Origin: Blattabacterium cuenoti
GTDB lineage: Bacteria; Bacteroidota; Bacteroidia; Flavobacteriales; Blattabacteriaceae
DNA: 64,000 nt
Reading direction: 5' to 3'
NCBI RefSeq assembly: GCF_014251695.1
Contig: NZ_CP059195.1
Span: 62,001-126,000, forward strand
Part shown: one piece after another, positions 1-64,000 of the stretch
How positions within the stretch are numbered: position 1 is the first letter of the stretch
How the letters are laid out: the number at the start of each line of letters is the position of its first letter
Notes under the pieces: generated by a model
The model's database searches: none
Seen by the model: the letters and a program-made list of their open reading frames with translations, nothing else
What the model was told of the DNA's origin: nothing
Made by a program: the position numbers and the translations under genes

Positions 1-1
1 G

Positions 2-541
2 AACATTTGTCTTAGATTGAAAAGAGAATATGAAAAATTAAATCAAAATCATAGATTAATAATTGAAATTTATCTAATACAGTTGGCATATTTATTTTAT
101 TCTCATAAAAATTATTCATTAATAAAAAATGAAAAAAAAAATGAAAAATTTTCTGATTATAAGGATCATGAAAAAATTCAATTTTTACAAAAAAATTGGG
201 TAAAATTTATACAGAAATTTTCTGGTAAAATAAATCCTATTTATTTATTTTTTTTAAAAAATGAAATACAATTTCAAATAGAAAAAAATAAAATATTTTT
301 TATGATTCCATCTAAATTAGGAAATCATAGTTTTTTGTTAATTCAAACTCATTTTTTAAAATATTTTAAAGAAAAATTCAATAATCCACATTTAGAATTT
401 GAAATAGTGAGAAAAAATTCAAGTACAATAGAACAATATAATCTTTTATATCAGAAAAATAAATTAATAGAAACATTAATAGAACGATTGAATTTAAAAA
501 TCACTTCTTCCAAAATACAAAAAAAGGAAAAATTTTTATAA
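2..541 (+). CDS. dnaX: DNA polymerase III subunit gamma/tau, C-terminal part (5' end outside window)
   Basis: The reading frame is open to the left edge, so the gene starts upstream; about 179 codons are visible. The segment beginning ICLRLKREYEKLNQNHR and continuing into a helix ending IQLAYL resembles the clamp-loader collar region of flavobacterial gamma/tau proteins. The ATPase domain lies outside the window. The rest is lysine-rich and poorly conserved, as tau tails are. In the cell it would load the sliding clamp and tether polymerase III. It is followed after 80 bases by clpC on the same strand. The call rests on this short stretch and on family knowledge, so it is probable rather than certain. 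Confidence 0.7.
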   Translation, partial: NICLRLKREYEKLNQNHRLIIEIYLIQLAYLFYSHKNYSLIKNEKKNEKFSDYKDHEKIQFLQKNWVKFIQKFSGKINPIYLFFLKNEIQFQIEKNKIFFMIPSKLGNHSFLLIQTHFLKYFKEKFNNPHLEFEIVRKNSSTIEQYNLLYQKNKLIETLIERLNLKITSSKIQKKEKFL

Positions 542-621
542 ACAATTATTTATTACATAATATTTTTATTTTTAAGAGATATATTTTATATTTTTTATTA
601 TATTATTAATGATTTTAATTT

Positions 622-2733
622 ATGATTCATCATTATTTATCAAACAAGAGAATAAAAATTATTTTCTCTTCTTCTTATTCCGATGAAGATATTGAAAATG
701 ATAGCTCTTCCTCTTCTTATGGATCTGGAGGGAGAGGAACTGGTTATTATGGAGGATCTTCAATAAGAAGTAAAACTCCTGTTTTAGATAATTTTGGAAG
801 AGATTTGAATTCCATAGCTATGGAAGGAAAATTAGACCCAGTAGTAGGTAGAGATAAAGAAGTGGAACGCGTCTCTCAAATATTGAGTAGGAGAAAAAAA
901 AATAATCCTCTTCTTATAGGAGAACCTGGAGTAGGAAAATCTGCTATTGCTGAAGGATTAGCATTACGTATTGTACAAAAAAAAGTATCAAGAGTCTTGT
1001 ATAATAAAAGAGTAGTAGTCCTAGATTTAGCAAGTTTAGTTGCTGGAACTAAATATAGAGGACAATTTGAAGAAAGAATGAAAGCCATTATCAACGAATC
1101 AGAAAAAAATACAGGGCTCATTCTATTTATAGACGAGATACATACTATGATTGGAGCGGGAGGAACAACAGGGTCATTAGATGCCTCTAATATTTTTAAA
1201 CCAGCTTTAGCAAGAGGAGATATTCAATGTATTGGCGCAACCACACTAAATGAATATAGACAATATATAGAAAAAGATGGAGCATTAGAAAGAAGATTTC
1301 AAAAAATTATTGTTCAACCTTCTTCTGAAGAAGAAACTATAGAAATTTTAAAAAAAATAAAAGGAAAATATGAAAGTCATCATAATGTTATTTATACGGA
1401 AGAAGCTATAAAAGCTTGTGTACATCTCACTGTTCGGTATATTGTAGATCGCTTTTTACCGGATAAAGCAATTGATGCCTTAGACGAATCAGGATCTCGT
1501 GTTCACATGAAAAATATAAAAGTTCCTAAAGAAATAGTTCTGTTAGAAAAAGAATTAGAAAAAATTCGAAAAGAAAAATCTAAAGTTGTTAAAAGTCAAA
1601 AATACGAAGAAGCGGCACGTTTACGTGATACGGAGAAAGGTATAGAAAAACAATTAATAAAAGCTCAAAAAGAATGGGAAGAATCTTCTAAGAAGAATAA
1701 AGAAATTGTATCGGAAGAAAATGTTGAAGAAGTGGTATCTATGATGAGTGGAGTTCCAGTAAATAAGATAGCTCAAGCTGAAATGAAAAAATTGAGTAAA
1801 ATGATAGATATCCTAAAAGAAAAAATAGTAGGACAAAATGAAGCTGTAGAAAAAATAGTTAGAGCAGTTCAAAGAAATAGAACTGGATTAAAAGATCCTA
1901 ATTCTCCTATAGGATCCTTCATTTTTTTAGGACAAACAGGAGTTGGAAAAACTTATTTAGCAAAAATTTTTGCTAAAGAATTATTCGATTCGGAAGAATC
2001 ATTAATTCGTATAGATATGAGTGAATATATGGAAAAATTTTCTGTATCTAGATTAATAGGTGCTCCTCCAGGTTATGTCGGTTATGAAGAAGGAGGACAA
2101 TTAACAGAAATTATACGTCGTAGACCTTATTCTGTAATATTATTAGATGAGATAGAAAAAGCACATCATGAAGTCTTTAATGTTTTGTTACAAATGTTAG
2201 ATTATGGATGTGTTACAGATAGTATTGGAAGAAAAATAAATTTTAAAAACACCGTAATTATTTTTACTTCAAATACGGGAACACAACAATTAAAAGAATT
2301 TGGTCAGGGAATTGGTTTTCATACTCAAGCAAGAAAATTTAATAATTACATTAAAAATGTACTGGAACAAGCTTTAAAACGAACTTTTTCTCCTGAATTT
2401 TTAAATAGAATAGATGATATTATTTTTTTTAATTCTTTAACTAAAGAAAATATATCGAAAATAACTTGTATTGAATTAAAAAAAATAATTATTCATGTAT
2501 CCGATTTAGGATATAAATTAATATTACTTCCTGAAATAATAGATTTTATTCAAAAAAAAGGATTTGATCAAGAATATGGAGCACGTCCTTTAAAAAGAAT
2601 AATAGAAAAATTTATTAAAAATCCTATATCTGAATATATAATTACTGAAAAATTAAAAAAAGGAGATCAAATTTCACTAAAAATGAATGAAAATAATGAT
2701 AATGTAGAAGTTTTTATTCATAAAAAAACATGA
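622..2733 (+). CDS. clpC: ClpC-type AAA+ unfoldase lacking the N-domain
   Basis: This is a two-ring-domain Clp ATPase of 703 residues that would unfold proteins and feed them to ClpP. Walker A of the first AAA domain is GEPGVGKS (about 100-107) and its Walker B ends FIDE (169-172). A UVR-like linker with KYEEAARLRD lies near 327-336, and the second Walker A is GQTGVGKT (437-444). GIGF in the second domain fits the ClpP-docking loop, which argues for ClpC and against ClpB. Family members are usually about 820-850 residues and start with a 150-residue Clp_N repeat domain. Here the protein begins in the Ser/Gly-rich linker, and an in-frame stop sits two codons before the ATG, so the N-domain is absent. 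It overlaps nth by 4 bases. Confidence 0.93.
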   Translation: MIHHYLSNKRIKIIFSSSYSDEDIENDSSSSSYGSGGRGTGYYGGSSIRSKTPVLDNFGRDLNSIAMEGKLDPVVGRDKEVERVSQILSRRKKNNPLLIGEPGVGKSAIAEGLALRIVQKKVSRVLYNKRVVVLDLASLVAGTKYRGQFEERMKAIINESEKNTGLILFIDEIHTMIGAGGTTGSLDASNIFKPALARGDIQCIGATTLNEYRQYIEKDGALERRFQKIIVQPSSEEETIEILKKIKGKYESHHNVIYTEEAIKACVHLTVRYIVDRFLPDKAIDALDESGSRVHMKNIKVPKEIVLLEKELEKIRKEKSKVVKSQKYEEAARLRDTEKGIEKQLIKAQKEWEESSKKNKEIVSEENVEEVVSMMSGVPVNKIAQAEMKKLSKMIDILKEKIVGQNEAVEKIVRAVQRNRTGLKDPNSPIGSFIFLGQTGVGKTYLAKIFAKELFDSEESLIRIDMSEYMEKFSVSRLIGAPPGYVGYEEGGQLTEIIRRRPYSVILLDEIEKAHHEVFNVLLQMLDYGCVTDSIGRKINFKNTVIIFTSNTGTQQLKEFGQGIGFHTQARKFNNYIKNVLEQALKRTFSPEFLNRIDDIIFFNSLTKENISKITCIELKKIIIHVSDLGYKLILLPEIIDFIQKKGFDQEYGARPLKRIIEKFIKNPISEYIITEKLKKGDQISLKMNENNDNVEVFIHKKT

Positions 2734-3364
2734 ATTTTATTTCAAGGAAAATAAAAATTATTGAAAATATATTAGATTTTTTATATCCCAACCCAACCAG
2801 TACTTTATATTATATCAACGAGTATACTTTGCTTATATCCATTTTATTAACTGCTAGAAGTAAAGAAGAAAAAGTCAATAAAATAACAAAATTTCTATTT
2901 AAAATAATAAAAACGCCAAAGGATACAATTTGTACTTCTATAGAGGATATAAAAAATATTATAAAAAATATTGGACTTCATAATATTAAATCTAAGAATA
3001 TTCATGATTTATCTCTTATATTAATAAATAAATATAATGGAATTATTCCTAAAAATATTTCAAAATTGAAATCATTACCTGGAGTAGGACATAAAACCGC
3101 TTCTGTTTTTTTATCTCATGTATCCGATGAATCTGTATTTCCTGTGGATACTCATATTCATAGAATGATGTTTCGTTGGAAATTGAGTAATGGAAAAAAT
3201 GTTAAAGAAACAGAAAAAAAAGCAAAACATGTTTTTAAAAAAAAAATTGGAAAAAATTACATTTTCAAATTATTTCTTATGCTAAAGAATATTCTCCATC
3301 CCGAAGATGGGATTTAAAAATAGATCTTATATACCAAGAATTATTGAATCATAATTTACTATAA
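2730..3364 (+). CDS. nth: Endonuclease III, interrupted by a -1 frameshift in a run of ten A
   Basis: This is a base-excision repair glycosylase/AP lyase of the HhH-GPD family. The helix-hairpin-helix LPGVGHKTAS holds the catalytic Lys (about 122), and PVDTHIHR holds the catalytic Asp (about 140). The first frame stops at 3317 after 195 residues and ends in unrelated sequence. The expected flavobacterial C-terminus (LHFQIISYAKEYSPSR and onward) continues in the neighbouring frame to a stop at 3362-3364. Adding one A to the ten-A run at 3237-3246 restores a 211-residue protein with the conserved Trp and Leu-His just after the run. The [4Fe-4S] cysteines are absent, which I believe is usual in this group. 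It may be a true mutation, a slippage-rescued gene, or a homopolymer sequencing error. Confidence 0.85.
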
Positions 3365-3385
3365 TTCAATTTTTTTTTATTAAAA

Positions 3386-3742
3386 TTAAAAAGGTAAATC
3401 ATCAAAATCATCAGAGGATAAAGAAGAAGACGCCGTAGATGATATTTTATTTGAAGTCCCTGTAGAACGAGAATAATGTTCTATTTTCCATCCTTGAATA
3501 GAATTAAAATATCTAACAATTCCTTCAGGATTTGTCCATTCTCTTCCCCTAAGATTAATAAAAATTTTTATTTTATCTTTTAATTTTACATTTTCTAACA
3601 AATCTACTTTATCTTGAATAAATTCAATTAATATATTTTGGGGATAGGGCTCTTCAGTAGTAAGAACTATTTCTCTTTTTTGAAATCCACTATCAAATTT
3701 TTGAATATCAAATAATTTTTTGACTATTCCTATGATTTCCAT
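3386..3742 (-). CDS. DUF3127 family protein with SSB-like acidic C-terminal tail
   Basis: This 118-residue protein matches my memory of the Bacteroidetes DUF3127 family, whose biochemical role is unknown to me. The first 90 residues look like a small beta-rich fold, with FQKREIVLTT, a central INLRGREW and a VRYFNSIQGWKIE strand, compatible with an OB fold. The last 30 residues are a Ser/Thr-rich linker ending SSDDFDDLPF. That tail closely resembles the peptide that single-stranded DNA-binding proteins use to recruit partners. It lies 12 bases downstream of the SPFH gene on the same strand and converges on nth. The start is the only ATG that keeps the MEIIGIVKKL strand. Confidence 0.75.
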   Translation of the reverse strand: MEIIGIVKKLFDIQKFDSGFQKREIVLTTEEPYPQNILIEFIQDKVDLLENVKLKDKIKIFINLRGREWTNPEGIVRYFNSIQGWKIEHYSRSTGTSNKISSTASSSLSSDDFDDLPF

Positions 3743-3754
3743 TAAACTTAAAAT

Positions 3755-4690
3755 TTATTTTTTTTTACTATTGTTCTTTTTTTTAAGAGATTCTCCAATT
3801 TGGTTAGAAATATTAAATGAAGTGATCATATTGTTTAACATTTCATTAGCTGATCCTGGGGAATTAGGTAATAAAATTAAATTAGTATTTCCAGCTTCTC
3901 CCATAGATTGAAGAGTATCATAGTGTTGTGTGACAACGATTAAAGCAGAAGCTTCTTGTGAATTAATTCCTACATTATTTAATACTTCTACTGATTCTAA
4001 AATTCCTCTAGCTATCTCTCTACGTTGATCTGCTGTTCCTTTTCCCTGTAATTTTTTGCTTTCCGCTTCTGCTTTTGCTTTAGCAACAATTTTAATTCTC
4101 TCAGCTTCTGCTTGATATTCAGCCGCTACTTTTTCTCTTTCAGCTGTGTTAATACGATTCATAGCCTGTTTTACTTGTTCATCTGGATCAAGATCAGTGA
4201 CTAATGCTTTAATTATAGAATATCCATAATCTAACATAGAACCTTCTAATTCTCCTTTAACTGCAAGAGCTATATGATCTTTACGCTCAAAAACATCATC
4301 TAAACGCATTTTTGGAACTTCTGCTCTAACGACATCAAATATATAAGAAGTGATTTGAGCATGGGAATTATCCAATTTATAAAAAGCTTCATATACTTTA
4401 TCTTTAATAACCTTGAACTGAACTGATACTTTTACTTTAACAAAAACATTATCTTTTGTCTTTGTATCTACTAATACATCTAATTGTTGAATTTTTAATG
4501 TAAGTTTCCCTACTATATTATCTATAATAGGAATCTTAAAATTTAATCCAGCATAACGAATACTATGAAATTTTCCCGTTCTCTCAAGAATAGCTGCTGT
4601 CTCTTGATTCACTATAAAAACAAAACTAGAAAAAAAAGATAAAATTAAAAGGACTAATATTCCATAAAATAATAAACTGAAAATACTCAT
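3755..4690 (-). CDS. SPFH/Band 7 membrane protein (stomatin/QmcA type)
   Basis: This 311-residue protein has one N-terminal membrane anchor (about residues 5-27). An SPFH domain follows, with the typical NQETAAILERTGKF and LDVLVDTKTKDNVFV segments. A long Ala/Glu/Lys-rich coiled coil runs from about 185 to 235 (AEREKVAAEYQAEAERIK). The family forms membrane-bound oligomers that organise membrane microdomains and often modulate proteases. A partner NfeD-like protease gene is not adjacent here. The tail is Asn/Lys-rich and low in complexity. The next gene upstream on the same strand is the DUF59 protein, 11 bases away, so the two are probably co-transcribed. Confidence 0.88.
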   Translation of the reverse strand: MSIFSLLFYGILVLLILSFFSSFVFIVNQETAAILERTGKFHSIRYAGLNFKIPIIDNIVGKLTLKIQQLDVLVDTKTKDNVFVKVKVSVQFKVIKDKVYEAFYKLDNSHAQITSYIFDVVRAEVPKMRLDDVFERKDHIALAVKGELEGSMLDYGYSIIKALVTDLDPDEQVKQAMNRINTAEREKVAAEYQAEAERIKIVAKAKAEAESKKLQGKGTADQRREIARGILESVEVLNNVGINSQEASALIVVTQHYDTLQSMGEAGNTNLILLPNSPGSANEMLNNMITSFNISNQIGESLKKKNNSKKK

Positions 4691-4701
4691 ATTAAAAAAA
4701 T

Positions 4702-5019
4702 TTATAACAATCCCAGTTCTAAACGAGCTTCCTCGCTCATAAATTCCCTACTCCAAGGCGGATCAAATGTTAAAACCACATCTGTTTCTTTTATTTCTTG
4801 TATAGACTGAACTTTTTCTTTCACTTCTAAAGGTAAACTTTCTGCTACTGGACAATTAGGTGTAGTTAAAGTCATTACTATTTTTACTTTCCCTTTTCCG
4901 TCAACTTGAACATCGTAAATAAGACCCAATTCATAAATATCTACTGAAATTTCTGGATCATATATACTTTTTAATACAGAAATAATCCTATCTTCTAAAA
5001 GACAATTTTTTTTATTCAT
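4702..5019 (-). CDS. DUF59/MIP18 family protein, iron-sulfur cluster maturation (SufT-like)
   Basis: The 105-residue protein is a single DUF59 domain. Typical elements are the SIYDPEISVDIYELGLIYDV segment near residues 18-37, MTLTTPNCPVAESLP with the conserved Cys in the middle, and FDPPWSREFMSEEARLELGL at the end. Family members help maturation of Fe-S proteins; in flavobacteria such a gene often sits with the suf genes, which are not in this window. It overlaps the 3' end of neither gene downstream, but its start lies 8 bases inside the stop region of the M16-like gene upstream, suggesting translational coupling. Confidence 0.85.
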   Translation of the reverse strand: MNKKNCLLEDRIISVLKSIYDPEISVDIYELGLIYDVQVDGKGKVKIVMTLTTPNCPVAESLPLEVKEKVQSIQEIKETDVVLTFDPPWSREFMSEEARLELGLL

Positions 5020-6472
5020 TTTTATTCTTTATTAAAGATCCAAATTGATCAAAATAATGAATAGGATAACCTAATTTTTTTATATTAGGAAATATATCAC
5101 TAGCTTTTCCAATAATTATAATTCTTCCATATTTTGTAAAGAAAAACTTTCTAGATGATTGATAGATATCATCAATCGTAACTGATTCGATTTTATTTAA
5201 ATAATTTTTATAAAATCCACTTGGAAGATTATTTTTTAATTCACATATAAAAAGATCACTAATTCTATTAGGATCTTCAAAATCAAGAACAAATTGACCT
5301 ATTATTTCCTTTTTTTTGATATTTAATTCTTCCAAAGAAATTTTTTTTTCCGTCATTTCTACAGTTTCTTTTATGATATCCTCTATCGCTTTTTCTGTAA
5401 CTTCATTTCTAACTTGAGTATAAACTGAAAAATAACCAATATTTCTATCAGATTTCAAAATAGAATAAGCCCCATATGTATAAGCTTTTTTTTCTCTAAG
5501 ATTTAAAAATAAACGACTTTGAGGCCCTCCTCCTAAAATTCCATTTGCTAATATAGAAGAAAAATACTCAGGATTATTTTTTTTCAAACAAACCGGTCCA
5601 CCAAAACAAATAGTAGATTGAGTTAAAGAAGGAACATCCACTATGTCTATTTCTATTTTTGATGGGATCATATATTCCTTTATAACAGGATCAGCCACAT
5701 ATAATTTTTTTTTCCATTTAGAAAAATAAATAGAACACAATTTCTCTGCCTCTTTTTTAGATATATCTCCTATGAAAGAAAGATAAGATATGTTTGGAAT
5801 ATAATATTTTTCGTACAATTTTTTCAAATCATGAAGAGTAATATTTTTAATTGTATCATGAGTTTCGTATTCTCCATAAGGATGATTATTTCCAAAATAT
5901 AAAATATTTTTAACTCTTTGTAAAATAGCATTTGGATCCTTTTCTAAAAGGCTAAGATCTGTAATTCTTTGTTTTATTATTCTGTTTAATTCTTTGGAAT
6001 TATCAAATTTACTATTCATTAAAATATCGCTCATTATAGATACGGATTTATCCAAATATTTTTTCATAGTAAAAATAGATATCTCAGAAAATGAAGTATA
6101 TAAACTACATCCCATATAATCAATAATATCATCTAATTTCTCTTTCGTATAATTTTCTGTTCCAGAACGCAGCATATGACCGAATACTTTTTTTATTCCA
6201 GCTTTATCTTTCTCTAAAAAAGGTTTAGAATCCAATTCTAACCCAATCCTAACTAAAGGAAGTTTATGATTTTCTACGATTAGAACTTTCAACCCATTTT
6301 CCATCTGAAAAAATTTAGGTTTTTCAACATTTATAGTAATCTTTTTTTTTAGAGGTTGAGGTGGAATATTTCTATTAAATGTGTGGGCAAACATAATTAT
6401 TGTATGAAAAAAAATTATTATAAAAAAGAGAATCTTTACAAAAAATTTATTTATTTGTATTATCTGGAACAT
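5012..6472 (-). CDS. M16 family peptidase-like protein without the zinc motif
   Basis: A 486-residue insulinase-family protein with an N-terminal hydrophobic segment (about 10-30), probably a signal peptide, so likely periplasmic. Where active members carry HxxEH this one reads KKVFGHMLRSGTE, so zinc binding and catalysis should be lost. The rest of the fold is recognisable: NHPYGEYETHDTI, YIPNISYLSFIGD, and the C-terminal GGGPQSRLFLNLREKKAYTY segment, which in M16 proteins contributes the substrate-binding Arg/Tyr. It overlaps the active M16 gene upstream by 26 bases. M16 proteins in bacteria commonly work as heterodimers of an active and an inactive subunit, and this pair fits that pattern. 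Confidence 0.88.
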   Translation of the reverse strand: MFQIIQINKFFVKILFFIIIFFHTIIMFAHTFNRNIPPQPLKKKITINVEKPKFFQMENGLKVLIVENHKLPLVRIGLELDSKPFLEKDKAGIKKVFGHMLRSGTENYTKEKLDDIIDYMGCSLYTSFSEISIFTMKKYLDKSVSIMSDILMNSKFDNSKELNRIIKQRITDLSLLEKDPNAILQRVKNILYFGNNHPYGEYETHDTIKNITLHDLKKLYEKYYIPNISYLSFIGDISKKEAEKLCSIYFSKWKKKLYVADPVIKEYMIPSKIEIDIVDVPSLTQSTICFGGPVCLKKNNPEYFSSILANGILGGGPQSRLFLNLREKKAYTYGAYSILKSDRNIGYFSVYTQVRNEVTEKAIEDIIKETVEMTEKKISLEELNIKKKEIIGQFVLDFEDPNRISDLFICELKNNLPSGFYKNYLNKIESVTIDDIYQSSRKFFFTKYGRIIIIGKASDIFPNIKKLGYPIHYFDQFGSLIKNKNE

Positions 6473-7808
6473 TATATAAACGAACTCTATTGTTTTTATT
6501 TAAATATTTATTAGCAACTCTTTTTATATCTTCTATTGTTATTTTTTTATATTTTTCTATATCTGTATTAATTAAATCAGCATTATTATAATACAAATAA
6601 TAATGAGATAAATTTGCAGTTATTCCACTCATAGAATAATTATCAGCAATAAATTTTTTTTCAAAATAGTTTATTTGTTTTTCCAATTCATATTGTGTTA
6701 TTCCTTTTTCTTTTAAAAGATCTATTTCCTCATCTATTATTTTTGTTAACTGATCTAATTTAATTTCAGGATTAATTAATCCATATATAATAAAAATACT
6801 ATAATCTTCCATTGTATCTAAAAAAGAACCAGCATAAGAAGCTACTTGCTTTGTGTTTACAATATTTTTAATTATACGCGAACTTTCTCCAGAAGATAAT
6901 ATATGATCAATAATCTTTAACACATAAGAATCTTTATTTGTTAATTTAGGAACTCGATATGATAAAAAAACTCCAGGGACTTTAGTATTTTTATCTACGT
7001 AAGTATAAAATATTTCTTTTTTTATCGTCTCTTCTTCTATTTTTTTCATTCTAAAATTCATTTTTCCTTTAGGGATAGATGCAAAATATTTTTTGATCAA
7101 TATTCTAGTTTCATTTATATTAAAATCACCTGATACAACTAAAACTGCATTATTTGGAACATAGTAAGTTTTATAAAATTCTTTATAATCTTTTTCTGTA
7201 GCTGCATCTAAATCTTGATCAAATCCAATAATTGGATATTTATATGGATGCTTTTTGAATAATAAAGAAGGAATAATCTCTGAAATTGCTTTAACATATG
7301 GTTGATTTTCTATACGCATTTTTTTTTCTTCTTTTACCACTTCTCTTTGTATATTAATGCTTTCCTCATCAATTTTAGCATGAAGCATTCTTTCCGACTC
7401 TAACCACAAAGCTAATGGAAGACGATCAGATGGCAATATTTCATAATAACAAGTTTCATCATAATTTGTATAGGCATTATTTTTTCCTCCATTATAGGCA
7501 ATATATTTAAAATATTCTCCTTTTTTAACATTTTTGGATCCTTCAAACATAAGATGTTCAAAAAAATGAGCAAAACCAGATCTCCCAGGAATTTCGTTTT
7601 TACTACCTACATGATACAAAACGGAAATGGAAACTAAAGGATTCGTTTTATCTTGATGTAAGATAACATGCAATCCATTTGATAGTTTTTCTTCGAAAAA
7701 TATAATTTTATATGGATCTCTAGAAGAATTAAAATCTTTGGAAATCAAATTATTATTATTAAGCATCGTGCTTGCTAACATAAAGAAAAAAAAATAATTC
7801 CTATTCAT
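6447..7808 (-). CDS. M16 family zinc metallopeptidase (active subunit)
   Basis: Starting at the ATG at 7806-7808 the protein has 453 residues with a short hydrophobic signal-like start (NYFFFFMLAST). The zinc motif HFFEH sits in GFAHFFEHLMFEGS, and the third ligand region EREV.. is represented by INIQREVVKEEKKMR. A second M16 domain follows. It would degrade peptides, probably outside the cytoplasm. A longer frame extends to 7964, but it would cover the divergent actA start and has no family similarity, so I chose the inner ATG. It forms a two-gene unit with the inactive M16 protein downstream. Confidence 0.9.
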   Translation of the reverse strand: MNRNYFFFFMLASTMLNNNNLISKDFNSSRDPYKIIFFEEKLSNGLHVILHQDKTNPLVSISVLYHVGSKNEIPGRSGFAHFFEHLMFEGSKNVKKGEYFKYIAYNGGKNNAYTNYDETCYYEILPSDRLPLALWLESERMLHAKIDEESINIQREVVKEEKKMRIENQPYVKAISEIIPSLLFKKHPYKYPIIGFDQDLDAATEKDYKEFYKTYYVPNNAVLVVSGDFNINETRILIKKYFASIPKGKMNFRMKKIEEETIKKEIFYTYVDKNTKVPGVFLSYRVPKLTNKDSYVLKIIDHILSSGESSRIIKNIVNTKQVASYAGSFLDTMEDYSIFIIYGLINPEIKLDQLTKIIDEEIDLLKEKGITQYELEKQINYFEKKFIADNYSMSGITANLSHYYLYYNNADLINTDIEKYKKITIEDIKRVANKYLNKNNRVRLYNVPDNTNK

Positions 7809-7885
7809 GAAAAACAAAGTTAAAGATTCAAGAAAGAAATTTACGAATTTTTTTTTCCAAAAAATGGGATTTTTTTCTTTTATTC

Positions 7886-7893
7886 TATTTTTG
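7886..7893 (+). promoter_or_regulatory. Possible -7 box before actA
   Basis: TATTTTTG matches the Bacteroidetes -7 consensus TAnnTTTG and lies 33-43 bases before the likely actA start codons. I see no good TTTG box at the right distance upstream, so support is partial. Confidence 0.3.
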
Positions 7894-7935
7894 TTATATA
7901 AAAAAATTATGAATTCATTGTATTGTATGAGTGGT

Positions 7936-9261
7936 ATGAGAAAAATTTTATTTTTTATTTTCATTTTTTATTTAGGAGTTGGAATAGAAAAACTAAAATC
8001 AAATACTGATAATATCAACATAATAAAAGGAGACATTGAAAATGGAATTGAACTTTTTAAAAAAAATTGTACGGCATGTCACTCTATAGAGTTAGAAAAA
8101 AAAATGATAGGACCGGCTTTATATGGTGTGACTGAAAAAAGAAGCCGTAAATGGTTACATCAATGGATTAAAAATAATAAATCTTTGAGAGAAAGTGGAG
8201 ATAAGGAAGCTCTAGCGATTTATAAAGAATATGGAAATGTAGAAATGAATTCATTTCCTCAATTTTCTGAAAAACAAATAGATGATATTTTATTTTTTAT
8301 AAAAAATCCAAATTTAGAAAAAAAAAAAGAAACCTATAAAAATGAAATTCATGAAAATGAAGAAGAAAAAGAAAAAAATCAATTTTTAATAAAATTCATT
8401 GTTTTTTGTTTTGGAATTTTCTCTTTAATTCTGCTTTGGATTTTATATAAAATACAAATTCTAATTAGATTAATTAATAAAGGAAAAACAGAAGTTTCTA
8501 TTTTTAATAAAAAAAATTTTATAATAAATATTTTATACAAAAAAATTTTAGGAAAGGATAAAAATAAATGGTATTTATTTTCTGGTTTTATAGGATTTTT
8601 TTTGTTATTTGGAATATATGAAACTTGGAATTTTTTAATGAAAATAGATGTTAATAAAGGATATAAACCTGAGCAACCTATTTATTTTTCTCATAAAATT
8701 CATTCCGAGATTAATAAAATTGACTGTCAATATTGTCATTCTTCTGCAAAGTATGGGAAAGTATCTGGAATTCCTTCAGTAAATGTTTGCATGAATTGTC
8801 ATATCACTATTCATGAATATAATGGAGATTATTTGGAAAAAGGAAAAAGTAGAGATGAATATAATAAAGAAATACAAAAAATATATCATACTATAGGATG
8901 GGATCAAAAAACAAGAAAATATTCTAAAAAAACTCATCCTATTCAATGGATACGTATTCATAATATGCCAGATTTTGTCTATTTTGATCATTCTCAACAT
9001 ATCATAACAGGAGAAAAAACAATTAAAAAATTAAAAAAAGTTAATTTAGTTTGTAATGCTTGTCATGGTGAAGTCCAAAAAATGGATACGGTAGAGATGT
9101 CTAATGATTTTACTATGGAATGGTGTATATCTTGTCATAAAAACGTAGAAATAGATACAAATAATCGGTATTATAAAAAATATTTTCCAAAAAAAAATAA
9201 TATAAATAAAATAACTGTTGATATGATTGGAGGAACAGAATGTGCTAAATGTCATTACTGA
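7936..9261 (+). CDS. actA: Alternative complex III subunit ActA, multiheme cytochrome c (fused monoheme and pentaheme parts)
   Basis: Six CxxCH heme motifs are visible: CTACH (about residues 45-49), then CQYCH, CMNCH, CNACH, CISCH and CAKCH at the end. The first belongs to an N-terminal monoheme cytochrome c domain; the other five form the ActA pentaheme part. Between them lie two membrane segments. The N-terminus MRKILFFIFIFYLGVG looks like a signal peptide, so the hemes face the periplasm. The complex oxidises quinol and reduces a c-type acceptor. Start choice: ATG at 7936 or 7927; the frame opens at 7807, but that ATG would overlap the divergent M16 gene and add non-homologous residues. 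First gene of actABCDEF, 24 bases before actB. Confidence 0.92.
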   Translation: MRKILFFIFIFYLGVGIEKLKSNTDNINIIKGDIENGIELFKKNCTACHSIELEKKMIGPALYGVTEKRSRKWLHQWIKNNKSLRESGDKEALAIYKEYGNVEMNSFPQFSEKQIDDILFFIKNPNLEKKKETYKNEIHENEEEKEKNQFLIKFIVFCFGIFSLILLWILYKIQILIRLINKGKTEVSIFNKKNFIINILYKKILGKDKNKWYLFSGFIGFFLLFGIYETWNFLMKIDVNKGYKPEQPIYFSHKIHSEINKIDCQYCHSSAKYGKVSGIPSVNVCMNCHITIHEYNGDYLEKGKSRDEYNKEIQKIYHTIGWDQKTRKYSKKTHPIQWIRIHNMPDFVYFDHSQHIITGEKTIKKLKKVNLVCNACHGEVQKMDTVEMSNDFTMEWCISCHKNVEIDTNNRYYKKYFPKKNNINKITVDMIGGTECAKCHY

Positions 9262-9285
9262 AATGGATTAATAAAATTATTAATT

Positions 9286-12258
9286 ATGAAATCAAATAAA
9301 GAGGAAAAAATATTTGAACATTACAATTCTATTAAAGATATATTTAAAGGGAAAACATCCAGACGAGATTTTCTTAAGTGGTTAGGTTTTAGTACAGCTT
9401 CAGTAACTTTAGCTGCTTGCAAAGGTCCAGTAATAAAATCTATTCCTTATGTAGTAAAACCTGATAATATAACTCCAGGTATTCCTAATTATTATGCATC
9501 AACTATGATTGATTCTTTTGATATAGGAAGTGTTTTAGTTAAAACGAGAGAAGGTCGTCCTATTAAAATAGAACCTAATTCTTCTTCTGACTATTTTAAC
9601 ACTACTTCGGCAAGAATACAATCCTCTTTATTATCTCTTTATGATGAGGAAAGATTAAAAAATCCTTTTTTAAAAGGAAAAAAAAGTTCTTGGAAAGAAA
9701 TCGATAATTATATTATTCAACATTTAAAATATTTGTCTAAAACAAAAAAAGATATAGTTTTTCTTTCTTATTCTTTTCCAAGTTTTTCTACAAAAAAATT
9801 AATTCAAGATTTTAAAAAAAAATATCCTAATACAAAATGGATTACTTATGATCCTATTTCATATTCCAAAGCTTTAGATGCTTCAAAAGAAATATTTGGA
9901 GTTCGTTCCTTCCCTATTTTTGATTTAAAAAAATCAGAATTAATAGTTTCATTTGATGCTGATTTTTTGGGAGACTGGAGTCCAGAAAATATGGCTAAGT
10001 CTTATGTTTTAAAAAGAACTCCTAAAAAAAACATGATGCAACATATTCAAATAGAAAGTAATATGACAATAACTGGAGCAAATGCAGATATTCGTTTATC
10101 AAAAAAACCTTCTAAAATAAAAAAAATATTGTTTGAAATTTTTCAAAAAATATTTTTAGGAAAAAAACCTGAGGATAAAAATGCAGAAAAAATAGCTTTA
10201 TTAATAAATAAAATGGGATCTAAAAGCGTTATTATTGCAGATGGAGATCAAGAATCCTATGAATTATCTTTTTTAATTAATAAAAAAATTAATAGTAATG
10301 CATTACAAAAGGATAAATATATTTTATCAAAAGAAAGTAATGACAATAAATTCTATAAATTCTTGAAAAATTTGGAAAAAAAAAATATTGGAGGTTTATT
10401 TATTAACAATGTTAATCCTATTTATAGTCTTCCATATTCTATTTCTGGAAAAATTAAAAAATTTATAAAACAAATACCTTTAACAGTTTCGTTTTCTATG
10501 AAAAAAGATGAAACTAATGAAATGATGGATGTATTAGCTCCTATCCCTCATTGGTTAGAAAGCTGGGGAGATACTTATCCTGTTACTGGTGTTTATACAT
10601 TAATTCAGCCTACTATTCAATGTATTTTTAATACAAGACAATTTCAGGATTCTTTAATTATTTGGAGTGGAATGAAAGAAAAGAATTATTATGAATATTT
10701 GAAAAAAACTTGGGAAAAAAATATTATTCCAAAATCCAATGTATTTTCTTTCAATGAAGCTTTATTTCATGGAGTAGTAAAAATTACAAATAAAAAATAC
10801 ATTTCCAATATTATTCCAATAAATAATAATAAAAAAATACAGAAATATGAGAAAAAAATAATTGAAAAAGAAATAGAAAAAAATCTTGAACTACGATTGT
10901 ATACTAAAATTAGTATGGGAGATGGACATCAACATAATAACCCTTGGTTACAAGAGCTTCCAGATCCCATTACGCGTACTACGTGGGAAAATTATTTAAC
11001 TGTATCCTATTTTGATGCTAATAAAATGGGATTAAAAAATTGGAATTCAGGAGATGGATCTTTAAATGGGAATTGTGTAGACATCATTAAAAATAATGAA
11101 ATAATAATTCAAAATATTCCTATTTTAATTCAACCTGGACAAGCCATAGGATCTGTGGGACTATCTTTTGGTTATGGACAAAAAAAAGGAAAATTATCTC
11201 AGATAGTTAATGGAAAAAACGCTTACAGAAGCTATGACAATTTTCTTATAATACAAAAAAATATACAATTAAAAAAAATAGATAAAATATATAAATTTGC
11301 TTGTGTGCAATTGCAGAACACAACGGTAGGAAGGAATTTAATAAAAGAAACAGATTTAGATATTTTTTTACATAACTCAAAAGAAATTTGGAATGAAGAA
11401 GAAAAAATTTTCACTTATAAAGGAATGCTTTCTCCAGAAAAAATTTCTATTTGGAATCAAAATAATAAAAATAAAGAAAAAAAGAAAGGACATCATTTTA
11501 ATTTATCCATAGATTTAAATGCTTGTATTGGATGTGGAGCTTGTATCATTGCATGTCATTCTGAAAATAATGTCCCTGTTGTTGGAAAAAAGGAAATAGA
11601 AAAATCCAGAGATATGCATTGGTTACGTATAGATCGATATTATTTAGAAAATAATGAATATAATAAAGAAAAAAATTTTTATAAAAATCCAAAAGTAGCT
11701 TTTCAACCAATTATGTGTCAACATTGCGATCATGCTCCTTGTGAAACAGTGTGTCCAGTTGGAGCAACTTCTCATGGAAACCAAGGACAAAATATGATGG
11801 CTTATAATCGTTGTGTGGGAACTCGTTATTGTGCAAATAATTGTCCTTATAAAGTACGACGATTTAATTGGTTTAATTATGCTAATAATCAAAAATTTGA
11901 TTTTAATATGAATAATACTTTAGGAAAAATGGTATTAAATCCAGATGTAGTTGTCAGAAGTAGAGGAGTTATGGAAAAATGTTCTTTATGCATTCAAAGA
12001 ACACAATATATTATAGGAATTGCAAAAAAAGAAAATAGAACAATTAAAGATGGAGAATTTGAAACGGCTTGCAGTATTTCTTGCCCTACCAAAGCTATTA
12101 CTTTTGGAGATGTTAACGATCCTAATAGTAGGATTTCTCATAAAATAAAAAATCCTAGATCTTATAAACTTTTAGATTTTATAGGAATAAGACCTAATGT
12201 ATCTTATCAATTAAAAATTAGAAATAAAAAGAAAAATGAAATCGAAAAAATGAAATAG
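9286..12258 (+). CDS. actB: Alternative complex III subunit ActB, molybdopterin-oxidoreductase-like and Fe-S domains
   Basis: This is a 990-residue fusion. Near residue 24 a twin-arginine signal TSRRDFLKWLGF is followed by a Cys (TLAACKG) where a lipid anchor is possible. Residues about 50-640 resemble a molybdopterin oxidoreductase (the TREGRPIKIEPN segment is typical), though in this complex the domain is known not to carry the cofactor. From about 740 on comes an Fe-S domain with CIGCGACIIAC, CQHCDHAPCETVCP, CVGTRYCANNCP and CSLC..CSISCP. These would hold three [4Fe-4S] clusters and one [3Fe-4S] cluster in the known structures. The N-terminus is shorter than in free-living flavobacteria as I recall them. 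Confidence 0.94.
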   Translation: MKSNKEEKIFEHYNSIKDIFKGKTSRRDFLKWLGFSTASVTLAACKGPVIKSIPYVVKPDNITPGIPNYYASTMIDSFDIGSVLVKTREGRPIKIEPNSSSDYFNTTSARIQSSLLSLYDEERLKNPFLKGKKSSWKEIDNYIIQHLKYLSKTKKDIVFLSYSFPSFSTKKLIQDFKKKYPNTKWITYDPISYSKALDASKEIFGVRSFPIFDLKKSELIVSFDADFLGDWSPENMAKSYVLKRTPKKNMMQHIQIESNMTITGANADIRLSKKPSKIKKILFEIFQKIFLGKKPEDKNAEKIALLINKMGSKSVIIADGDQESYELSFLINKKINSNALQKDKYILSKESNDNKFYKFLKNLEKKNIGGLFINNVNPIYSLPYSISGKIKKFIKQIPLTVSFSMKKDETNEMMDVLAPIPHWLESWGDTYPVTGVYTLIQPTIQCIFNTRQFQDSLIIWSGMKEKNYYEYLKKTWEKNIIPKSNVFSFNEALFHGVVKITNKKYISNIIPINNNKKIQKYEKKIIEKEIEKNLELRLYTKISMGDGHQHNNPWLQELPDPITRTTWENYLTVSYFDANKMGLKNWNSGDGSLNGNCVDIIKNNEIIIQNIPILIQPGQAIGSVGLSFGYGQKKGKLSQIVNGKNAYRSYDNFLIIQKNIQLKKIDKIYKFACVQLQNTTVGRNLIKETDLDIFLHNSKEIWNEEEKIFTYKGMLSPEKISIWNQNNKNKEKKKGHHFNLSIDLNACIGCGACIIACHSENNVPVVGKKEIEKSRDMHWLRIDRYYLENNEYNKEKNFYKNPKVAFQPIMCQHCDHAPCETVCPVGATSHGNQGQNMMAYNRCVGTRYCANNCPYKVRRFNWFNYANNQKFDFNMNNTLGKMVLNPDVVVRSRGVMEKCSLCIQRTQYIIGIAKKENRTIKDGEFETACSISCPTKAITFGDVNDPNSRISHKIKNPRSYKLLDFIGIRPNVSYQLKIRNKKKNEIEKMK

Positions 12259-12273
12259 AAAAAATTATGTTAT

Positions 12274-13659
12274 ATGTTAAATGATTATGAATCTCCTATA
12301 AGGAAACCCCTAATTTTAGGAAAAAAAACATATCAAAATATTACCGATGATATATTATCTCCTATAAAACAGAAAGCCGGAAATTTATGGTGGATCTCTT
12401 TATGTATTTCTATTTTAGCTTTTTTATGGGGATTAGGATGTATTATTTATACAATTGGAACAGGGATAGGTGTATGGGGATTAAATAGAACAATAAATTG
12501 GGCTTGGGATATCACAAATTTCGTTTGGTGGGTTGGAATTGGCCATGCTGGAACTTTGATTTCAGCTGTTTTATTGTTATTTCGACAAAAATGGCGTTTA
12601 TCTATTAATCGTTCAGCAGAAGCAATGACAATTTTTGCAGTAATCCAAGCTGGATTATTTCCCATTATTCATATGGGGAGACCATGGAATGCTCATTGGG
12701 TATTGCCTATCCCCAATCAATTTGGAACTTTATGGCCAAATTTTAATTCTCCTTTATTGTGGGATGTTTTTGCTATTAGTACTTATTTTTCTGTTTCTAC
12801 GGTTTTTTGGTTTATGGGATTAATTCCAGATTTTGCAATGATACGAGATCGTATTTCAGATCCTTTTCAAAAAAAAATATATAGTATCCTTAGTTTTGGA
12901 TGGGGAGGGACATCAAAAGATTGGCAAAGGTTTGAAGAAGTCACCTTAATTTTAGCAGGTTTATGCACCCCATTGGTCTTCTCTGTTCATACCATAGTTT
13001 CTTTTGATTTTTCTACTTCTGTCATTAAAGGTTGGCATAGCACTATATTTCCTCCTTATTTTGTAGCAGGAGCTATATTTTCTGGTTTTGCTATGGTACA
13101 AACTTTATTAGGTGTAGCAAGAAAAGTTCTTTCTCTAGAAGATTATATTACCAGAAATCATATTGAATATATGAATATGGTCATTTTATTAACAGGAGGA
13201 ATTGTTTTATTAGCTTACATTTCAGAATTTTTCCTTGCTTGGTATTCAGGAAATTTATTTGAAAAATTCATTTATTTTTCTGTAGAAGCATCTAAAGGTC
13301 CATTTTGGTGGGCTTTTTGGGCTTTAATTATTTGTAATATCATGATTCCTCAATTTTTATGGATTAAATCTGTACGAAGAAGTTTTTTTTGGTCTTATAT
13401 TATAGCAATTATCATAAATATTGGAATGTGGTTTGAAAGATTTGATATTATTGTTTTAAATCTAAGTCATGATTATCTTCCTTCTTCTTGGACTGGTTTT
13501 ATCCCTTCATTTGTAGATGTTGGAATCTTTATAGGAACTATTGGCCTATTTTTAATCCTTTATTTATTATACATACGTGTTTTCCCTGTTATTTCACAAT
13601 CAGAATTAAAAACAATCTTAAAACCTGATCATAATAAAAAAAATAATGAAGTGAAATGA
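12274..13659 (+). CDS. actC: Alternative complex III subunit ActC, NrfD-like membrane protein
   Basis: The 461-residue protein is mostly membrane-embedded, with about ten helices. NrfD/PsrC-like landmarks include VWWVGIGHAGTLISA (near residues 88-102) and HMGRPWNAHWVLP (near 133-145). The family provides the quinol site and a likely proton path. The segment FDFSTSVIKGWHSTIFPPYFVAGAI is also typical of ActC. It starts 15 bases after actB and overlaps actD by 4 bases (ATGA), which suggests coupled translation. Confidence 0.95.
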   Translation: MLNDYESPIRKPLILGKKTYQNITDDILSPIKQKAGNLWWISLCISILAFLWGLGCIIYTIGTGIGVWGLNRTINWAWDITNFVWWVGIGHAGTLISAVLLLFRQKWRLSINRSAEAMTIFAVIQAGLFPIIHMGRPWNAHWVLPIPNQFGTLWPNFNSPLLWDVFAISTYFSVSTVFWFMGLIPDFAMIRDRISDPFQKKIYSILSFGWGGTSKDWQRFEEVTLILAGLCTPLVFSVHTIVSFDFSTSVIKGWHSTIFPPYFVAGAIFSGFAMVQTLLGVARKVLSLEDYITRNHIEYMNMVILLTGGIVLLAYISEFFLAWYSGNLFEKFIYFSVEASKGPFWWAFWALIICNIMIPQFLWIKSVRRSFFWSYIIAIIINIGMWFERFDIIVLNLSHDYLPSSWTGFIPSFVDVGIFIGTIGLFLILYLLYIRVFPVISQSELKTILKPDHNKKNNEVK

Positions 13660-14174
13660 AGATATATATACATGCATTATATAACAATGATAAGGCACTT
13701 ATAAATAGTATAAAAATTATACAAGACCATAATTATAATATTCATGAAGTTTATTCTCCTTTTCCTATTCATAATTTAACTGAAGTATTAAAATTAAAAA
13801 AAACGAATTTATCTTTTTTATCTTTTATATATGGATTATTGGGTCTTTGTATTTCTTGTGTATTAACTTGGTATACTATGATTTGGGTTTGGCCTCAAAA
13901 TATTGGAGGAAAACCCTCTTTTTCTTGGGTTAAAAACCTTCCTTCTTTCATTCCAGTTATATTTGAATTGTTAATTTTTTTTTCTGCACATTTTATGTGT
14001 ATTACTTATCTCATTCAATGTAAATTATTTCCAGGACGTATCCAAAAAAATCCGGATCCAAGAACTACTGACAATATGTTTTTATTGGAAATTTATACTG
14101 AAACAAATACTAAAAAATTAGTGAATTTATTAAAAAAAAATGGAGCAATAGAGATTATGATAAAAACATGGTAA
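13656..14174 (+). CDS. actD: Alternative complex III subunit ActD (DUF3341)
   Basis: This 172-residue protein starts with a small soluble domain containing EVYSPFPIHNL (about 29-39). Two membrane helices follow near 50-70 and 98-120, with the TWYTMIWVWPQNIGGKPSFSW linker between them, a hallmark of DUF3341. It is a structural subunit that packs against ActC. Length and order agree with other Bacteroidetes act operons. It overlaps actC by 4 bases and is followed by actE after 31 bases. Confidence 0.93.
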   Translation: MKIYIHALYNNDKALINSIKIIQDHNYNIHEVYSPFPIHNLTEVLKLKKTNLSFLSFIYGLLGLCISCVLTWYTMIWVWPQNIGGKPSFSWVKNLPSFIPVIFELLIFFSAHFMCITYLIQCKLFPGRIQKNPDPRTTDNMFLLEIYTETNTKKLVNLLKKNGAIEIMIKTW

Positions 14175-14205
14175 ATAAAATTTACATATAATTATAAATT
14201 ATAAT

Positions 14206-14829
14206 ATGACGAATAAATATTTTTACGAAAAAATTATTCTTTTCAATATAATTTTATTAGTATTTTTAGAATCTTGCTGGTTTGATAAAAGTAAACCTAA
14301 TGTAGTATATATGCCTGATATGTATTATTCAGAAGCATATGAACCTTATTCAGATCCTTATTTTAATTACAATGATAAAAAAATTAAGAAAATTAAAATT
14401 CCTTTCTTTTTAAAAGAAAAAACTTCTTCCCTATCTCCAGTAAAAGGAACTATTTCTAAAAATGATTCATTTTACAATTTTATAGATATTCAAAATAAAG
14501 GATTTAATTTAGCAAAAAAAATAATTAAAAATCCACTATATAGCAATAATCATTATGAAAAAAATGAAATTACAATAAAAAAAGGAGAAAAACTATATAA
14601 AATAAATTGTTCTATATGTCACGGTAAAAATGGAGATGGACAAGGAGAGTTGGTAAAAAATGAAAAAATTTTGGGAATTCCTAATTACAAAGATAGAAAT
14701 CTTACTATTGGAAGTATTTATTACGTCATTACATATGGAAAAAATAATATGAATTCTTATGCTTCTCAATTAAATGAAATAGATAGATGGAGAGTATCAG
14801 AATATGTTATGTTTTTAAAAAATAAATAA
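14206..14829 (+). CDS. actE: Alternative complex III subunit ActE, monoheme cytochrome c lipoprotein
   Basis: 207 residues. The N-terminal hydrophobic stretch ends LLVFLESCWF, a plausible lipobox with Cys near residue 24, so the protein is probably a periplasm-facing lipoprotein. MPDMYYSEAYEPY is the conserved MPDM..S segment of this subunit. One heme motif CSICH lies near 142-146, and the Met in GKNNMNSYASQL is the likely axial ligand. It would carry electrons out of the complex to a cytochrome oxidase. Three-base spacing to actF. Confidence 0.93.
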   Translation: MTNKYFYEKIILFNIILLVFLESCWFDKSKPNVVYMPDMYYSEAYEPYSDPYFNYNDKKIKKIKIPFFLKEKTSSLSPVKGTISKNDSFYNFIDIQNKGFNLAKKIIKNPLYSNNHYEKNEITIKKGEKLYKINCSICHGKNGDGQGELVKNEKILGIPNYKDRNLTIGSIYYVITYGKNNMNSYASQLNEIDRWRVSEYVMFLKNK

Positions 14830-14831
14830 AC

Positions 14832-16058
14832 ATGTATAAGTTTTATAAAACAAAAATTATCATTTGTATTATAATAATCGTAGGTTTTATGTTTATTTTT
14901 TTAGATAAAATATTTTTCGATCAGGAACAAAATTTCACAGTTTTAACAAAAATAAAAGATCACCAACCTTGGACCGTGTTATATATTTCTATTTTTTATT
15001 TCACCTCTATATCTATAGGAGCGTTATTTTTTTTGGGAATACAAAATGTTTCAAAATCAGGTTGGTCTGTAATTATTCATCCTATTATGGAAGAAATTTC
15101 TTCCTTTATACCATATGGTGGGGGCATGATTCTTATTATTTTGTTATTAAATACAATGGATATTGTACATATATTTCATTGGATGGATGCCGATTTATAT
15201 AATCCTATTTCTTTAAAATATGATGAAATTATTGCAAATAAAAGAATTTTTTTAAATATTCCATTTTTCTTAATAAGAAGTATTATTTATGTATTAGGAT
15301 GTAGTTTTTTTTATTTAAATATTAAAAATATATCTTGTTCGTTATATATATCACATTCTTTAAATGATTATAAAAAATTATATTTTAGATCTATTATTTT
15401 TGTTATATTTTTCTCTATTATTTCTATATTTATGACATGGGACTGGATTATGTCTTTAAATCCACATTGGTTCAGTACTTTATTTAGTTGGTATGTTTTG
15501 AGTAGTTTTATTATAACAGGGATAAGTACAATCACAATAGTTTCTATTTATCTTCACAAAAATGGATACTTTCCTTTATTTAGTGAAAGTCATTTACATG
15601 ATTTAAGTAAATATTTATTTTCTGGTAGTTTATTATGGACTTATCTTTGGTTCTCACAATTTTTACTTTATTGGTATGGAAATATTCCAGAAGAAATTAC
15701 GTATTTTATAAAAAGAGAAGAAATCTATAATTCCATTCATTTTTGGATGCTTATTCCTAATTTTTTAATTCCTTTTTTTGGATTAATTAGTAGTAAAAGT
15801 AAATCAAATTATAAAATAGTATTTTCACTATCGTTAATATTACTTATTGGCCATTACATAGATATATACAATTTAATTGCTCCAGATATTCATGAGGGAA
15901 TCAAATTTTGTGTATTCGAAATCATAGGTTCTTTATTAATAATAGGAGGGTTTTTTATTTATATTTTATTTTCCAACTTTAATAAAAGAAAATTAAATTC
16001 CTCTGAAGGAAATCCTTTTTTTCAGGAAAGTAAAAATTATAAGTATCCTCATATATAA
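14832..16058 (+). CDS. actF: Alternative complex III subunit ActF, quinol-oxidoreductase membrane subunit
   Basis: This 408-residue integral membrane protein is related to ActC. Landmarks are the early helix followed by HQPWTVLYISIFYFTSISIGALFF (about 44-67, conserved in ActF), WDWIMSLNPHWFSTLFSWYV, and WFSQFLLYWYGNIPEEITYF with the usual quinol-subunit aromatic residues. It is the last gene of the operon. In many Bacteroidetes the cytochrome oxidase genes cox2/cox1 follow directly, but here the next gene is trkA on the other strand, so the oxidase must be encoded elsewhere. Confidence 0.93.
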   Translation: MYKFYKTKIIICIIIIVGFMFIFLDKIFFDQEQNFTVLTKIKDHQPWTVLYISIFYFTSISIGALFFLGIQNVSKSGWSVIIHPIMEEISSFIPYGGGMILIILLLNTMDIVHIFHWMDADLYNPISLKYDEIIANKRIFLNIPFFLIRSIIYVLGCSFFYLNIKNISCSLYISHSLNDYKKLYFRSIIFVIFFSIISIFMTWDWIMSLNPHWFSTLFSWYVLSSFIITGISTITIVSIYLHKNGYFPLFSESHLHDLSKYLFSGSLLWTYLWFSQFLLYWYGNIPEEITYFIKREEIYNSIHFWMLIPNFLIPFFGLISSKSKSNYKIVFSLSLILLIGHYIDIYNLIAPDIHEGIKFCVFEIIGSLLIIGGFFIYILFSNFNKRKLNSSEGNPFFQESKNYKYPHI

Positions 16059-16130
16059 ATATTTCAATCAAAAAAATTTTTTATATAAGGAATAAAAAAT
16101 GCTTAATTATTTTTTTTTGTGATAAAAATA

Positions 16131-16829
16131 TCAATCATAATTACTATTTTTATCTTTTAAAAAATTCATGATAGATTTATTAGAGCCAAAAAGAGTTAAT
16201 ATATCTCCTTTTTTTAAAATAGTATCTCCTGTAACTAATCCTATTACTTTTCTTGTATAAGTCCCTTTGGAAGATATAGGGTTAATTATGTCTCGTATTA
16301 TGGTAATTAAAGAAACAGAATATTTCTGTGTTAATTTTAAACTTTTAACAGATTTTCCATTAAAAGAGGATGGCGAAAAAACTTCTGCTATAGAATGCTT
16401 ATTATCTACTCTAAAATAATCTAAAGCATAATTAAAAGATATTTGCTTAGTTAATCGAAATGCTGCATCTTGTTCTGGATGAATAATATCATTGATCCCC
16501 ATAGCTTCTAATATTGTATCATGAATTTTGGATAAAGATCTACTTACAATTCTCAAATTTTTATATTTTTTTAGTATGGCTGTTGTTACTATTGATGCTC
16601 CTTCATTTTCTCCAATAGCTACAATTCCTAAATTTGCTTGTTGAATAGGCAGTACTTTATAAGCTGCTTCATTATTCGCATCCATGCATACTACATTTGC
16701 TATATGATCTTTTAATAAATCTACTTTTTCCATTTTATGATCTATACCAAATACTTCATGTCCATTATCTGTTAAATTGAGAGCTAAAGATCTTCCAAAA
16801 TTTCCTAATCCAATAATTATAATTTTCAT
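16131..16829 (-). CDS. trkA: Potassium uptake regulatory subunit, TrkA/KtrA family
   Basis: The 232-residue protein has a Rossmann RCK-N domain starting MKIIIIGLGNFGRSLALNL, with the glycine-rich nucleotide-binding turn and an acidic residue at the end of strand 2 (GIDHKMEK). A TrkA-C domain covers about residues 150-225. It would bind nucleotides on the cytoplasmic side and gate the TrkH/KtrB channel encoded immediately upstream (25 bases). A single RCK-N/TrkA-C unit points to the KtrA arrangement and not to the tandem E. coli TrkA. Confidence 0.92.
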   Translation of the reverse strand: MKIIIIGLGNFGRSLALNLTDNGHEVFGIDHKMEKVDLLKDHIANVVCMDANNEAAYKVLPIQQANLGIVAIGENEGASIVTTAILKKYKNLRIVSRSLSKIHDTILEAMGINDIIHPEQDAAFRLTKQISFNYALDYFRVDNKHSIAEVFSPSSFNGKSVKSLKLTQKYSVSLITIIRDIINPISSKGTYTRKVIGLVTGDTILKKGDILTLFGSNKSIMNFLKDKNSNYD

Positions 16830-16854
16830 ATTTTATATTTACTTATTAATTCAT

Positions 16855-18603
16855 TTAATTAATAAGAATATTTTCTTTAGGAAATCTGTAATAATGATGA
16901 GAACCAATTTTATTTTTTCTTAATAAACCAATCATCACATTAAAAACTCCTATTCTTCCTAATAACATTAAAAATATTAAAACCAATTTACTTCCATTTG
17001 ATAAATTAGAAGTAATACCTAAAGATAATCCTGCTGTAGAAAAAGCAGAAACAACTTCAAAGGAAATAGATAAAATATTTTCTCTTGGATCCAGAAAAAT
17101 AATGATTAAAATACTTATATATATTACTATTATAGATAACATGATAATTGAAAAAGATAATCGAACAGATTCTGTAGATATCTCTCTTCTTTGTATTTCT
17201 AATCTATTTTTTCCTCTTGACAAAGAAAGAATATTCATTAACGCTAATGCGAAAGTACTTGTTTTTATCCCTCCACCAGTAGAAGCTGGAGAAGCCCCTA
17301 TCCACATTAAAAAAATAGTTACTAAAATAGTAACTGGGGTAAAAGTATCCATATTTAATACATGAAATCCTGCTGTTCTAGATGTAGCTGAAGAAAAAAA
17401 TGAGGCAATACATTTCCCATGAAAAGAAGTATGTTCGGAAAGAGAAAAATAATATTCACTGATATAATAAAAAATAGTTCCAAAAAAAAGTAAAATCGAA
17501 GTTGTCAGTATAACAATTTTTGTATTTAAAGTTACTACATGCGCAGGACGTCTAAAATCTTCATCTTTAAAAATTTTTAAAAAATATTTTTTTATAGTTA
17601 TCCATATATATGTAAAAAAATTAAATAAAATGTTAAATCCTATTCCTCCTAATATTAATAAAAAAGCAATAATTAATTGAAATAGATAATTAAATCTTAC
17701 AGATTGTGAATATAATCCTTGACTCAAAGTAGAAAAACCACTATTACAAAAAGCGGATATAGAATGAAAAATAGAAAAAAATAAAATATTATCAGATTCT
17801 ATTGTATTTTTTTCTTTTATAGAAAAATAAATTAATAAAGATCCTATAAATTCTACTGTTAAAGTAAACATGACTACTTTCACAGCTAAAGTCAAAACAT
17901 TACTTGTTGTTTTTGTATTTAAAAAATTACTGACAAAAATAGCTTCCTTAAAAGAAAATCCATCTCTAAAAAAGTAACTAAAAAAAGAAGTGATAGTTAA
18001 AATACCTAACCCCCCCAATTCTATTAATATAAGTATGAAAATTTTACCCAAATATGTAAAATCTTTAGCAGTGTCTAATACTACTAATCCTGTTACACAT
18101 ACAGCACTAGTAGAAGTAAATAAAGCATCTATAAATGATATTTTTTTTATTGTAGATGCAGGGAGCATTAATAAAATAGATCCTAAAAAGGATAAAAAAA
18201 CAAAACTTGTAATGAAGATGAAAGCAGGATTATGAATTTTAACGTAAACTAATCGCATGAAATAAGTCACACGAATTAGAACATGCAAAATTAAACTAAT
18301 CAGTGTAGATATTTTTATATCTGCTGTCATGTTTTCATTATAATAAAATAAGATTTTAACAAAAGAAAAAATAAGAGAAAGTACTAATATTGAAAAGGAT
18401 AAAACAATCATAGATCTATAACCTTTTTTAAGGTTTTTATCAAAAAGAATCAAAAAGTGGAATATACTTATCATTAACACAATTCCTAAAAGGATTTCGA
18501 TATTAAAAAATCGAAAAGGAGTCCATCCTAAAGAGAGAATTATATAAATAAATATAATTGGAGTGAATATATCCAAAAAATTTTTTAATTTAATTTGGAT
18601 CAT
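16855..18603 (-). CDS. trkH: Potassium transporter membrane subunit, TrkH/KtrB family
   Basis: A 582-residue membrane protein with the four pore-loop repeats of the SKT superfamily: TSTSAVCVTGLVV, SAFCNSGFSTL, SATSRTAGFHVL and SAFSTAGLSLG, each with the selectivity-filter glycine. About 110 residues precede the first repeat and contain three extra helices, as is common in Bacteroidetes homologues. Together with the trkA product it imports K+ driven by ion gradients. No upstream gene on the same strand lies within 400 bases, so this is the first gene of the two-gene operon. Confidence 0.92.
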   Translation of the reverse strand: MIQIKLKNFLDIFTPIIFIYIILSLGWTPFRFFNIEILLGIVLMISIFHFLILFDKNLKKGYRSMIVLSFSILVLSLIFSFVKILFYYNENMTADIKISTLISLILHVLIRVTYFMRLVYVKIHNPAFIFITSFVFLSFLGSILLMLPASTIKKISFIDALFTSTSAVCVTGLVVLDTAKDFTYLGKIFILILIELGGLGILTITSFFSYFFRDGFSFKEAIFVSNFLNTKTTSNVLTLAVKVVMFTLTVEFIGSLLIYFSIKEKNTIESDNILFFSIFHSISAFCNSGFSTLSQGLYSQSVRFNYLFQLIIAFLLILGGIGFNILFNFFTYIWITIKKYFLKIFKDEDFRRPAHVVTLNTKIVILTTSILLFFGTIFYYISEYYFSLSEHTSFHGKCIASFFSSATSRTAGFHVLNMDTFTPVTILVTIFLMWIGASPASTGGGIKTSTFALALMNILSLSRGKNRLEIQRREISTESVRLSFSIIMLSIIVIYISILIIIFLDPRENILSISFEVVSAFSTAGLSLGITSNLSNGSKLVLIFLMLLGRIGVFNVMIGLLRKNKIGSHHYYRFPKENILIN

Positions 18604-19006
18604 AATTTTAGATAAAAATTTTTTTTATATTTTTTGATCCCTTTTTTTTTCAGAATATTGAAATCCAATTTTGTCATAATTAGTTCCAATTTTTATTTTT
18701 TTTATTTTGTTCATTCCATATAAACTCAACAATTTTCCAGTAAAATAAACAATTTTATTTTGAATCGTAGAAATAATAATAAATCCTTTTTTTTATGAAA
18801 TTATACAGTCTATAATTTTATTATTTCAATTAATTAATAATCTTAAACGTTATAATCCAACTTTATAAAAAATATAACTTTTACAAAAACTATGATATTT
18901 TTTAATAAATAGGTACATAGTAAATCTACTTAAAATTTATTTTTTTAAAAAAATAGATAGATAGAATACTAGTTTTAGTATAAAAAAAATACTAATCATT
19001 GAAAGT
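18604..19006. other. 403-base gene-poor stretch between tsaB and trkH, possibly holding a gene remnant
   Basis: No intact gene is visible. On the minus strand 18625-18792 is open for 55 codons without an early ATG. It reads KIVYFTGKLLSLYGMNKIKK followed by IGTNYDKIGFQYSEKKRD, which looks protein-like, but I recognise no family. It is preceded by a run of eight A and an in-frame stop. It may be an eroded gene or a chance frame. The rest is AT-rich with short hairpins. Confidence 0.3.
18966..18999 (-). terminator. Possible weak terminator after tsaB
   Basis: On the minus strand, after the tsaB stop, an ATACTA/TAGTAT inverted repeat (18966-18981, 4-base loop) overlaps a second AGTAT/ATACT pair (near 18977-18995). 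T-rich sequence follows. The stems have almost no G/C, so termination strength is doubtful. Confidence 0.25.
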
Positions 19007-19672
19007 TTATATATTTGTTGTGCATTTTAAGTAAAAAGGAACAAATTTTTCGACATCATTAAATTTTTTTTCACAAAATTTTTTATAAGATATGAAAGAC
19101 ATATCCATTGCAGATGGCTTTTTGTATATAAATTCATTATTTTCAGAAAAAATCAATTTATGATTGATTATAGAAGGAATATTTCCTATAAAATATACTT
19201 TTTTATTTTTTGATTTTAAGAAAGATTTTAAAAAATTATCATCTAATTTTTTTATTATAATAGGATTCAGTCTTTCTTTTGATTCATTAAATAATGAAGT
19301 ATAGAAAAAATTAGATTTAACATGTATCATAGGAATCAAAAATCCTTTTTTTATATTTATTTTATAACTCATTACAGTCAATGTATCCACAGACAATAAA
19401 GGAATCTTTAAAGTATAGCATAATCCTCTAGCAGTAGATGCTCCAATTCTTAAAGAAGTATAGGATCCTGGGCCTTTGTTAACACAAATAGAATTTAAAT
19501 CATTGATATGAATTCCGGAAATACTGATAGCATATTGTATGAATGCATGTAATTTTTCAGAATGAGAATATATTTCGGAATATTCTTCTACGGATGTTAT
19601 ACATCTTCCATTATTAGCGATACTGACTGAACAATTTTTAGTAGAAGTTTCTAAATTTAAAATTAAAGACAT
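19007..19672 (-). CDS. tsaB: tRNA threonylcarbamoyladenosine biosynthesis protein TsaB
   Basis: The 221-residue protein belongs to the ASKHA-fold TsaB family. It starts SLILNLETSTKNCSVSI, contains YSEIYSHSEKLHAFI where related proteins have a His region, and has the conserved VNKGPGSYTSLRIGASTARGL turn (about 64-84). TsaB pairs with TsaD to transfer the threonylcarbamoyl group to A37 of ANN-decoding tRNAs. It is divergent from nadE with only 33 bases between the starts. Length matches the family. Confidence 0.93.
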   Translation of the reverse strand: MSLILNLETSTKNCSVSIANNGRCITSVEEYSEIYSHSEKLHAFIQYAISISGIHINDLNSICVNKGPGSYTSLRIGASTARGLCYTLKIPLLSVDTLTVMSYKINIKKGFLIPMIHVKSNFFYTSLFNESKERLNPIIIKKLDDNFLKSFLKSKNKKVYFIGNIPSIINHKLIFSENNEFIYKKPSAMDMSFISYKKFCEKKFNDVEKFVPFYLKCTTNI

Positions 19673-19705
19673 AATTATATTTTTTAAATTAATACATTAA
19701 TTAAA

Positions 19706-20490
19706 ATGATAAAAATAGAAGAAGTAATTGAATATATTGTATCCTGGTTAAAGGAATATATTCAAAAATCAAAATCTAATGGCTTTATTATTGGAATATC
19801 TGGAGGAATAGATTCTTCAGTTACATCTTGTTTAGTAGCTATGACAAAGGTTCCAACTGTTATATTAGAAATGCCTATTCTGGAAAAAAAAAAAATTTAC
19901 TTTCTATAAAACATGCAAAATTTTTGACAGAAAAATTTTCAAATGTTCATTATCTTAAGAAAGATTTATCTACTTTATTCACTGCTTTTTGTTATATAAC
20001 TAATGATAACATTGAAAAATCTAAATTTTCTTTAGCATTAGCTAATGTTAAATCTCGTATTCGTATGTTAACTTTATATTATTATGCTAATGCCAAAAAT
20101 TATCTTGTTGTTGGAACTGGAAATAAAGTGGAAGATTTTGGAGTAGGTTTTTTTACAAAATATGGAGATGGAGGGGTCGATTTACATCCTATAGCTGATT
20201 TGACTAAAAGTGAAGTACGTTTTTTGGCTAAAAAATTGAATATTATTAAAGAAATACAAAAAGCAAAACCTACAGATGGACTTTGGGAAGATCAACGATC
20301 AGATGAAGATCAATTAGGAGCTACTTATGAAGAATTAGAATGGGCCATGAAAATTATGAAACATAAAAATTATACTTTTTCTGAAATAGAAAATAAAATT
20401 TTTAAAAAATATCAAATTTTGCATGAAAAAAATATACATAAGATGATTTCTATTCCCATATGTAAAATACCTGATAATATAAAAAAATAA
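19706..20490 (+). CDS. nadE: NAD synthetase, interrupted by a -1 frameshift in a run of twelve A
   Basis: This ammonia-dependent NAD+ synthase of the N-type ATP pyrophosphatase family converts deamido-NAD to NAD. The first frame (67 codons) carries the PP-loop GISGGIDSSVTS. The rest lies in the neighbouring frame: VVGTGNKVEDFGVGFFTKYGDGG, then KPTDGLWEDQRSDEDQLG, then the C-terminal IPICKIPDN. The junction is the twelve-A run at 19884-19895. One extra A joins the parts into about 261 residues, the normal length, reading ILEKKKNLLSIKHAK with no missing segment. Every known motif is intact. The gene therefore looks functional or very recently broken; polymerase slippage or a sequencing error could also explain it. 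Confidence 0.88.
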
Positions 20491-20552
20491 AATTTTTGTT
20501 ATTATTATAAAATAAATCATACAGAATCGTTTTCGTAACTTTGTTTATCATT

Positions 20553-21245
20553 ATGATGGAAGGAAAATATAAAAAAAATTTAAAAAAAGAAACAGTGACT
20601 CAAAAGTCTAATTCTATTTTAAATCACTTAATCAATACAGGTTATACTTTACCAAATAATGTTAATTTTATGAGTGATGAAGATAAAATTGAAAAAATAA
20701 AACAACATTTTTTTCAGATTATGAAAATTTTAGGTTTAGATATGAATGATGATAGTTTACGTAAAACACCTAAACGGGTGGCAAAAATGTTTATACAAGA
20801 AATATTTAGTGGACTAAACCTTAAAAATAAACCCAACTTTTCTATTTTTGAAAATAAATATAAATATAACCAAATGTTAATAGAAAAAAATATAACAGTT
20901 TATTCTACTTGTGAACATCATTTTCTTCCTATTGTAGGAAAAGCTCATGTAGGTTATATTTCTAATGGAAAAGTTGTAGGTCTTTCTAAAATTAATAGAA
21001 TTGTTAATTTTTATGCAAAAAGACCACAAGTTCAAGAACGTTTAACAATACAAATTGTTCAATCTTTACAAAAAATGTTAGAAACACAAGATGTCGCTTG
21101 TATTATAGAAGCAAAACATTTATGCGTAAATTCTCGTGGAATTAGAGATATAGAGAGCAGTACAGTCACTACTGAATTTACAGGATCATTTAAAAATAAT
21201 TCGGAAATTCGAAAAGAATTTTTGCATCATGTTGGAATTTCTTAA
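20553..21245 (+). CDS. folE: GTP cyclohydrolase I
   Basis: A 230-residue enzyme from the ATG at 20553 (a second ATG follows directly). It opens the GTP ring to make dihydroneopterin triphosphate, the first step of folate synthesis. Zinc-binding and active-site residues are visible in STCEHHFLPIVGKAHVGYI and in the HLCVNSRGI segment. KTPKRVAKMF and FYAKRPQVQERLT are also typical. The frame opens at a TTG four codons earlier, which I judge less likely. cysS begins directly after its stop. Confidence 0.94.
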   Translation: MMEGKYKKNLKKETVTQKSNSILNHLINTGYTLPNNVNFMSDEDKIEKIKQHFFQIMKILGLDMNDDSLRKTPKRVAKMFIQEIFSGLNLKNKPNFSIFENKYKYNQMLIEKNITVYSTCEHHFLPIVGKAHVGYISNGKVVGLSKINRIVNFYAKRPQVQERLTIQIVQSLQKMLETQDVACIIEAKHLCVNSRGIRDIESSTVTTEFTGSFKNNSEIRKEFLHHVGIS

Positions 21246-22745
21246 ATGAAAAAAATGGAGGAAAAAAATTATAAACAAAAAAACCTAAATTATCTAAAAA
21301 TATATAATTCTTTAACAGGAAAAAAAGAATTTTTTAAGCCAATTCATAAGGAATATGTTGGGATTTATGTATGTGGCCCTACAGTTTATAGTCACTTACA
21401 TTTTGGTAATTGTAGAACTTTTATATCATTTGATATTGTTTTTCGTTATTTAAAACATTTGGGATATAAAGTACGCTATGTTAGAAATATCACTGATGTT
21501 GGACATTTAGAAAATGAGGATTCTGATGCAGAAGATAAAATTTATAAAAAATCTCGTATAGAAGGACTTGAGCCTATGGAAATAGTTCAAAAATACACTC
21601 TGTCTTTTCACAATTTATTAAATGTTTTAAATGTATTACCTCCAAGTATAGAACCAACAGCTACAGGTCATATTATAGAACAAATAGATATGATTCAAAA
21701 ATTAATTCAAAAGAAATTAGCATACGAAATCAATGGATCTGTATATTTTGATTTGAAAAAATATAGAAAATTACATCCTTATGGTGTGATTAGCAAAAAT
21801 AAAGTTGATGAACTGTTTCATAAAAAATTAAAATTTTCAAATGAAAAACGTGAATTACAGGATTTTTCCCTTTGGAAAAAAGCTTATTCCAATCATATTA
21901 TGAATTGGAGTTCTCCATGGGGAAAAGGATTTCCTGGTTGGCATATAGAATGTACTACTATGAGTACAAAATACTTAGGAGAAACTTTTGATATACATGG
22001 GGGAGGCATGGATCTAAAATTTCCTCATCATGAATGTGAATTAGCACAAGCTATAGGTGTTTATAACAAAAGTTATTTGGCACATTATTGGATGCATACT
22101 AATATGATGACTTTAAATGGAAAGAAAATGAGCAAATCTACAGGGAACTTTTTGGGATTAAAAGACATTATTCATGATAAAATTTATAAAAAAACTTTTT
22201 TTTATAGTATTTTTAGATTTTATATTCTACAATCTCATTATAGAAATATTATGGATTTTTCCAATAAGGGTTTGACAGATGCTGAAAAAGGATATCATAA
22301 AATCATGAGAGCTATAAAAATATTAAGAAATTTTGATCCTAAAACATCATCCAAAAATATATCAAAAAATTACAATATTTTTAATGTTGATCATTGGATA
22401 AATATTTGTTATCAAGCTATTAATGATGATTTTAATATTCCTTTATTAATTGTTTACTTATTTCAAGCTTCGATTCACATTATTAATAATTCCCTTCATA
22501 ATATAGATATATTTCATATTAATTTATTAAAAAAATATATGATTTATTTTGTATTTGATATTTTAGGGATTCAAGAAATAAATCATCATGAAGAAAACTC
22601 TACAAAGTTAAAAATACTTATTGAAAAATTAGTCAAATTTCGTTTAGAGGTAAGAGCACAAAAGAATTGGATCATTTCAGATAAAATTCGTCAAGAATTG
22701 TATAACATAGGAGTTTTATTACATGATAAAAAATTATTACAGTGA
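21246..22745 (+). CDS. cysS: Cysteinyl-tRNA synthetase
   Basis: A class I synthetase of 499 residues. The signature region is VCGPTVYSHLHFGNCRTF (HIGH-type HFGN near 53-56), with the zinc-binding Cys in CGPTV. Further zinc ligands are in GWHIECTTMS and FPHHECELAQA. The second nucleotide-binding motif is KKMSKSTGN. The anticodon-binding C-terminal helical part is present. The start codon follows the folE stop directly. The 3' end overlaps the convergent PLP-enzyme gene by 9 bases. Confidence 0.95.
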   Translation: MKKMEEKNYKQKNLNYLKIYNSLTGKKEFFKPIHKEYVGIYVCGPTVYSHLHFGNCRTFISFDIVFRYLKHLGYKVRYVRNITDVGHLENEDSDAEDKIYKKSRIEGLEPMEIVQKYTLSFHNLLNVLNVLPPSIEPTATGHIIEQIDMIQKLIQKKLAYEINGSVYFDLKKYRKLHPYGVISKNKVDELFHKKLKFSNEKRELQDFSLWKKAYSNHIMNWSSPWGKGFPGWHIECTTMSTKYLGETFDIHGGGMDLKFPHHECELAQAIGVYNKSYLAHYWMHTNMMTLNGKKMSKSTGNFLGLKDIIHDKIYKKTFFYSIFRFYILQSHYRNIMDFSNKGLTDAEKGYHKIMRAIKILRNFDPKTSSKNISKNYNIFNVDHWINICYQAINDDFNIPLLIVYLFQASIHIINNSLHNIDIFHINLLKKYMIYFVFDILGIQEINHHEENSTKLKILIEKLVKFRLEVRAQKNWIISDKIRQELYNIGVLLHDKKLLQ

Positions 22746-23891
22746 TTTTAAAGCCTGATTAATATCTTCTAAGAGATCATATCCATTTTCTATTCCTAGA
22801 GATAAACGAATAAGAGAATCTTGTATACCTGCATTCATTCTAATGTTTAAAGGAGTCGATTTGTGAGTCATAGTTGCCGGATGACAAATTAAACTTTTTG
22901 TTCCCCCTAAACTTTCTGCCAACTTAAATAACTTCGTAGAAGTTACAACTTTTTTCGCTGATTCTATTGTATTTTTTTTAAGACTAAAAGAAACAATTCC
23001 TCCAAAATATCGTTGTTGTTTTACTGCAATAGAATGATTTTTATGATGAGATAACCCCGGATAATAAATTTTATCTAGTTCATAATTTTTTTTATTTTTC
23101 AATAAAAAAGAAGCGATTTGAAATGCATTTTTAGATTGTTGTTTCATACGTAAATATAACGTTTGGCTTCCTCTTATAGTTAACCAACAATCAATAGGAG
23201 ATAAAACCCCTCCAGTTGCATTTTGAATATACTTCAATTTTTCATACAAATCTATATTTTTTATAGTAATTAATCCAGCTAATACATCTGAATGTCCTGC
23301 TAAATATTTTGTAGCGCTATGAACTACTATATCGGATCCTAATTTTAAAGGATTTTGAATTGCTGGAGAAGCAAAAGTATTATCTACAACAACTAATATT
23401 GTTGGATTTTTCTTTTTAGATTTTTTACTAATATATTCTATATCAGATATTTTTAAGGTAGGATTTGTAGGTGATTCTAACCAGACTAATTTTGTATTAT
23501 TAGAAATAGAAGAAATCGTTTTTTCTGCATCTGTTGTATCTACAAATTTAGTATGAATACCAAATTTTTTATATAAATTTAGTAAACGAAATGTCCCTCC
23601 ATAAATATCGTCTACAGCTACTATTTCATCTCCATATTTTAGTAATTTTAGTATAGCATCTATAGATGCTAATCCAGAAGAAAAAGCTAAACTAGCATTA
23701 CCGTATTCTAAATCGGTTATTAGATCTTCCAGTATTTTTCTCGTAGGATTATTGGTTCTTGTATAATCAAATCCTTTATGAACACCAGGAGCTTCCTGTA
23801 CATAAGTTGAAGTTTGATATATTGGTGTAGAAATTGCGCCCGTAAGAGGATCAGATAAAATGTTTTGAATAAGCTTTGTTTCTTCCTTCAT
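22737..23891 (-). CDS. Cystathionine gamma-synthase/beta-lyase family PLP enzyme
   Basis: This 384-residue fold-type I PLP enzyme belongs to the Cys/Met metabolism family. Features are IYQTSTYVQEAPGVHKGFDYTRTNNPTR at the N-terminus (substrate loop), FSSGLASIDAIL, the Asp of VVDNTFASPAIQNPL that holds the PLP pyridine nitrogen, and the Schiff-base Lys in HSATKYLAGHSD (about 200). ESLGGTKSLICHPATMTH is the conserved C-terminal site. Sequence alone does not separate MetB, MetC or cystathionine gamma-lyase activity, so no symbol is given. Divergent from atpB. Confidence 0.88.
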   Translation of the reverse strand: MKEETKLIQNILSDPLTGAISTPIYQTSTYVQEAPGVHKGFDYTRTNNPTRKILEDLITDLEYGNASLAFSSGLASIDAILKLLKYGDEIVAVDDIYGGTFRLLNLYKKFGIHTKFVDTTDAEKTISSISNNTKLVWLESPTNPTLKISDIEYISKKSKKKNPTILVVVDNTFASPAIQNPLKLGSDIVVHSATKYLAGHSDVLAGLITIKNIDLYEKLKYIQNATGGVLSPIDCWLTIRGSQTLYLRMKQQSKNAFQIASFLLKNKKNYELDKIYYPGLSHHKNHSIAVKQQRYFGGIVSFSLKKNTIESAKKVVTSTKLFKLAESLGGTKSLICHPATMTHKSTPLNIRMNAGIQDSLIRLSLGIENGYDLLEDINQALKSL

Positions 23892-23910
23892 TGTTATTTA
23901 AATATAAATA

Positions 23911-23918
23911 CAAATGTA
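23911..23918 (-). promoter_or_regulatory. Possible -7 box for the PLP enzyme gene
   Basis: On the minus strand TACATTTG matches TAnnTTTG and lies 20 bases before the start codon. No clear -33 box is seen. Confidence 0.3.
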
Positions 23919-24019
23919 CTAAAAATGAAAATACGATTTTTGTAAAATTTTTTTTCTAAAAAAAACATTTTCTTTAGAAAAAAATATAAATTTGTTTCTT
24001 ATTTTTTGATTTTTTTCAA

Positions 24020-25090
24020 GTGATTTTAAAAAAAATAATATATCCATTATTCTTTTTATTATTTTTTTTCGTCGAATCTTCTGATGGAAATCAAAATATA
24101 AAAATGAAAAATGGGGATAAAGAAAAAATGGATATCTCTGATACTATTTTTAATCATGTAAGTGATTCTCATGAATGGCACATTGCAGGGACTCATAATC
24201 ATGGAATTATTTTTTCTTTACCAGTTATTTTATGGAATAATGGATTAGAAATTTTTTCTTCCTCAAAATTTTCATATAAAAATGTAGTAAAAGGAAAATA
24301 TGGGTATTATAAAATGTTTAAAGAAAAAATATATAATACTAATTATCTTGGATTATTATATTTAGATTCTAAAGGAATCCCAAAAAATAATAAACCTTTA
24401 GATTTGTCTATTACAAAAAATGTGGTATCTATTTTTCTATCTTCTTTTTTGTTGTCTTATCTTTTTGTACGAATGAAACGTAATTATCGAAATCATCAAG
24501 TAAAATGGAGTTTAGGAATTTTTTTAGAATTTTTAATTTTATTTATACGGGATGAAATTGCAATTCCTAATCTTGGGAAAAAAAAATATAAAACTTTTTT
24601 TCCTTTTTTGTTAACATCCTTTTTTTTTATATTAATTAATAATTTGATAGGTCTTATTCCAGGATTTCCCAATGTTACAGGAAACATAAATATTACATTA
24701 GTATTAGCTTCTATGACTTTTATTATTAGCAATATAAATGCAAATATGAGTTATTGGAAACATATTTTTTGTACGCCAGGAGTTCCAATAGGAATTAGAT
24801 TCCTATTAGTTCCTATCGAATTTATTGGAATTTTTATTCGTCCATTAACTTTATGTATTAGATTATTTGCTAATATTACTGCTGGACACATAATTATTTT
24901 AAGTTTTATTTGTCTCATTTTTATTTTTAAAAGTTTTTTTATTGCCGGTTTTTCCGTAATTTTTGGTTTTTTTATTTCTATGTTAGAAATTATGGTTGCC
25001 TTCTTACAAGCTTTTATTTTTACAACTTTGTCTGCCTTATTTATAGGAATGTCTGTTAGAAATTATGATTATGATAATGAAACGCATTAA
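24020..25090 (+). CDS. atpB: ATP synthase F0 subunit a
   Basis: A 356-residue membrane protein that forms the proton half-channels. The essential Arg is in IRPLTLCIRLFANITAGHIII near the C-terminus. PFLLTSFFFILINNLIGLIPG is the conserved NLxGxxPG helix. As in other Bacteroidetes it carries a long N-terminal extension with a signal-like start and HEWHIAGTHNHGI. The best start is GTG at 24020; the first in-frame ATG would remove the hydrophobic signal. First gene of atpBEFHAG; no atpI is seen before it. Confidence 0.94.
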   Translation: MILKKIIYPLFFLLFFFVESSDGNQNIKMKNGDKEKMDISDTIFNHVSDSHEWHIAGTHNHGIIFSLPVILWNNGLEIFSSSKFSYKNVVKGKYGYYKMFKEKIYNTNYLGLLYLDSKGIPKNNKPLDLSITKNVVSIFLSSFLLSYLFVRMKRNYRNHQVKWSLGIFLEFLILFIRDEIAIPNLGKKKYKTFFPFLLTSFFFILINNLIGLIPGFPNVTGNINITLVLASMTFIISNINANMSYWKHIFCTPGVPIGIRFLLVPIEFIGIFIRPLTLCIRLFANITAGHIIILSFICLIFIFKSFFIAGFSVIFGFFISMLEIMVAFLQAFIFTTLSALFIGMSVRNYDYDNETH

Positions 25091-25104
25091 AAAATATTAA
25101 TTAT

Positions 25105-25332
25105 ATGAATATAGATTTAACTTACTCAGGTTTAGCTGCTTTAGGTTCTGGCCTAGCAGTAATAGGGACTGGATTGGGTATTGGTAAAATCGGAAGTTCT
25201 GCAATGGATGCTATTGCTAGACAACCTGAAGCTTCAAATAAAATACAAAATACCATGATTATAGCATCTGCACTAATTGAAGGAGCAGCATTATTTGGAA
25301 TAGTCACTACATTATTAGCTGTATTTAAATAA
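25105..25332 (+). CDS. atpE: ATP synthase F0 subunit c
   Basis: The 75-residue protein is a two-helix hairpin with the polar loop ARQPEA and the ion-binding Glu in ASALIEGAALFG. Helix 1 is Gly-rich (LGSGLAVIGTGLGIGKIG) and lacks the Gln typical of sodium-translocating rotors, and the residues after the Glu are also not of the Na+ type. Proton coupling is therefore expected. It forms the rotor ring. Spacing: 14 bases after atpB, 5 before atpF. Confidence 0.95.
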   Translation: MNIDLTYSGLAALGSGLAVIGTGLGIGKIGSSAMDAIARQPEASNKIQNTMIIASALIEGAALFGIVTTLLAVFK

Positions 25333-25337
25333 ATAAA

Positions 25338-25826
25338 ATGGATTTAGTAACTCCTTCCATTGGATTAATTGTTTGGCAAACAATAATATTTATAATACTT
25401 ATGCTTTTTCTTTCAAAATTTGCTTGGAAGCCAATAATAAATTTTATTGATAAAAGAGAGGAAAAAATTAAGATATCTATTGAGAAAGCTAATCAAGTTA
25501 AAAAAGAATTGAAACATGTAGAAGATCAAAAAAATAAAATTTTAAAAGAAACTCGTGTGAAGAGAGACATGATTTTGAAAGAAGCTATTCAAATCAGAGA
25601 AAAAATAACATTAAAAGCTAAAGAGGAAGGAATGAAAGAAAAAATAAAAATTATAGAAGAAACAAAGAAAAATATTCAAATAGAAAAAAAAGCTACAATT
25701 CATAAATTGAAAAATCAAATAGGATACATTTCTATTAAAATAGCTGAAAAAATATTAAAAAAAGAATTAGATCAAACTGATAAACAAGATCAATTTGTAA
25801 AAGAATTAGTAGATAAATTGTACTAA
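25338..25826 (+). CDS. atpF: ATP synthase F0 subunit b
   Basis: A 162-residue stator protein. One N-terminal membrane helix (LIVWQTIIFIILMLFLSKFAWKP, about 9-31) is followed by a charged coiled coil up to the C-terminus (EEKIKISIEKANQVKKE and so on). The family dimerises and connects subunit a to the delta subunit. Position between atpE and atpH is standard. Confidence 0.93.
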   Translation: MDLVTPSIGLIVWQTIIFIILMLFLSKFAWKPIINFIDKREEKIKISIEKANQVKKELKHVEDQKNKILKETRVKRDMILKEAIQIREKITLKAKEEGMKEKIKIIEETKKNIQIEKKATIHKLKNQIGYISIKIAEKILKKELDQTDKQDQFVKELVDKLY

Positions 25827-25837
25827 TTTTAGTAAAA

Positions 25838-26386
25838 ATGTTTTCAAATTCAAATAAAAAAATTATTCAACATTATGCTAGAGTTTTTTTTGAGTATTCT
25901 GTTATGAATAAAAGTAATATAGATATTTTTTATCATAAACTTAAGGAAATATCATTTATTTTAAATAAAAATGTATATATATCTAAAATTATTAATACTT
26001 ATTTATTAAATAAAGAAAAAAAAATAAAAATATTTAAGATAATATTTTATAATTTTGATATTTTACTTTTTCAATTTGTTAAATTATTAATTCTTAAAAA
26101 AAGAGAATATCTTTTAAAAGAAATTTTTTTAGAATACCAAAACATATACGAAAAAGATAAAAAAGGATTTATAAAATCTATTATTATTTCTGCATGTCCT
26201 TTGAAGAAGGATCTACAAGAAATAATAGCACGTAAAATAATATATAATAAAAAAAAATTTCATATTATTAATAAAATTGATAAATCTATTATTGGAGGTT
26301 TTATATTTCGTGTAGGATATAAAGAATGGAATTTTAGCATTCAGGAACAATTATTTTGTATGAAAAAAATATTTAAAAATTATTAA
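25838..26386 (+). CDS. atpH: ATP synthase F1 subunit delta
   Basis: This 182-residue protein is poorly conserved but has the family pattern. An N-terminal helical domain (IIQHYARVFFEYSVMNK) comes first, and a C-terminal segment KIDKSIIGGFIFRVGYKEWNFSI matches the conserved IGGF.. strand. It links the stator b subunits to the top of the F1 alpha/beta ring. The very high Lys/Ile content reflects the AT bias. Identified partly by position between atpF and atpA. Confidence 0.9.
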   Translation: MFSNSNKKIIQHYARVFFEYSVMNKSNIDIFYHKLKEISFILNKNVYISKIINTYLLNKEKKIKIFKIIFYNFDILLFQFVKLLILKKREYLLKEIFLEYQNIYEKDKKGFIKSIIISACPLKKDLQEIIARKIIYNKKKFHIINKIDKSIIGGFIFRVGYKEWNFSIQEQLFCMKKIFKNY

Positions 26387-26410
26387 AAAAATAAAAGTTT
26401 TTATTTTCAT

Positions 26411-27991
26411 ATGTCAGATTTAAAATATTCTGAAATATCATCAATTCTTAAGGAAGAATTGTCAAATTTTCAATTTGAATCAAAATTATCCGAATCTGGT
26501 ATCATTGTTCAAATAGGAGATGGTGTCGTTAGATCTTTTGGATTAAATTCCGCTTTTTATGGAGAATTAGTAGAATTTCATAACGGAATCAAAGGTATGG
26601 TTTTGAATCTAGAAGAAGATCATGTAAGTATTGTCTTGCTTGGTCCATCCAAAAATTTGAAAGAAGGAGATATAGTAAAAAGAACGGGGAAAATTTTTTC
26701 TATCAAAGTAGGGGAAAATATGTTAGGTCGTGTTGTAGATATATTAGGAAATCCTATAGATGGAAAAGGACCTATAGAAGGAAAATTATTTGAAATGCCA
26801 TTGGAAAGAAAAGCCCCCGGTGTTATTTATAGAGAACCTGTTAAAGAACCTCTTCAAACTGGTATAAAATTTATAGATTCTATGATTCCAATAGGAAGAG
26901 GACAAAGAGAATTAATTATAGGCGATAGGCAAACTGGAAAAACTACTCTAGCTATAGATACGATTATAAATCAGAAAAGATTTTTTGAAAAAAATCAACC
27001 TGTTTATTGTATTTATGTAGCTATTAGTCAAAAAGGTTCTACCGTAGCGAAAATTTTAAAAATTTTAGAAGAAAAAGAAGCAATGTCTTATACAATAATA
27101 GTTTCTGCTACTTCTTCTGACCCAACTTCTATGCAAGTTTTTGCCCCCTTTTCCGGAACTGCTATAGGAGAATATTTTCGAGATACAGGTCGTTCTTCCT
27201 TAGTTGTATATGATGATCTTTCTAAACAGGCAGTCTCTTATAGGGAAATATCCTTATTATTACGACGTCCACCTGGTAGAGAAGCTTATCCAGGAGATGT
27301 TTTTTATTTACATTCTCGTCTTTTAGAACGATCCGCTAAAATTATAAAAGATCAAAAAATGGCGGAAAATATGAATGATATTCCATCTTCTATTAGAAAA
27401 CAAATAAAAGGAGGGGGTTCTTTAACTGCATTACCGATTATTGAAACTCAATCTGGAGATATATCTTCTTATATTCCTACTAATGTTATTTCTATTACAG
27501 ATGGACAAATTTTTTTAGAAAAAGATTTATTTCATTCTGGAGTTCGTCCTGCAATTAATGAAAGTATATCTGTTTCTCGTGTAGGAGGATCTGCACAAAT
27601 TCAATCTATGAGAAAAATATCTGGGACTCTAAAATTAGATCAAGCTCAATTCAGAGAATTAGAATCTTTTTCAAAATTTGGTTCTGAATTAGATTCATCT
27701 ACTATGAATATTCTACAAAAAGGTAGAATCAATATAGAAATTTTAAAACAAACCCCTCATACTCCCTATGATATAGCAGATCAAATAGCTATTATTTATG
27801 TTGGAACTAAAAATTTACTCAAAAAAATCCCTATTGATAAAATTTCAGATTTTGAAAAAAAATATCTTTTTTATTTAAAAGAAAAACATGAAAATATTTT
27901 AAATTCTTTAAGAAATGGAATTTTTAACGAAAAAATATCTAATGTTTTAGAAACAGTAGCTTTAGAATTAAGTGATAAATACGTTTCTTAA
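26411..27991 (+). CDS. atpA: ATP synthase F1 subunit alpha
   Basis: The 526-residue protein is well conserved. The Walker A motif is GDRQTGKTT (about 173-181), with [14 protein letters not shown] and [24 protein letters not shown] typical of the non-catalytic alpha subunit. It alternates with beta in F1. The beta and epsilon genes (atpD, atpC) are not adjacent, which is the usual split arrangement in Bacteroidetes. It is 8 bases from atpG. Confidence 0.97.
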
Positions 27992-27999
27992 ATTTTATT

Positions 28000-28884
28000 A
28001 TGTCTAATCCAAAAGAAATTAAAAAAAGAATATTATCTATAGAATCAGTTATTAAAACAACAGAAGCGATGAAAATGATTTCTATAGTAAAATTACGAAA
28101 AACAAAAGATCTACTTACGAAAAGTAGAATTTACTTAGATCATATAGAGGTTATTCTTTTAGATCTATTGTTCACAGTACACAAAAAAGATTTAGAAAAA
28201 AATCAATTCTTTTCAAGAAAAAAGGGAAAAAAATTATTTATTGTATTTACTTCTGATCGTGGGTTATGTGGCTCTTTTAATTCTTTAATTTTTGAAAAAA
28301 TTAATTTTTTTTTTCAAAAAGAAGAAGCCTTACATAAAGAATGTCTTTTTTTATCTATTGGAAAAAAAGGATTTGATTTTTTATGTAAAAATAAAAAATA
28401 TAATATATATAAAAATTGGATCGGAAATGATTTCTCAAATCGAGAAATACAATTTTTAGTATCGGAATTAATTTTAGATTTTTTTAAAAAAAATTTTTCC
28501 GAAATTTATTTAATATACAATTGTTTAAAACAATCTTTATTTCAAGAAATAGTTGTAGATAAATTTCTTCCAATTCCTATTACTTATGCTGTAAATTTTA
28601 AAAAAAATATGTCAGAAATTTCCTACATTTTAGAACCCACTAAAAAAAAGATATTAAATTTCCTGATTCCAAAATTTTTAAATTCAAAATTATTAAAAAT
28701 TTTGTTAGAATCAACCATAGCAGAACATACAGCTCGTATGATCTCTATGCATAAAGCTACAGAAAATGCATCTGATATTAAACATGATTTAATATTAAAT
28801 TATAATAAAGAAAGACAAACTACAATTACTAAAGAAATACTTGAAATTATCAGTGGATTAGAATCTTTAAATAAAAAAAAATAA
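28000..28884 (+). CDS. atpG: ATP synthase F1 subunit gamma
   Basis: 294 residues forming the rotating central stalk. The N-terminal helix starts KEIKKRILSIESVIKTTEAMKMISIVKL, the TSDRGLCGSFNSLIF segment is the conserved central Rossmann-like part, and the C-terminal helix EHTARMISMHKATENASD lies near 240-257. It is the last gene of the cluster; trpS follows 64 bases later. Confidence 0.95.
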   Translation: MSNPKEIKKRILSIESVIKTTEAMKMISIVKLRKTKDLLTKSRIYLDHIEVILLDLLFTVHKKDLEKNQFFSRKKGKKLFIVFTSDRGLCGSFNSLIFEKINFFFQKEEALHKECLFLSIGKKGFDFLCKNKKYNIYKNWIGNDFSNREIQFLVSELILDFFKKNFSEIYLIYNCLKQSLFQEIVVDKFLPIPITYAVNFKKNMSEISYILEPTKKKILNFLIPKFLNSKLLKILLESTIAEHTARMISMHKATENASDIKHDLILNYNKERQTTITKEILEIISGLESLNKKK

Positions 28885-28948
28885 TAAAAATTCCAATAAT
28901 TTATTTCAAATTATACATTTTTTTACAAAAAACAAAAAAAACATAATT

Positions 28949-29935
28949 ATGGAAAAAATATTAACGGGAATTAGAAGTACAGGAACCCCTCATTTAGGGA
29001 ATATTTTAAGTGTTATCATTCCATCTGTATCCATGGCTAATAAAAATATAAAGCATTCTTCATTTATATTTATAGCGGATTTACATTCTATGGTCCAAAT
29101 AGAAAATATGAAAATAATAAAAAATAATACTTATAAAATTGCAGCTGCATGGTTATCTTTTGGATTAAATATAGATAATTGTTTGTTTTATAGACAATCA
29201 GATGTCTCATTAGTTACTGAATTAGCTTGGTATTTTAATTGTTTTTATCCGTATAAAAGACTTGCATTAGCTCATTCTTTTAAAAAAGAGATGAAAAAAA
29301 AAGAAAAAATAAATGTAGGTTTATTTACTTATCCTATTTTAATGGCTGCTGATATTTTACTTTATAATGCCAAAATTATTCCAGTCGGGAAAGATCAGTT
29401 ACAACATATAGAAATAGCTCGCCGTATAGGTAATTATTTTAATAAAAAAATAGGAAAAAAATTATTTGTATTACCTAATGCTTTTTTACAAAAAAAAAAT
29501 ATGTTTGTGTTAGGGACAGATGGAAAAAAAATGAGTAAGTCTAAAAAAAATTGCATTAATATTTTTTCTTCAGATGAAGTTTTGAAAAAACAAATTATGA
29601 GTATTCGTACAGATAGTAAATCTGTAAAAGAAAAAAAAAATCCTGAAACTGATTATATCATGTCTTTATATAGTTTAATAGCTCCTGTGGATCAAATAGA
29701 GATTATGAAAAAAAAATATATCAGAGGAGGATATGGGTATTCTGAGGCAAAAATTGCATTATATGAGCATATTATTCATAAATTTTCATCGGAAAGAGAA
29801 AAATTTTTTTCTTTTATGAAAAAAAAATCTTTATTAGATCATATTTTAGCCTTAGGCGCTAAAAAAGCAAAAAGTATAGCCCGGAAAAGATTAAATTGTA
29901 TTAGAAAACATTTAAAATTCAATCCTATAATTTGA
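28949..29935 (+). CDS. trpS: Tryptophanyl-tRNA synthetase
   Basis: This 328-residue class I synthetase has a HIGH variant in GIRSTGTPHLGNIL (near residue 14) and the second motif DGKKMSKSKKN. FTYPILMAADILLY and PVGKDQLQHIEIAR are strongly characteristic of TrpRS. It charges tRNA-Trp. A run of ten A inside the gene (29631-29640) stays in frame. The stop lies 90 bases before grpE, and the gap carries the grpE regulatory signals. Confidence 0.96.
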   Translation: MEKILTGIRSTGTPHLGNILSVIIPSVSMANKNIKHSSFIFIADLHSMVQIENMKIIKNNTYKIAAAWLSFGLNIDNCLFYRQSDVSLVTELAWYFNCFYPYKRLALAHSFKKEMKKKEKINVGLFTYPILMAADILLYNAKIIPVGKDQLQHIEIARRIGNYFNKKIGKKLFVLPNAFLQKKNMFVLGTDGKKMSKSKKNCINIFSSDEVLKKQIMSIRTDSKSVKEKKNPETDYIMSLYSLIAPVDQIEIMKKKYIRGGYGYSEAKIALYEHIIHKFSSEREKFFSFMKKKSLLDHILALGAKKAKSIARKRLNCIRKHLKFNPII

Positions 29936-29944
29936 TTAATCAAA

Positions 29945-29957
29945 TGTCATTATGACA
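29945..29957. promoter_or_regulatory. Perfect palindrome upstream of grpE, possible operator
   Basis: TGTCATTATGACA is a perfect 6+1+6 inverted repeat 13 bases before the sigma54-like -24 element. It could bind a dimeric regulator. No matching regulator is known to me. Confidence 0.35.
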
Positions 29958-29969
29958 TAATTATAATTT

Positions 29970-29986
29970 TTGGCAAATCTTTTGCT
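29970..29986 (+). promoter_or_regulatory. Sigma54-type promoter before grpE-dnaJ
   Basis: TTGGCAAATCTTTTGCT fits the -24/-12 consensus TTGGCA..TTGC, with GG at 29972-29973 and GC at 29984-29985, exactly the required 12-base spacing. Transcription would start near 29997, 29 bases before the grpE ATG. Confidence 0.55.
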
Positions 29987-30025
29987 CTCAGTCCATAGAA
30001 TTATATTGAAAATATTTTTTATATT

Positions 30026-30580
30026 ATGGATATCAATAAAAAAAAAACTGATAAACGGTCAAAATCAAATAATAACATATCTGAGGAAATATCTTCCTCT
30101 TGTAAAGGAGAAATACATGATTCTTTAAAAAAAGAGATTAAGTTTCTTAAAAAAGAATTAGAAAAAGAAAAAGATAAATTTTTACGTCTTTTTGCTGAAT
30201 TTGAAAATTATAAGAAACGGATTCAAAAAGAAAGATTTGATATTTTTAGAAATGTTCATGAACAAATTCTTATAGATTTGATTCCAATTTTAGATGATTT
30301 TGAAAGAGGAATTAAAGAATTAAAAAAATCCAAAGATGAATATCTTATAAAAGGAGTTTTTTTAATACAAGAAAAACTTATTCAAATTTTAACAGAAAAA
30401 GGATTAAATAAAATAAAAATAAAAAAAGGAGATGATTTTAACACAGATTTTCATGAGGCAATAACACAAATTCCAGCTATTACAGAAAATTTAAAAGGAA
30501 AAATTATAGAAATTATAGAAGCTGGATATCTTTTAAAAGAAAAAGTTATACGACATGCTAAAGTCATTACCGGAAAATAA
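30026..30580 (+). CDS. grpE: Nucleotide exchange factor GrpE
   Basis: 184 residues. A charged, disordered start (about 1-35) is followed by a long coiled coil and the conserved core FLRLFAEFENYKKRIQKER (about 52-70) and ILDDFERGIKEL. The C-terminal beta domain ends GYLLKEKVIRHAKVITGK, the family signature. It releases ADP from DnaK during the folding cycle; dnaK is not in this window. It is 18 bases before dnaJ, so both share the sigma54-like promoter. Confidence 0.95.
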   Translation: MDINKKKTDKRSKSNNNISEEISSSCKGEIHDSLKKEIKFLKKELEKEKDKFLRLFAEFENYKKRIQKERFDIFRNVHEQILIDLIPILDDFERGIKELKKSKDEYLIKGVFLIQEKLIQILTEKGLNKIKIKKGDDFNTDFHEAITQIPAITENLKGKIIEIIEAGYLLKEKVIRHAKVITGK

Positions 30581-30598
30581 TTCATAATTTTTATCTTC

Positions 30599-31717
30599 AT
30601 GATGAAAAAAGATTATTACGAAGTATTAGGAGTTTCTAGAAACGCTTCTCCAGAAGAAATTAAAAAAGCTTATCGAAAACTAGCAATAAAATATCATCCA
30701 GATAAGAATTTAGATAATAAAAAGAAAGCAGAAGAAAAATTTAAAGAAGCAGCTGAAGCTTATGAAGTTTTAAGCAATCCAGAAAAAAAACAACGTTATG
30801 ATAAATTTGGACATTCTGGAATAAAAGGAACTAGTTCAGGGACAGGAATGAATATGGAGGATATTTTTACAAATTTTGGAGATATTTTTGCAGATGCATT
30901 TGGAGAAGGTTTTTCTAGTTTTGGATTTGGAAGATCAACCAGACATAAAACCATTAAAGGAAGTGATTTAAGAATTAGAGTAAAACTTTCATTAGAAGAA
31001 ATAGCTAATGGAGTAGAAAAAAAAGTTAAAGTTAAAAGACTTAAAGTTGCTAAAGGAATAAAATTTAAAAATTGCATGTCTTGTAATGGAACAGGTCAAA
31101 TTATACGAATAACCAATACAATTTTAGGAAGAATGCAAACCTCATCTCAATGTGGAAGATGTTCTGGAACCGGTAAAATAGTTGAAAATATTCCATATGG
31201 AGCTAATAGACATGGATTAATTAAAGAAGAAGAATTGGTGAATATTAAAATTCCTGCAGGTCTTACAGAAGGGATTCAATTAAAAGTTTCTGAAAAAGGG
31301 AACGAAGCTCCATTTGGTGGAATTCATGGTGATTTGATTGTGTTAATTGAGGAAATTCCTCATACTAAATTAAAAAGAGAAGGAAATAATCTTCATTATG
31401 ATTTGTATATATCATTTTCAGATGCAATATTGGGGGCTTTAAAAGAAGTTCCTACCATTAATGGAAAAGCAAGAATAAAAATAGATCCAGGAACACAATC
31501 AGGAAAAACTCTTAGATTAAAGAATAAAGGATTACCTAATCTGGAAGGATATGGATATGGAAGTCTTTTAATTCATGTTAATGTTTGGACTCCCAAAAAA
31601 ATTAATGAAGAACAAAGAAAATTTTTTGAAAAAATGAGAAAAAATGAAAATTTTCTTCCTCATCCCGGAAATTTAGAAAAATCATTTTTTGATCGTGTTA
31701 GAGAAATGTTTTCTTAA
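30599..31717 (+). CDS. dnaJ: Chaperone DnaJ
   Basis: A 372-residue co-chaperone of DnaK. The J domain has YHPDKN (about 33-38, HPD motif), then a Gly/Phe-rich linker ([10 protein letters not shown]). The cysteine-rich region shows only two CxxCxGxG repeats, CMSCNGTG and CGRCSGTG, where the classical zinc domain has four. The C-terminal substrate-binding domain reads [25 protein letters not shown] two-repeat form may be usual in flavobacteria. Two start codons follow each other (30599 and 30602); either is possible. Confidence 0.95.
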
Positions 31718-31848
31718 AAAAAAATTAAATGATTTGTTTTTAAATATTTTATTCCATATATACTTCCTTTTCTTTCTATTTTTATTGATTTTAATAAAAT
31801 TATAATTTTATATAACATCTATATATAAAATTGATAAATTTTATCATT

Positions 31849-33063
31849 ATGCAAAAAGTAGTAGTTGGACTTTCAGGGGGAGTAGATTCAAGTGTTGCTG
31901 CATTCATTCTTCAAAAAAAGGGATATGAAGTTATTGGATTATTTATGCATAATTGGGAAGAGGATGATACTAATAATAATAAATGTACTTGGAAGGAAGA
32001 TAGTATTGATGCTATGTTAGTGTCCAAACAATTAAATATTCCTTTCCAAGTAGTAGAAATGAAAAATGAATACAAAAAACATGTTATAAACTATATGTTT
32101 CATGAATATAAATCAGGGAAAACCCCTAATCCAGATATTTTGTGTAATAAAGAAATCAAATTTAATATTTTTTTGAAAATAGCTCTTGATTTAGGAGCAG
32201 ATTTTATAGCGACTGGGCATTATGTAAATAAAGAAAAAATTATAAAAAATAGAAAAACAATTTATCGTCTTTTGATTGGAAAAGACCTTAATAAAGATCA
32301 ATCATATTTTTTATGTCAATTAACGCAATATCAATTGAAAAAATCTTTATTTCCATTAGGATTATTAACTAAAAATCAAGTAAGAAAAATAGCTAAAATC
32401 CATAAATTATGGAATGCTCATAAAAAAGAATCTCAAGGTTTATGTTTTGTAGGTAAAATTCATTTACCTAGTTTTCTTGAAAAAAAAATCCCTCCAAAAA
32501 AAGGAGAAATAGTCTGCATTAATTCTAATGCATCAGTATATAAAGAAAAAAAAATTTTTTTTTCTAAAGAAGAAGAATTATTCTTTTTATCTAAAAAAAA
32601 AAAATATAAAAAATCAGATGGAAAAATAATTGGATATCATCAAGGAGCATTTTATTTTACTAAAGGACAACGGAAGGGGATAGCGTTAGGAGGTTATAAG
32701 GACGCTCTTTTTGTTATAGATACTGATATAAAAAAAAATATTGTTTATACAGGGATGGGGAAAGAACATCCAGGATTATACAGAAAATCTTTGTTCATTC
32801 AAGAACCAAATATACATTGGATCCGTAAGGATCTTGCTCTTTTTGAAGGAGATAAAATGGATGTATTATGTAGAATCCGTTATAGACAACCGTTACAAAA
32901 ATCAAAATTATATAAAATAAAAAAAGGAATGTTCATAGAATTTGAATACATGCAATGCGCTATTACGGAAGGACAATTCGCTGTTTGGTATCTTGGAAAA
33001 GAATTAATAGGATCGGGAATTATTTCTATTATTTTACATTTTATATTATTTCAAAAAATTTAA
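31849..33063 (+). CDS. mnmA: tRNA-uridine 2-sulfurtransferase
   Basis: 404 residues from the ATG at 31849; a TTG six codons upstream is in frame but unlikely. The PP-loop is GLSGGVDSS at the N-terminus. The nucleophilic Cys is in PNPDILCNKEIKF, and the second catalytic Cys is in ESQGLCFVG. KDQSYFLCQL contacts tRNA. It installs the 2-thio group at U34 of tRNA-Lys/Glu/Gln. A twelve-A run (32593-32604) stays in frame, a useful contrast to nadE. Confidence 0.95.
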   Translation: MQKVVVGLSGGVDSSVAAFILQKKGYEVIGLFMHNWEEDDTNNNKCTWKEDSIDAMLVSKQLNIPFQVVEMKNEYKKHVINYMFHEYKSGKTPNPDILCNKEIKFNIFLKIALDLGADFIATGHYVNKEKIIKNRKTIYRLLIGKDLNKDQSYFLCQLTQYQLKKSLFPLGLLTKNQVRKIAKIHKLWNAHKKESQGLCFVGKIHLPSFLEKKIPPKKGEIVCINSNASVYKEKKIFFSKEEELFFLSKKKKYKKSDGKIIGYHQGAFYFTKGQRKGIALGGYKDALFVIDTDIKKNIVYTGMGKEHPGLYRKSLFIQEPNIHWIRKDLALFEGDKMDVLCRIRYRQPLQKSKLYKIKKGMFIEFEYMQCAITEGQFAVWYLGKELIGSGIISIILHFILFQKI

Positions 33064-33192
33064 TATATTTTATATTTATTTATTAACATAAATACATTTT
33101 TCAAGTAATTTATTATTATAAAAACTTTACAATATATTCATTAATAAATCAAAAAATAATAATATTTTAAAAATAAATACATAAAAATCGAT

Positions 33193-33222
33193 TTTGTATA
33201 ATCTATTTTTTTTATATTTTTG
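33193..33222 (+). promoter_or_regulatory. Bacteroidetes-type promoter of the ilv operon
   Basis: TTTG at 33193-33196, an 18-base spacer, and TATTTTTG at 33215-33222 match the TTTG/TAnnTTTG consensus. A start near 33229 would give a leader of about 112 bases before ilvD. It is the best two-box promoter I see in the window. Confidence 0.55.
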
Positions 33223-33246
33223 CATATTATATAATTTAAAATTTGT

Positions 33247-33323
33247 ATAGTTGATTAGTGTAAAACTATTCAAGTTTGGTATTATTTTTTTATCCCTACT
33301 TGATAGATCAGTAGGGCTTTTTT
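33247..33323 (+). promoter_or_regulatory. Terminator-type leader of ilvD, candidate attenuator
   Basis: A strong intrinsic terminator, CCCTACT (33294-33300) with AGTAGGG (33310-33316) plus CTTTTTT, lies between the promoter and ilvD. Upstream, ATAGTT (33247-33252) can pair with AACTAT (33264-33269). The overlapping strand CTATTCAAG (33266-33274) can instead pair with CTTGATAG (33299-33306), which includes part of the terminator. This makes two exclusive folds. The sensor is unknown. No conventional ATG leader peptide is visible. Confidence 0.5.
33294..33323 (+). terminator. Intrinsic terminator 18 bases before ilvD
   Basis: A 7-bp G/C-containing stem with an internal TGAT/ATCA extension is followed by six T. 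It is unusual in such AT-rich surroundings and could stop transcripts from mnmA or regulate ilvDBNCA. Confidence 0.75.
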
Positions 33324-33340
33324 ATTTATTAAAATATTTC

Positions 33341-35026
33341 ATGAAAAAAAAAATTAACGATTTTAGCAAAAAAATCACAAAAGAAGCTAATTTACCAGCC
33401 GCACATGCTATGTTGTATGCTACAGGAATGAAAGAATCAGATTTTGATAAAGCTCAAATAGGAATAGTGAGTAATTGGTACGAAGGGAATCCTTGCAATA
33501 TGCATTTAAATGAATTGGCTAAAAAAATAAAATCATCGGTCATAACTGAAAATTTAGTAGGGTTTCAATTTACCACTATTGGAGTAAGTGATGGAATTAC
33601 TATGGGAACATTAGGAATGAGATATTCACTTCCTTCCAGAGAATTAATAGCAGATAGTATAGAAACTGTAGTTGATTCTCATCATTATGATGGAGTGATA
33701 GCTATACCTGGATGTGATAAAAATATACCAGGAGTAATGATAGCTTTACTAAGATTAAATAGACCATCTATAATTGTATATGGAGGAAGTATTTCTTCAG
33801 GTTATTACAATGGAAAAAAATTAGATATTATTTCTTCTTTTGAAGCTTTAGGAAAAAAAAATACTAATCAAATTACTGAAGAAGAATACAAAAATACCGT
33901 AAAAAATTCTTGTCCAGGACCAGGTGCTTGTGGAGGTATGTATACTGCAAATACTATGGCTTCTGCTTTAGAAACTATGGGGATGATGCTCCCTTATTCT
34001 TCTTCTTCTCCTTCAATCAGTGAAAATAAAAAAATAGAATGTAAAACAGTTTCTACATATATTAAAAACCTATTAAAAATAGGGATTAAACCAAAAGACA
34101 TAGTGACAAAAACTTCTATAGAAAATGGAGTAAAATTATCTATGTGTTTAGGAGGCTCTACTAATTTAGTTTTACATTTTTTAGCTATTGCTAAATCAGC
34201 GAATATTGATTTTTCTTTAAAAAATTTTCAAAAAATTAGCAATCAAGTTCCTCTTATTGGAAATCTTAAACCTAGTGGGATTTTTTTAATGGAAGATATT
34301 CATACGAAGATAGGAGGAATGCCTGTTATTATAAAATATTTATTAAATGAAAGAATATTATCAGGAGATTGTTTAACCGTTACTGGAAAAACATTATCTG
34401 AAAATATGAAAAATATCCCCAATATAACTTTTAATCAAAAAATTATTCATTCTTTAGATAATCCCATAAAAAAAAACGGACATATCAGGATACTCTATGG
34501 AAATTTATCCCCCGAAGGATCAATAGCTAAAATTACTGGAAAAGAAGGAACAATTTTTAGAGGGATGGCTAATGTTTTTAATTCGGAAGAAGAAGCTAAT
34601 CAAGCTATTTTGAATAATAAAATTTTACCTGGATCTGTAATTGTCATTCGATATGTAGGTCCAATGGGAGGGCCAGGAATGCCAGAAATGTTAAAACCGA
34701 CATCTTATATCATGGGGGCCGGATTAGGAAAAAAAGTAGCTCTTATTACAGATGGAAGATTTTCAGGAGGATCACATGGGTTCGTTGTTGGACATATCAC
34801 TCCAGAAGCACAATCTGGAGGATTAATTGCTTTAGTAAAAAATAAAGATTTTATTAAAATAGACGCGGAAAATAACACGATTACTCTTGAAGTGGAAAAT
34901 GAAGAAATACAAAAAAGGAAAAAATCATGGATTCCTCCTCTATTAAAAATTAAAAAAGGATATCTATACAAATATATAAAAATGGTATCTCCAGCATCTG
35001 AAGGGTGTATTACAGATCAATTTTAG
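33341..35026 (+). CDS. ilvD: Dihydroxy-acid dehydratase
   Basis: 561 residues from the ATG at 33341. It dehydrates the dihydroxy acids to the 2-oxo precursors of valine and isoleucine. Fe-S and metal-binding segments are PGCDKNIPG and SCPGPGACGGMYTANTMASALE. DGRFSGGSHGFVVGHITPEA is the conserved C-terminal signature. The frame is open back to a TTG at 33251, through the terminator hairpin, but the added residues have no counterpart in the family. First gene of ilvDBNCA, 6 bases from ilvB. Confidence 0.95.
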   Translation: MKKKINDFSKKITKEANLPAAHAMLYATGMKESDFDKAQIGIVSNWYEGNPCNMHLNELAKKIKSSVITENLVGFQFTTIGVSDGITMGTLGMRYSLPSRELIADSIETVVDSHHYDGVIAIPGCDKNIPGVMIALLRLNRPSIIVYGGSISSGYYNGKKLDIISSFEALGKKNTNQITEEEYKNTVKNSCPGPGACGGMYTANTMASALETMGMMLPYSSSSPSISENKKIECKTVSTYIKNLLKIGIKPKDIVTKTSIENGVKLSMCLGGSTNLVLHFLAIAKSANIDFSLKNFQKISNQVPLIGNLKPSGIFLMEDIHTKIGGMPVIIKYLLNERILSGDCLTVTGKTLSENMKNIPNITFNQKIIHSLDNPIKKNGHIRILYGNLSPEGSIAKITGKEGTIFRGMANVFNSEEEANQAILNNKILPGSVIVIRYVGPMGGPGMPEMLKPTSYIMGAGLGKKVALITDGRFSGGSHGFVVGHITPEAQSGGLIALVKNKDFIKIDAENNTITLEVENEEIQKRKKSWIPPLLKIKKGYLYKYIKMVSPASEGCITDQF

Positions 35027-35032
35027 TTATGT

Positions 35033-36727
35033 ATGGAAAGAAAATTATTCTATGGTTCAGAAATAGTAATAAAAACACTCTTATATGAAGAGGTAGAATA
35101 CATATTTGGATACCCAGGTGGTGCTATCATGCCAATATATGATTCTTTACACGATTATTTAAATTCCATTTCGCACATTCTCATGCGTCACGAACAAGGA
35201 TCTATTCATGCAGCACAAGGATACGCTAGAGCTACTGGAAAAATTGGTGTATGTTTTACAACTTCAGGGCCAGGAGCTACTAATTTAATTACCGGATTAG
35301 CAGATGCTTTAACAGATAGTACTCCTCTTGTTTGTATTACTGGACAAGTATCTTCTCATTTATTAGGAACTGATGCTTTTCAAGAAACAAATATCATAGA
35401 TATTTCTATTCCTGTAACAAAATGGAATATTCAAGTTTTAAAAGCTAAAGATATTTGTGAATCCATTCAAAAAGGTTTTTTCATAGCTAAAAAAGGAAGA
35501 CCAGGACCTGTATTGATAGATATTACTAAAGATGCCCAGTTTGAAAAAACTGTATTTCACTATACACATCGTAAATATATAAAAAATTTTCATCCATATC
35601 CTTGTATAGAAAACAAGAGAATAATAGAAGCGGCAAATCTAATTAATTTATCTGAAAAACCTTTGATTCTTGTAGGTCAAGGAGTAATTTTATCCGAAGC
35701 AGAAAAAGAATTTAAAGAATTTGTTGAAAAAACTGGAATTCCAGTAGCTAGTACTCTATTAGGATTAGGAGCATTGAATAGTAATCATCATTTATATGTA
35801 GGAATGTTAGGAATGCATGGGAACTATGCTCCCAATATTTTAACTAATCAATGTGATATTCTTATTGCGATAGGAATGAGATTTGATGATCGTGTAACTG
35901 GAGATATAAATAAATATGCTAAACAAGCTAAAATCATTCATTTAGAGATAGACTATTCCGAGATTAATAAAAATATATTATGTCATATCCCAATTTTGGG
36001 AGATTGTAAAATATCTTTAAAAAAATTAATTTTTTATGTAAACAAATCTATCCATAAAAAATGGATAAAACAATTTATCCATCTTAAAGAAAAAGAAAAA
36101 ACTATAGTTATACAAAGAGATTTAAATCCAAAAAAAGAAGGAATGACCATGGGGGAAGTTATCAAATGGATAAATAAATATAAACAAAAAAATGCAATCC
36201 TTGTAACTGACGTAGGGCAACATCAAATGATAGCTTCTAGATATTTCAATTTTACTTTCAAAAAAAGTCAAATAACTTCTGGAGGGTTGGGAACTATGGG
36301 GTTTGCTTTACCAGCTTCTATAGGAGCTAAATTAGGAGCGAAAAATAGACAAGTTCTTTGTATAGTAGGAGATGGAGGAATTCAAATGACAATACAAGAA
36401 ATGGGAACTATATTAGAAAATAATATTCCTGTTAAAATTATATTGTTAAATAATAATTTTTTGGGAATGGTACGTCAATGGCAACAACTTTTTTTTGATA
36501 AACGTTATTCATGCACAAAATTAGTTAATCCAGATTTTATAAAATTAGCTAATGCTTATAACATAAAAGCAAAAAAAGTGAGTAAAAGAAAAGAATTAGA
36601 AGAATCAGTCAAAAAAGCATTAAATCATGAAAAAGCTTTTTTATTAGAAGTAATAATAGAAAAAGAAGATAATGTTTTTCCTATGATTCCTGCAGGAGCA
36701 GCTGTAGATGAAATTCGTTTAACATAA
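35033..36727 (+). CDS. ilvB: Acetolactate synthase large subunit
   Basis: The 564-residue ThDP enzyme makes acetolactate or acetohydroxybutyrate. YIFGYPGGAIMPIYD carries the early active-site residues; the catalytic Glu is in HILMRHEQGSIHAAQGYAR. The ThDP/Mg motif is VGDGGIQMTIQEMGTI followed by LNNNFLGMVRQWQ. All three ThDP-enzyme domains are present. The regulatory subunit gene ilvN follows 19 bases later. Confidence 0.96.
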   Translation: MERKLFYGSEIVIKTLLYEEVEYIFGYPGGAIMPIYDSLHDYLNSISHILMRHEQGSIHAAQGYARATGKIGVCFTTSGPGATNLITGLADALTDSTPLVCITGQVSSHLLGTDAFQETNIIDISIPVTKWNIQVLKAKDICESIQKGFFIAKKGRPGPVLIDITKDAQFEKTVFHYTHRKYIKNFHPYPCIENKRIIEAANLINLSEKPLILVGQGVILSEAEKEFKEFVEKTGIPVASTLLGLGALNSNHHLYVGMLGMHGNYAPNILTNQCDILIAIGMRFDDRVTGDINKYAKQAKIIHLEIDYSEINKNILCHIPILGDCKISLKKLIFYVNKSIHKKWIKQFIHLKEKEKTIVIQRDLNPKKEGMTMGEVIKWINKYKQKNAILVTDVGQHQMIASRYFNFTFKKSQITSGGLGTMGFALPASIGAKLGAKNRQVLCIVGDGGIQMTIQEMGTILENNIPVKIILLNNNFLGMVRQWQQLFFDKRYSCTKLVNPDFIKLANAYNIKAKKVSKRKELEESVKKALNHEKAFLLEVIIEKEDNVFPMIPAGAAVDEIRLT

Positions 36728-36746
36728 ATTATAAATATATAACTCT

Positions 36747-37046
36747 ATGAAGCATCAATTCAGAATAATAATTTTAGGAGAAAAAGAAACAAGATTATTA
36801 AGTAGAATTCTTATTTTATTCAATCGAAGGAATATGAAACCCAATCATATTAATGTATCTAGTAATAATAAAAATGAAACAATCAATCATGTTCAATCTG
36901 TTATAGACTTAGAATGTAAAGAAGAACAATTATTTAAAATAAAAAAATTAATTGAAAAATTAATTGGAATTATTCATGTTTACTATTATAAATTAGAAGA
37001 AAAAAAATCATGGAAAAAAATGGAGATACCACTCGCTACATATTAA
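36747..37046 (+). CDS. ilvN: Acetolactate synthase small (regulatory) subunit, short form
   Basis: The 99-residue protein contains one ACT domain (about 5-75). It starts HQFRIIILGEKETRLLSRILILFNRRNM, matching the ligand-binding start of other IlvN/IlvH proteins, although Gly-rich turns are altered. Free-living flavobacteria usually have about 170 residues with a second C-terminal domain. That domain is missing here, so the subunit resembles the short E. coli IlvN in length. Feedback control by valine may be reduced; this is inference. Confidence 0.88.
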   Translation: MKHQFRIIILGEKETRLLSRILILFNRRNMKPNHINVSSNNKNETINHVQSVIDLECKEEQLFKIKKLIEKLIGIIHVYYYKLEEKKSWKKMEIPLATY

Positions 37047-37071
37047 TTGACTTAAATTAAAAATAAAACTT

Positions 37072-38121
37072 ATGAAAATTAAATTTGGATCTATAGAAGA
37101 AACTATCATTACAAGAGATGAATTCCCTATATCTAAAGCTAGAGAAATTTTGAAAAAAGAAACTATTTCTATCTTAGGTTATGGAGTACAAGGGCCTGGA
37201 CAATCTTTGAATTTACGCGATAATGAATTTAAAGTGATAGTAGGACAAAGAAAACATTCTTTTTCTTGGGATAAAGCCTTAGAAGATGGATGGATAGAAG
37301 GAAAAAATCTTTTTTCTTTAGAAGAAGCTTCTGAAAGAGGAACTATACTCATGTATTTATTATCAGATGCAGGTCAAATCTCTTTTTGGCCTACTCTTAG
37401 TAAATATTTAACTGAAGGAAAATCTTTATATTTTTCACATGGATTTGGATTGACTTTTCGTAGTCAAACAAAAATATCTCCCTCTAAAAATATAGATATT
37501 TTTTTAGTTGCCCCCAAAGGTTCGGGGACTAGTTTAAGAAGACATTTTAAACAAGGAAAAGGAATTAATTCTAGTTATGCTATTTATCAGGATTATAGTG
37601 GAAATAGTTTAGACAAAACTCTGTCCATTGGAATCGGAATAGGATCTGGATATTTATTTAAAACAAATTTTAAAAATGAAGTCTATTCTGATTTAGTAGG
37701 AGAAAGAGGAACTTTGATGGGAGCTATACAAGGAATTTTTGCGGCACAATATCAAATATTAAGAGAAAAAGGGCATTCTCCTTCAGAATCTTTTAACGAA
37801 ACGGTAGAAGAATTAACTCAAAGTTTGATGCCACTAATATCTGAAAAAGGAATGGATTGGATGTATTCTAATTGTTCTACTACTGCACAAAGAGGGGCTT
37901 TAGATTGGTGGGAAAAATTTAGAGATGCTACTATTCCAATCTTTCAAGAATTATATCATGAAGTATTTTCTGGTAACGAAGCCAAAAGAATTATTAAAGC
38001 TAATAGTGATATAAATTATAGAGAAAAATTACAAAAAGAATTGAAAAATATAAAAAAAAGTGAATTATGGAAAGTAGGCTCTATCATTCGTAATCTTAGG
38101 CCGGAAAAAAAAGATTCATAA
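37072..38121 (+). CDS. ilvC: Ketol-acid reductoisomerase
   Basis: 349 residues. The nucleotide-binding motif is ILGYGVQGPGQSLNLRD (about 54-70), followed by VGQRKHSFSWDKA, whose Arg/Ser favour NADPH. Catalytic acids are in VYSDLVGERGTLMGA (Asp and Glu) and later FNETVEELTQSLMPLI. It rearranges and reduces acetolactate to dihydroxyisovalerate with Mg2+. The gene sits between ilvN and ilvA with 25-27 base gaps. Confidence 0.95.
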   Translation: MKIKFGSIEETIITRDEFPISKAREILKKETISILGYGVQGPGQSLNLRDNEFKVIVGQRKHSFSWDKALEDGWIEGKNLFSLEEASERGTILMYLLSDAGQISFWPTLSKYLTEGKSLYFSHGFGLTFRSQTKISPSKNIDIFLVAPKGSGTSLRRHFKQGKGINSSYAIYQDYSGNSLDKTLSIGIGIGSGYLFKTNFKNEVYSDLVGERGTLMGAIQGIFAAQYQILREKGHSPSESFNETVEELTQSLMPLISEKGMDWMYSNCSTTAQRGALDWWEKFRDATIPIFQELYHEVFSGNEAKRIIKANSDINYREKLQKELKNIKKSELWKVGSIIRNLRPEKKDS

Positions 38122-38148
38122 CATTTTCTCATTTTTATTTTTAAAGTA

Positions 38149-39414
38149 TTGAAAAATAAATTTAAAGGATATTTTCCTTCTTACAAAGAAATAATTCAAG
38201 CTAATAATATTTTAAAAGATATTATTTATGAAACTCCATTACAAAAAAATTTTTTTTTATCAGAAAAATATAAAGCTAATGTTTTTCTTAAAAGAGAAGA
38301 CTTACAAATTGTACGATCATACAAAATTAGAGGAGCTTACAATAAAATTAAAAGTTTATCTCATACAGAATTGAAAAAAGGAATTGTTTGTGCAAGTGCA
38401 GGAAATCATGCGCAAGGGGTTGCTTATTCTTGTAGTACATTAAAAATTCCAGGAAAAATATATATGCCGAGTACGACTCCTAAACAAAAGGTAGAAAGAG
38501 TTAAAATGTTTGGAAAAGAGTATGTTGAAATTATTCTGAACGGAGATACCTTTGATGCAGTTAGTTGTGAAGCAATAAAAGATTGTAAAAAAAATAAAAA
38601 AATTTTTATTCACCCTTTTGATGATATTAAAATTATTGAAGGACAAGCTACTGTTGGGTTAGAAATTTTACAGCAATCTATTTCAGATATTGATTATATT
38701 TTTATTCCTATTGGTGGAGGAGGATTAGCTTCTGGTGTAGCAAGTTATTTTCAAGAATTTAGTCCTAAAACTAAAATTATAGGAGTAGAACCTAAAGGAG
38801 CTCCATCTATGAGTTTTTCTTTAAAAAAAGGAGAAATTGTTGAATTAAAAAGAATTGACAGATTCATTGATGGAGCTTCAGTAAAAAAAGTAGGAGAATT
38901 AAATTTTAATATATGTAATCAAACATTATTTGATATTAGAACTGTTCCTGAGGGTAAAGTTTGTACAACGATTTTGGATTTATATAATTTAGAAGCTATT
39001 ATTGCAGAACCTGCTGGAGCTCTTTCAATAGCCGCTTTAGATTTTTATTCTGATGAAATAAAAGGAAAGACTATTGTCTGTATTTTAAGTGGAGGAAATA
39101 ATGATATTACTAGAACGGAAGAAATAAGAGAGAAATCTCTATTATATGAAGGGAAAAAACATTATTTTATTGTAAAATTTCCTCAAAGAGCTGGTGCTTT
39201 AAAAGAATTTGTTAACAATATTTTGGGTCCAAAAGATGATATCGCCTATTTTGAATATTCTAAAAAAACTTCTAAAGAAGAAGGCCCAGCAGTAATAGGA
39301 ATAGAATTAGCAGATAAAAATGAATTTTCTGTTTTATTAAAAAGAATGAAAAAATATAAGGTTCATTTTCAATATTTAAATAAAAATCCAGATTTATTTC
39401 GTATTCTGATATAA
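38149..39414 (+). CDS. ilvA: Threonine dehydratase
   Basis: 421 residues. The PLP Lys is in VRSYKIRGAYNKI (near 60), the cofactor Gly-rich loop is IPIGGGGLASGVASYF, and a C-terminal ACT-like domain starts around 330 (FIVKFPQRAGALKEFVN). It makes 2-oxobutyrate for isoleucine. The start is TTG at 38149, because no in-frame ATG precedes the conserved PLP segment. Only one ACT-like repeat is present, fewer than the two of E. coli IlvA. It ends just before the convergent tRNA-Leu. Confidence 0.94.
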   Translation: MKNKFKGYFPSYKEIIQANNILKDIIYETPLQKNFFLSEKYKANVFLKREDLQIVRSYKIRGAYNKIKSLSHTELKKGIVCASAGNHAQGVAYSCSTLKIPGKIYMPSTTPKQKVERVKMFGKEYVEIILNGDTFDAVSCEAIKDCKKNKKIFIHPFDDIKIIEGQATVGLEILQQSISDIDYIFIPIGGGGLASGVASYFQEFSPKTKIIGVEPKGAPSMSFSLKKGEIVELKRIDRFIDGASVKKVGELNFNICNQTLFDIRTVPEGKVCTTILDLYNLEAIIAEPAGALSIAALDFYSDEIKGKTIVCILSGGNNDITRTEEIREKSLLYEGKKHYFIVKFPQRAGALKEFVNNILGPKDDIAYFEYSKKTSKEEGPAVIGIELADKNEFSVLLKRMKKYKVHFQYLNKNPDLFRILI

Positions 39415-39419
39415 TTTTG

Positions 39420-39504
39420 TACCCACGACTGGATTTGAACCAGCACATCCTAATCGGATACCACCCCCTCAAAGTGGCGTGTCTACCATTTTCACCACGT
39501 GGGC
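39420..39504 (-). tRNA. tRNA-Leu (anticodon GAG)
   Basis: On the minus strand the gene starts GCCCACG and its acceptor partner is CGTGGGT (one G-U pair), with A as discriminator. The anticodon arm CCACT/GGTGG has loop TTGAGGG, giving GAG, which reads CUC/CUU. A long variable arm and the T-arm with GTTCAAATC are present. No CCA is encoded. Confidence 0.95.
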
Positions 39505-39615
39505 ATTACATCTATATCATATAATAAATAATAAACAAAAAAATTTATTTAGGATAATTTCATATCTATTTTAAAATATAGAATTTCTTTATATTTCACA
39601 AAAAAAAATATAATT

Positions 39616-39623
39616 TATCTTTG
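39616..39623 (+). promoter_or_regulatory. Possible -7 box of dapB-lepB
   Basis: TATCTTTG fits TAnnTTTG and lies 31 bases before the dapB ATG. About 19 bases upstream is TTTC, a one-base departure from the -33 box. Confidence 0.35.
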
Positions 39624-39654
39624 AATGAATTCTATTCAAATTAAATAAAATAAT

Positions 39655-40368
39655 ATGAATATAGCAATAATAGGATATGGAAAAATGGGGAAAACTATAG
39701 AAAAAATGGCTAAAATTAGAAATCATAATATTTCATTATGTTATGATGGGACCCCTTCTTTCCATTTATTGAATAATTCAAATTCAGATGTAGCAATAGA
39801 ATTTAGTACCCCTCATTCTGCATTCAACAATGTGAAAATTTGTATAGAAAATAACATTCCTGTAGTGTGTGGGACCACAGGATGGATAGAAAAATTTGAA
39901 ATTATTAAAAAAATATGTCAAGAAAAAAATGGATCATTTTTATATTCTTCCAATTTTAGTATTGGAATGAATATTTTTTTCGATATTAATCAAAAATTGT
40001 CCAAATTTTTACATTCATATTCTAAAGATTATGAAATAACAATAGAGGAAATTCATCATAAAGAAAAAATAGATAAACCAAGTGGGACCGCTCTTTCTTT
40101 AGCAAAAGATATAATAAACAATAAAATGAAAAAAACATGGGTTTTGGATGAAAAAAAAACAAAAAATCAGATTTTGATTTTATCAAAAAGGTTAAATAAT
40201 ATTCCAGGAACCCATGTCGTAAAATACGAATCTAAAATAGAAAATATAAAAATTCAACATAAAGCCCATAGTAGAGAAGGATTTGCTTTAGGTGCTGTAA
40301 TTGCATCAGAATGGATACAGGGAAAAAAAGGTATTTTTTCTATGAAAGAGGTTTTAGGAATAAAATAA
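39655..40368 (+). CDS. dapB: 4-hydroxy-tetrahydrodipicolinate reductase
   Basis: 237 residues. It starts [17 protein letters not shown], a Rossmann motif. The catalytic His/Lys are in [20 protein letters not shown] (about 133-152). VVCGTTGW contributes to the substrate pocket. It reduces the dihydrodipicolinate precursor on the route to diaminopimelate and lysine. Family length is about 235-270, so it is complete. lepB begins 11 bases after its stop. Confidence 0.95.
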
Positions 40369-40379
40369 AATATTTTTTT

Positions 40380-41840
40380 ATGCAACAATATTTTATTTTT
40401 AGTGGTCTTTTTTTATTTTTTGAACATATTATTCATATTTCAGGAACATGGAAGTTTTATAAAAAATTGGGTGTAAAGTCTTGGAAAATTTTTATCCCCG
40501 TATATAATATTTTCATTCTTTTGAAAATATACAAAAGATCTATATGGTGGATTTTTCTGTTATTTATTCCATTATCTAGCATTATGTTAATTTTCATTTT
40601 GTGGATGGATTTGATTTATACTTTTTTAAAAAAAACGAAAAAAAATGTTTTTTTATTTTTTTTATCTGCAGGTTTATATATTTATTATGTCAATTTTTTT
40701 AAAAAAATTCAATTATTAAACATTGAACATATTAAAAAAAAAGAAGATAATATAGGAATTTTATTAGCTGTTATTTTTTCTTTTATAACTCATACTTATA
40801 TAGTTCAACCTTTTGTTATCCCTACTTCTTCTATGGAAAAAACTTTATTGGTAGGAGATTTTATATTAGTCAGTAAAATTCATTATGGATTACGAATGCC
40901 TATGTCACCTCTCTCTATACCTTTTACACATAATAAAATTATGGGGGACGTAAAATCTTATATCTCTATTTTTCAATGGCCTTATTTTCGTTTTCCTTCC
41001 ATACAACCTGTGAAAAGAAATGATATAGTTGTTTTTAATTTTCCTAAAGATTATAATCATAAAATAATAGATCGAAAAGATCATTATATTAAACGTTGTG
41101 TAGGATTACCGGGAGATTTAATTTTTATTAAAAAAGGAATTTTATTTGTTAATAATAAAAAAGAAAGATCTTTTTTTGGAAAACAACAAGCTTATTTTGT
41201 TAAAACGGGGAATTATCCTTTAAATATAGAATATCTTAAAAATAAAATGGATATTGAAGATATAGAATATATTGGAGAAAGAAATGATGAATATTTCTAT
41301 CAAATTATGCTAAACGAAAAAAGTGCCGTCCAGATAAAAAATATATTCAAAAACATAGTTTTTATAAAAAAATATATTCTTCCTATTTATTTTAAGGAAC
41401 GTTATATATATAACTCTAATTGGAATAGAGATTTTTTTGGTCCATTACACATTCCTAAAAAAGGAGAATTCATTAAATTAAATTCAAAAAATATTCATAT
41501 TTATCATGAAATTTTTGCTTATGAAAAAGTTAAAAATTTAGTTTCTAAAAAATATTATAAAATTAAAAATGATTATTATTTTATGATGGGGGATAATAGA
41601 CATAATTCATCTGATTCTCGTTATTGGGGTTTTGTTCCAGAAAATCATATAGTAGGGAAACCTATATTTATATGGATGAGTATTGATTGGGATAGAGATA
41701 GACCTTTAAATATGTTCAATTGGAAATTTCGTTGGAATCGTATTATGAGAACAATAGATGGGGAACATTCTTATTTATCTTTATTTTTTTTATTTTCATT
41801 TTCATATTTAATTTATTTTTTATTTAAAAGTGAAAAATAA
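40380..41840 (+). CDS. lepB: Signal peptidase I
   Basis: 486 residues from the ATG at 40380; the longer frame back to 40311 would overlap dapB. Several N-terminal membrane helices are followed by the peptidase core. The catalytic Ser is in [17 protein letters not shown] and the catalytic Lys in [12 protein letters not shown]. The C-terminal box is [19 protein letters not shown]. The size agrees with the enlarged Bacteroidetes form, which has an insertion between the boxes. It removes signal peptides at the inner membrane. Confidence 0.93.
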
Positions 41841-41864
41841 TAAACTCAATTTTAATTTATTTTT

Positions 41865-42554
41865 TCATATTTTTTTGATAAAAAAACTTCCTATAAAATA
41901 ACCAGATAAAATACCACCAATATGAGCAAAATGAGCGACTCCAGGTGCCAAATTCAAAATAGAAGAAACAAAACTTCCAAAAATAAAAATAATCAGAGCT
42001 TTTCTAACAGCTATTGGAAAAGGAAAAGGTAAAATGAAAATTTTATGTTCTGGAAAAAATTTAGCGAAGGCTCCTACTATTCCACTTATAGCTCCAGAGG
42101 CCCCCATCATAGGAGAATAGATAGAACTATAAAGATTTATTTTTTCTTCTTCATTTAAATAATTTAACATTTTATGAGCTTGTGAAAAATCTAAAGTTTG
42201 AACAAAATAATATAAAATACCAGTATTAAAAATGATTTGAAATAATGCGGCTAAAATTCCTGATGAAAAATATAAAATTATAAATTTTTTTACTCCTAAT
42301 AAAGTTTCTATTTGTCCTCCAAACATAAATAAAGCCAACATATTGAAAATTATATGCAAAAAAAGTCGTTTGGAATGTACAAACATATGAGTCAGAATCT
42401 GATATAATTCAAATCGTTCATCTAAAGGATGATATAAAGAAAGAATGTTCTCTATTTTATATTGTGAAAAAACAAAAGCAGCTGTATACACAAGTATATT
42501 AATACTGATTAAATGTTTGACAGCATCTGAATTGAAGTTTGTATAAAAATTCAC
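41865..42554 (-). CDS. Rhomboid family intramembrane serine protease
   Basis: A 229-residue membrane protein with about six helices. The catalytic Ser is in GASGAISGIVGAFA (near 152-165) and the catalytic His in AHFAHIGGILSGYFIG. The LHIIFNMLALFMFG segment is the conserved helix with Asn/His. Its substrates are unknown. It lies 3 bases downstream of mutL, as in other flavobacteria, so it probably shares that transcript. Confidence 0.92.
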   Translation of the reverse strand: MNFYTNFNSDAVKHLISINILVYTAAFVFSQYKIENILSLYHPLDERFELYQILTHMFVHSKRLFLHIIFNMLALFMFGGQIETLLGVKKFIILYFSSGILAALFQIIFNTGILYYFVQTLDFSQAHKMLNYLNEEEKINLYSSIYSPMMGASGAISGIVGAFAKFFPEHKIFILPFPFPIAVRKALIIFIFGSFVSSILNLAPGVAHFAHIGGILSGYFIGSFFIKKI

Positions 42555-42557
42555 TTT

Positions 42558-44291
42558 TTAAAAAATATTTTTTTTTAAAACAAAAAAGATGGGATCACCT
42601 GAATACGTATAATTTGGATTATGACAAGAAAATAAATCTTTAATTATACATTCCATTTTCTCAGGATATAACTTTGTTCCGTACTTTATAGATGCCGATT
42701 TGGATATAATTTGAATAAGTTTTTTTTTATTATTTTTTTCTCCTTTAATAAAATTATATGTTATAATATTTTGAATGACTTCAACCAACATATTTTGATG
42801 TATATTTTCAGGAACAGAATATAAATTAACAGACTCTTTGCAAATATATAAATGAAATCCAAAATGGATCAAATCATTTTTTATATTATTTAGAGAAATG
42901 GATTCTGTTTCCAACAGCTTTACTTTTATAGGAAAAATAAATTGTTGACTTATCAAGTTTTTTTTTCTTAAAAAGTATTCAAATAATATCTTTTGATGTG
43001 CTCTATGTTGATCAACCAGTATTATATGCTCATTGTTCAATACAAAAATTATGTATTTTTTATTGATTTGAAAAGTCTTTATATCTGTTTTATGATAAAC
43101 ATAATGAGATAAATCATTTGTTAATTTAAAATTGTTATTGAATGGATCAGAATCAGATTCATTAATTTTATGAAATAAATTTTCCAATTTAATGACTTTT
43201 TCTTTATCAGAAAGTTTATCATAAAAATTATTTAATAAATGATCATTTTCAAATGATTTACAAGATAAAAAAATATCACAATTTTTTAACTCTTTGTTTT
43301 TTACTTTATATTGATGAAATAGAATATTTTTAATTTCTTGTTGAATTATTATACCAATAGTTTCTTCTTCTTCTAATTTTACTTCTTTTTTTGTTGGGTG
43401 TATATTCCAATTTACTAAATGAGTATCTATAAAAATAAAAATAAAATAAGAAGCAGTTTTGAAATCTTTTAAAAAACCTTTATAAGAATGAATAATTTTT
43501 TTATGTAAAAGTAAATGTGTAACACAACGTTGATTGATTAATAAAAATTGATCTCCTTTTTTTACTGAAAAATCTGGAATACTAACAAATCCTTTTATAA
43601 TAATTTTATTTTTTTTTATAAAAATGGGGACTAAACTTTTTCTTTTATTTTTAAAAATTTCTTGAATTCTTTCTATTAAAGAAGCTTTTTTAAAATAAAA
43701 GAAAATTTTATCGTTATGATAAAAACGATATGTTATATCTCTATGCGCTAAAACAATTTTATAAAATTCATAAATAATATGTTGAAATTCTATCCTAGAA
43801 GATTTTAAGAATTGTCTTCTAACAGGAAGTTTATAAAAAATATTTTTTACAGAAATTCTTGTTCCTTTAAGCATATTTAAAGGAATTTGTTTTTTTATTT
43901 TTCCTTCTTCTACAAAAAGGTGGATTCCTGTTCCATTTTCTTTATTTTTAGTTTGTATTTCTAATTGAGAAATAAGTGCTATAGACGCTAAAGCTTCTCC
44001 TCTAAATCCTTTTGTTTTAATTCTGAAAATATCATCAGTTTTTTTAATTTTAGAAGTTGCATGTCTTTGAATACTCATTTTAGCATCATCAATACTCATT
44101 CCTATTCCGTCATCTATTAATTGAATCAATGTTTTTCCTGAATCTTTTATAAAAATATCAATCATTTTTGCCTTAGCATCTATTGCATTTTCTAAGAGTT
44201 CTCTTAAAATAGAAGAAGGACGTTGTATAATCTCTCCTGCTGCTATTTGCTGAATCACTTTTTCAGGCAAAAATTGAATAATATTTTTCAT
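42558..44291 (-). CDS. mutL: DNA mismatch repair protein MutL
   Basis: 577 residues. The GHKL ATPase has AAGEIIQRPSSILRELLENAIDA, DDGIGMS, KTKGFRGEALASI and the GTRISVKN loop. The C-terminal dimerisation domain starts near 380. Its usual endonuclease motif DQHAxxExxxxE reads DQHRAHQKILFE here, with Gln for the first Glu, so nicking activity may be absent or use other residues. MutL couples mismatch recognition by MutS to strand removal. It overlaps ribH by 4 bases. Confidence 0.95.
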   Translation of the reverse strand: MKNIIQFLPEKVIQQIAAGEIIQRPSSILRELLENAIDAKAKMIDIFIKDSGKTLIQLIDDGIGMSIDDAKMSIQRHATSKIKKTDDIFRIKTKGFRGEALASIALISQLEIQTKNKENGTGIHLFVEEGKIKKQIPLNMLKGTRISVKNIFYKLPVRRQFLKSSRIEFQHIIYEFYKIVLAHRDITYRFYHNDKIFFYFKKASLIERIQEIFKNKRKSLVPIFIKKNKIIIKGFVSIPDFSVKKGDQFLLINQRCVTHLLLHKKIIHSYKGFLKDFKTASYFIFIFIDTHLVNWNIHPTKKEVKLEEEETIGIIIQQEIKNILFHQYKVKNKELKNCDIFLSCKSFENDHLLNNFYDKLSDKEKVIKLENLFHKINESDSDPFNNNFKLTNDLSHYVYHKTDIKTFQINKKYIIFVLNNEHIILVDQHRAHQKILFEYFLRKKNLISQQFIFPIKVKLLETESISLNNIKNDLIHFGFHLYICKESVNLYSVPENIHQNMLVEVIQNIITYNFIKGEKNNKKKLIQIISKSASIKYGTKLYPEKMECIIKDLFSCHNPNYTYSGDPIFFVLKKNIF

Positions 44292-44776
44292 TTTATAGAT
44301 TTTCTAAATAAAGACATATATATGGCTGTTTTAGCAGATTCTATCCCTTTATTTCCATTTTTTCCTCCTGATCGATCAAAAGATTGTTGTTGATTTCTAT
44401 CAGAAAGAATACAAAATATAACAGGAACATCATATATAATGTTAATATCTTTAATTCCATGCGAAATAGCTTGACATAAATATTTAAAATGAAGAGTTTC
44501 TCCTTGGATTAAAGACCCTATTACAATGATGGAATCAAAATTATAACAATGAGCTATTTTTTTAGAAGAATAAATTAATTCAAAACTTCCAGGGACTTCC
44601 CAAGTCTTAATTTTTTCTTTTAATATTCCTGATTGAATTAAAGTTTCATAAGCTCCTTTATATAACCTACTTGTAATATCTCTGTTCCATAAAGAAACAA
44701 TAATAGCCAATTTTAAATTGGCATTTTTTATTTTTTTTTCATCTAATGAATAAGTAGGTTCTGTTTTCATAAACAT
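44288..44776 (-). CDS. ribH: 6,7-dimethyl-8-ribityllumazine synthase
   Basis: 162 residues. It condenses the ribityl pyrimidine with a four-carbon unit in riboflavin synthesis. Visible sites are ALIVSLWNRDITSRLY-type substrate residues (Trp-Asn), VPGSFELIYSSKKIA, VIGSLIQGETLHFKYLCQAIS with the active-site His, and PVIFCILSDRN. Length matches the family. It is tightly packed with mutL and the TPR gene. Confidence 0.95.
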   Translation of the reverse strand: MFMKTEPTYSLDEKKIKNANLKLAIIVSLWNRDITSRLYKGAYETLIQSGILKEKIKTWEVPGSFELIYSSKKIAHCYNFDSIIVIGSLIQGETLHFKYLCQAISHGIKDINIIYDVPVIFCILSDRNQQQSFDRSGGKNGNKGIESAKTAIYMSLFRKSIK

Positions 44777-44779
44777 AAT

Positions 44780-45397
44780 TTATAACTTATTTTCAATAAA
44801 CATAAGATATTTTTCTACGTTTTTTTTATACAAAAAAAAAGGATATTTATTTTCTATTTTTTTTAGAAAATATTTAGAATCTTCATAGTTTTTCATAGAA
44901 AAATTTAATAAAGCTGCTTTGTAATAATAAAGAGGAGTTGTGATTTCATTTTCTCTCATATTTGCAGCTATAACGTAATTTTTTAATGCTTCTTTTTTAT
45001 TTTTCATTTGAGTAAAAGCATCACCTATAATTCCATATTTTATAGAAGATAAAATCTCATCTTTTGCAGAAAAACTTTTCATCATTTTTATAGATTCTTT
45101 GTAATCTCCCAATTTATAATAACAAATTCCTGCATAAAATTTAGATATATTTCCCGCTTTAGTGAAATAAAATGGAAATTTAGAAGCTATTCCTGAAAAT
45201 CCTAAATAATTTATTTTAATATTTTTTTTATTTAAAGCTTTATCTATATCTCCTTGATAAAGAAATTGTTGAGCATAATTCAATTCTTTTATCGCTTTTT
45301 CTTCTAATGGATATAAAAAAAATTTTTTTAAAAAAATAAATGTACTAACTATTATGATTATAAATATGATAGAAAAAAAAATATGATTTCTTTTCAT
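44780..45397 (-). CDS. TPR-type membrane-anchored protein
   Basis: A 205-residue protein with one N-terminal membrane anchor (about 6-26) and helical repeats typical of tetratricopeptide proteins: AIKELNYAQQFLYQGDIDKALN, YAGICYYKLGDYKESI, IIGDAFTQMKNKKEALKNY, and YYKAALLNFSMKNYEDSKYF. In flavobacteria a similar TPR gene precedes ribH; the domain may act as a periplasmic or cytoplasmic scaffold. I know no specific function. Confidence 0.85.
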   Translation of the reverse strand: MKRNHIFFSIIFIIIIVSTFIFLKKFFLYPLEEKAIKELNYAQQFLYQGDIDKALNKKNIKINYLGFSGIASKFPFYFTKAGNISKFYAGICYYKLGDYKESIKMMKSFSAKDEILSSIKYGIIGDAFTQMKNKKEALKNYVIAANMRENEITTPLYYYKAALLNFSMKNYEDSKYFLKKIENKYPFFLYKKNVEKYLMFIENKL

Positions 45398-45478
45398 GTC
45401 ATGATATTTTTTATAAAAAAAAATAAAGGGACTATAATATTACATAAATATAATTTTTTTCATTTTAATATATATTTA

Positions 45479-46816
45479 TTATTTAATACATTTTTTTCTT
45501 ATCACTTCTATAGTTTTTATCCTTTTATGATCAATACTTTTTATAAAAAAAGAATAGTTTAAAAAATTTATTTTCTGTTTTTTTTTTGGAAATTCTTTAT
45601 TTATTTCCATAATAAATCCTCCTAAAGTATCTGCGTCGCCTTTTTTATTCTCAAAAAAAACTTCTTCTTGTTCTTGAATATCCATAATACGATAGAAATT
45701 AATTAAGGAAGTTTTTCCATCAAATAAATAATTGTTTTGGTTTAATTTAGAATAGGACATGTCTTCTTCATCAAATTCATCAATAATATCCCCCACTATT
45801 TCCTCAATCACATCTTCAAGAGTAACTAATCCACATGTTCCTCCATATTCATCTACCACAATAGCTAAATGTATTTTTCTTTTTTTAAAATCGCTTAAAA
45901 GATCATCTATCTTTTTTTTTTCTGGAACAAAAAAAGGAGGATGAATAAGTCTATTCCATTTAAAATTTGTATTATAAATAAATGGAAGGAGATCTTTAGA
46001 AAAAAGAACTCCTTCTATGTCATCAATCCCATTATTATAAACAGGAACACGAGAGTATCCTTGCCTACGAACTAATTCTAAAACATCAGAAAAATTTTTA
46101 TTACTATTTAAAGCAAACATATCTATTCTTGGGGTCATAATTTGATGTGTTTCTGTATTTCCAAAATCAACAATTCTTTGTAAGAATTGACGTTCTTTAA
46201 CATTTTTTTGATTTGGAGACGTTATTTTCAAAGCCTTTGAAAGTTGATCTACAGAAATTAGATTCTTTTTTTTTATTACTTTTTTTTCTATAGATCTTGA
46301 AATAAAAATTATGATCTTACTGATTGGATCTAATATTTTGCTAAGAAATATTAATGGCTTTGCCATAAAAATAGCAAAACGAAAATTATTTTTACTAGCA
46401 TATATTTTAGGTATTATTTCTCCAAATAAAAGTAAAATAAAAGTAAGAACTACTACCTCTAAAATAAAATGAATAGGAATATGAAATTGGTTGTAAATAA
46501 CCAGATTATTTTTTTGTAAAAATTCTGTTATTAAATAAGAACTTAATATAACAATTCCAATATTAGAAAAATTATTAGATATTAATATTGTTGCTAAGAG
46601 TTTTTTTTTCTTTCTAAGAATTTGAAAAATAATATTTCCTTTAGAAAAGTTTTTTTTTCTCTCTCTGTCAAGAGTTTTTTTTTCAATACAAAAAAAAGCA
46701 GTTTCTGATCCAGATATAAGTGCAGAAAATAATAATAGTATTATTATTAATGCAAAATAAAAAACTAAATATAAAGTTTTTTCTAAAAAAACATTTGTAT
46801 AAAATTCTTTTTCCAA
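45479..46816 (-). CDS. gldE: GldE-like CBS/CorC-domain membrane protein
   Basis: 445 residues. A DUF21 membrane domain (about 15-190) has the ISGSETAFFCIEK segment. A pair of CBS domains follows (MTPRIDMFALNS, then IHLAIVVDEYGGTCGLVTLEDVIEEIVGDI), and a CorC/HlyC domain closes the protein. Its place next to mutY matches the gldE gene of gliding flavobacteria. Relatives are thought to move divalent ions. The usual gldD neighbour is not seen. Confidence 0.85.
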   Translation of the reverse strand: MEKEFYTNVFLEKTLYLVFYFALIIILLLFSALISGSETAFFCIEKKTLDRERKKNFSKGNIIFQILRKKKKLLATILISNNFSNIGIVILSSYLITEFLQKNNLVIYNQFHIPIHFILEVVVLTFILLLFGEIIPKIYASKNNFRFAIFMAKPLIFLSKILDPISKIIIFISRSIEKKVIKKKNLISVDQLSKALKITSPNQKNVKERQFLQRIVDFGNTETHQIMTPRIDMFALNSNKNFSDVLELVRRQGYSRVPVYNNGIDDIEGVLFSKDLLPFIYNTNFKWNRLIHPPFFVPEKKKIDDLLSDFKKRKIHLAIVVDEYGGTCGLVTLEDVIEEIVGDIIDEFDEEDMSYSKLNQNNYLFDGKTSLINFYRIMDIQEQEEVFFENKKGDADTLGGFIMEINKEFPKKKQKINFLNYSFFIKSIDHKRIKTIEVIRKKCIK

Positions 46817-46892
46817 TAGATTAAATTTTGATAATAATTTTTATAAATAATGGATCTTAAATTCACGCTAGGGTTTTTATCGAAAATAAAAA

Positions 46893-47951
46893 CTAAATCA
46901 TTTTTTTATATTTTAAAAATAAAATAATAGGACGAGGAAAAGGAAATTCTTTTATTTTATTATGTGGGATAAAAAAAAAATTATAAAAAAATATATTTTT
47001 CTTTAAATCTTGCAAAATTTTACAATAAAAAAATCTAATTGATAAAATTTGATGACTCAGTTTATGTATGATTTTATATTTAAAACTCAAATAGTTTGAA
47101 GTTTCTATTCTGAATTTTTTCCAAATTTTATCTTTTATTTCATGAATTGAAAGATTTTTTTTCGATTCTATTAAAGGAAAATCATAAAGGCCTTTCCATA
47201 TATCTTTAGTTGATCTTTTATTTAAACAAATATTCTTATCACGATCAGATATGAAAATATAATAAAAAAATCTATTTTTTATCAATTTTTTTATTTTTTT
47301 TATAGGTAATTTATGTACAATTCCATTTTTAATAGAAAAACAAGAATCTTTAACTGGACATAAAAAACATTTAGGAATTTTTGGAGTACATAAAAGAGAA
47401 CCTAAATCCATAATTGCTTGATTAAAAATTCCTGGCTGTTCAAAATCCATTATTTTTGAAACAGTATCTCGAAACATATTTTTCGTAGCAGTGGATGTGA
47501 TATCATTGTATATTCCTAAATATCTAGAAAAAACTCTACAAGCATTTCCATCAATAGCAGGTATGACTTCATGAAAACATATAGATGCTATAGCCGCTCC
47601 AGTATATGGACCGATTCCTTTATATTTTATTAATTCCTGATATGTTTTGGGAAAAAAATTTTTATTATTTTTTAATTTTTTAGCAAAAGAATGTAAATAT
47701 TTCGCTCTAGAATAATATCCTAATCCCTCCCATTTTTTTAATACATCTTTTTCTTCTGCTTGAGCTAGTTTTTCTAAACTTGGAAAGTTTTTTATAAAGT
47801 TTAAATAATACTTTATTATGTTTTTTGAAACTCTTGTTTGTTGCAACATAAACTCTGAAACCAATATATAATATTTATTTTTAGTTTCTCTCCAAGGAAG
47901 TTTTCGATGATTTTTTTTGTACCAATTTATTATTTTTATAGAAAAATCCAT
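46893..47951 (-). CDS. mutY: A/G-specific adenine glycosylase
   Basis: 352 residues. It removes A mispaired with 8-oxoG. The catalytic Glu is in SEFMLQQTRV (near 34), the HhH motif is YKGIGPYTGAAIAS, and the catalytic Asp is in IPAIDGNACRVFSR. The Fe-S ligands are CTPKIPKCFLCPVKDSC, complete with spacing C-x6-C-x2-C-x5-C. A C-terminal NUDIX-like domain begins near 230. Between it and gldE (46817-46892) I see a short hairpin but no ssb, which often lies there in flavobacteria. Confidence 0.94.
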   Translation of the reverse strand: MDFSIKIINWYKKNHRKLPWRETKNKYYILVSEFMLQQTRVSKNIIKYYLNFIKNFPSLEKLAQAEEKDVLKKWEGLGYYSRAKYLHSFAKKLKNNKNFFPKTYQELIKYKGIGPYTGAAIASICFHEVIPAIDGNACRVFSRYLGIYNDITSTATKNMFRDTVSKIMDFEQPGIFNQAIMDLGSLLCTPKIPKCFLCPVKDSCFSIKNGIVHKLPIKKIKKLIKNRFFYYIFISDRDKNICLNKRSTKDIWKGLYDFPLIESKKNLSIHEIKDKIWKKFRIETSNYLSFKYKIIHKLSHQILSIRFFYCKILQDLKKNIFFYNFFFIPHNKIKEFPFPRPIILFLKYKKMI

Positions 47952-48033
47952 ATATCTTTAATTTTAGAGCAATTTTATAAAAAATTGGTATATTTAAGAA
48001 ACCGAATTTTGTTATTCGATATAATGATTTAAC

Positions 48034-48327
48034 ATGACAAAAGCAGATATAATAACAGAAATCATATCAGAAACTGGATCTGAAAGAATTGATACGCAAA
48101 AGGTGATAGAAACATTTATGAAAAAAATAAAACAAAGTTTAACATCGGGAGAAAATGTTTATTTAAGAGGATTCGGATCATTTATTATTAAATATAGAGC
48201 AAAAAAACTTGGACGCCATATATCCAAAGATATGTCTATTATAATTCCTGCGCATAATATCCCAGCATTTAAACCCGCAAAATCTTTTACAGAATTAGTT
48301 AAAAAAAATGTACCTATAAAGAAATAA
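48034..48327 (+). CDS. HU-type histone-like DNA-binding protein
   Basis: A 97-residue protein of the bacterial histone family. TKADIITEIISETGSERIDTQKVIETFM is the dimerisation helix pair, and VYLRGFGSFIIKYRAKKLGRH with IPAHNIPAFKPAKSF contains the beta-arm and the conserved Pro. It would bend and compact DNA. It is divergent from mutY and is followed by the small basic gene and rng, the usual Bacteroidetes order. Confidence 0.93.
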   Translation: MTKADIITEIISETGSERIDTQKVIETFMKKIKQSLTSGENVYLRGFGSFIIKYRAKKLGRHISKDMSIIIPAHNIPAFKPAKSFTELVKKNVPIKK

Positions 48328-48369
48328 ATGAGAATAGGAGGACGATGAATCAATAATTAAATAAAAATT

Positions 48370-48459
48370 ATGCCAAACGGAAAAAAAAGAAAAAGACGTA
48401 AGATAGCTACCCATAAAAGAAAAAAAAGAAATAGAAAAAATAGACATAAAAAGAAATAA
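48370..48459 (+). CDS. Very small basic protein (29 residues), conserved type between HU and rng
   Basis: The ATG at 48370 begins a 29-residue peptide MPNGKKRKRRKIATHKRKKR, ending NRKNRHKKK. It is nearly all Lys/Arg/His and lacks acidic residues. I recall highly similar short proteins at the same place in other Bacteroidetes. It is too short for normal gene finders. An RNA- or ribosome-binding role is likely from composition only. A novel ribosomal protein bL38 was described for Flavobacterium johnsoniae; I cannot tell whether this is its counterpart. Confidence 0.8.
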   Translation: MPNGKKRKRRKIATHKRKKRNRKNRHKKK

Positions 48460-48520
48460 TAATTTTTATAAAAAAATTAATCTATTGTAATTTATAAAAT
48501 TTTTTTCCTTGTTTTTGTGT

Positions 48521-50071
48521 ATGAATAAAGAGTTAATTATAAATGCAATAAATGCAAAAGAACAAGAAGTTAAAATAGCTCTTTTAGAAGAAGGAAAGTT
48601 ACTTGAGCTTCATAGAGATATTTTTAATAAAAAATTCTCTGTAGGAGATATTTACTTGGGAATAGTTAAAAAAATTTTATATGGATTAAATGCTGCTATC
48701 ATAGATATAGGACATTCAAAAGGATCTTTTTTGCATTATGACGATCTTGGATTTCAAATAGATCAAATGTTGGATTTAACATCCAAAAATAACATAAAAA
48801 AAGAATTTAATAATTACGAAAATAAAGAGAAAGAAAATTCTATAGATCATATATTGCATATTGGACAAAAAATATTGGTTCAAATTTCAAAAGAGCCTAT
48901 TTCCAATAAAGGATTAAAACTAACTACAAAAATTTGTATTCCAGGCAGGAATTTAATACTTATCCCTTTTTCGGAAAAAATTTCTATTTCTAAAAAAATA
49001 AAAGATATAAAAGAAAGAAAAAGATTAATTTCTTATATAAAGAAAATAATACCTAATAAATTTGGAATTATTATTCGTACAGTTGCTGATAATGAAATGG
49101 AAAAAGTTTTGAATGATGAATTAATTTTTTTAATAAAAAAATGGAAAAAAATATTAAATAAGTTAATGAACCTTTTGCCTCCAGTTTGTGTATTGAGTGA
49201 AAATAATAAAACTTATTGTTTATTAAGAGATATATTCAATGATGATTTTAAATCTATTTATTGTAATAACGATTTTCTTTGTCAAGAAATTCAGTCATAT
49301 TTATCTTTAATTGCACCCAAAAAAGCCAGTATAATTAAATATTATAAAGGAAATATTCCCATATTTCAAAAATATGGAATAGAAAAACAAATACAAATTT
49401 TTTTAGGAAAAAATGTTCCTCTTGAAAATGGAGCTTATCTTATTATAGAACATACTGAAGCTTTACATGTTATAGATGTTAATAGTGGAATAAATAATCA
49501 TATGATGAAAAATTGTACAGAATCAGATAGAATTAATAACATATTGAAAATAAATTTATTAGCGGCAACTGAAATAGCAAGACAATTAAGATTAAGAGAC
49601 ATGGGAGGTATAATTATAGTAGATTTTATAGATATGTTTCATTCCATTCAAAAAAAACAATTATATGAACATTTAAAGAAAAAAATGAAAAATGATAGAG
49701 CCAAACATAAAATTTTACCTCCAAATAAATTTGGTTTAGTTCAATTTACTCGTCATAGAGTAAGACCTGAATTAAACAAAATGAATATAAATAATAAACA
49801 ACCTAAAAATTATCCCAATAATTATATTTATCATTTAGAATTTGTTATAGAAACTATTATAAAAAATAAAAATCATAAAGGAATACAATTACACATCCAT
49901 TCTTTTGTTTCAGCTTATTTAAAAAAAGGATTTCCTTCTATTCAACAAAAATGGTTATTAAAATATAAAAAATGGATTAAAATAATCCCAAAAGATTCAT
50001 TTAAATACACAGAATATAAAATTCTAAATAAAAATAACGAAATCGTATCATCTTCTTTTTATGTTCATTAA
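48521..50071 (+). CDS. rng: Ribonuclease G
   Basis: 516 residues from the ATG at 48521 (the frame opens at a TTG four codons earlier). An N-terminal S1 domain with VGDIYLGIVKKILYGLNAAIIDIG begins near 40. The catalytic core contains LIIEHTEALHVIDVNSGIN and DMGGIIIVDFIDM, which hold the metal-binding Asp residues. It lacks the long RNase E tail and thus fits RNase G. It processes rRNA and mRNA. The tRNA-Leu follows 25 bases later. Confidence 0.93.
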   Translation: MNKELIINAINAKEQEVKIALLEEGKLLELHRDIFNKKFSVGDIYLGIVKKILYGLNAAIIDIGHSKGSFLHYDDLGFQIDQMLDLTSKNNIKKEFNNYENKEKENSIDHILHIGQKILVQISKEPISNKGLKLTTKICIPGRNLILIPFSEKISISKKIKDIKERKRLISYIKKIIPNKFGIIIRTVADNEMEKVLNDELIFLIKKWKKILNKLMNLLPPVCVLSENNKTYCLLRDIFNDDFKSIYCNNDFLCQEIQSYLSLIAPKKASIIKYYKGNIPIFQKYGIEKQIQIFLGKNVPLENGAYLIIEHTEALHVIDVNSGINNHMMKNCTESDRINNILKINLLAATEIARQLRLRDMGGIIIVDFIDMFHSIQKKQLYEHLKKKMKNDRAKHKILPPNKFGLVQFTRHRVRPELNKMNINNKQPKNYPNNYIYHLEFVIETIIKNKNHKGIQLHIHSFVSAYLKKGFPSIQQKWLLKYKKWIKIIPKDSFKYTEYKILNKNNEIVSSSFYVH

Positions 50072-50096
50072 AATTTATTATAACTTTCTAAGTATA

Positions 50097-50179
50097 GTGG
50101 GTGTGGTGGAACCGGTATACACATCAGAATTAGGATCTGATGCCTATTAGGCATAAGGGTTCGAATCCCTTCGCCCGCA
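50097..50179 (+). tRNA. tRNA-Leu (anticodon UAG)
   Basis: The acceptor strands are GTGGGTG and CGCCCGC with two G-U pairs and A as discriminator. The anticodon arm TCAGA/TCTGA has loop ATTAGGA, giving UAG, which reads CUN codons. A long variable arm (GCCTATTAGGC) and T-arm AAGGG/CCCTT with TTCGAAT are present. Only a single base separates it from the gltA stop region. Confidence 0.96.
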
Positions 50180-51433
50180 CTAATTATTTTTTATATTTCT
50201 CTTTTTATATCCTATATAAATTTGTCTAGGTCTTATTATGGGATCTCTATTTAATTTCATTTCTTTCCAATGAGCCATCCATCCTGGTAACCTCCCTAAA
50301 GCAAACATTACAGTAAACATATCTTTTGGAAGACCTATAGCTTGATAAATAATTCCGGAATAGAAATCAATATTAGGATAAAGTTTTTTTTCTACAAAAT
50401 AAGAATCCTGAAGAGCATTTTCTTCAAGATTTTTGGCTAATTCCAATATTGGATCAGAAATACCTAATTTTTGAATCACATTTTCAGCTACTTTTTTAGC
50501 TATTTTCGCTCTAGGATCAAAATTTTTATAAATTCTATGTCCAAATCCCATGAGTCGAAATGGATCTTTCTTATTTTTAGCTTTTTCTATCCACTTCTTT
50601 ATATTTCCCCCACTTTGTAAAATAGCTTCTAACATTTCAATGACAGCTTGATTAGCCCCCCCATGTAATCTACCCCAAAGAGCACTCATCCCAGCAGATA
50701 TAGATGAAAATAATCCAGCATGAGCAGAACCTAATAAACGAACGGTTGTTGTAGAACAATTTTGCTCATGATCAGCGTGTAATATTAAAATTTTATTCAA
50801 AGCATCCGTAATAATTGGATTTTGTTTATAAGATTTATTAGGAATAGAAAAAAACATTTTTAATAAATTAGATGTATAATCAAGACGAGGATCTGCATGA
50901 GGAGGAGGTAACCCTACCTTTTTTCTGTAAGTTAATGCAGCCAATATAGGTAATTTAGCTAACAAATGTAGATACATTTCTTCTTCCTGTAAACAATTTA
51001 TAAATGCATCTAAAATATAAATCAAAGAAGATAAAATCCCCATTGGATGATAAAAATTAGGAATTTTATCAAGTATTTGGTTTATTTTTCGATGAATATG
51101 ATTAAATTTTTTGATTTTTTCAGAAAAATACTTTAATTGTGCAGTATTAGGAAGTTCTCCATTTAAAATCAGATAACTTGTTTCTATAAACGAACATTTG
51201 TTAATAATTTCTTCAATGGGATATCCTCTATACAAAAGTTCTCCTTTCTCTCCATCTATAAAACTAATGGAACTTTTAGTAATTCCTGTATTTTTAAATC
51301 CTGGATCAAATGTGATAAAACCTGTATTTTCTCTTAATTTAGAAATATTAATAGCTTTTTCATAAAAAGTTCCATAAATTACAGGAAGTTTATAATGATA
51401 TCCATTGATATTAAAATTTACGATACTGCACAT
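50180..51433 (-). CDS. gltA: Citrate synthase
   Basis: 417 residues of the type II form. Catalytic residues are visible: the His in LILHADHEQNCSTTTVR, the His in MGFGHRIYKNFDPRA, and the Asp in YPNIDFYSGIIY. It joins acetyl-CoA and oxaloacetate at the head of the TCA cycle. Length matches the family. The gene has its own upstream gap of 48 bases with no clear promoter box. Confidence 0.96.
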   Translation of the reverse strand: MCSIVNFNINGYHYKLPVIYGTFYEKAINISKLRENTGFITFDPGFKNTGITKSSISFIDGEKGELLYRGYPIEEIINKCSFIETSYLILNGELPNTAQLKYFSEKIKKFNHIHRKINQILDKIPNFYHPMGILSSLIYILDAFINCLQEEEMYLHLLAKLPILAALTYRKKVGLPPPHADPRLDYTSNLLKMFFSIPNKSYKQNPIITDALNKILILHADHEQNCSTTTVRLLGSAHAGLFSSISAGMSALWGRLHGGANQAVIEMLEAILQSGGNIKKWIEKAKNKKDPFRLMGFGHRIYKNFDPRAKIAKKVAENVIQKLGISDPILELAKNLEENALQDSYFVEKKLYPNIDFYSGIIYQAIGLPKDMFTVMFALGRLPGWMAHWKEMKLNRDPIIRPRQIYIGYKKRNIKNN

Positions 51434-51481
51434 AATAACATATTTTTTAAATATATATATAATATAAATAAAATGTAACTT

Positions 51482-52411
51482 TTATATTTTAAAAATCATT
51501 TCATCAAATGAAATAAGAGTATCAAAACCCCTATTAGAAAAATAATTTTTCATTCCTTTTCTAGAACTTATTAAAACAAAATCCCCTCCCCAAGCTCCAA
51601 GACTTTTTACGACTCCTAAATAGTCTGGAAAATAAATTTCTTTAATAGTAGGAATGTTTAATATTTTGGAGATGATATTTTCATGTTTAAACAATAATTC
51701 TTCAAATTCTTTTAATGTTTGACAAAAAGGAATTCTTTGAGTGATAAAAGATATGGCCTCAATATTTTCATTAGAAATATTAGATATATTAGAACGAAAA
51801 GATTGTATTTCATTACAAGTATTTTGTTTTTTATTTAGATGCAGAAAAAAAAGTTTATCTTTAAATGGTGGATTAAATTCTATGGGAACAATATGAGGTT
51901 TTTGATTCATAAGTTTATAAATTATGGGTTTTGAAGTAGAAACACAAGCTATGTCATATCCACTACCTGTAAAGGGATAACCTAATAACATGTAAGGATC
52001 TATTTTAGCCCATTTAGCTATGTTATTAATTAAAGTTGAGCTACTACCTAACCCCCAATTTCTGGGAAATTCTAATTGTGTTTTTACATATATTCCTAAT
52101 TCATTAGGAAGAAAATTATTTTGAATTTTTTTAGATCTTAACAATAAATCTCTTAGTTTAAGAGCCGTATTTTTTTCTGTTTCGTAACAAATATCTAAAG
52201 AAGGAAGGTGAAAGACCCCTTCAAACCATGGTTTATTGATTTCATTATAACTTTTCCAATGTAAAACAGAAGATAAATTGTGTTGAAATATAGTTAATGA
52301 TTGTCCTTTAATTGTAGGGAGAGCTAATCCAGAAGCTCCATATAAAATAAAATATTCTCCTGTTAACAATAGTTTTCCATGACTATAAAAAAAACGTCTA
52401 CGTAGATGCAT
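51482..52411 (-). CDS. GYDIA-family GHMP kinase, probable mevalonate pathway kinase
   Basis: 309 residues. It has the GHMP fold: YSHGKLLLTGEYFILYGASGLALP at the start, the ATP-binding loop NWGLGSSSTLINNIAKW, and FTGSGYDIACVST, whose GYDIA segment names the Bacteroidetes family. A C-terminal LGAWGGDFVLIS motif follows. It probably phosphorylates mevalonate or a later intermediate of isoprenoid synthesis; the exact step is inferred. It is followed closely by fabD upstream (16 bases). Confidence 0.85.
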   Translation of the reverse strand: MHLRRRFFYSHGKLLLTGEYFILYGASGLALPTIKGQSLTIFQHNLSSVLHWKSYNEINKPWFEGVFHLPSLDICYETEKNTALKLRDLLLRSKKIQNNFLPNELGIYVKTQLEFPRNWGLGSSSTLINNIAKWAKIDPYMLLGYPFTGSGYDIACVSTSKPIIYKLMNQKPHIVPIEFNPPFKDKLFFLHLNKKQNTCNEIQSFRSNISNISNENIEAISFITQRIPFCQTLKEFEELLFKHENIISKILNIPTIKEIYFPDYLGVVKSLGAWGGDFVLISSRKGMKNYFSNRGFDTLISFDEMIFKI

Positions 52412-52427
52412 TATGGATTTATATTTT

Positions 52428-53288
52428 TTAAACAGAATTTTTTGATATTTTTTTAATTAAACCTTGTAAAATATTTCCTGGCCCTATTTCTGTAAATGAA
52501 ATATCTCTATGATTCATCATATTTTTTATAGATTGTTTCCATTTCACTGGATAAGTCAATTGTTTTACAATATTTTTTTTTATATCATCTGATTTTATGA
52601 TAGGTAAAGCGGTAACATTTTGATAAATTGGACATTTAGGATTTTTAAAAAAAATTTTATTTACAATTTTTTTAAATTCTTTTTGGGCTGGAGCCATAAT
52701 TGGAGAATGAAAAGCTCCCTGAACAGGAATAAAAAATATTTTTTTAGCTCCTATTTTTTGTAAAAGAAAACAAACTCTTCTCAAAGCTTGAATTTCTCCA
52801 GAAATGACTAACTGTTCGTCACTATTATAATTAGATGGAACTATAATCCCATGATCTTTTTTACAGACCTCTTCTATAATAGAGTCTTCTAATCCGAATA
52901 TAACAGCCATCCCTCCATAGGTTGATTCACAAATTTTCTGCATAATTGTAGCTCTTTGATTCACTAATCTTAATCCATCTTCAAAAGAAAATACTTTAAT
53001 TGCAGCTAAAGCAGATAATTCTCCAAGAGAATGTCCAGCTACCATATCAGGTTCAAAATTATTTGATATTTTTGCTTTTATAACTGAATATATATAAATT
53101 GATAATTGTGTATATTTTGTATTTTTTAAAATATCCATAGATCCTTCAAACATTACAGATGTAATTCGAAAATCTAAAATTTCATCAGATAATTGAAATA
53201 ATTTTTTTGCTAAATGAGAATTTTTATATAAATCTTTTCCCATTCCTACAAATTGAGATCCTTGACCAGGAAATAGATAAGCTTTCAT
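52428..53288 (-). CDS. fabD: Malonyl-CoA:ACP transacylase
   Basis: 286 residues. The N-terminal AYLFPGQGSQFVGMGKDLY and the active-site Ser in VAGHSLGELSAL (near 84) identify it. The catalytic His is in PVQGAFHSPIMAPAQ. It loads malonyl groups onto acyl carrier protein for fatty acid synthesis. It is divergent from tatD with 38 bases between starts. Confidence 0.95.
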   Translation of the reverse strand: MKAYLFPGQGSQFVGMGKDLYKNSHLAKKLFQLSDEILDFRITSVMFEGSMDILKNTKYTQLSIYIYSVIKAKISNNFEPDMVAGHSLGELSALAAIKVFSFEDGLRLVNQRATIMQKICESTYGGMAVIFGLEDSIIEEVCKKDHGIIVPSNYNSDEQLVISGEIQALRRVCFLLQKIGAKKIFFIPVQGAFHSPIMAPAQKEFKKIVNKIFFKNPKCPIYQNVTALPIIKSDDIKKNIVKQLTYPVKWKQSIKNMMNHRDISFTEIGPGNILQGLIKKISKNSV

Positions 53289-53326
53289 AAAATATTTTTA
53301 TTTAAAAATTAAAAATTCATTTTTAT

Positions 53327-54103
53327 ATGAAAATTACTGATACCCATACACATTTATACATGAAAGAATTTGATCAAGATATTAATTTTGTAATAAAAAA
53401 AGCCTTTCATAAAGGAATTAATAGATTTTTCCTTCCTTCTATAGATAGTTCTACTATCCCTAATATATTAAAATTAGAAAAAAAATATCCTAATATATGT
53501 TTTCCCATGATAGGATTACATCCTAATAAAGTGGATCCATCTAGTTTAGAAAAAGAATTACAAAATATTAAAACATGGTTATATAAACATTCCTTTATTT
53601 CTATAGGAGAAATTGGAATGGATTTATATTTAGAAAATAAATTTGTTTCTGAACAGAAATACGCTTTTCAAACTCAAATACAATGGGCTAAACAAAAAAA
53701 ACTACCCATAATTATACACTGTAGAAAAGCATTTGATCAAGTTTTTCATATTTTATCAGAAGAAAATAATTCTTCTCTGAAAGGAATTTTTCATTGCTTT
53801 TCCGGAACTTTGGAACAAGCTAAAAAAATTATAGACTTTGGAATAAAACTAGGTATTGGAGGAATTATCACTTTTAAAAATAATCATGTCGATCAATTCT
53901 TACATAAAATATGTTTGAATCATATAGTATTAGAAACTGATTCTCCTTATCTTTCTCCACATCCATTTAGAGGAAAAAGAAATGAACCAAAAAATTTAAG
54001 AATAATTTTAAAAAAATTATCACATATTTATTCTACATCAGAAGAAGAAATATCCGATATCATTCATATGAATGTAGAAGAATTGTTTTTTAAAAAACAA
54101 TAA
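53327..54103 (+). CDS. tatD: TatD family metal-dependent hydrolase
   Basis: 258 residues. Metal ligands appear in TDTHTHLYM (residues 4-8), SIGEIGMDLY (Glu), PIIIHCRKA (His), and FHCFSGT with ETDSPYLSP (Asp). Relatives are 3'-5' exonucleases or deoxyribonucleases with a TIM-barrel fold. Complete length. It converges on fumC with one base between stop codons. Confidence 0.92.
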   Translation: MKITDTHTHLYMKEFDQDINFVIKKAFHKGINRFFLPSIDSSTIPNILKLEKKYPNICFPMIGLHPNKVDPSSLEKELQNIKTWLYKHSFISIGEIGMDLYLENKFVSEQKYAFQTQIQWAKQKKLPIIIHCRKAFDQVFHILSEENNSSLKGIFHCFSGTLEQAKKIIDFGIKLGIGGIITFKNNHVDQFLHKICLNHIVLETDSPYLSPHPFRGKRNEPKNLRIILKKLSHIYSTSEEEISDIIHMNVEELFFKKQ

Positions 54104-54104
54104 T

Positions 54105-55490
54105 TTATACCATTTTTGATGGATCAACGAATTTTTTAAATTCGTCAACGGTTAAATATCCTAATCGAATCGCTTCTTCTTTTAATGTACTATTATTTTC
54201 ATAAGCGTATTTTGCAATTTTTGCTGATTTTTCATATCCAATATGAGGATTAAGTGCTGTAACTAACATTAAAGATTTATCTAGAAATTCTTTAATTCTT
54301 TGATGATTTGGTTTGATTCCTTTTACACAAAAAGAAGAAAAAGAAAGACAAGCATCTGCAAGTAGTTGAGAGGATTGAAGAAAATTGTATGCTATTAATG
54401 GTTTAGCTACATTTAATTCATAATTTCCTGAAGATCCCGCTATGGAAATAGCCATGTCATTTCCTATAACTTGAGTGCAAACCATAATAATAGCCTCGCA
54501 TTGAGTAGGATTCACTTTTCCTGGCATTATAGAAGATCCAGGTTCATTCTCAGGAATATGAATCTCTCCAATTCCTGAACGTGGACCAGAAGCTAAAAAA
54601 CGAATATCATTTGATATTTTAATTAAAGAAACAGCTATTTGTTTAAGAGCATTATGAGATTCCACTATTGCATCATGAGATGATATCGCTTCAAATTTAT
54701 TTTTTGCTACTTTAAAAGGAAAACCAGTATACTTACATATATATTCGGTAATTTTTATATCATATCCTTTAGGAGCGTTCAATCCTGTTCCTACAGCAGT
54801 CCCTCCTATAGCCAACTCAGAAAGATGATCTAAAGTTTTTTTTATAGCATTTAATCCATGATCTATTTGAGAAACATATCCGGAAAATTCTTGTCCTAAA
54901 GTAATAGGAATTGCATCCATAAGATGGGTTCTTCCTATTTTAATAACATTATGAAATAATTTGGATTTTTCTTTCAAAGTTTTTTTTAATTTTTGAATAG
55001 AAGGAATAGTTTTTTTTACTAATTTTTGATAAGAAGCTATATGCATTGCCGTCGGAAAGGTATCATTAGATGATTGAGACATATTTACATCATCATTGGG
55101 ATGAATAAAAGTTTGGGAGGTTCCTAGTTTTCCTCCCATTAAAACATGTACTCTATTAGAAATAACTTCATTTATATTCATATTTGTATGAGTGCCTGAA
55201 CCTGTTTGCCATATCACTAAAGGAAATTGATCATTCAATTTTTCCTCTATAATTTCGTCACAAACTAGGGATATCATTTCTTTCTTTTTTTTAGATAAAA
55301 GACCTAAATTAAAGTTAACATGAGCGGCCGCTTTTTTTAACAAACCAAATGCATGAATTATTTCTATAGGCATAGAAGCTATCGGTCCAATTCTAAAGTG
55401 TTTTCTAGATCTTTCTGTTTGTGCCCCCCAATATTTATTGACAGGGACTTTAATAAGTCCTAAAGTATCTTTTTCTAATCTATATGTCAT
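54105..55490 (-). CDS. fumC: Fumarate hydratase class II
   Basis: 461 residues. The signature loop [15 protein letters not shown] contains the catalytic Ser. [18 protein letters not shown] and [20 protein letters not shown] carry further substrate residues. It interconverts fumarate and malate in the TCA cycle. Iron-free class II enzymes are stable to oxygen. Length is standard. Confidence 0.96.
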
Positions 55491-55534
55491 TTTCCTATTT
55501 TTTTACGAAATTATATAATAATTACAACTTATCT

Positions 55535-55696
55535 ATGATTATTAAATTTATAGGATTTTTGTTTTTTTTACTTATAACTATATCTGGTTTTTGGTGTATA
55601 TTTTTTTTATATTTTTTTAGCATTTACTGGATTATAAGTATATTAATTTACCGATTCAAAATATATTTTAAATATGATAAAAGAAAAAAAATATAG
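55535..55696 (+). CDS. Small membrane protein, unknown
   Basis: From the ATG at 55535 the product has 53 residues and is almost all hydrophobic (two helices, about 2-22 and 24-38), ending in a basic tail. A longer frame starts at 55484 and overlaps the divergent fumC start, so the inner ATG is preferred. It overlaps the next gene by 23 bases. I recognise no family; it may help the adjacent divisome gene, or may not be a gene. Confidence 0.4.
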   Translation: MIIKFIGFLFFLLITISGFWCIFFLYFFSIYWIISILIYRFKIYFKYDKRKKI

Positions 55697-56003
55697 AATA
55701 CTTAAAAATAAATATTTTTGGATTAGTGTTTCTTTTTTTATATGGATGTCTTTTTTTGATTCGAATTCTTTAATGTTACACTATAAATTAAAAAAAAATA
55801 TTCAGGCAATGACATTTAATAGAGATTTTTTGAAAAAAAAAATTTTATTAGAAGAAACTAAATTAAAAAAATTAACTACAGATTCTAAGTATCTTGAAAA
55901 ATTAGCAAGAGAAAAATTTTACATGAAAAAAGAAGATGAAGACTTATTCATTATATCCAGAAATGATAACAATAAAAATTTAACGCCCCATATAAATGAG
56001 TAG
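55674..56003 (+). CDS. FtsB/DivIC-like septum formation protein
   Basis: 109 residues. One N-terminal membrane helix (about 15-30) is followed by a coiled coil and the family segment LEKLAREKFYMKKEDEDLFII. Relatives join the FtsQ/FtsL part of the divisome and control septal wall synthesis. The protein is short and lysine-rich; identification rests on architecture and the LAREK-YMKK motif. The 3' end overlaps mnmG by 24 bases tail-to-tail. Confidence 0.82.
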   Translation: MIKEKKYRILKNKYFWISVSFFIWMSFFDSNSLMLHYKLKKNIQAMTFNRDFLKKKILLEETKLKKLTTDSKYLEKLAREKFYMKKEDEDLFIISRNDNNKNLTPHINE

Positions 56004-57854
56004 AATACTTAAATCTGAAGGAGATATCCCACTAATTCTTGAAGCTTGAGCTAATGATATTGGACGATAATAATCTAATTTTTCTCTTCCTTCAGAAGAA
56101 AGAGATTTAATTGATTTATAATCAAAATTATTTGGAATTTTAAGATTTTCTAATTTCAATAATTTTTTTGCGTTTTCTTTTTCTCTATCTATGTACCCTT
56201 TGTATTTTATCCTAATAGAAACTTGTTCCAATATTTCCTGTGAAAAATCATTTTTGTTAATTTCTTCCATCAAAAACGGAATGGACACAATGTCTTTAAT
56301 ATCAATTTCAGAACGAGATAAAATAGTTTCTATTTTTTTATCATGATGTATTTTAGGAGATTTTTTAGAATATAATACAGGATTTATAGTCTTTGGACTA
56401 AAATTTTTATTTTGAAAAAAATACATACATTTTTCTATTTTAGATCTTTTTTTATCTAGTAACATCATTTGTTTCGATGAAATTAAACCGATATCGTATC
56501 CTATAGGAGTTAATCTTTCATCCGCATTATCTTGTCGTAATAACATTCTATATTCAGCTCTTGAAGTGAACATTCTATAAGGTTCTTCTGTCCCTTTTGT
56601 AATTAAATCATCTATTAAAACTCCAATATAAGCTTGATTTCTTTTCAGAATAAATGGTTCTTTTTCACGAATTTTTAAATGAACATTAATTCCTGCCATT
56701 AATCCTTGTGCTGCAGCTTCTTCATATCCAGTTGTTCCATTAATTTGTCCAGCAAAAAAAAGGTTTTCTATAATTTTGCTTTCTAAAGTTGCCTTTAATT
56801 GTTCTGGGGGAAAATAATCGTATTCAATAGCATATCCAGGTTTTAATATCTTTACTTTTTCAAATCCTGAAATTTTTGTCAAAGATTGATATTGTATTTC
56901 TTCTGGAAAAGAAGTTGAGAACCCATTAACATATACTTCTACAGTATTCCATCCTTCTGGCTCAACAAAAACCGTATGTTCTTTTTTATCAGAAAATCGG
57001 AAAACTTTTTCTTCTATAGAAGGACAGTATCTAGGACTAACCCCTTTAATATCTCCTGCATAAATTGGAGAATAACTGAAATTATTACGTATAAAATCAT
57101 GGACTTTTTGATTGGTATAAGTAATATAACATTTTCTTTGTTTTTTAAGTTTTTTGGTATTATAAAAAAAAGAAAATTTTTTTGGATCTATATCTCCATT
57201 TTGAGATTTCATTTTATCATAATTTAAAGAACGTCCATCTACCCTTGGCGACGTCCCTGTTTTCATTCTTCCAAATCTAAATCCAAAATTCTGAGTTAAT
57301 TGTTCCGTGATCCCTCTTACTTCTTGTTCTGCCATTCTTCCTCCATTAATTTGTTTTTCTCCAATATGGATTTTTCCATTTAAAAAAGTCCCATTAGTAA
57401 GTATTACTGATTTTCCTTTTATTTTTAATCCAAAATAAGTTTTGACTCCAATAACTTGATATTGTTTTATTATTAAAGATGTTACTGTATCTTGGTATAT
57501 ATCTAATTGAGTGTTTTTTTCTATAAAAAGCCTCCAATTATAAGAAAATAATTTTCTATCACATTGAGCTCTTGGACTCCACATAGCAGGCCCTTTAGAT
57601 TTATTGAGCATTCTAAATTGAATAGTACTATAATCTGCAATGATTCCAGAATAACCACCTAAAGCATCTATTTCTCTAATAATCTGCCCTTTAGCAATAC
57701 CTCCTATAGCTGGATTACATGACATTTGACCTATAGTTTGAAAATTTGTAGTAATAAGTAAAGTTTTAGATCCCATATTTGAAGACGCAGAAGCGGCTTC
57801 AATACCTGCATGTCCCCCACCCACCACAATAACATCATACATATCTAGAAACAT
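55980..57854 (-). CDS. mnmG: tRNA uridine 5-carboxymethylaminomethyl modification enzyme, FAD subunit
   Basis: 624 residues. The FAD site is DVIVVGGGHAGIEAAS at the N-terminus, with CNPAIGGIAKGQIIREIDALGG next. RMKTGTSPRVDGRSL, FAGQINGTTGYEEAAAQGLMAG and FTSRAEYRMLLRQDNAD are strongly family-specific. With MnmE it modifies U34 of tRNAs; mnmE is not in the window. The start is the second ATG of the frame region MFLDMYDVI, four codons apart, so either may be used. Confidence 0.96.
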   Translation of the reverse strand: MFLDMYDVIVVGGGHAGIEAASASSNMGSKTLLITTNFQTIGQMSCNPAIGGIAKGQIIREIDALGGYSGIIADYSTIQFRMLNKSKGPAMWSPRAQCDRKLFSYNWRLFIEKNTQLDIYQDTVTSLIIKQYQVIGVKTYFGLKIKGKSVILTNGTFLNGKIHIGEKQINGGRMAEQEVRGITEQLTQNFGFRFGRMKTGTSPRVDGRSLNYDKMKSQNGDIDPKKFSFFYNTKKLKKQRKCYITYTNQKVHDFIRNNFSYSPIYAGDIKGVSPRYCPSIEEKVFRFSDKKEHTVFVEPEGWNTVEVYVNGFSTSFPEEIQYQSLTKISGFEKVKILKPGYAIEYDYFPPEQLKATLESKIIENLFFAGQINGTTGYEEAAAQGLMAGINVHLKIREKEPFILKRNQAYIGVLIDDLITKGTEEPYRMFTSRAEYRMLLRQDNADERLTPIGYDIGLISSKQMMLLDKKRSKIEKCMYFFQNKNFSPKTINPVLYSKKSPKIHHDKKIETILSRSEIDIKDIVSIPFLMEEINKNDFSQEILEQVSIRIKYKGYIDREKENAKKLLKLENLKIPNNFDYKSIKSLSSEGREKLDYYRPISLAQASRISGISPSDLSILLIYMGR

Positions 57855-57859
57855 ATTTT

Positions 57860-58276
57860 TTAATATTGAAATAAATTTAAATAAAACTCTTCTTTTTGTT
57901 TCATAATTTTCTTATCTATATCATTATGATCATTATATCCTAAAAAATGTAACAGAGCATGTATCATAACACGTTTCAATTCATACATAAAAAATTGATT
58001 CCATTGTTTAGCATTATCATAAACACGATCTACACTAATAAATATATCTCCAGATATATATTTACTGATAGAATAATTAAATGCAAGTACATCTGTATAA
58101 AAATTTTTTTTCAAATATTTTTTATTCATATCTAAAACAAAATTATCATGACAAAAAATATAATTAATATTTCCAACATACATCCCTTCATTATTTAATA
58201 AAATACAAATTTCTTTAATAAAAAAAGATTTTTTTTTAATCTGAAAATCAGAAATTTTATAAAAAAATTTAATCAT
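57860..58276 (-). CDS. ybeY: Endoribonuclease YbeY
   Basis: A 138-residue protein of the UPF0054 family. The zinc-binding motif is HALLHFLGYNDH (H-x3-H-x5-H, near 115-126). TDVLAFNYS is the second typical segment. It matures 16S rRNA and takes part in ribosome quality control. It is 5 bases from mnmG, so both are likely co-transcribed. Confidence 0.93.
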   Translation of the reverse strand: MIKFFYKISDFQIKKKSFFIKEICILLNNEGMYVGNINYIFCHDNFVLDMNKKYLKKNFYTDVLAFNYSISKYISGDIFISVDRVYDNAKQWNQFFMYELKRVMIHALLHFLGYNDHNDIDKKIMKQKEEFYLNLFQY

Positions 58277-58325
58277 TATAAAATAATATTTATTATTTTA
58301 AAAAAGTTTATTATTTAATAAAATT

Positions 58326-59024
58326 TTGATAAAACAAAAAATAATTCCTAATATATTCACTTTATTAAATTTATTTTGTGGATGTACATCTATAATATTT
58401 TTACAATCTAAAAATTTTAACTTTTCTGCTATTGCTACTTTATTTTCAATAATTTTTGATTTTTTGGATGGATTCTTTTCTAGATTGATCAAAAATGAAA
58501 ATTTATTTGGAAAAGAATTAGATTCTTTATCAGATATGGTTTCTTTTGGAGTAGTTCCATCTGTAATAGTTTTTCTTTTATTGAAAGAAAATAGTTTAAT
58601 TCCATTTATTGAATATTTGGCTTTTTTTATCGCCATTGTTTCTGCATGTCGTTTAGCTAAATTCAATATTAGTCCTAATTATATTGTAGGATTAACAACA
58701 ACCGTGAATACTATGTTTTTTTCTTCTTTATCTATAATAATTAAAAACTATACTATCCCTTTTTTTATTAATCAAAAAATCATATATCTCATTATAATGC
58801 TTTTTATTATATTTTTGTCCTGTTATTTTTTAGTATCTCAAATCACAATGTTTTCTTTTAATTTTAAAGATTTTTCTTGGAAAAAAAATAAAATGCGCTA
58901 TATTTTTTTATTGATTAGTATATTTCTTTTATTAACTTTACATATGATAGCTTTTCCGTGCATTATTATTTTTTATATAATCATCTCAGTCTATTTTCAT
59001 AGATTAAAACAAAAAAATTTATAA
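58326..59024 (+). CDS. pssA: CDP-diacylglycerol-serine O-phosphatidyltransferase
   Basis: 232 residues with about six membrane helices. The CDP-alcohol phosphotransferase motif is seen as DGFFSRLIKNENLFGKELDS, continuing LSD, with the usual Ala replaced by Ser. IPNIFTLLNLFCGCTSIIF at the N-terminus is typical of PssA. It makes phosphatidylserine, the precursor of phosphatidylethanolamine. It lies 8 bases before the exonuclease gene. Confidence 0.92.
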   Translation: MIKQKIIPNIFTLLNLFCGCTSIIFLQSKNFNFSAIATLFSIIFDFLDGFFSRLIKNENLFGKELDSLSDMVSFGVVPSVIVFLLLKENSLIPFIEYLAFFIAIVSACRLAKFNISPNYIVGLTTTVNTMFFSSLSIIIKNYTIPFFINQKIIYLIIMLFIIFLSCYFLVSQITMFSFNFKDFSWKKNKMRYIFLLISIFLLLTLHMIAFPCIIIFYIIISVYFHRLKQKNL

Positions 59025-59032
59025 TTAAAAAT

Positions 59033-59800
59033 ATGAAATTAAAACTTCATCGTCCTATTTGTTTTTTTGATATAGAAGCAACAGGAATCAATATAGGAAA
59101 AGACAGAATTATAGAAATATCTATATTAAAAATATTTCCTAATGGAAATCAAGAAGATAAAACTTGGTTAATTTGTCCTATAATTCCTATTCCTCCACAA
59201 TCAACAGCTATTCATGGTATTAAAGATGAAGATGTAGCAGGAAAACCAAAATTTAAAGATGTTGCTTCTTACATTTTGAAAATGATTGAAAATACAGATT
59301 TAGCAGGATATAATTCTAATAGATTTGATATTCCAATTTTAGTAGAGGAAATGCTTCGTGCAGGAATATCCTTTGATATTAAAAAATACAAAACTATAGA
59401 TGTTCAAGTTATTTTTCATAAAATGGAGCCTAGAACCCTTTCTGCTGCTTATAAATATTATTGTAATAAAAATCTCATGAAAGCTCATAGTTCTAAAGCT
59501 GATACACTTGCTACGTACGAAATATTATTAGCGCAATTAGAAAAATATGAAAATTTAAAAAAAGATGTAAAAAATCTAAATCAGTTTTCTCATCAAAAAA
59601 ATACGGCAGATCTTGCTGGATTCGTTAAAATAGATGAGAAAGGAAATGAAATATTCAATTTTGGAAAATATAAAGGAGAAAAAGTTTTTGAAATTTTTGA
59701 AAAAGATCCTAATTATTATGGATGGATACAAAATTCAGATTTTCCATTATATACAAAAAAAATATTAACAGGAATTAAATTAAAAAAATTTAATAAATAA
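59033..59800 (+). CDS. DnaQ-like 3'-5' exonuclease
   Basis: 255 residues. The DEDD exonuclease motifs are FFDIEATGI (ExoI), LAGYNSNRFDIPIL (ExoII) and HSSKADTLATYEIL (ExoIII), which indicates a DEDDh nuclease. The C-terminal NFGKYKGEKVFEIFEKDPNYYGWI is a second conserved domain found in Bacteroidetes versions, unlike the E. coli proofreading subunit. It may edit or degrade DNA ends. Polymerase III epsilon is a possible function but not shown. Confidence 0.88.
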   Translation: MKLKLHRPICFFDIEATGINIGKDRIIEISILKIFPNGNQEDKTWLICPIIPIPPQSTAIHGIKDEDVAGKPKFKDVASYILKMIENTDLAGYNSNRFDIPILVEEMLRAGISFDIKKYKTIDVQVIFHKMEPRTLSAAYKYYCNKNLMKAHSSKADTLATYEILLAQLEKYENLKKDVKNLNQFSHQKNTADLAGFVKIDEKGNEIFNFGKYKGEKVFEIFEKDPNYYGWIQNSDFPLYTKKILTGIKLKKFNK

Positions 59801-59812
59801 AGACCTATTATC

Positions 59813-61663
59813 TTATTGAATAAGATCTTTGAATTTTTTTGATATAAAATTCGTAAGATTTTTTCCATGTAGCAAATTTTTAGACAAAAGTATTAAATTT
59901 AAAGCCTCTTTTATAATTTTTTTTCTTTTTTCTTCTGATGTTTCTTTTAATATTTTTTTCATTAAAATATGATTTGTATTGACTATCAATTGATAATATT
60001 TTTCTTTATCTTTTATGTCTTTTCCTATAGTAGAATTTATTTCTTTTATTCTCCTTAAAAATTCTGGAATGATAATTAAAAAAGGATAATCTTGTCTGGA
60101 TAGATCTTCTAATTGTACGGAAAATTTGCAATCATCTATTATATTATGTTCTACAATATTTTTTAAATCTTGTTTTTCTTTTTCAGAAAGTTCTGAATTA
60201 GGAGCATCTTTTTTATCACAACTAATTAATTTATCAATATGATCTGAGTCAACTCGAACAAAAGAAATTTCTTGATAAGAAAATTCTAATTTCTGTATTA
60301 AATGAACTGTAAGTGGACTATCCAAAATTAAAACTTCATAGCATCTATCTTTAGCATCTTTAATAGAGCTATACTGTTCTTCTTGATCTGAAGAATAAAG
60401 AAAAACAATTTTTCCTTCTTTATTTTTTTGAGTTTTTTTTATTTTTTCCCTAAATTCTTCCAGTGTAAAATAATTCTTATCTATAGTATAAAACATAAAA
60501 AATTTGATCGCTTTATCAAAAAAATTTTGCGTACTAATCATTCCATATTCTACTATTATTTTGATATTTTTCCATTTTTTTTGAAAATCCTCTCTATTTG
60601 TTCTAAACATAGTATCTAGCTTATCAGCTACTTTTCTTGTGATATATTTAGATATATTTTTAACAGATGCATCAAATTGTAAATAAGAACGTGATACGTT
60701 AAGAGGAATATCTGGAGAATCTATTACTCCTCTTAAAAAACTAAGAAAATCTGGAACAATTCCTTCCAAATTATCCGTAATATAAACCTGATTTTGATAT
60801 AAATGAATTTTTTCTTTTTGAATATCTATTCTTTGTCCTATTTTAGGAAAATATAAAATTCCTGTTAAATGAAAAGGATGATCTATATTTAAATGAACCC
60901 AAAATAAAGGATTTTCTAATTGATTTGGATATAATTCATGATAAAAATCTAAATAATTTTTATCATTCAATTGAAGTGGATTCTTTTTCCAAGAAGGGTG
61001 AATATTATTAATCACAATTTCTTTATCCTCTTTTGATTTTGAGGATAAAGAGATTGTGATAGGCATAAATTTGCAGTATTTTTGTAATAATTTTAAAATA
61101 CGATCATATTCTAAAAATTCCTTGCTCTCTTCATTAAGAGATAAAACAATTTCTGTCCCTCTATCTCTTTTTTCAATTTCTTTCATGATAAAATTTGGAT
61201 CCCCTTCGCAAGACCAAAATATAGATGAGGCATTTTTTTTATAAGATTGAGTTAATATTATAACTTTATTTGCCACCATAAAAGAAGAATAAAAACCTAA
61301 CCCAAAATGTCCAATAATATTAGTAGTATCCGTTATAGATATATTTTTATATTTTTTAACAAATTCTTCAGCTCCAGAAAAAGCAATTTGATTAATATAT
61401 TTCTCCACTTCTTCTTTAGTCATCCCTATTCCATTATCTAGAATATGAAGTGTATTATTTATTTTATTTATGATAATTTTAACTTTAAAATCATCAACAA
61501 TATCATATATATTTTTTAATTTAATTAGAGTTTTTAATTTTACTACGGCATCTATAGCATTAGAAACCAGTTCACGTAAAAAAATTTCTTGATCCGAATA
61601 AAGAAATTTTTTAATAATAGGAAAAATATTATCTGAAGTAACACTAATTTTATTATTTTTCAT
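59813..61663 (-). CDS. htpG: Molecular chaperone HtpG (Hsp90)
   Basis: 616 residues from the ATG at 61663; an upstream in-frame ATG at 61693 adds ten residues without family support. The GHKL ATPase has LRELVSNAIDAVVKLK, LDNGIGMTKEEV and GHFGLGFYSSFMVA. PLNVSRSYLQFDASVK in the middle domain carries the catalytic Arg. It helps fold client proteins. A dyad near the promoter region is described in a separate entry. Confidence 0.96.
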   Translation of the reverse strand: MKNNKISVTSDNIFPIIKKFLYSDQEIFLRELVSNAIDAVVKLKTLIKLKNIYDIVDDFKVKIIINKINNTLHILDNGIGMTKEEVEKYINQIAFSGAEEFVKKYKNISITDTTNIIGHFGLGFYSSFMVANKVIILTQSYKKNASSIFWSCEGDPNFIMKEIEKRDRGTEIVLSLNEESKEFLEYDRILKLLQKYCKFMPITISLSSKSKEDKEIVINNIHPSWKKNPLQLNDKNYLDFYHELYPNQLENPLFWVHLNIDHPFHLTGILYFPKIGQRIDIQKEKIHLYQNQVYITDNLEGIVPDFLSFLRGVIDSPDIPLNVSRSYLQFDASVKNISKYITRKVADKLDTMFRTNREDFQKKWKNIKIIVEYGMISTQNFFDKAIKFFMFYTIDKNYFTLEEFREKIKKTQKNKEGKIVFLYSSDQEEQYSSIKDAKDRCYEVLILDSPLTVHLIQKLEFSYQEISFVRVDSDHIDKLISCDKKDAPNSELSEKEKQDLKNIVEHNIIDDCKFSVQLEDLSRQDYPFLIIIPEFLRRIKEINSTIGKDIKDKEKYYQLIVNTNHILMKKILKETSEEKRKKIIKEALNLILLSKNLLHGKNLTNFISKKFKDLIQ

Positions 61664-61689
61664 AGAATACTGAATTATAAAAAATGGGC

Positions 61690-61729
61690 TCAAGAATTAT
61701 ACCATTATTTATATAATAGACACTATGTC
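61690..61729 (-). promoter_or_regulatory. Degenerate sigma54-like site and dyad before htpG
   Basis: On the minus strand the 11-base dyad GACATAGTGTC is followed after 14 bases by TGG and, at the sigma54 spacing, TTGA. The -12 C is replaced by A, so the match is incomplete. The layout resembles that of grpE. Confidence 0.25.
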
Positions 61730-61744
61730 AGTATAAATTGAAAA

Positions 61745-62680
61745 TCAAAAAAAAGAATCAATAAACTTTTTCCCATCAAACACTTTTAAATCTTCTATTT
61801 TTTCTCCTATCCCTAAATATTGTATAGGAATTTTAAATTGATTCATGATTCCTATTCCGACTCCTCCTTTGGCAGTCCCTTCCATTTTTGTTAAAATAAT
61901 AGAAGAAACTTTAACAAAAGAAGAGAATTGCCTCACCTGTTCAAATGCATTTTGACCAGTTGTTGCATCTAAAATAAGCATTATTTCATGAGGGGATTCA
62001 GGTATTATTTTTTTCATGACTCTACTTATTTTAGAAAGCTCTTCCATAAGACTGATTCTATTTTGTAATCGCCCAGCAGTATCAATTAATACAACATCTT
62101 TTTTTTTTGATTTAGCAGATTGTAAAGTATCATATGCTACAGATGCTGGATCCGCATCCATATGTTGTTTTATTAAAGGAACTCCAACTTTATTTGACCA
62201 TATTTCAAGTTGATCAATAGCTGCAGCTCTAAATGTATCTGCAGCTCCTATGAGGAGATGAAACCCTTTTTTTTTTAGAAAATAAGCTAATTTTCCAATG
62301 GAAGTCGTTTTTCCTACTCCATTGACTCCTACTATCAGGATAACATATGGTTTTTTATTATTTTTTATTATTTTTTTTTCTAAACAAACATTTTCAATAT
62401 CTATAAAAAGGTTTTCAATTTCTTTTTTAAGAAAAGTATAAATTTCTTGCGAATGATTATATTTTTCTTTTTGAATTCTTTTTTCTAAGTTATTAATAAT
62501 TTTAATCGTAGTTTTTGTTCCAATATCTGAAGATAATAATATCTCTTCTATATTATCAATAACATTAATATCTATTTTTGATTTTTTAAGAAAAATATTT
62601 TTTATTTTAGAAAAAAAGGATTCTGTAGTTTTTTTTAATTCATGATTGAATGTTTTATTTTTTCCTTTTTTTAAAAACAT
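61745..62680 (-). CDS. ftsY: Signal recognition particle receptor FtsY
   Basis: 311 residues. GTPase motifs: GVNGVGKTTSIGKLA (G1), GAADTFRAAAIDQL (G2), VVLIDTAGR (G3), TKMEGTAKGG (G4/G5 region). The NG domain begins near residue 20; the acidic A domain of E. coli FtsY is absent, as in many reduced genomes. It docks ribosome-SRP complexes at the membrane. It follows DUF4295 by 9 bases. Confidence 0.95.
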   Translation of the reverse strand: MFLKKGKNKTFNHELKKTTESFFSKIKNIFLKKSKIDINVIDNIEEILLSSDIGTKTTIKIINNLEKRIQKEKYNHSQEIYTFLKKEIENLFIDIENVCLEKKIIKNNKKPYVILIVGVNGVGKTTSIGKLAYFLKKKGFHLLIGAADTFRAAAIDQLEIWSNKVGVPLIKQHMDADPASVAYDTLQSAKSKKKDVVLIDTAGRLQNRISLMEELSKISRVMKKIIPESPHEIMLILDATTGQNAFEQVRQFSSFVKVSSIILTKMEGTAKGGVGIGIMNQFKIPIQYLGIGEKIEDLKVFDGKKFIDSFF

Positions 62681-62689
62681 TATAATTCA

Positions 62690-62848
62690 TTACTTTTTTG
62701 TAAAAAAATTTTTAATTTTTTCATTAGAAATCATTTTATTTTCAAAGGTATAAAAACCTGATTTTTTGGATTTCACTATTCTTATGGCCAAAGTCATTTT
62801 TTTTAAAATCTTTTTTTTTTGGTTATGATCGACTCCTTTTTTAGACAT
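62690..62848 (-). CDS. DUF4295 small basic protein
   Basis: A 52-residue protein: it starts MSKKGVDHNQKKK, has LAIRIVKSKKSGFYTFENKM in the middle, and ends KNFFTKK. It fits the DUF4295 family, which I know from the same place between rpmG and ftsY in many Bacteroidetes. A ten-A run (62811-62820) lies in frame. Function unknown; the ribosomal neighbours suggest a translation-linked role. The start lies 3 bases after the rpmG stop. Confidence 0.82.
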   Translation of the reverse strand: MSKKGVDHNQKKKILKKMTLAIRIVKSKKSGFYTFENKMISNEKIKNFFTKK

Positions 62849-62851
62849 TTT

Positions 62852-63034
62852 TTATTTAATTTCTTTATGAATTGTATATTTTCTTAATATTGGATTATAT
62901 TTTTTTAATTCAATTCTGTTTGGTGTATTTTTTTTATTTTTTGTTGTGACATATCTAGAACAACCAGAAATTCCAATTTTTCTTTGTTCAATACATTCTA
63001 ATATAACTTGTATTCTACTTCCTTTTTTTCCCAT
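62852..63034 (-). CDS. rpmG: 50S ribosomal protein L33
   Basis: 60 residues with the family pattern [14 protein letters not shown] followed by [20 protein letters not shown] and [15 protein letters not shown]. The two CxxC zinc motifs of other L33 copies are absent, so it is the zinc-independent form. It sits near the ribosomal E site. Second gene of rpmB-rpmG-DUF4295-ftsY. Confidence 0.95.
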
Positions 63035-63043
63035 TATTTTTTA

Positions 63044-63274
63044 TTAATTAATTTTGTATTTAAAACGTTTCAAAACTTTTTCTATCCCTATTTTATTGAT
63101 AAGTTTAACGGTAGAAGTGCAAATTTTTAAAGTAATCCACTTTTTTTCTTTTGTTAAAAAAAAACGTTTTTTACATAAATTAATATTGAAACGACGTTTT
63201 TTTTTATTATTAGCATGAGATACTCTATTTCCTATCATTGCTTTTTTCCCTGTCAATTCACAAATTTTTGACAT
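63044..63274 (-). CDS. rpmB: 50S ribosomal protein L28
   Basis: 76 residues. It starts [20 protein letters not shown], followed by [18 protein letters not shown] and [19 protein letters not shown]. This is the usual L28 order. Zinc-binding Cys pairs are not present. It is the first gene of the cluster; no clear -7 box is seen in the 65 bases before it. Confidence 0.95.
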
Positions 63275-63339
63275 AATAATTTTTTTTTACTAACTTGCCG
63301 AAATGACTAATTTAAACAAAATATATATAAATATATTTC

Positions 63340-64000
63340 ATGTCAGGACATAGCAAATGGTCAAATATACAACATAGAAAATCGAATCAAGATTTCAAAA
63401 AATCTAAAAAATTTTCTAAAATTATTAAAGAAATATCTATAGCCGTAAAAGAATCAGGAATTAACAACTCTCGTTTCAAAAACGCAATTTTAAATGCTAA
63501 ATCCGTCAATATTCCTAAAAATACTGTAGAAAAAGCTATAAAAAAAGCTTTACAAATTAAAAAAGATGATTATAAAAATTTAAATTTAGAAGGATTAATT
63601 TACGGAATTAGTCTAATCATAGAATGTATGACGAACAACAGTATTCGAACTACTTCCAATATTAGAACACTTCTGAATAAAAATGGAGGAAGATTATGTC
63701 ATAATGGGGAATTAACTCATTTTTTTAACAGAATGGGAATTTTTTGTATAAAAAAAAAAGATATTCATTATTCGATAGAAGATTTTGAACTTATGACAAT
63801 AGATTTTGGGGCTCAAAATTTGACAAAAAAAAATGAAATGATCTATTTATATACTAATTTTGAATATTTCGGATCTATGAGAAATAATTTAGATAAATTA
63901 AAAATACTTCATGAATATAAAGTAGAACGTGTTCCCAAACAAATTAAATATCTTTCCGAAGAAAAAAATAATAAAGTTTTGAACTTAATTGAAAAACTTC
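63340..64000 (+). CDS. YebC/PmpR family protein (3' end outside window)
   Basis: From the ATG at 63340, 220 codons are visible and the frame runs off the edge. SGHSKWSNIQHRKSNQDFKK is the unmistakable N-terminal signature. IPKNTVEKAIKKA and the LEGLIYGISLIIECMTNNS.RTTSNIR region follow, ending near VERVPKQIKYL. Relatives were annotated as transcription regulators; recent work links the family to translation of difficult sequences. Divergent from rpmB. Confidence 0.93.
   Translation, partial: MSGHSKWSNIQHRKSNQDFKKSKKFSKIIKEISIAVKESGINNSRFKNAILNAKSVNIPKNTVEKAIKKALQIKKDDYKNLNLEGLIYGISLIIECMTNNSIRTTSNIRTLLNKNGGRLCHNGELTHFFNRMGIFCIKKKDIHYSIEDFELMTIDFGAQNLTKKNEMIYLYTNFEYFGSMRNNLDKLKILHEYKVERVPKQIKYLSEEKNNKVLNLIEKL

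Follow-up and report, generated by a model that had tools for sequence, protein, structure and literature searches.

Does an obligate symbiont still control the output of a nutritional pathway at the RNA level, or is that output fixed? The question is raised by the ilvD locus of the cockroach symbiont Blattabacterium cuenoti, where a predicted intrinsic terminator stands between a promoter and the first gene of the branched-chain amino acid operon, and it is raised in a kind of bacterium that is held to lose attenuation along with leader peptides (passages of PMC3091783 and PMC3229713 make this case for Buchnera). An initial annotation had described the leader as a four-segment attenuator in which a second fold would block the terminator. 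We examined the window, meaning the whole stretch of 64,000 nucleotides that was analysed, together with a set of 49 Blattabacterium genomes, 45 of which contain a match to ilvD. The genome containing the window is a single contig of 630,624 bases. The N-terminus of its IlvD is 83-89% identical to those of Blattabacterium cuenoti strains, the closest relatives with a name in the GTDB collection. The features discussed below are collected in Table 1.

Table 1. Genes and leader elements around ilvD, in window coordinates
Feature	Coordinates	Strand	Details	Basis
mnmA (putative)	31849-33063	as ilvD	stops 277 nt 5' of ilvD	translation reading
ilvD promoter	33193-33222	+	TTTG 33193-33196; -7 box TATTTTTG 33215-33222	
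Hairpin 1 (5' hairpin)	33239-33277	+	AAATTTGTATAGTT (33239-33252) with AACTATTCAAGTTT (33264-33277)	
Alternative pairing	33266-33306	+	CTATTCAAGTTTGG (33266-33279) with CCCTACTTGATAG (33294-33306)	
ilvD-leader intrinsic terminator	33294-33323	+	stem 33294-33316, arms CCCTAC (33294-33299) and GTAGGG (33311-33316); T6 run 33318-33323	
ilvD (dihydroxy-acid dehydratase)	33341-35026	+	first gene of operon ilvD-ilvB-ilvN-ilvC-ilvA	ORF list and reading of translations
ilvB (putative)	35033-36727		same operon	named from translation reading
ilvN (putative)	36747-37046		same operon	named from translation reading
ilvC (putative)	37072-38121		same operon	named from translation reading
ilvA (putative)	38149-39414		same operon	named from translation reading

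The ilvD leader and its terminator

The leader had been given a two-box promoter, and both boxes are present. The flavobacterial -7 box is conserved, with TAnnTTTG found 60-200 nt upstream of ilvD in 40 of the 45 congeners, but the -33 TTTG is not: we scored a TTTG 16-26 nt upstream of the -7 box in just 2 of these 40, and one of the two (in G176) looks spurious and seems to be the -7 box itself. In Flavobacterium psychrophilum the TAnnTTTG motif spans -12 to -5, according to passages of PMC9723704, and by analogy transcription of ilvD would start near 33227. A differing 5' hairpin overlaps the ilvD start-site region in a clade of three genomes (G169, G175 and G119; loci L154, L155 and L156); it reads TGCATATTATATAATTTATGATATGCA in G169 and G175.

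The terminator was found as the initial annotation had placed it. It has a predicted energy of -9.5 kcal/mol, which was matched by 3 of 300 dinucleotide shuffles of the 100 nt upstream of ilvD. A pattern with its exact arms has a single match in the window's genome and matches 19 of the 49 genomes, with one copy in each. In 35 of 45 congeners, where the loops vary, the arms can be recognised as CCCTAC/GTAGGG or as listed variants of them, and a hairpin with a T-run at or below -8 kcal/mol lies within 72 nt of the ilvD start codon in 29 of 45. An automatic rule rated the terminator weak in G003, G005, G131, G160, G165 and G171. Most relatives conserve the terminator; a lack of such conservation had been named as grounds for refuting the original reading. 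In an alignment used for covariation, covering 21 of the 35 arm-bearing leaders, 95.9% of the cells of the terminator pairing are paired and the arms are too constant for covariation. Only 17 nt separate the T-run from the ilvD start, so transcripts starting at 33227 must cross the terminator. We ruled out an operator for a DNA-binding protein because the spacing of the arms ranges from about 4 to more than 20 nt. No riboswitch, T-box or other Rfam family matched the ilvD leader when positions 32900-33700 were searched; the sole match in this interval was to a snoRNA model on the opposite strand within ilvD (E = 6.5, far below the gathering score).

The arms are absent in ten of the 45 genomes (G002, G009, G010, G017, G020, G021, G162, G163, G164 and G166). 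These are the ten smallest of the 45, at 561-608 kb, and all arm-keeping genomes have at least 613 kb. Decayed copies of the terminator are still readable in G002 and G021. On a quick tree of IlvD only, nine of the ten (G010 is unplaced) are accounted for by one change on a branch with a support of 67, and eight form a clade with a support of 95. One or two events suffice to explain the loss, with long branches making this uncertain. The tree holds 43 of the 45 sequences and two outgroups, with 16 of its 42 inner branches open; G010 and G013 were omitted because their reading frames are broken. The ilvD frame is split in G010 and broken after about 107 codons in G013 (L020, L341, L343), and ilvD is short (412 aa) in G175.

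Upstream of the terminator, the pairing of ATAGTT (33247-33252) with AACTAT (33264-33269) that had been pointed out forms part of a longer hairpin, which we call hairpin 1. It comprises 14 positions, including one T-T mismatch and one T-G pair. In a shuffle-type test on the window's own sequence its strength was modest (p = 0.025); of the 33 leaders put to this test, 18 had a z below -1.64. The proposed check for covariation gave a divided answer. In the 21 aligned leaders 82.5% of cells are paired as against 80.4% in shuffled alignments (22 of 500 were as high) and only 14 of 500 shuffles matched the covariation score, but two-sided pair changes are not commoner than in shuffled alignments (395 of 500). 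Evolutionary support for hairpin 1 is weak.

Leader-peptide searches and terminators at ilv, his and trp

Attenuators of amino acid operons commonly compared with this layout carry a leader peptide as sensor, and we searched for one in the 220 nt upstream of ilvD. No ORF started by ATG with 7 of 10 codons for Ile, Leu or Val was found ahead of the terminator in any of the 45 Blattabacterium ilv leaders. When any start codon was allowed, one genome (G015) had an Ile/Leu/Val-rich leader ORF; in G004 an ORF that starts with TTG has 8 of 10 codons of this kind and overlaps the terminator. The window contains no ATG ORF between the ilvD promoter and the terminator. A TTG frame at 33251 was rejected as a leader peptide, as it is open into ilvD and is shifted or stopped in relatives such as G018.

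The his and trp operons likewise have a terminator between promoter and first gene, in relatives as well as in the window's genome. Before hisG it reaches -8 kcal/mol or lower in 47 of 49 genomes, and 44 of the 49 carry exact copies of its arms, AAGCTTAC and GTAAGCTT. It is retained even in the smallest genome (G167, 511 kb); the hairpin was not found in the his leader of G174, and the leader is very short in some genomes, for example G171. Among genomes with exact arms the loop is TCTT in 7 (L211 and L232 are examples) and its reverse complement AAGA in 10 (such as L227), as if it flipped through hairpin-mediated inversion. Before trpE the terminator reaches -8 kcal/mol or lower in 26 of 44 genomes and is below that strength in the other 18; the trp counts cover 44 genomes and omit a match in G167 that consists of two broken fragments. 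We dropped the idea that the trp leader pairs with the region around the trpE start, since z was below -1.64 in just 5 of 44. Four genomes (G007, G105, G167 and G174) retain hisG and have neither an ilvD match nor an intact trpE match, and G170 has no trpE match. No such terminator was found before leuA in the six congeners examined or in the free-living G027; in G000 an AT-rich hairpin at -158 was not counted as a terminator. Within the window, ilvD is alone among 57 ORF-called genes in having a leader terminator at or below -8 kcal/mol. One other match, before 38464, was rejected because it lies inside the ilvA reading frame, where the rule had picked a late ATG.

In these leaders, too, a sensor is not recognisable. 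An ORF with Trp-Trp occurs in 0 of 44 Blattabacterium trp leaders and an ORF with a single Trp in 11 of 44. In 20 of 49 his leaders, such as L232, there is an ATG-CAY-stop ORF, which lies just downstream of the promoter in those that we read. We rejected this minimal ORF as the his sensor because, at 20 of 49, it is not general; it is either a vestigial one-histidine leader or chance. The TTG ORF of G004, the ATG-CAY-stop ORFs and the single-Trp ORFs are possible vestiges of sensors.

The persistence of the terminators points to purifying selection on the his, trp and ilv leaders. Fourfold-degenerate sites of hisG, trpE and ilvD contain 11-14% GC, and at none of 276 such sites (64 in hisG and 71 in trpE, each in 30 genomes, and 141 in ilvD in 17 genomes) is the same G or C found in 90% or more of the genomes. 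Since the GC-rich arms persist while the loops vary in length and sequence, selection would act on the stem rather than on a protein site of fixed spacing.

Free-living relatives suggest where these terminators came from. In all 20 free-living Flavobacteriales examined, a Trp-Trp leader ORF and a terminator precede trpE. The terminator starts with (A)GGCTT(G/A)TC in 19 of the 20, G039 being different, and AGGCTTGTCTTTATGACGGCCT or close variants are found in 31 of 44 Blattabacterium trp leaders. Two free-living loci tested (L344 and L356) scored above the gathering score of Rfam RF01692 (Bacteroid-trp), a motif listed in PMC2864571; the trp leader of the window's genome (L253) had no match to this model at E up to 1. 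By homology of the shared 5' arm of the terminator, the trp leader has lost its sensor and kept its terminator. The trpE locus of free-living G098 also contains a known Flavo-1 RNA (RF01705) downstream, on the opposite strand (L344:2876-2948).

For ilv, 8 of the 35 free-living genomes have an Ile/Leu/Val-rich leader ORF with a terminator in the 350 nt upstream of ilvD, against none of 35 in the reverse-strand control; G027 (MRVNNVILSIIILLCQL) and G140 (MMQISIIITSVVVVNVIHTSASGML) are two of them. The leader-peptide rule failed in the remaining 27. A scan by eye of 59 of 80 loci, 3 of them from Blattabacterium, led us to recognise one ilv leader peptide among the 56 non-Blattabacterium loci (L073, on a Saprospiraceae contig). 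An ancestral ilv attenuator is therefore less sure than an ancestral trp attenuator. In G027, the one free-living genome examined for his, a leader with HHHPH (MNINRLHHHPHYKNFTEVSE) and a terminator precede hisG. The letters of the ilv and his terminators are not demonstrably common to free-living relatives, and we infer the ancestry of both. Leader-peptide attenuation has been proposed for amino acid operons in Flavobacterium psychrophilum (passages of PMC9723704).

Attenuation, the overall reading of the initial annotation, stands in part. Most congeners keep a premature terminator downstream of the ilvD promoter and ahead of the gene, and attenuators of this type are in use among free-living relatives. 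Retention of the four-segment switch is not supported, and no leader peptide with regulatory codons was found (0 of 45 with an ATG start).

Candidate functions of the ilvD leader

We favour, at about an even chance, the reading that the ilvD leader is a stripped attenuator, in which the sensor has gone and the terminator is kept as a constitutive partial terminator acting as a fixed brake. It builds on features seen in the sequences themselves, namely the promoter box, the terminator, their conservation, the homology of the trp terminator and the lack of a recognisable leader peptide. Termination would actually occur at this site, would be partial and would be unconditional. The ancestor shared with free-living Flavobacteriales would have controlled amino acid operons by leader-peptide attenuation, surely in the case of trp and probably in those of his and ilv. 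In Blattabacterium the leader peptide can no longer be recognised in any of the three leaders, and promoter and premature terminator have stayed under purifying selection. RNA polymerase would start near 33227, hairpin 1 would form first and the terminator after it, and part of the transcripts would stop near 33323. Read-through by the remaining fraction would hold the ilv operon at a roughly steady level, with no amino-acid switch; the alternative fold may increase read-through in the window's subclade. Constitutive partial termination is favoured because no sensor is in sight.

It is less likely, and on balance we doubt, that the leader is a working conditional attenuator in which hairpin 1, the alternative fold and the terminator compete and a signal other than a peptide, such as polymerase speed, nucleotide level or a protein, decides between them. 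Much depends on the alternative pairing. The pairing of CTATTCAAG (33266-33274) with CTTGATAG (33299-33306) reported earlier is present and is longer than had been stated, with 11 pairs and about -10 kcal/mol, and its strength in the window's own sequence is modest (p = 0.035). Duplex z was below -1.64 in 12 of 33 leaders tested, namely 10 of the 12 members of the window's subclade and G004 and G005, which have other pairings; the 33 were drawn from 45 leaders, the other 12 having no terminator or promoter box by pattern. By this measure the subclade's fold matches free-living ilv and trp leaders in strength, and G003 and G165 combine weak terminators with the strongest alternative duplexes. 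Applied to free-living attenuators with clear leader peptides, the same test brought z below -1.64 in none of 19 trp leaders (20 loci less G039) and in 2 of the 8 ilv leaders that pass the leader-peptide rule. A test that misses most leaders in which the peptide is clear is weak, and we dropped it as a general criterion; having little power, it decides neither for nor against a switch. Among Blattabacterium leaders z fell under -1.64 for trp in 2 of 29 and for his in 1 of 48.

Against a conditional switch stands the distribution of this pairing, which is present in 12 genomes only, all in the window's own subclade. Over 43 rows of the tree it requires two changes, which could be a gain followed by a loss in a nested group of G005, G147 and G160. 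Sister lineages have TAACCGG or a similar sequence as terminator loop, without the 3' segment of the pairing. Among the 21 aligned leaders, 9 are missing the terminator-loop segment and mostly retain the CTATTC arm, and since that arm stays where its 3' partner is missing, its conservation is better explained by hairpin 1. No alternative pair is altered on both sides in any cell, and 500 of 500 shuffles reach the covariation score. Judged by these comparisons, the alternative fold is possible but not supported by evolution, and retention of the four-segment switch that had been proposed is not supported: its second fold is kept in one subclade only and shows no compensatory change. In the window, moreover, the default fold of hairpin 1 and terminator (-20.7 kcal/mol) is ahead of the terminator-free fold (-12.5 kcal/mol) by about 8 kcal/mol, and the leader has neither a leader peptide nor an Rfam match that would indicate a sensor.

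The hairpins might instead act on the mRNA, in protection from nucleases at the 5' end or in translation initiation, with an incidental T-run, which we regard as improbable. The leader hairpins start about 35-75 nt upstream of start codons, and T-runs are common in sequence this rich in AT. In the window's genome, however, the T-run begins within one base after the stem in all three of the ilv, his and trp leaders, and the hairpin of the trp leader has a homologue in the terminator of a known attenuator.

Slightly harder to sustain is the explanation that the terminator stops read-through from mnmA and has the promoter in front of it by chance. mnmA is indeed co-directional and ends 277 nt upstream of ilvD, and G013 keeps the hairpin despite its broken ilvD frame and although its -7 box was not found by the patterns used. 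Yet 40 of 45 congeners keep the -7 box on the 5' side of the terminator, and the same layout precedes hisG and trpE, whose nearest upstream ORFs are divergent in the window's genome, so that their terminators cannot end an upstream gene there. Nor do other genes of the window end in this way: a hairpin with a T-run at or below -8 kcal/mol was found at 1 of 57 gene ends, and there inside the adjoining reading frame. The window's genome encodes Rho, as do all three other congeners searched, which may account for how genes end.

That the terminators are neutral leftovers not yet decayed is very improbable, for although decayed copies exist in G002 and G021 and the ilv arms are lost in 10 of 45 genomes, GC-rich arms persist where no fourfold-degenerate site holds a G or C in 90% of genomes, and the his terminator is present in the smallest genome.

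Relation to known attenuators

If the fixed-brake reading of ilvD is extended to the other two operons, the ilv, his and trp attenuators would all have become sensorless with their terminators selected, each former switch turning into an operon-specific fixed brake that a new peptide-free fold can tune in one subclade. We offer this extension tentatively, as a possibility clearly short of an even chance. Three terminators appear to have outlasted their sensors in a genome where gene ends of the window are nearly devoid of intrinsic terminators. Three stripped attenuators side by side are of more interest than a single switch would be. They also turn RNA-level control of a nutritional pathway in an obligate symbiont, fixed or not, into a testable matter, and lineages that lack the ilv terminator and have the his terminator provide a natural experiment. 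Among the first matches listed from an open-licence library we came across no account of attenuators or leader terminators in this genus, and the text of a paper on selection in Blattabacterium genomes (PMC6128925) does not contain the words intergenic, promoter or ilvD.

The Blattabacterium leaders resemble leader-peptide attenuators of the trp, his and ilv type in their predicted arrangement of promoter, hairpin and premature intrinsic terminator before the same operons. They differ in that the ilv and trp leaders have no recognised peptide of regulatory codons, that a candidate antiterminator is seen in one subclade only, and that the his leader of some genomes, such as G171, is very short. 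The trp terminator has the same AGGCTTGTC..GCCT stem as the free-living leaders that match the Bacteroid-trp family, whereas the trp leader of the window's genome does not match the family model and the Trp-Trp ORF is missing throughout. Among symbionts, an eroded thr attenuator has been described in Serratia symbiotica (passages of PMC4122931), and Buchnera reportedly has neither leader sequences nor attenuation (in passages of PMC3091783), the loss of its leader peptides being stated in parts of PMC3229713 as well. As far as these passages go, Blattabacterium is like both in having lost leader peptides after the move into a host; whereas their attenuators are described there as eroded, detached or absent, Blattabacterium keeps the terminators of three operons across most of the genus.
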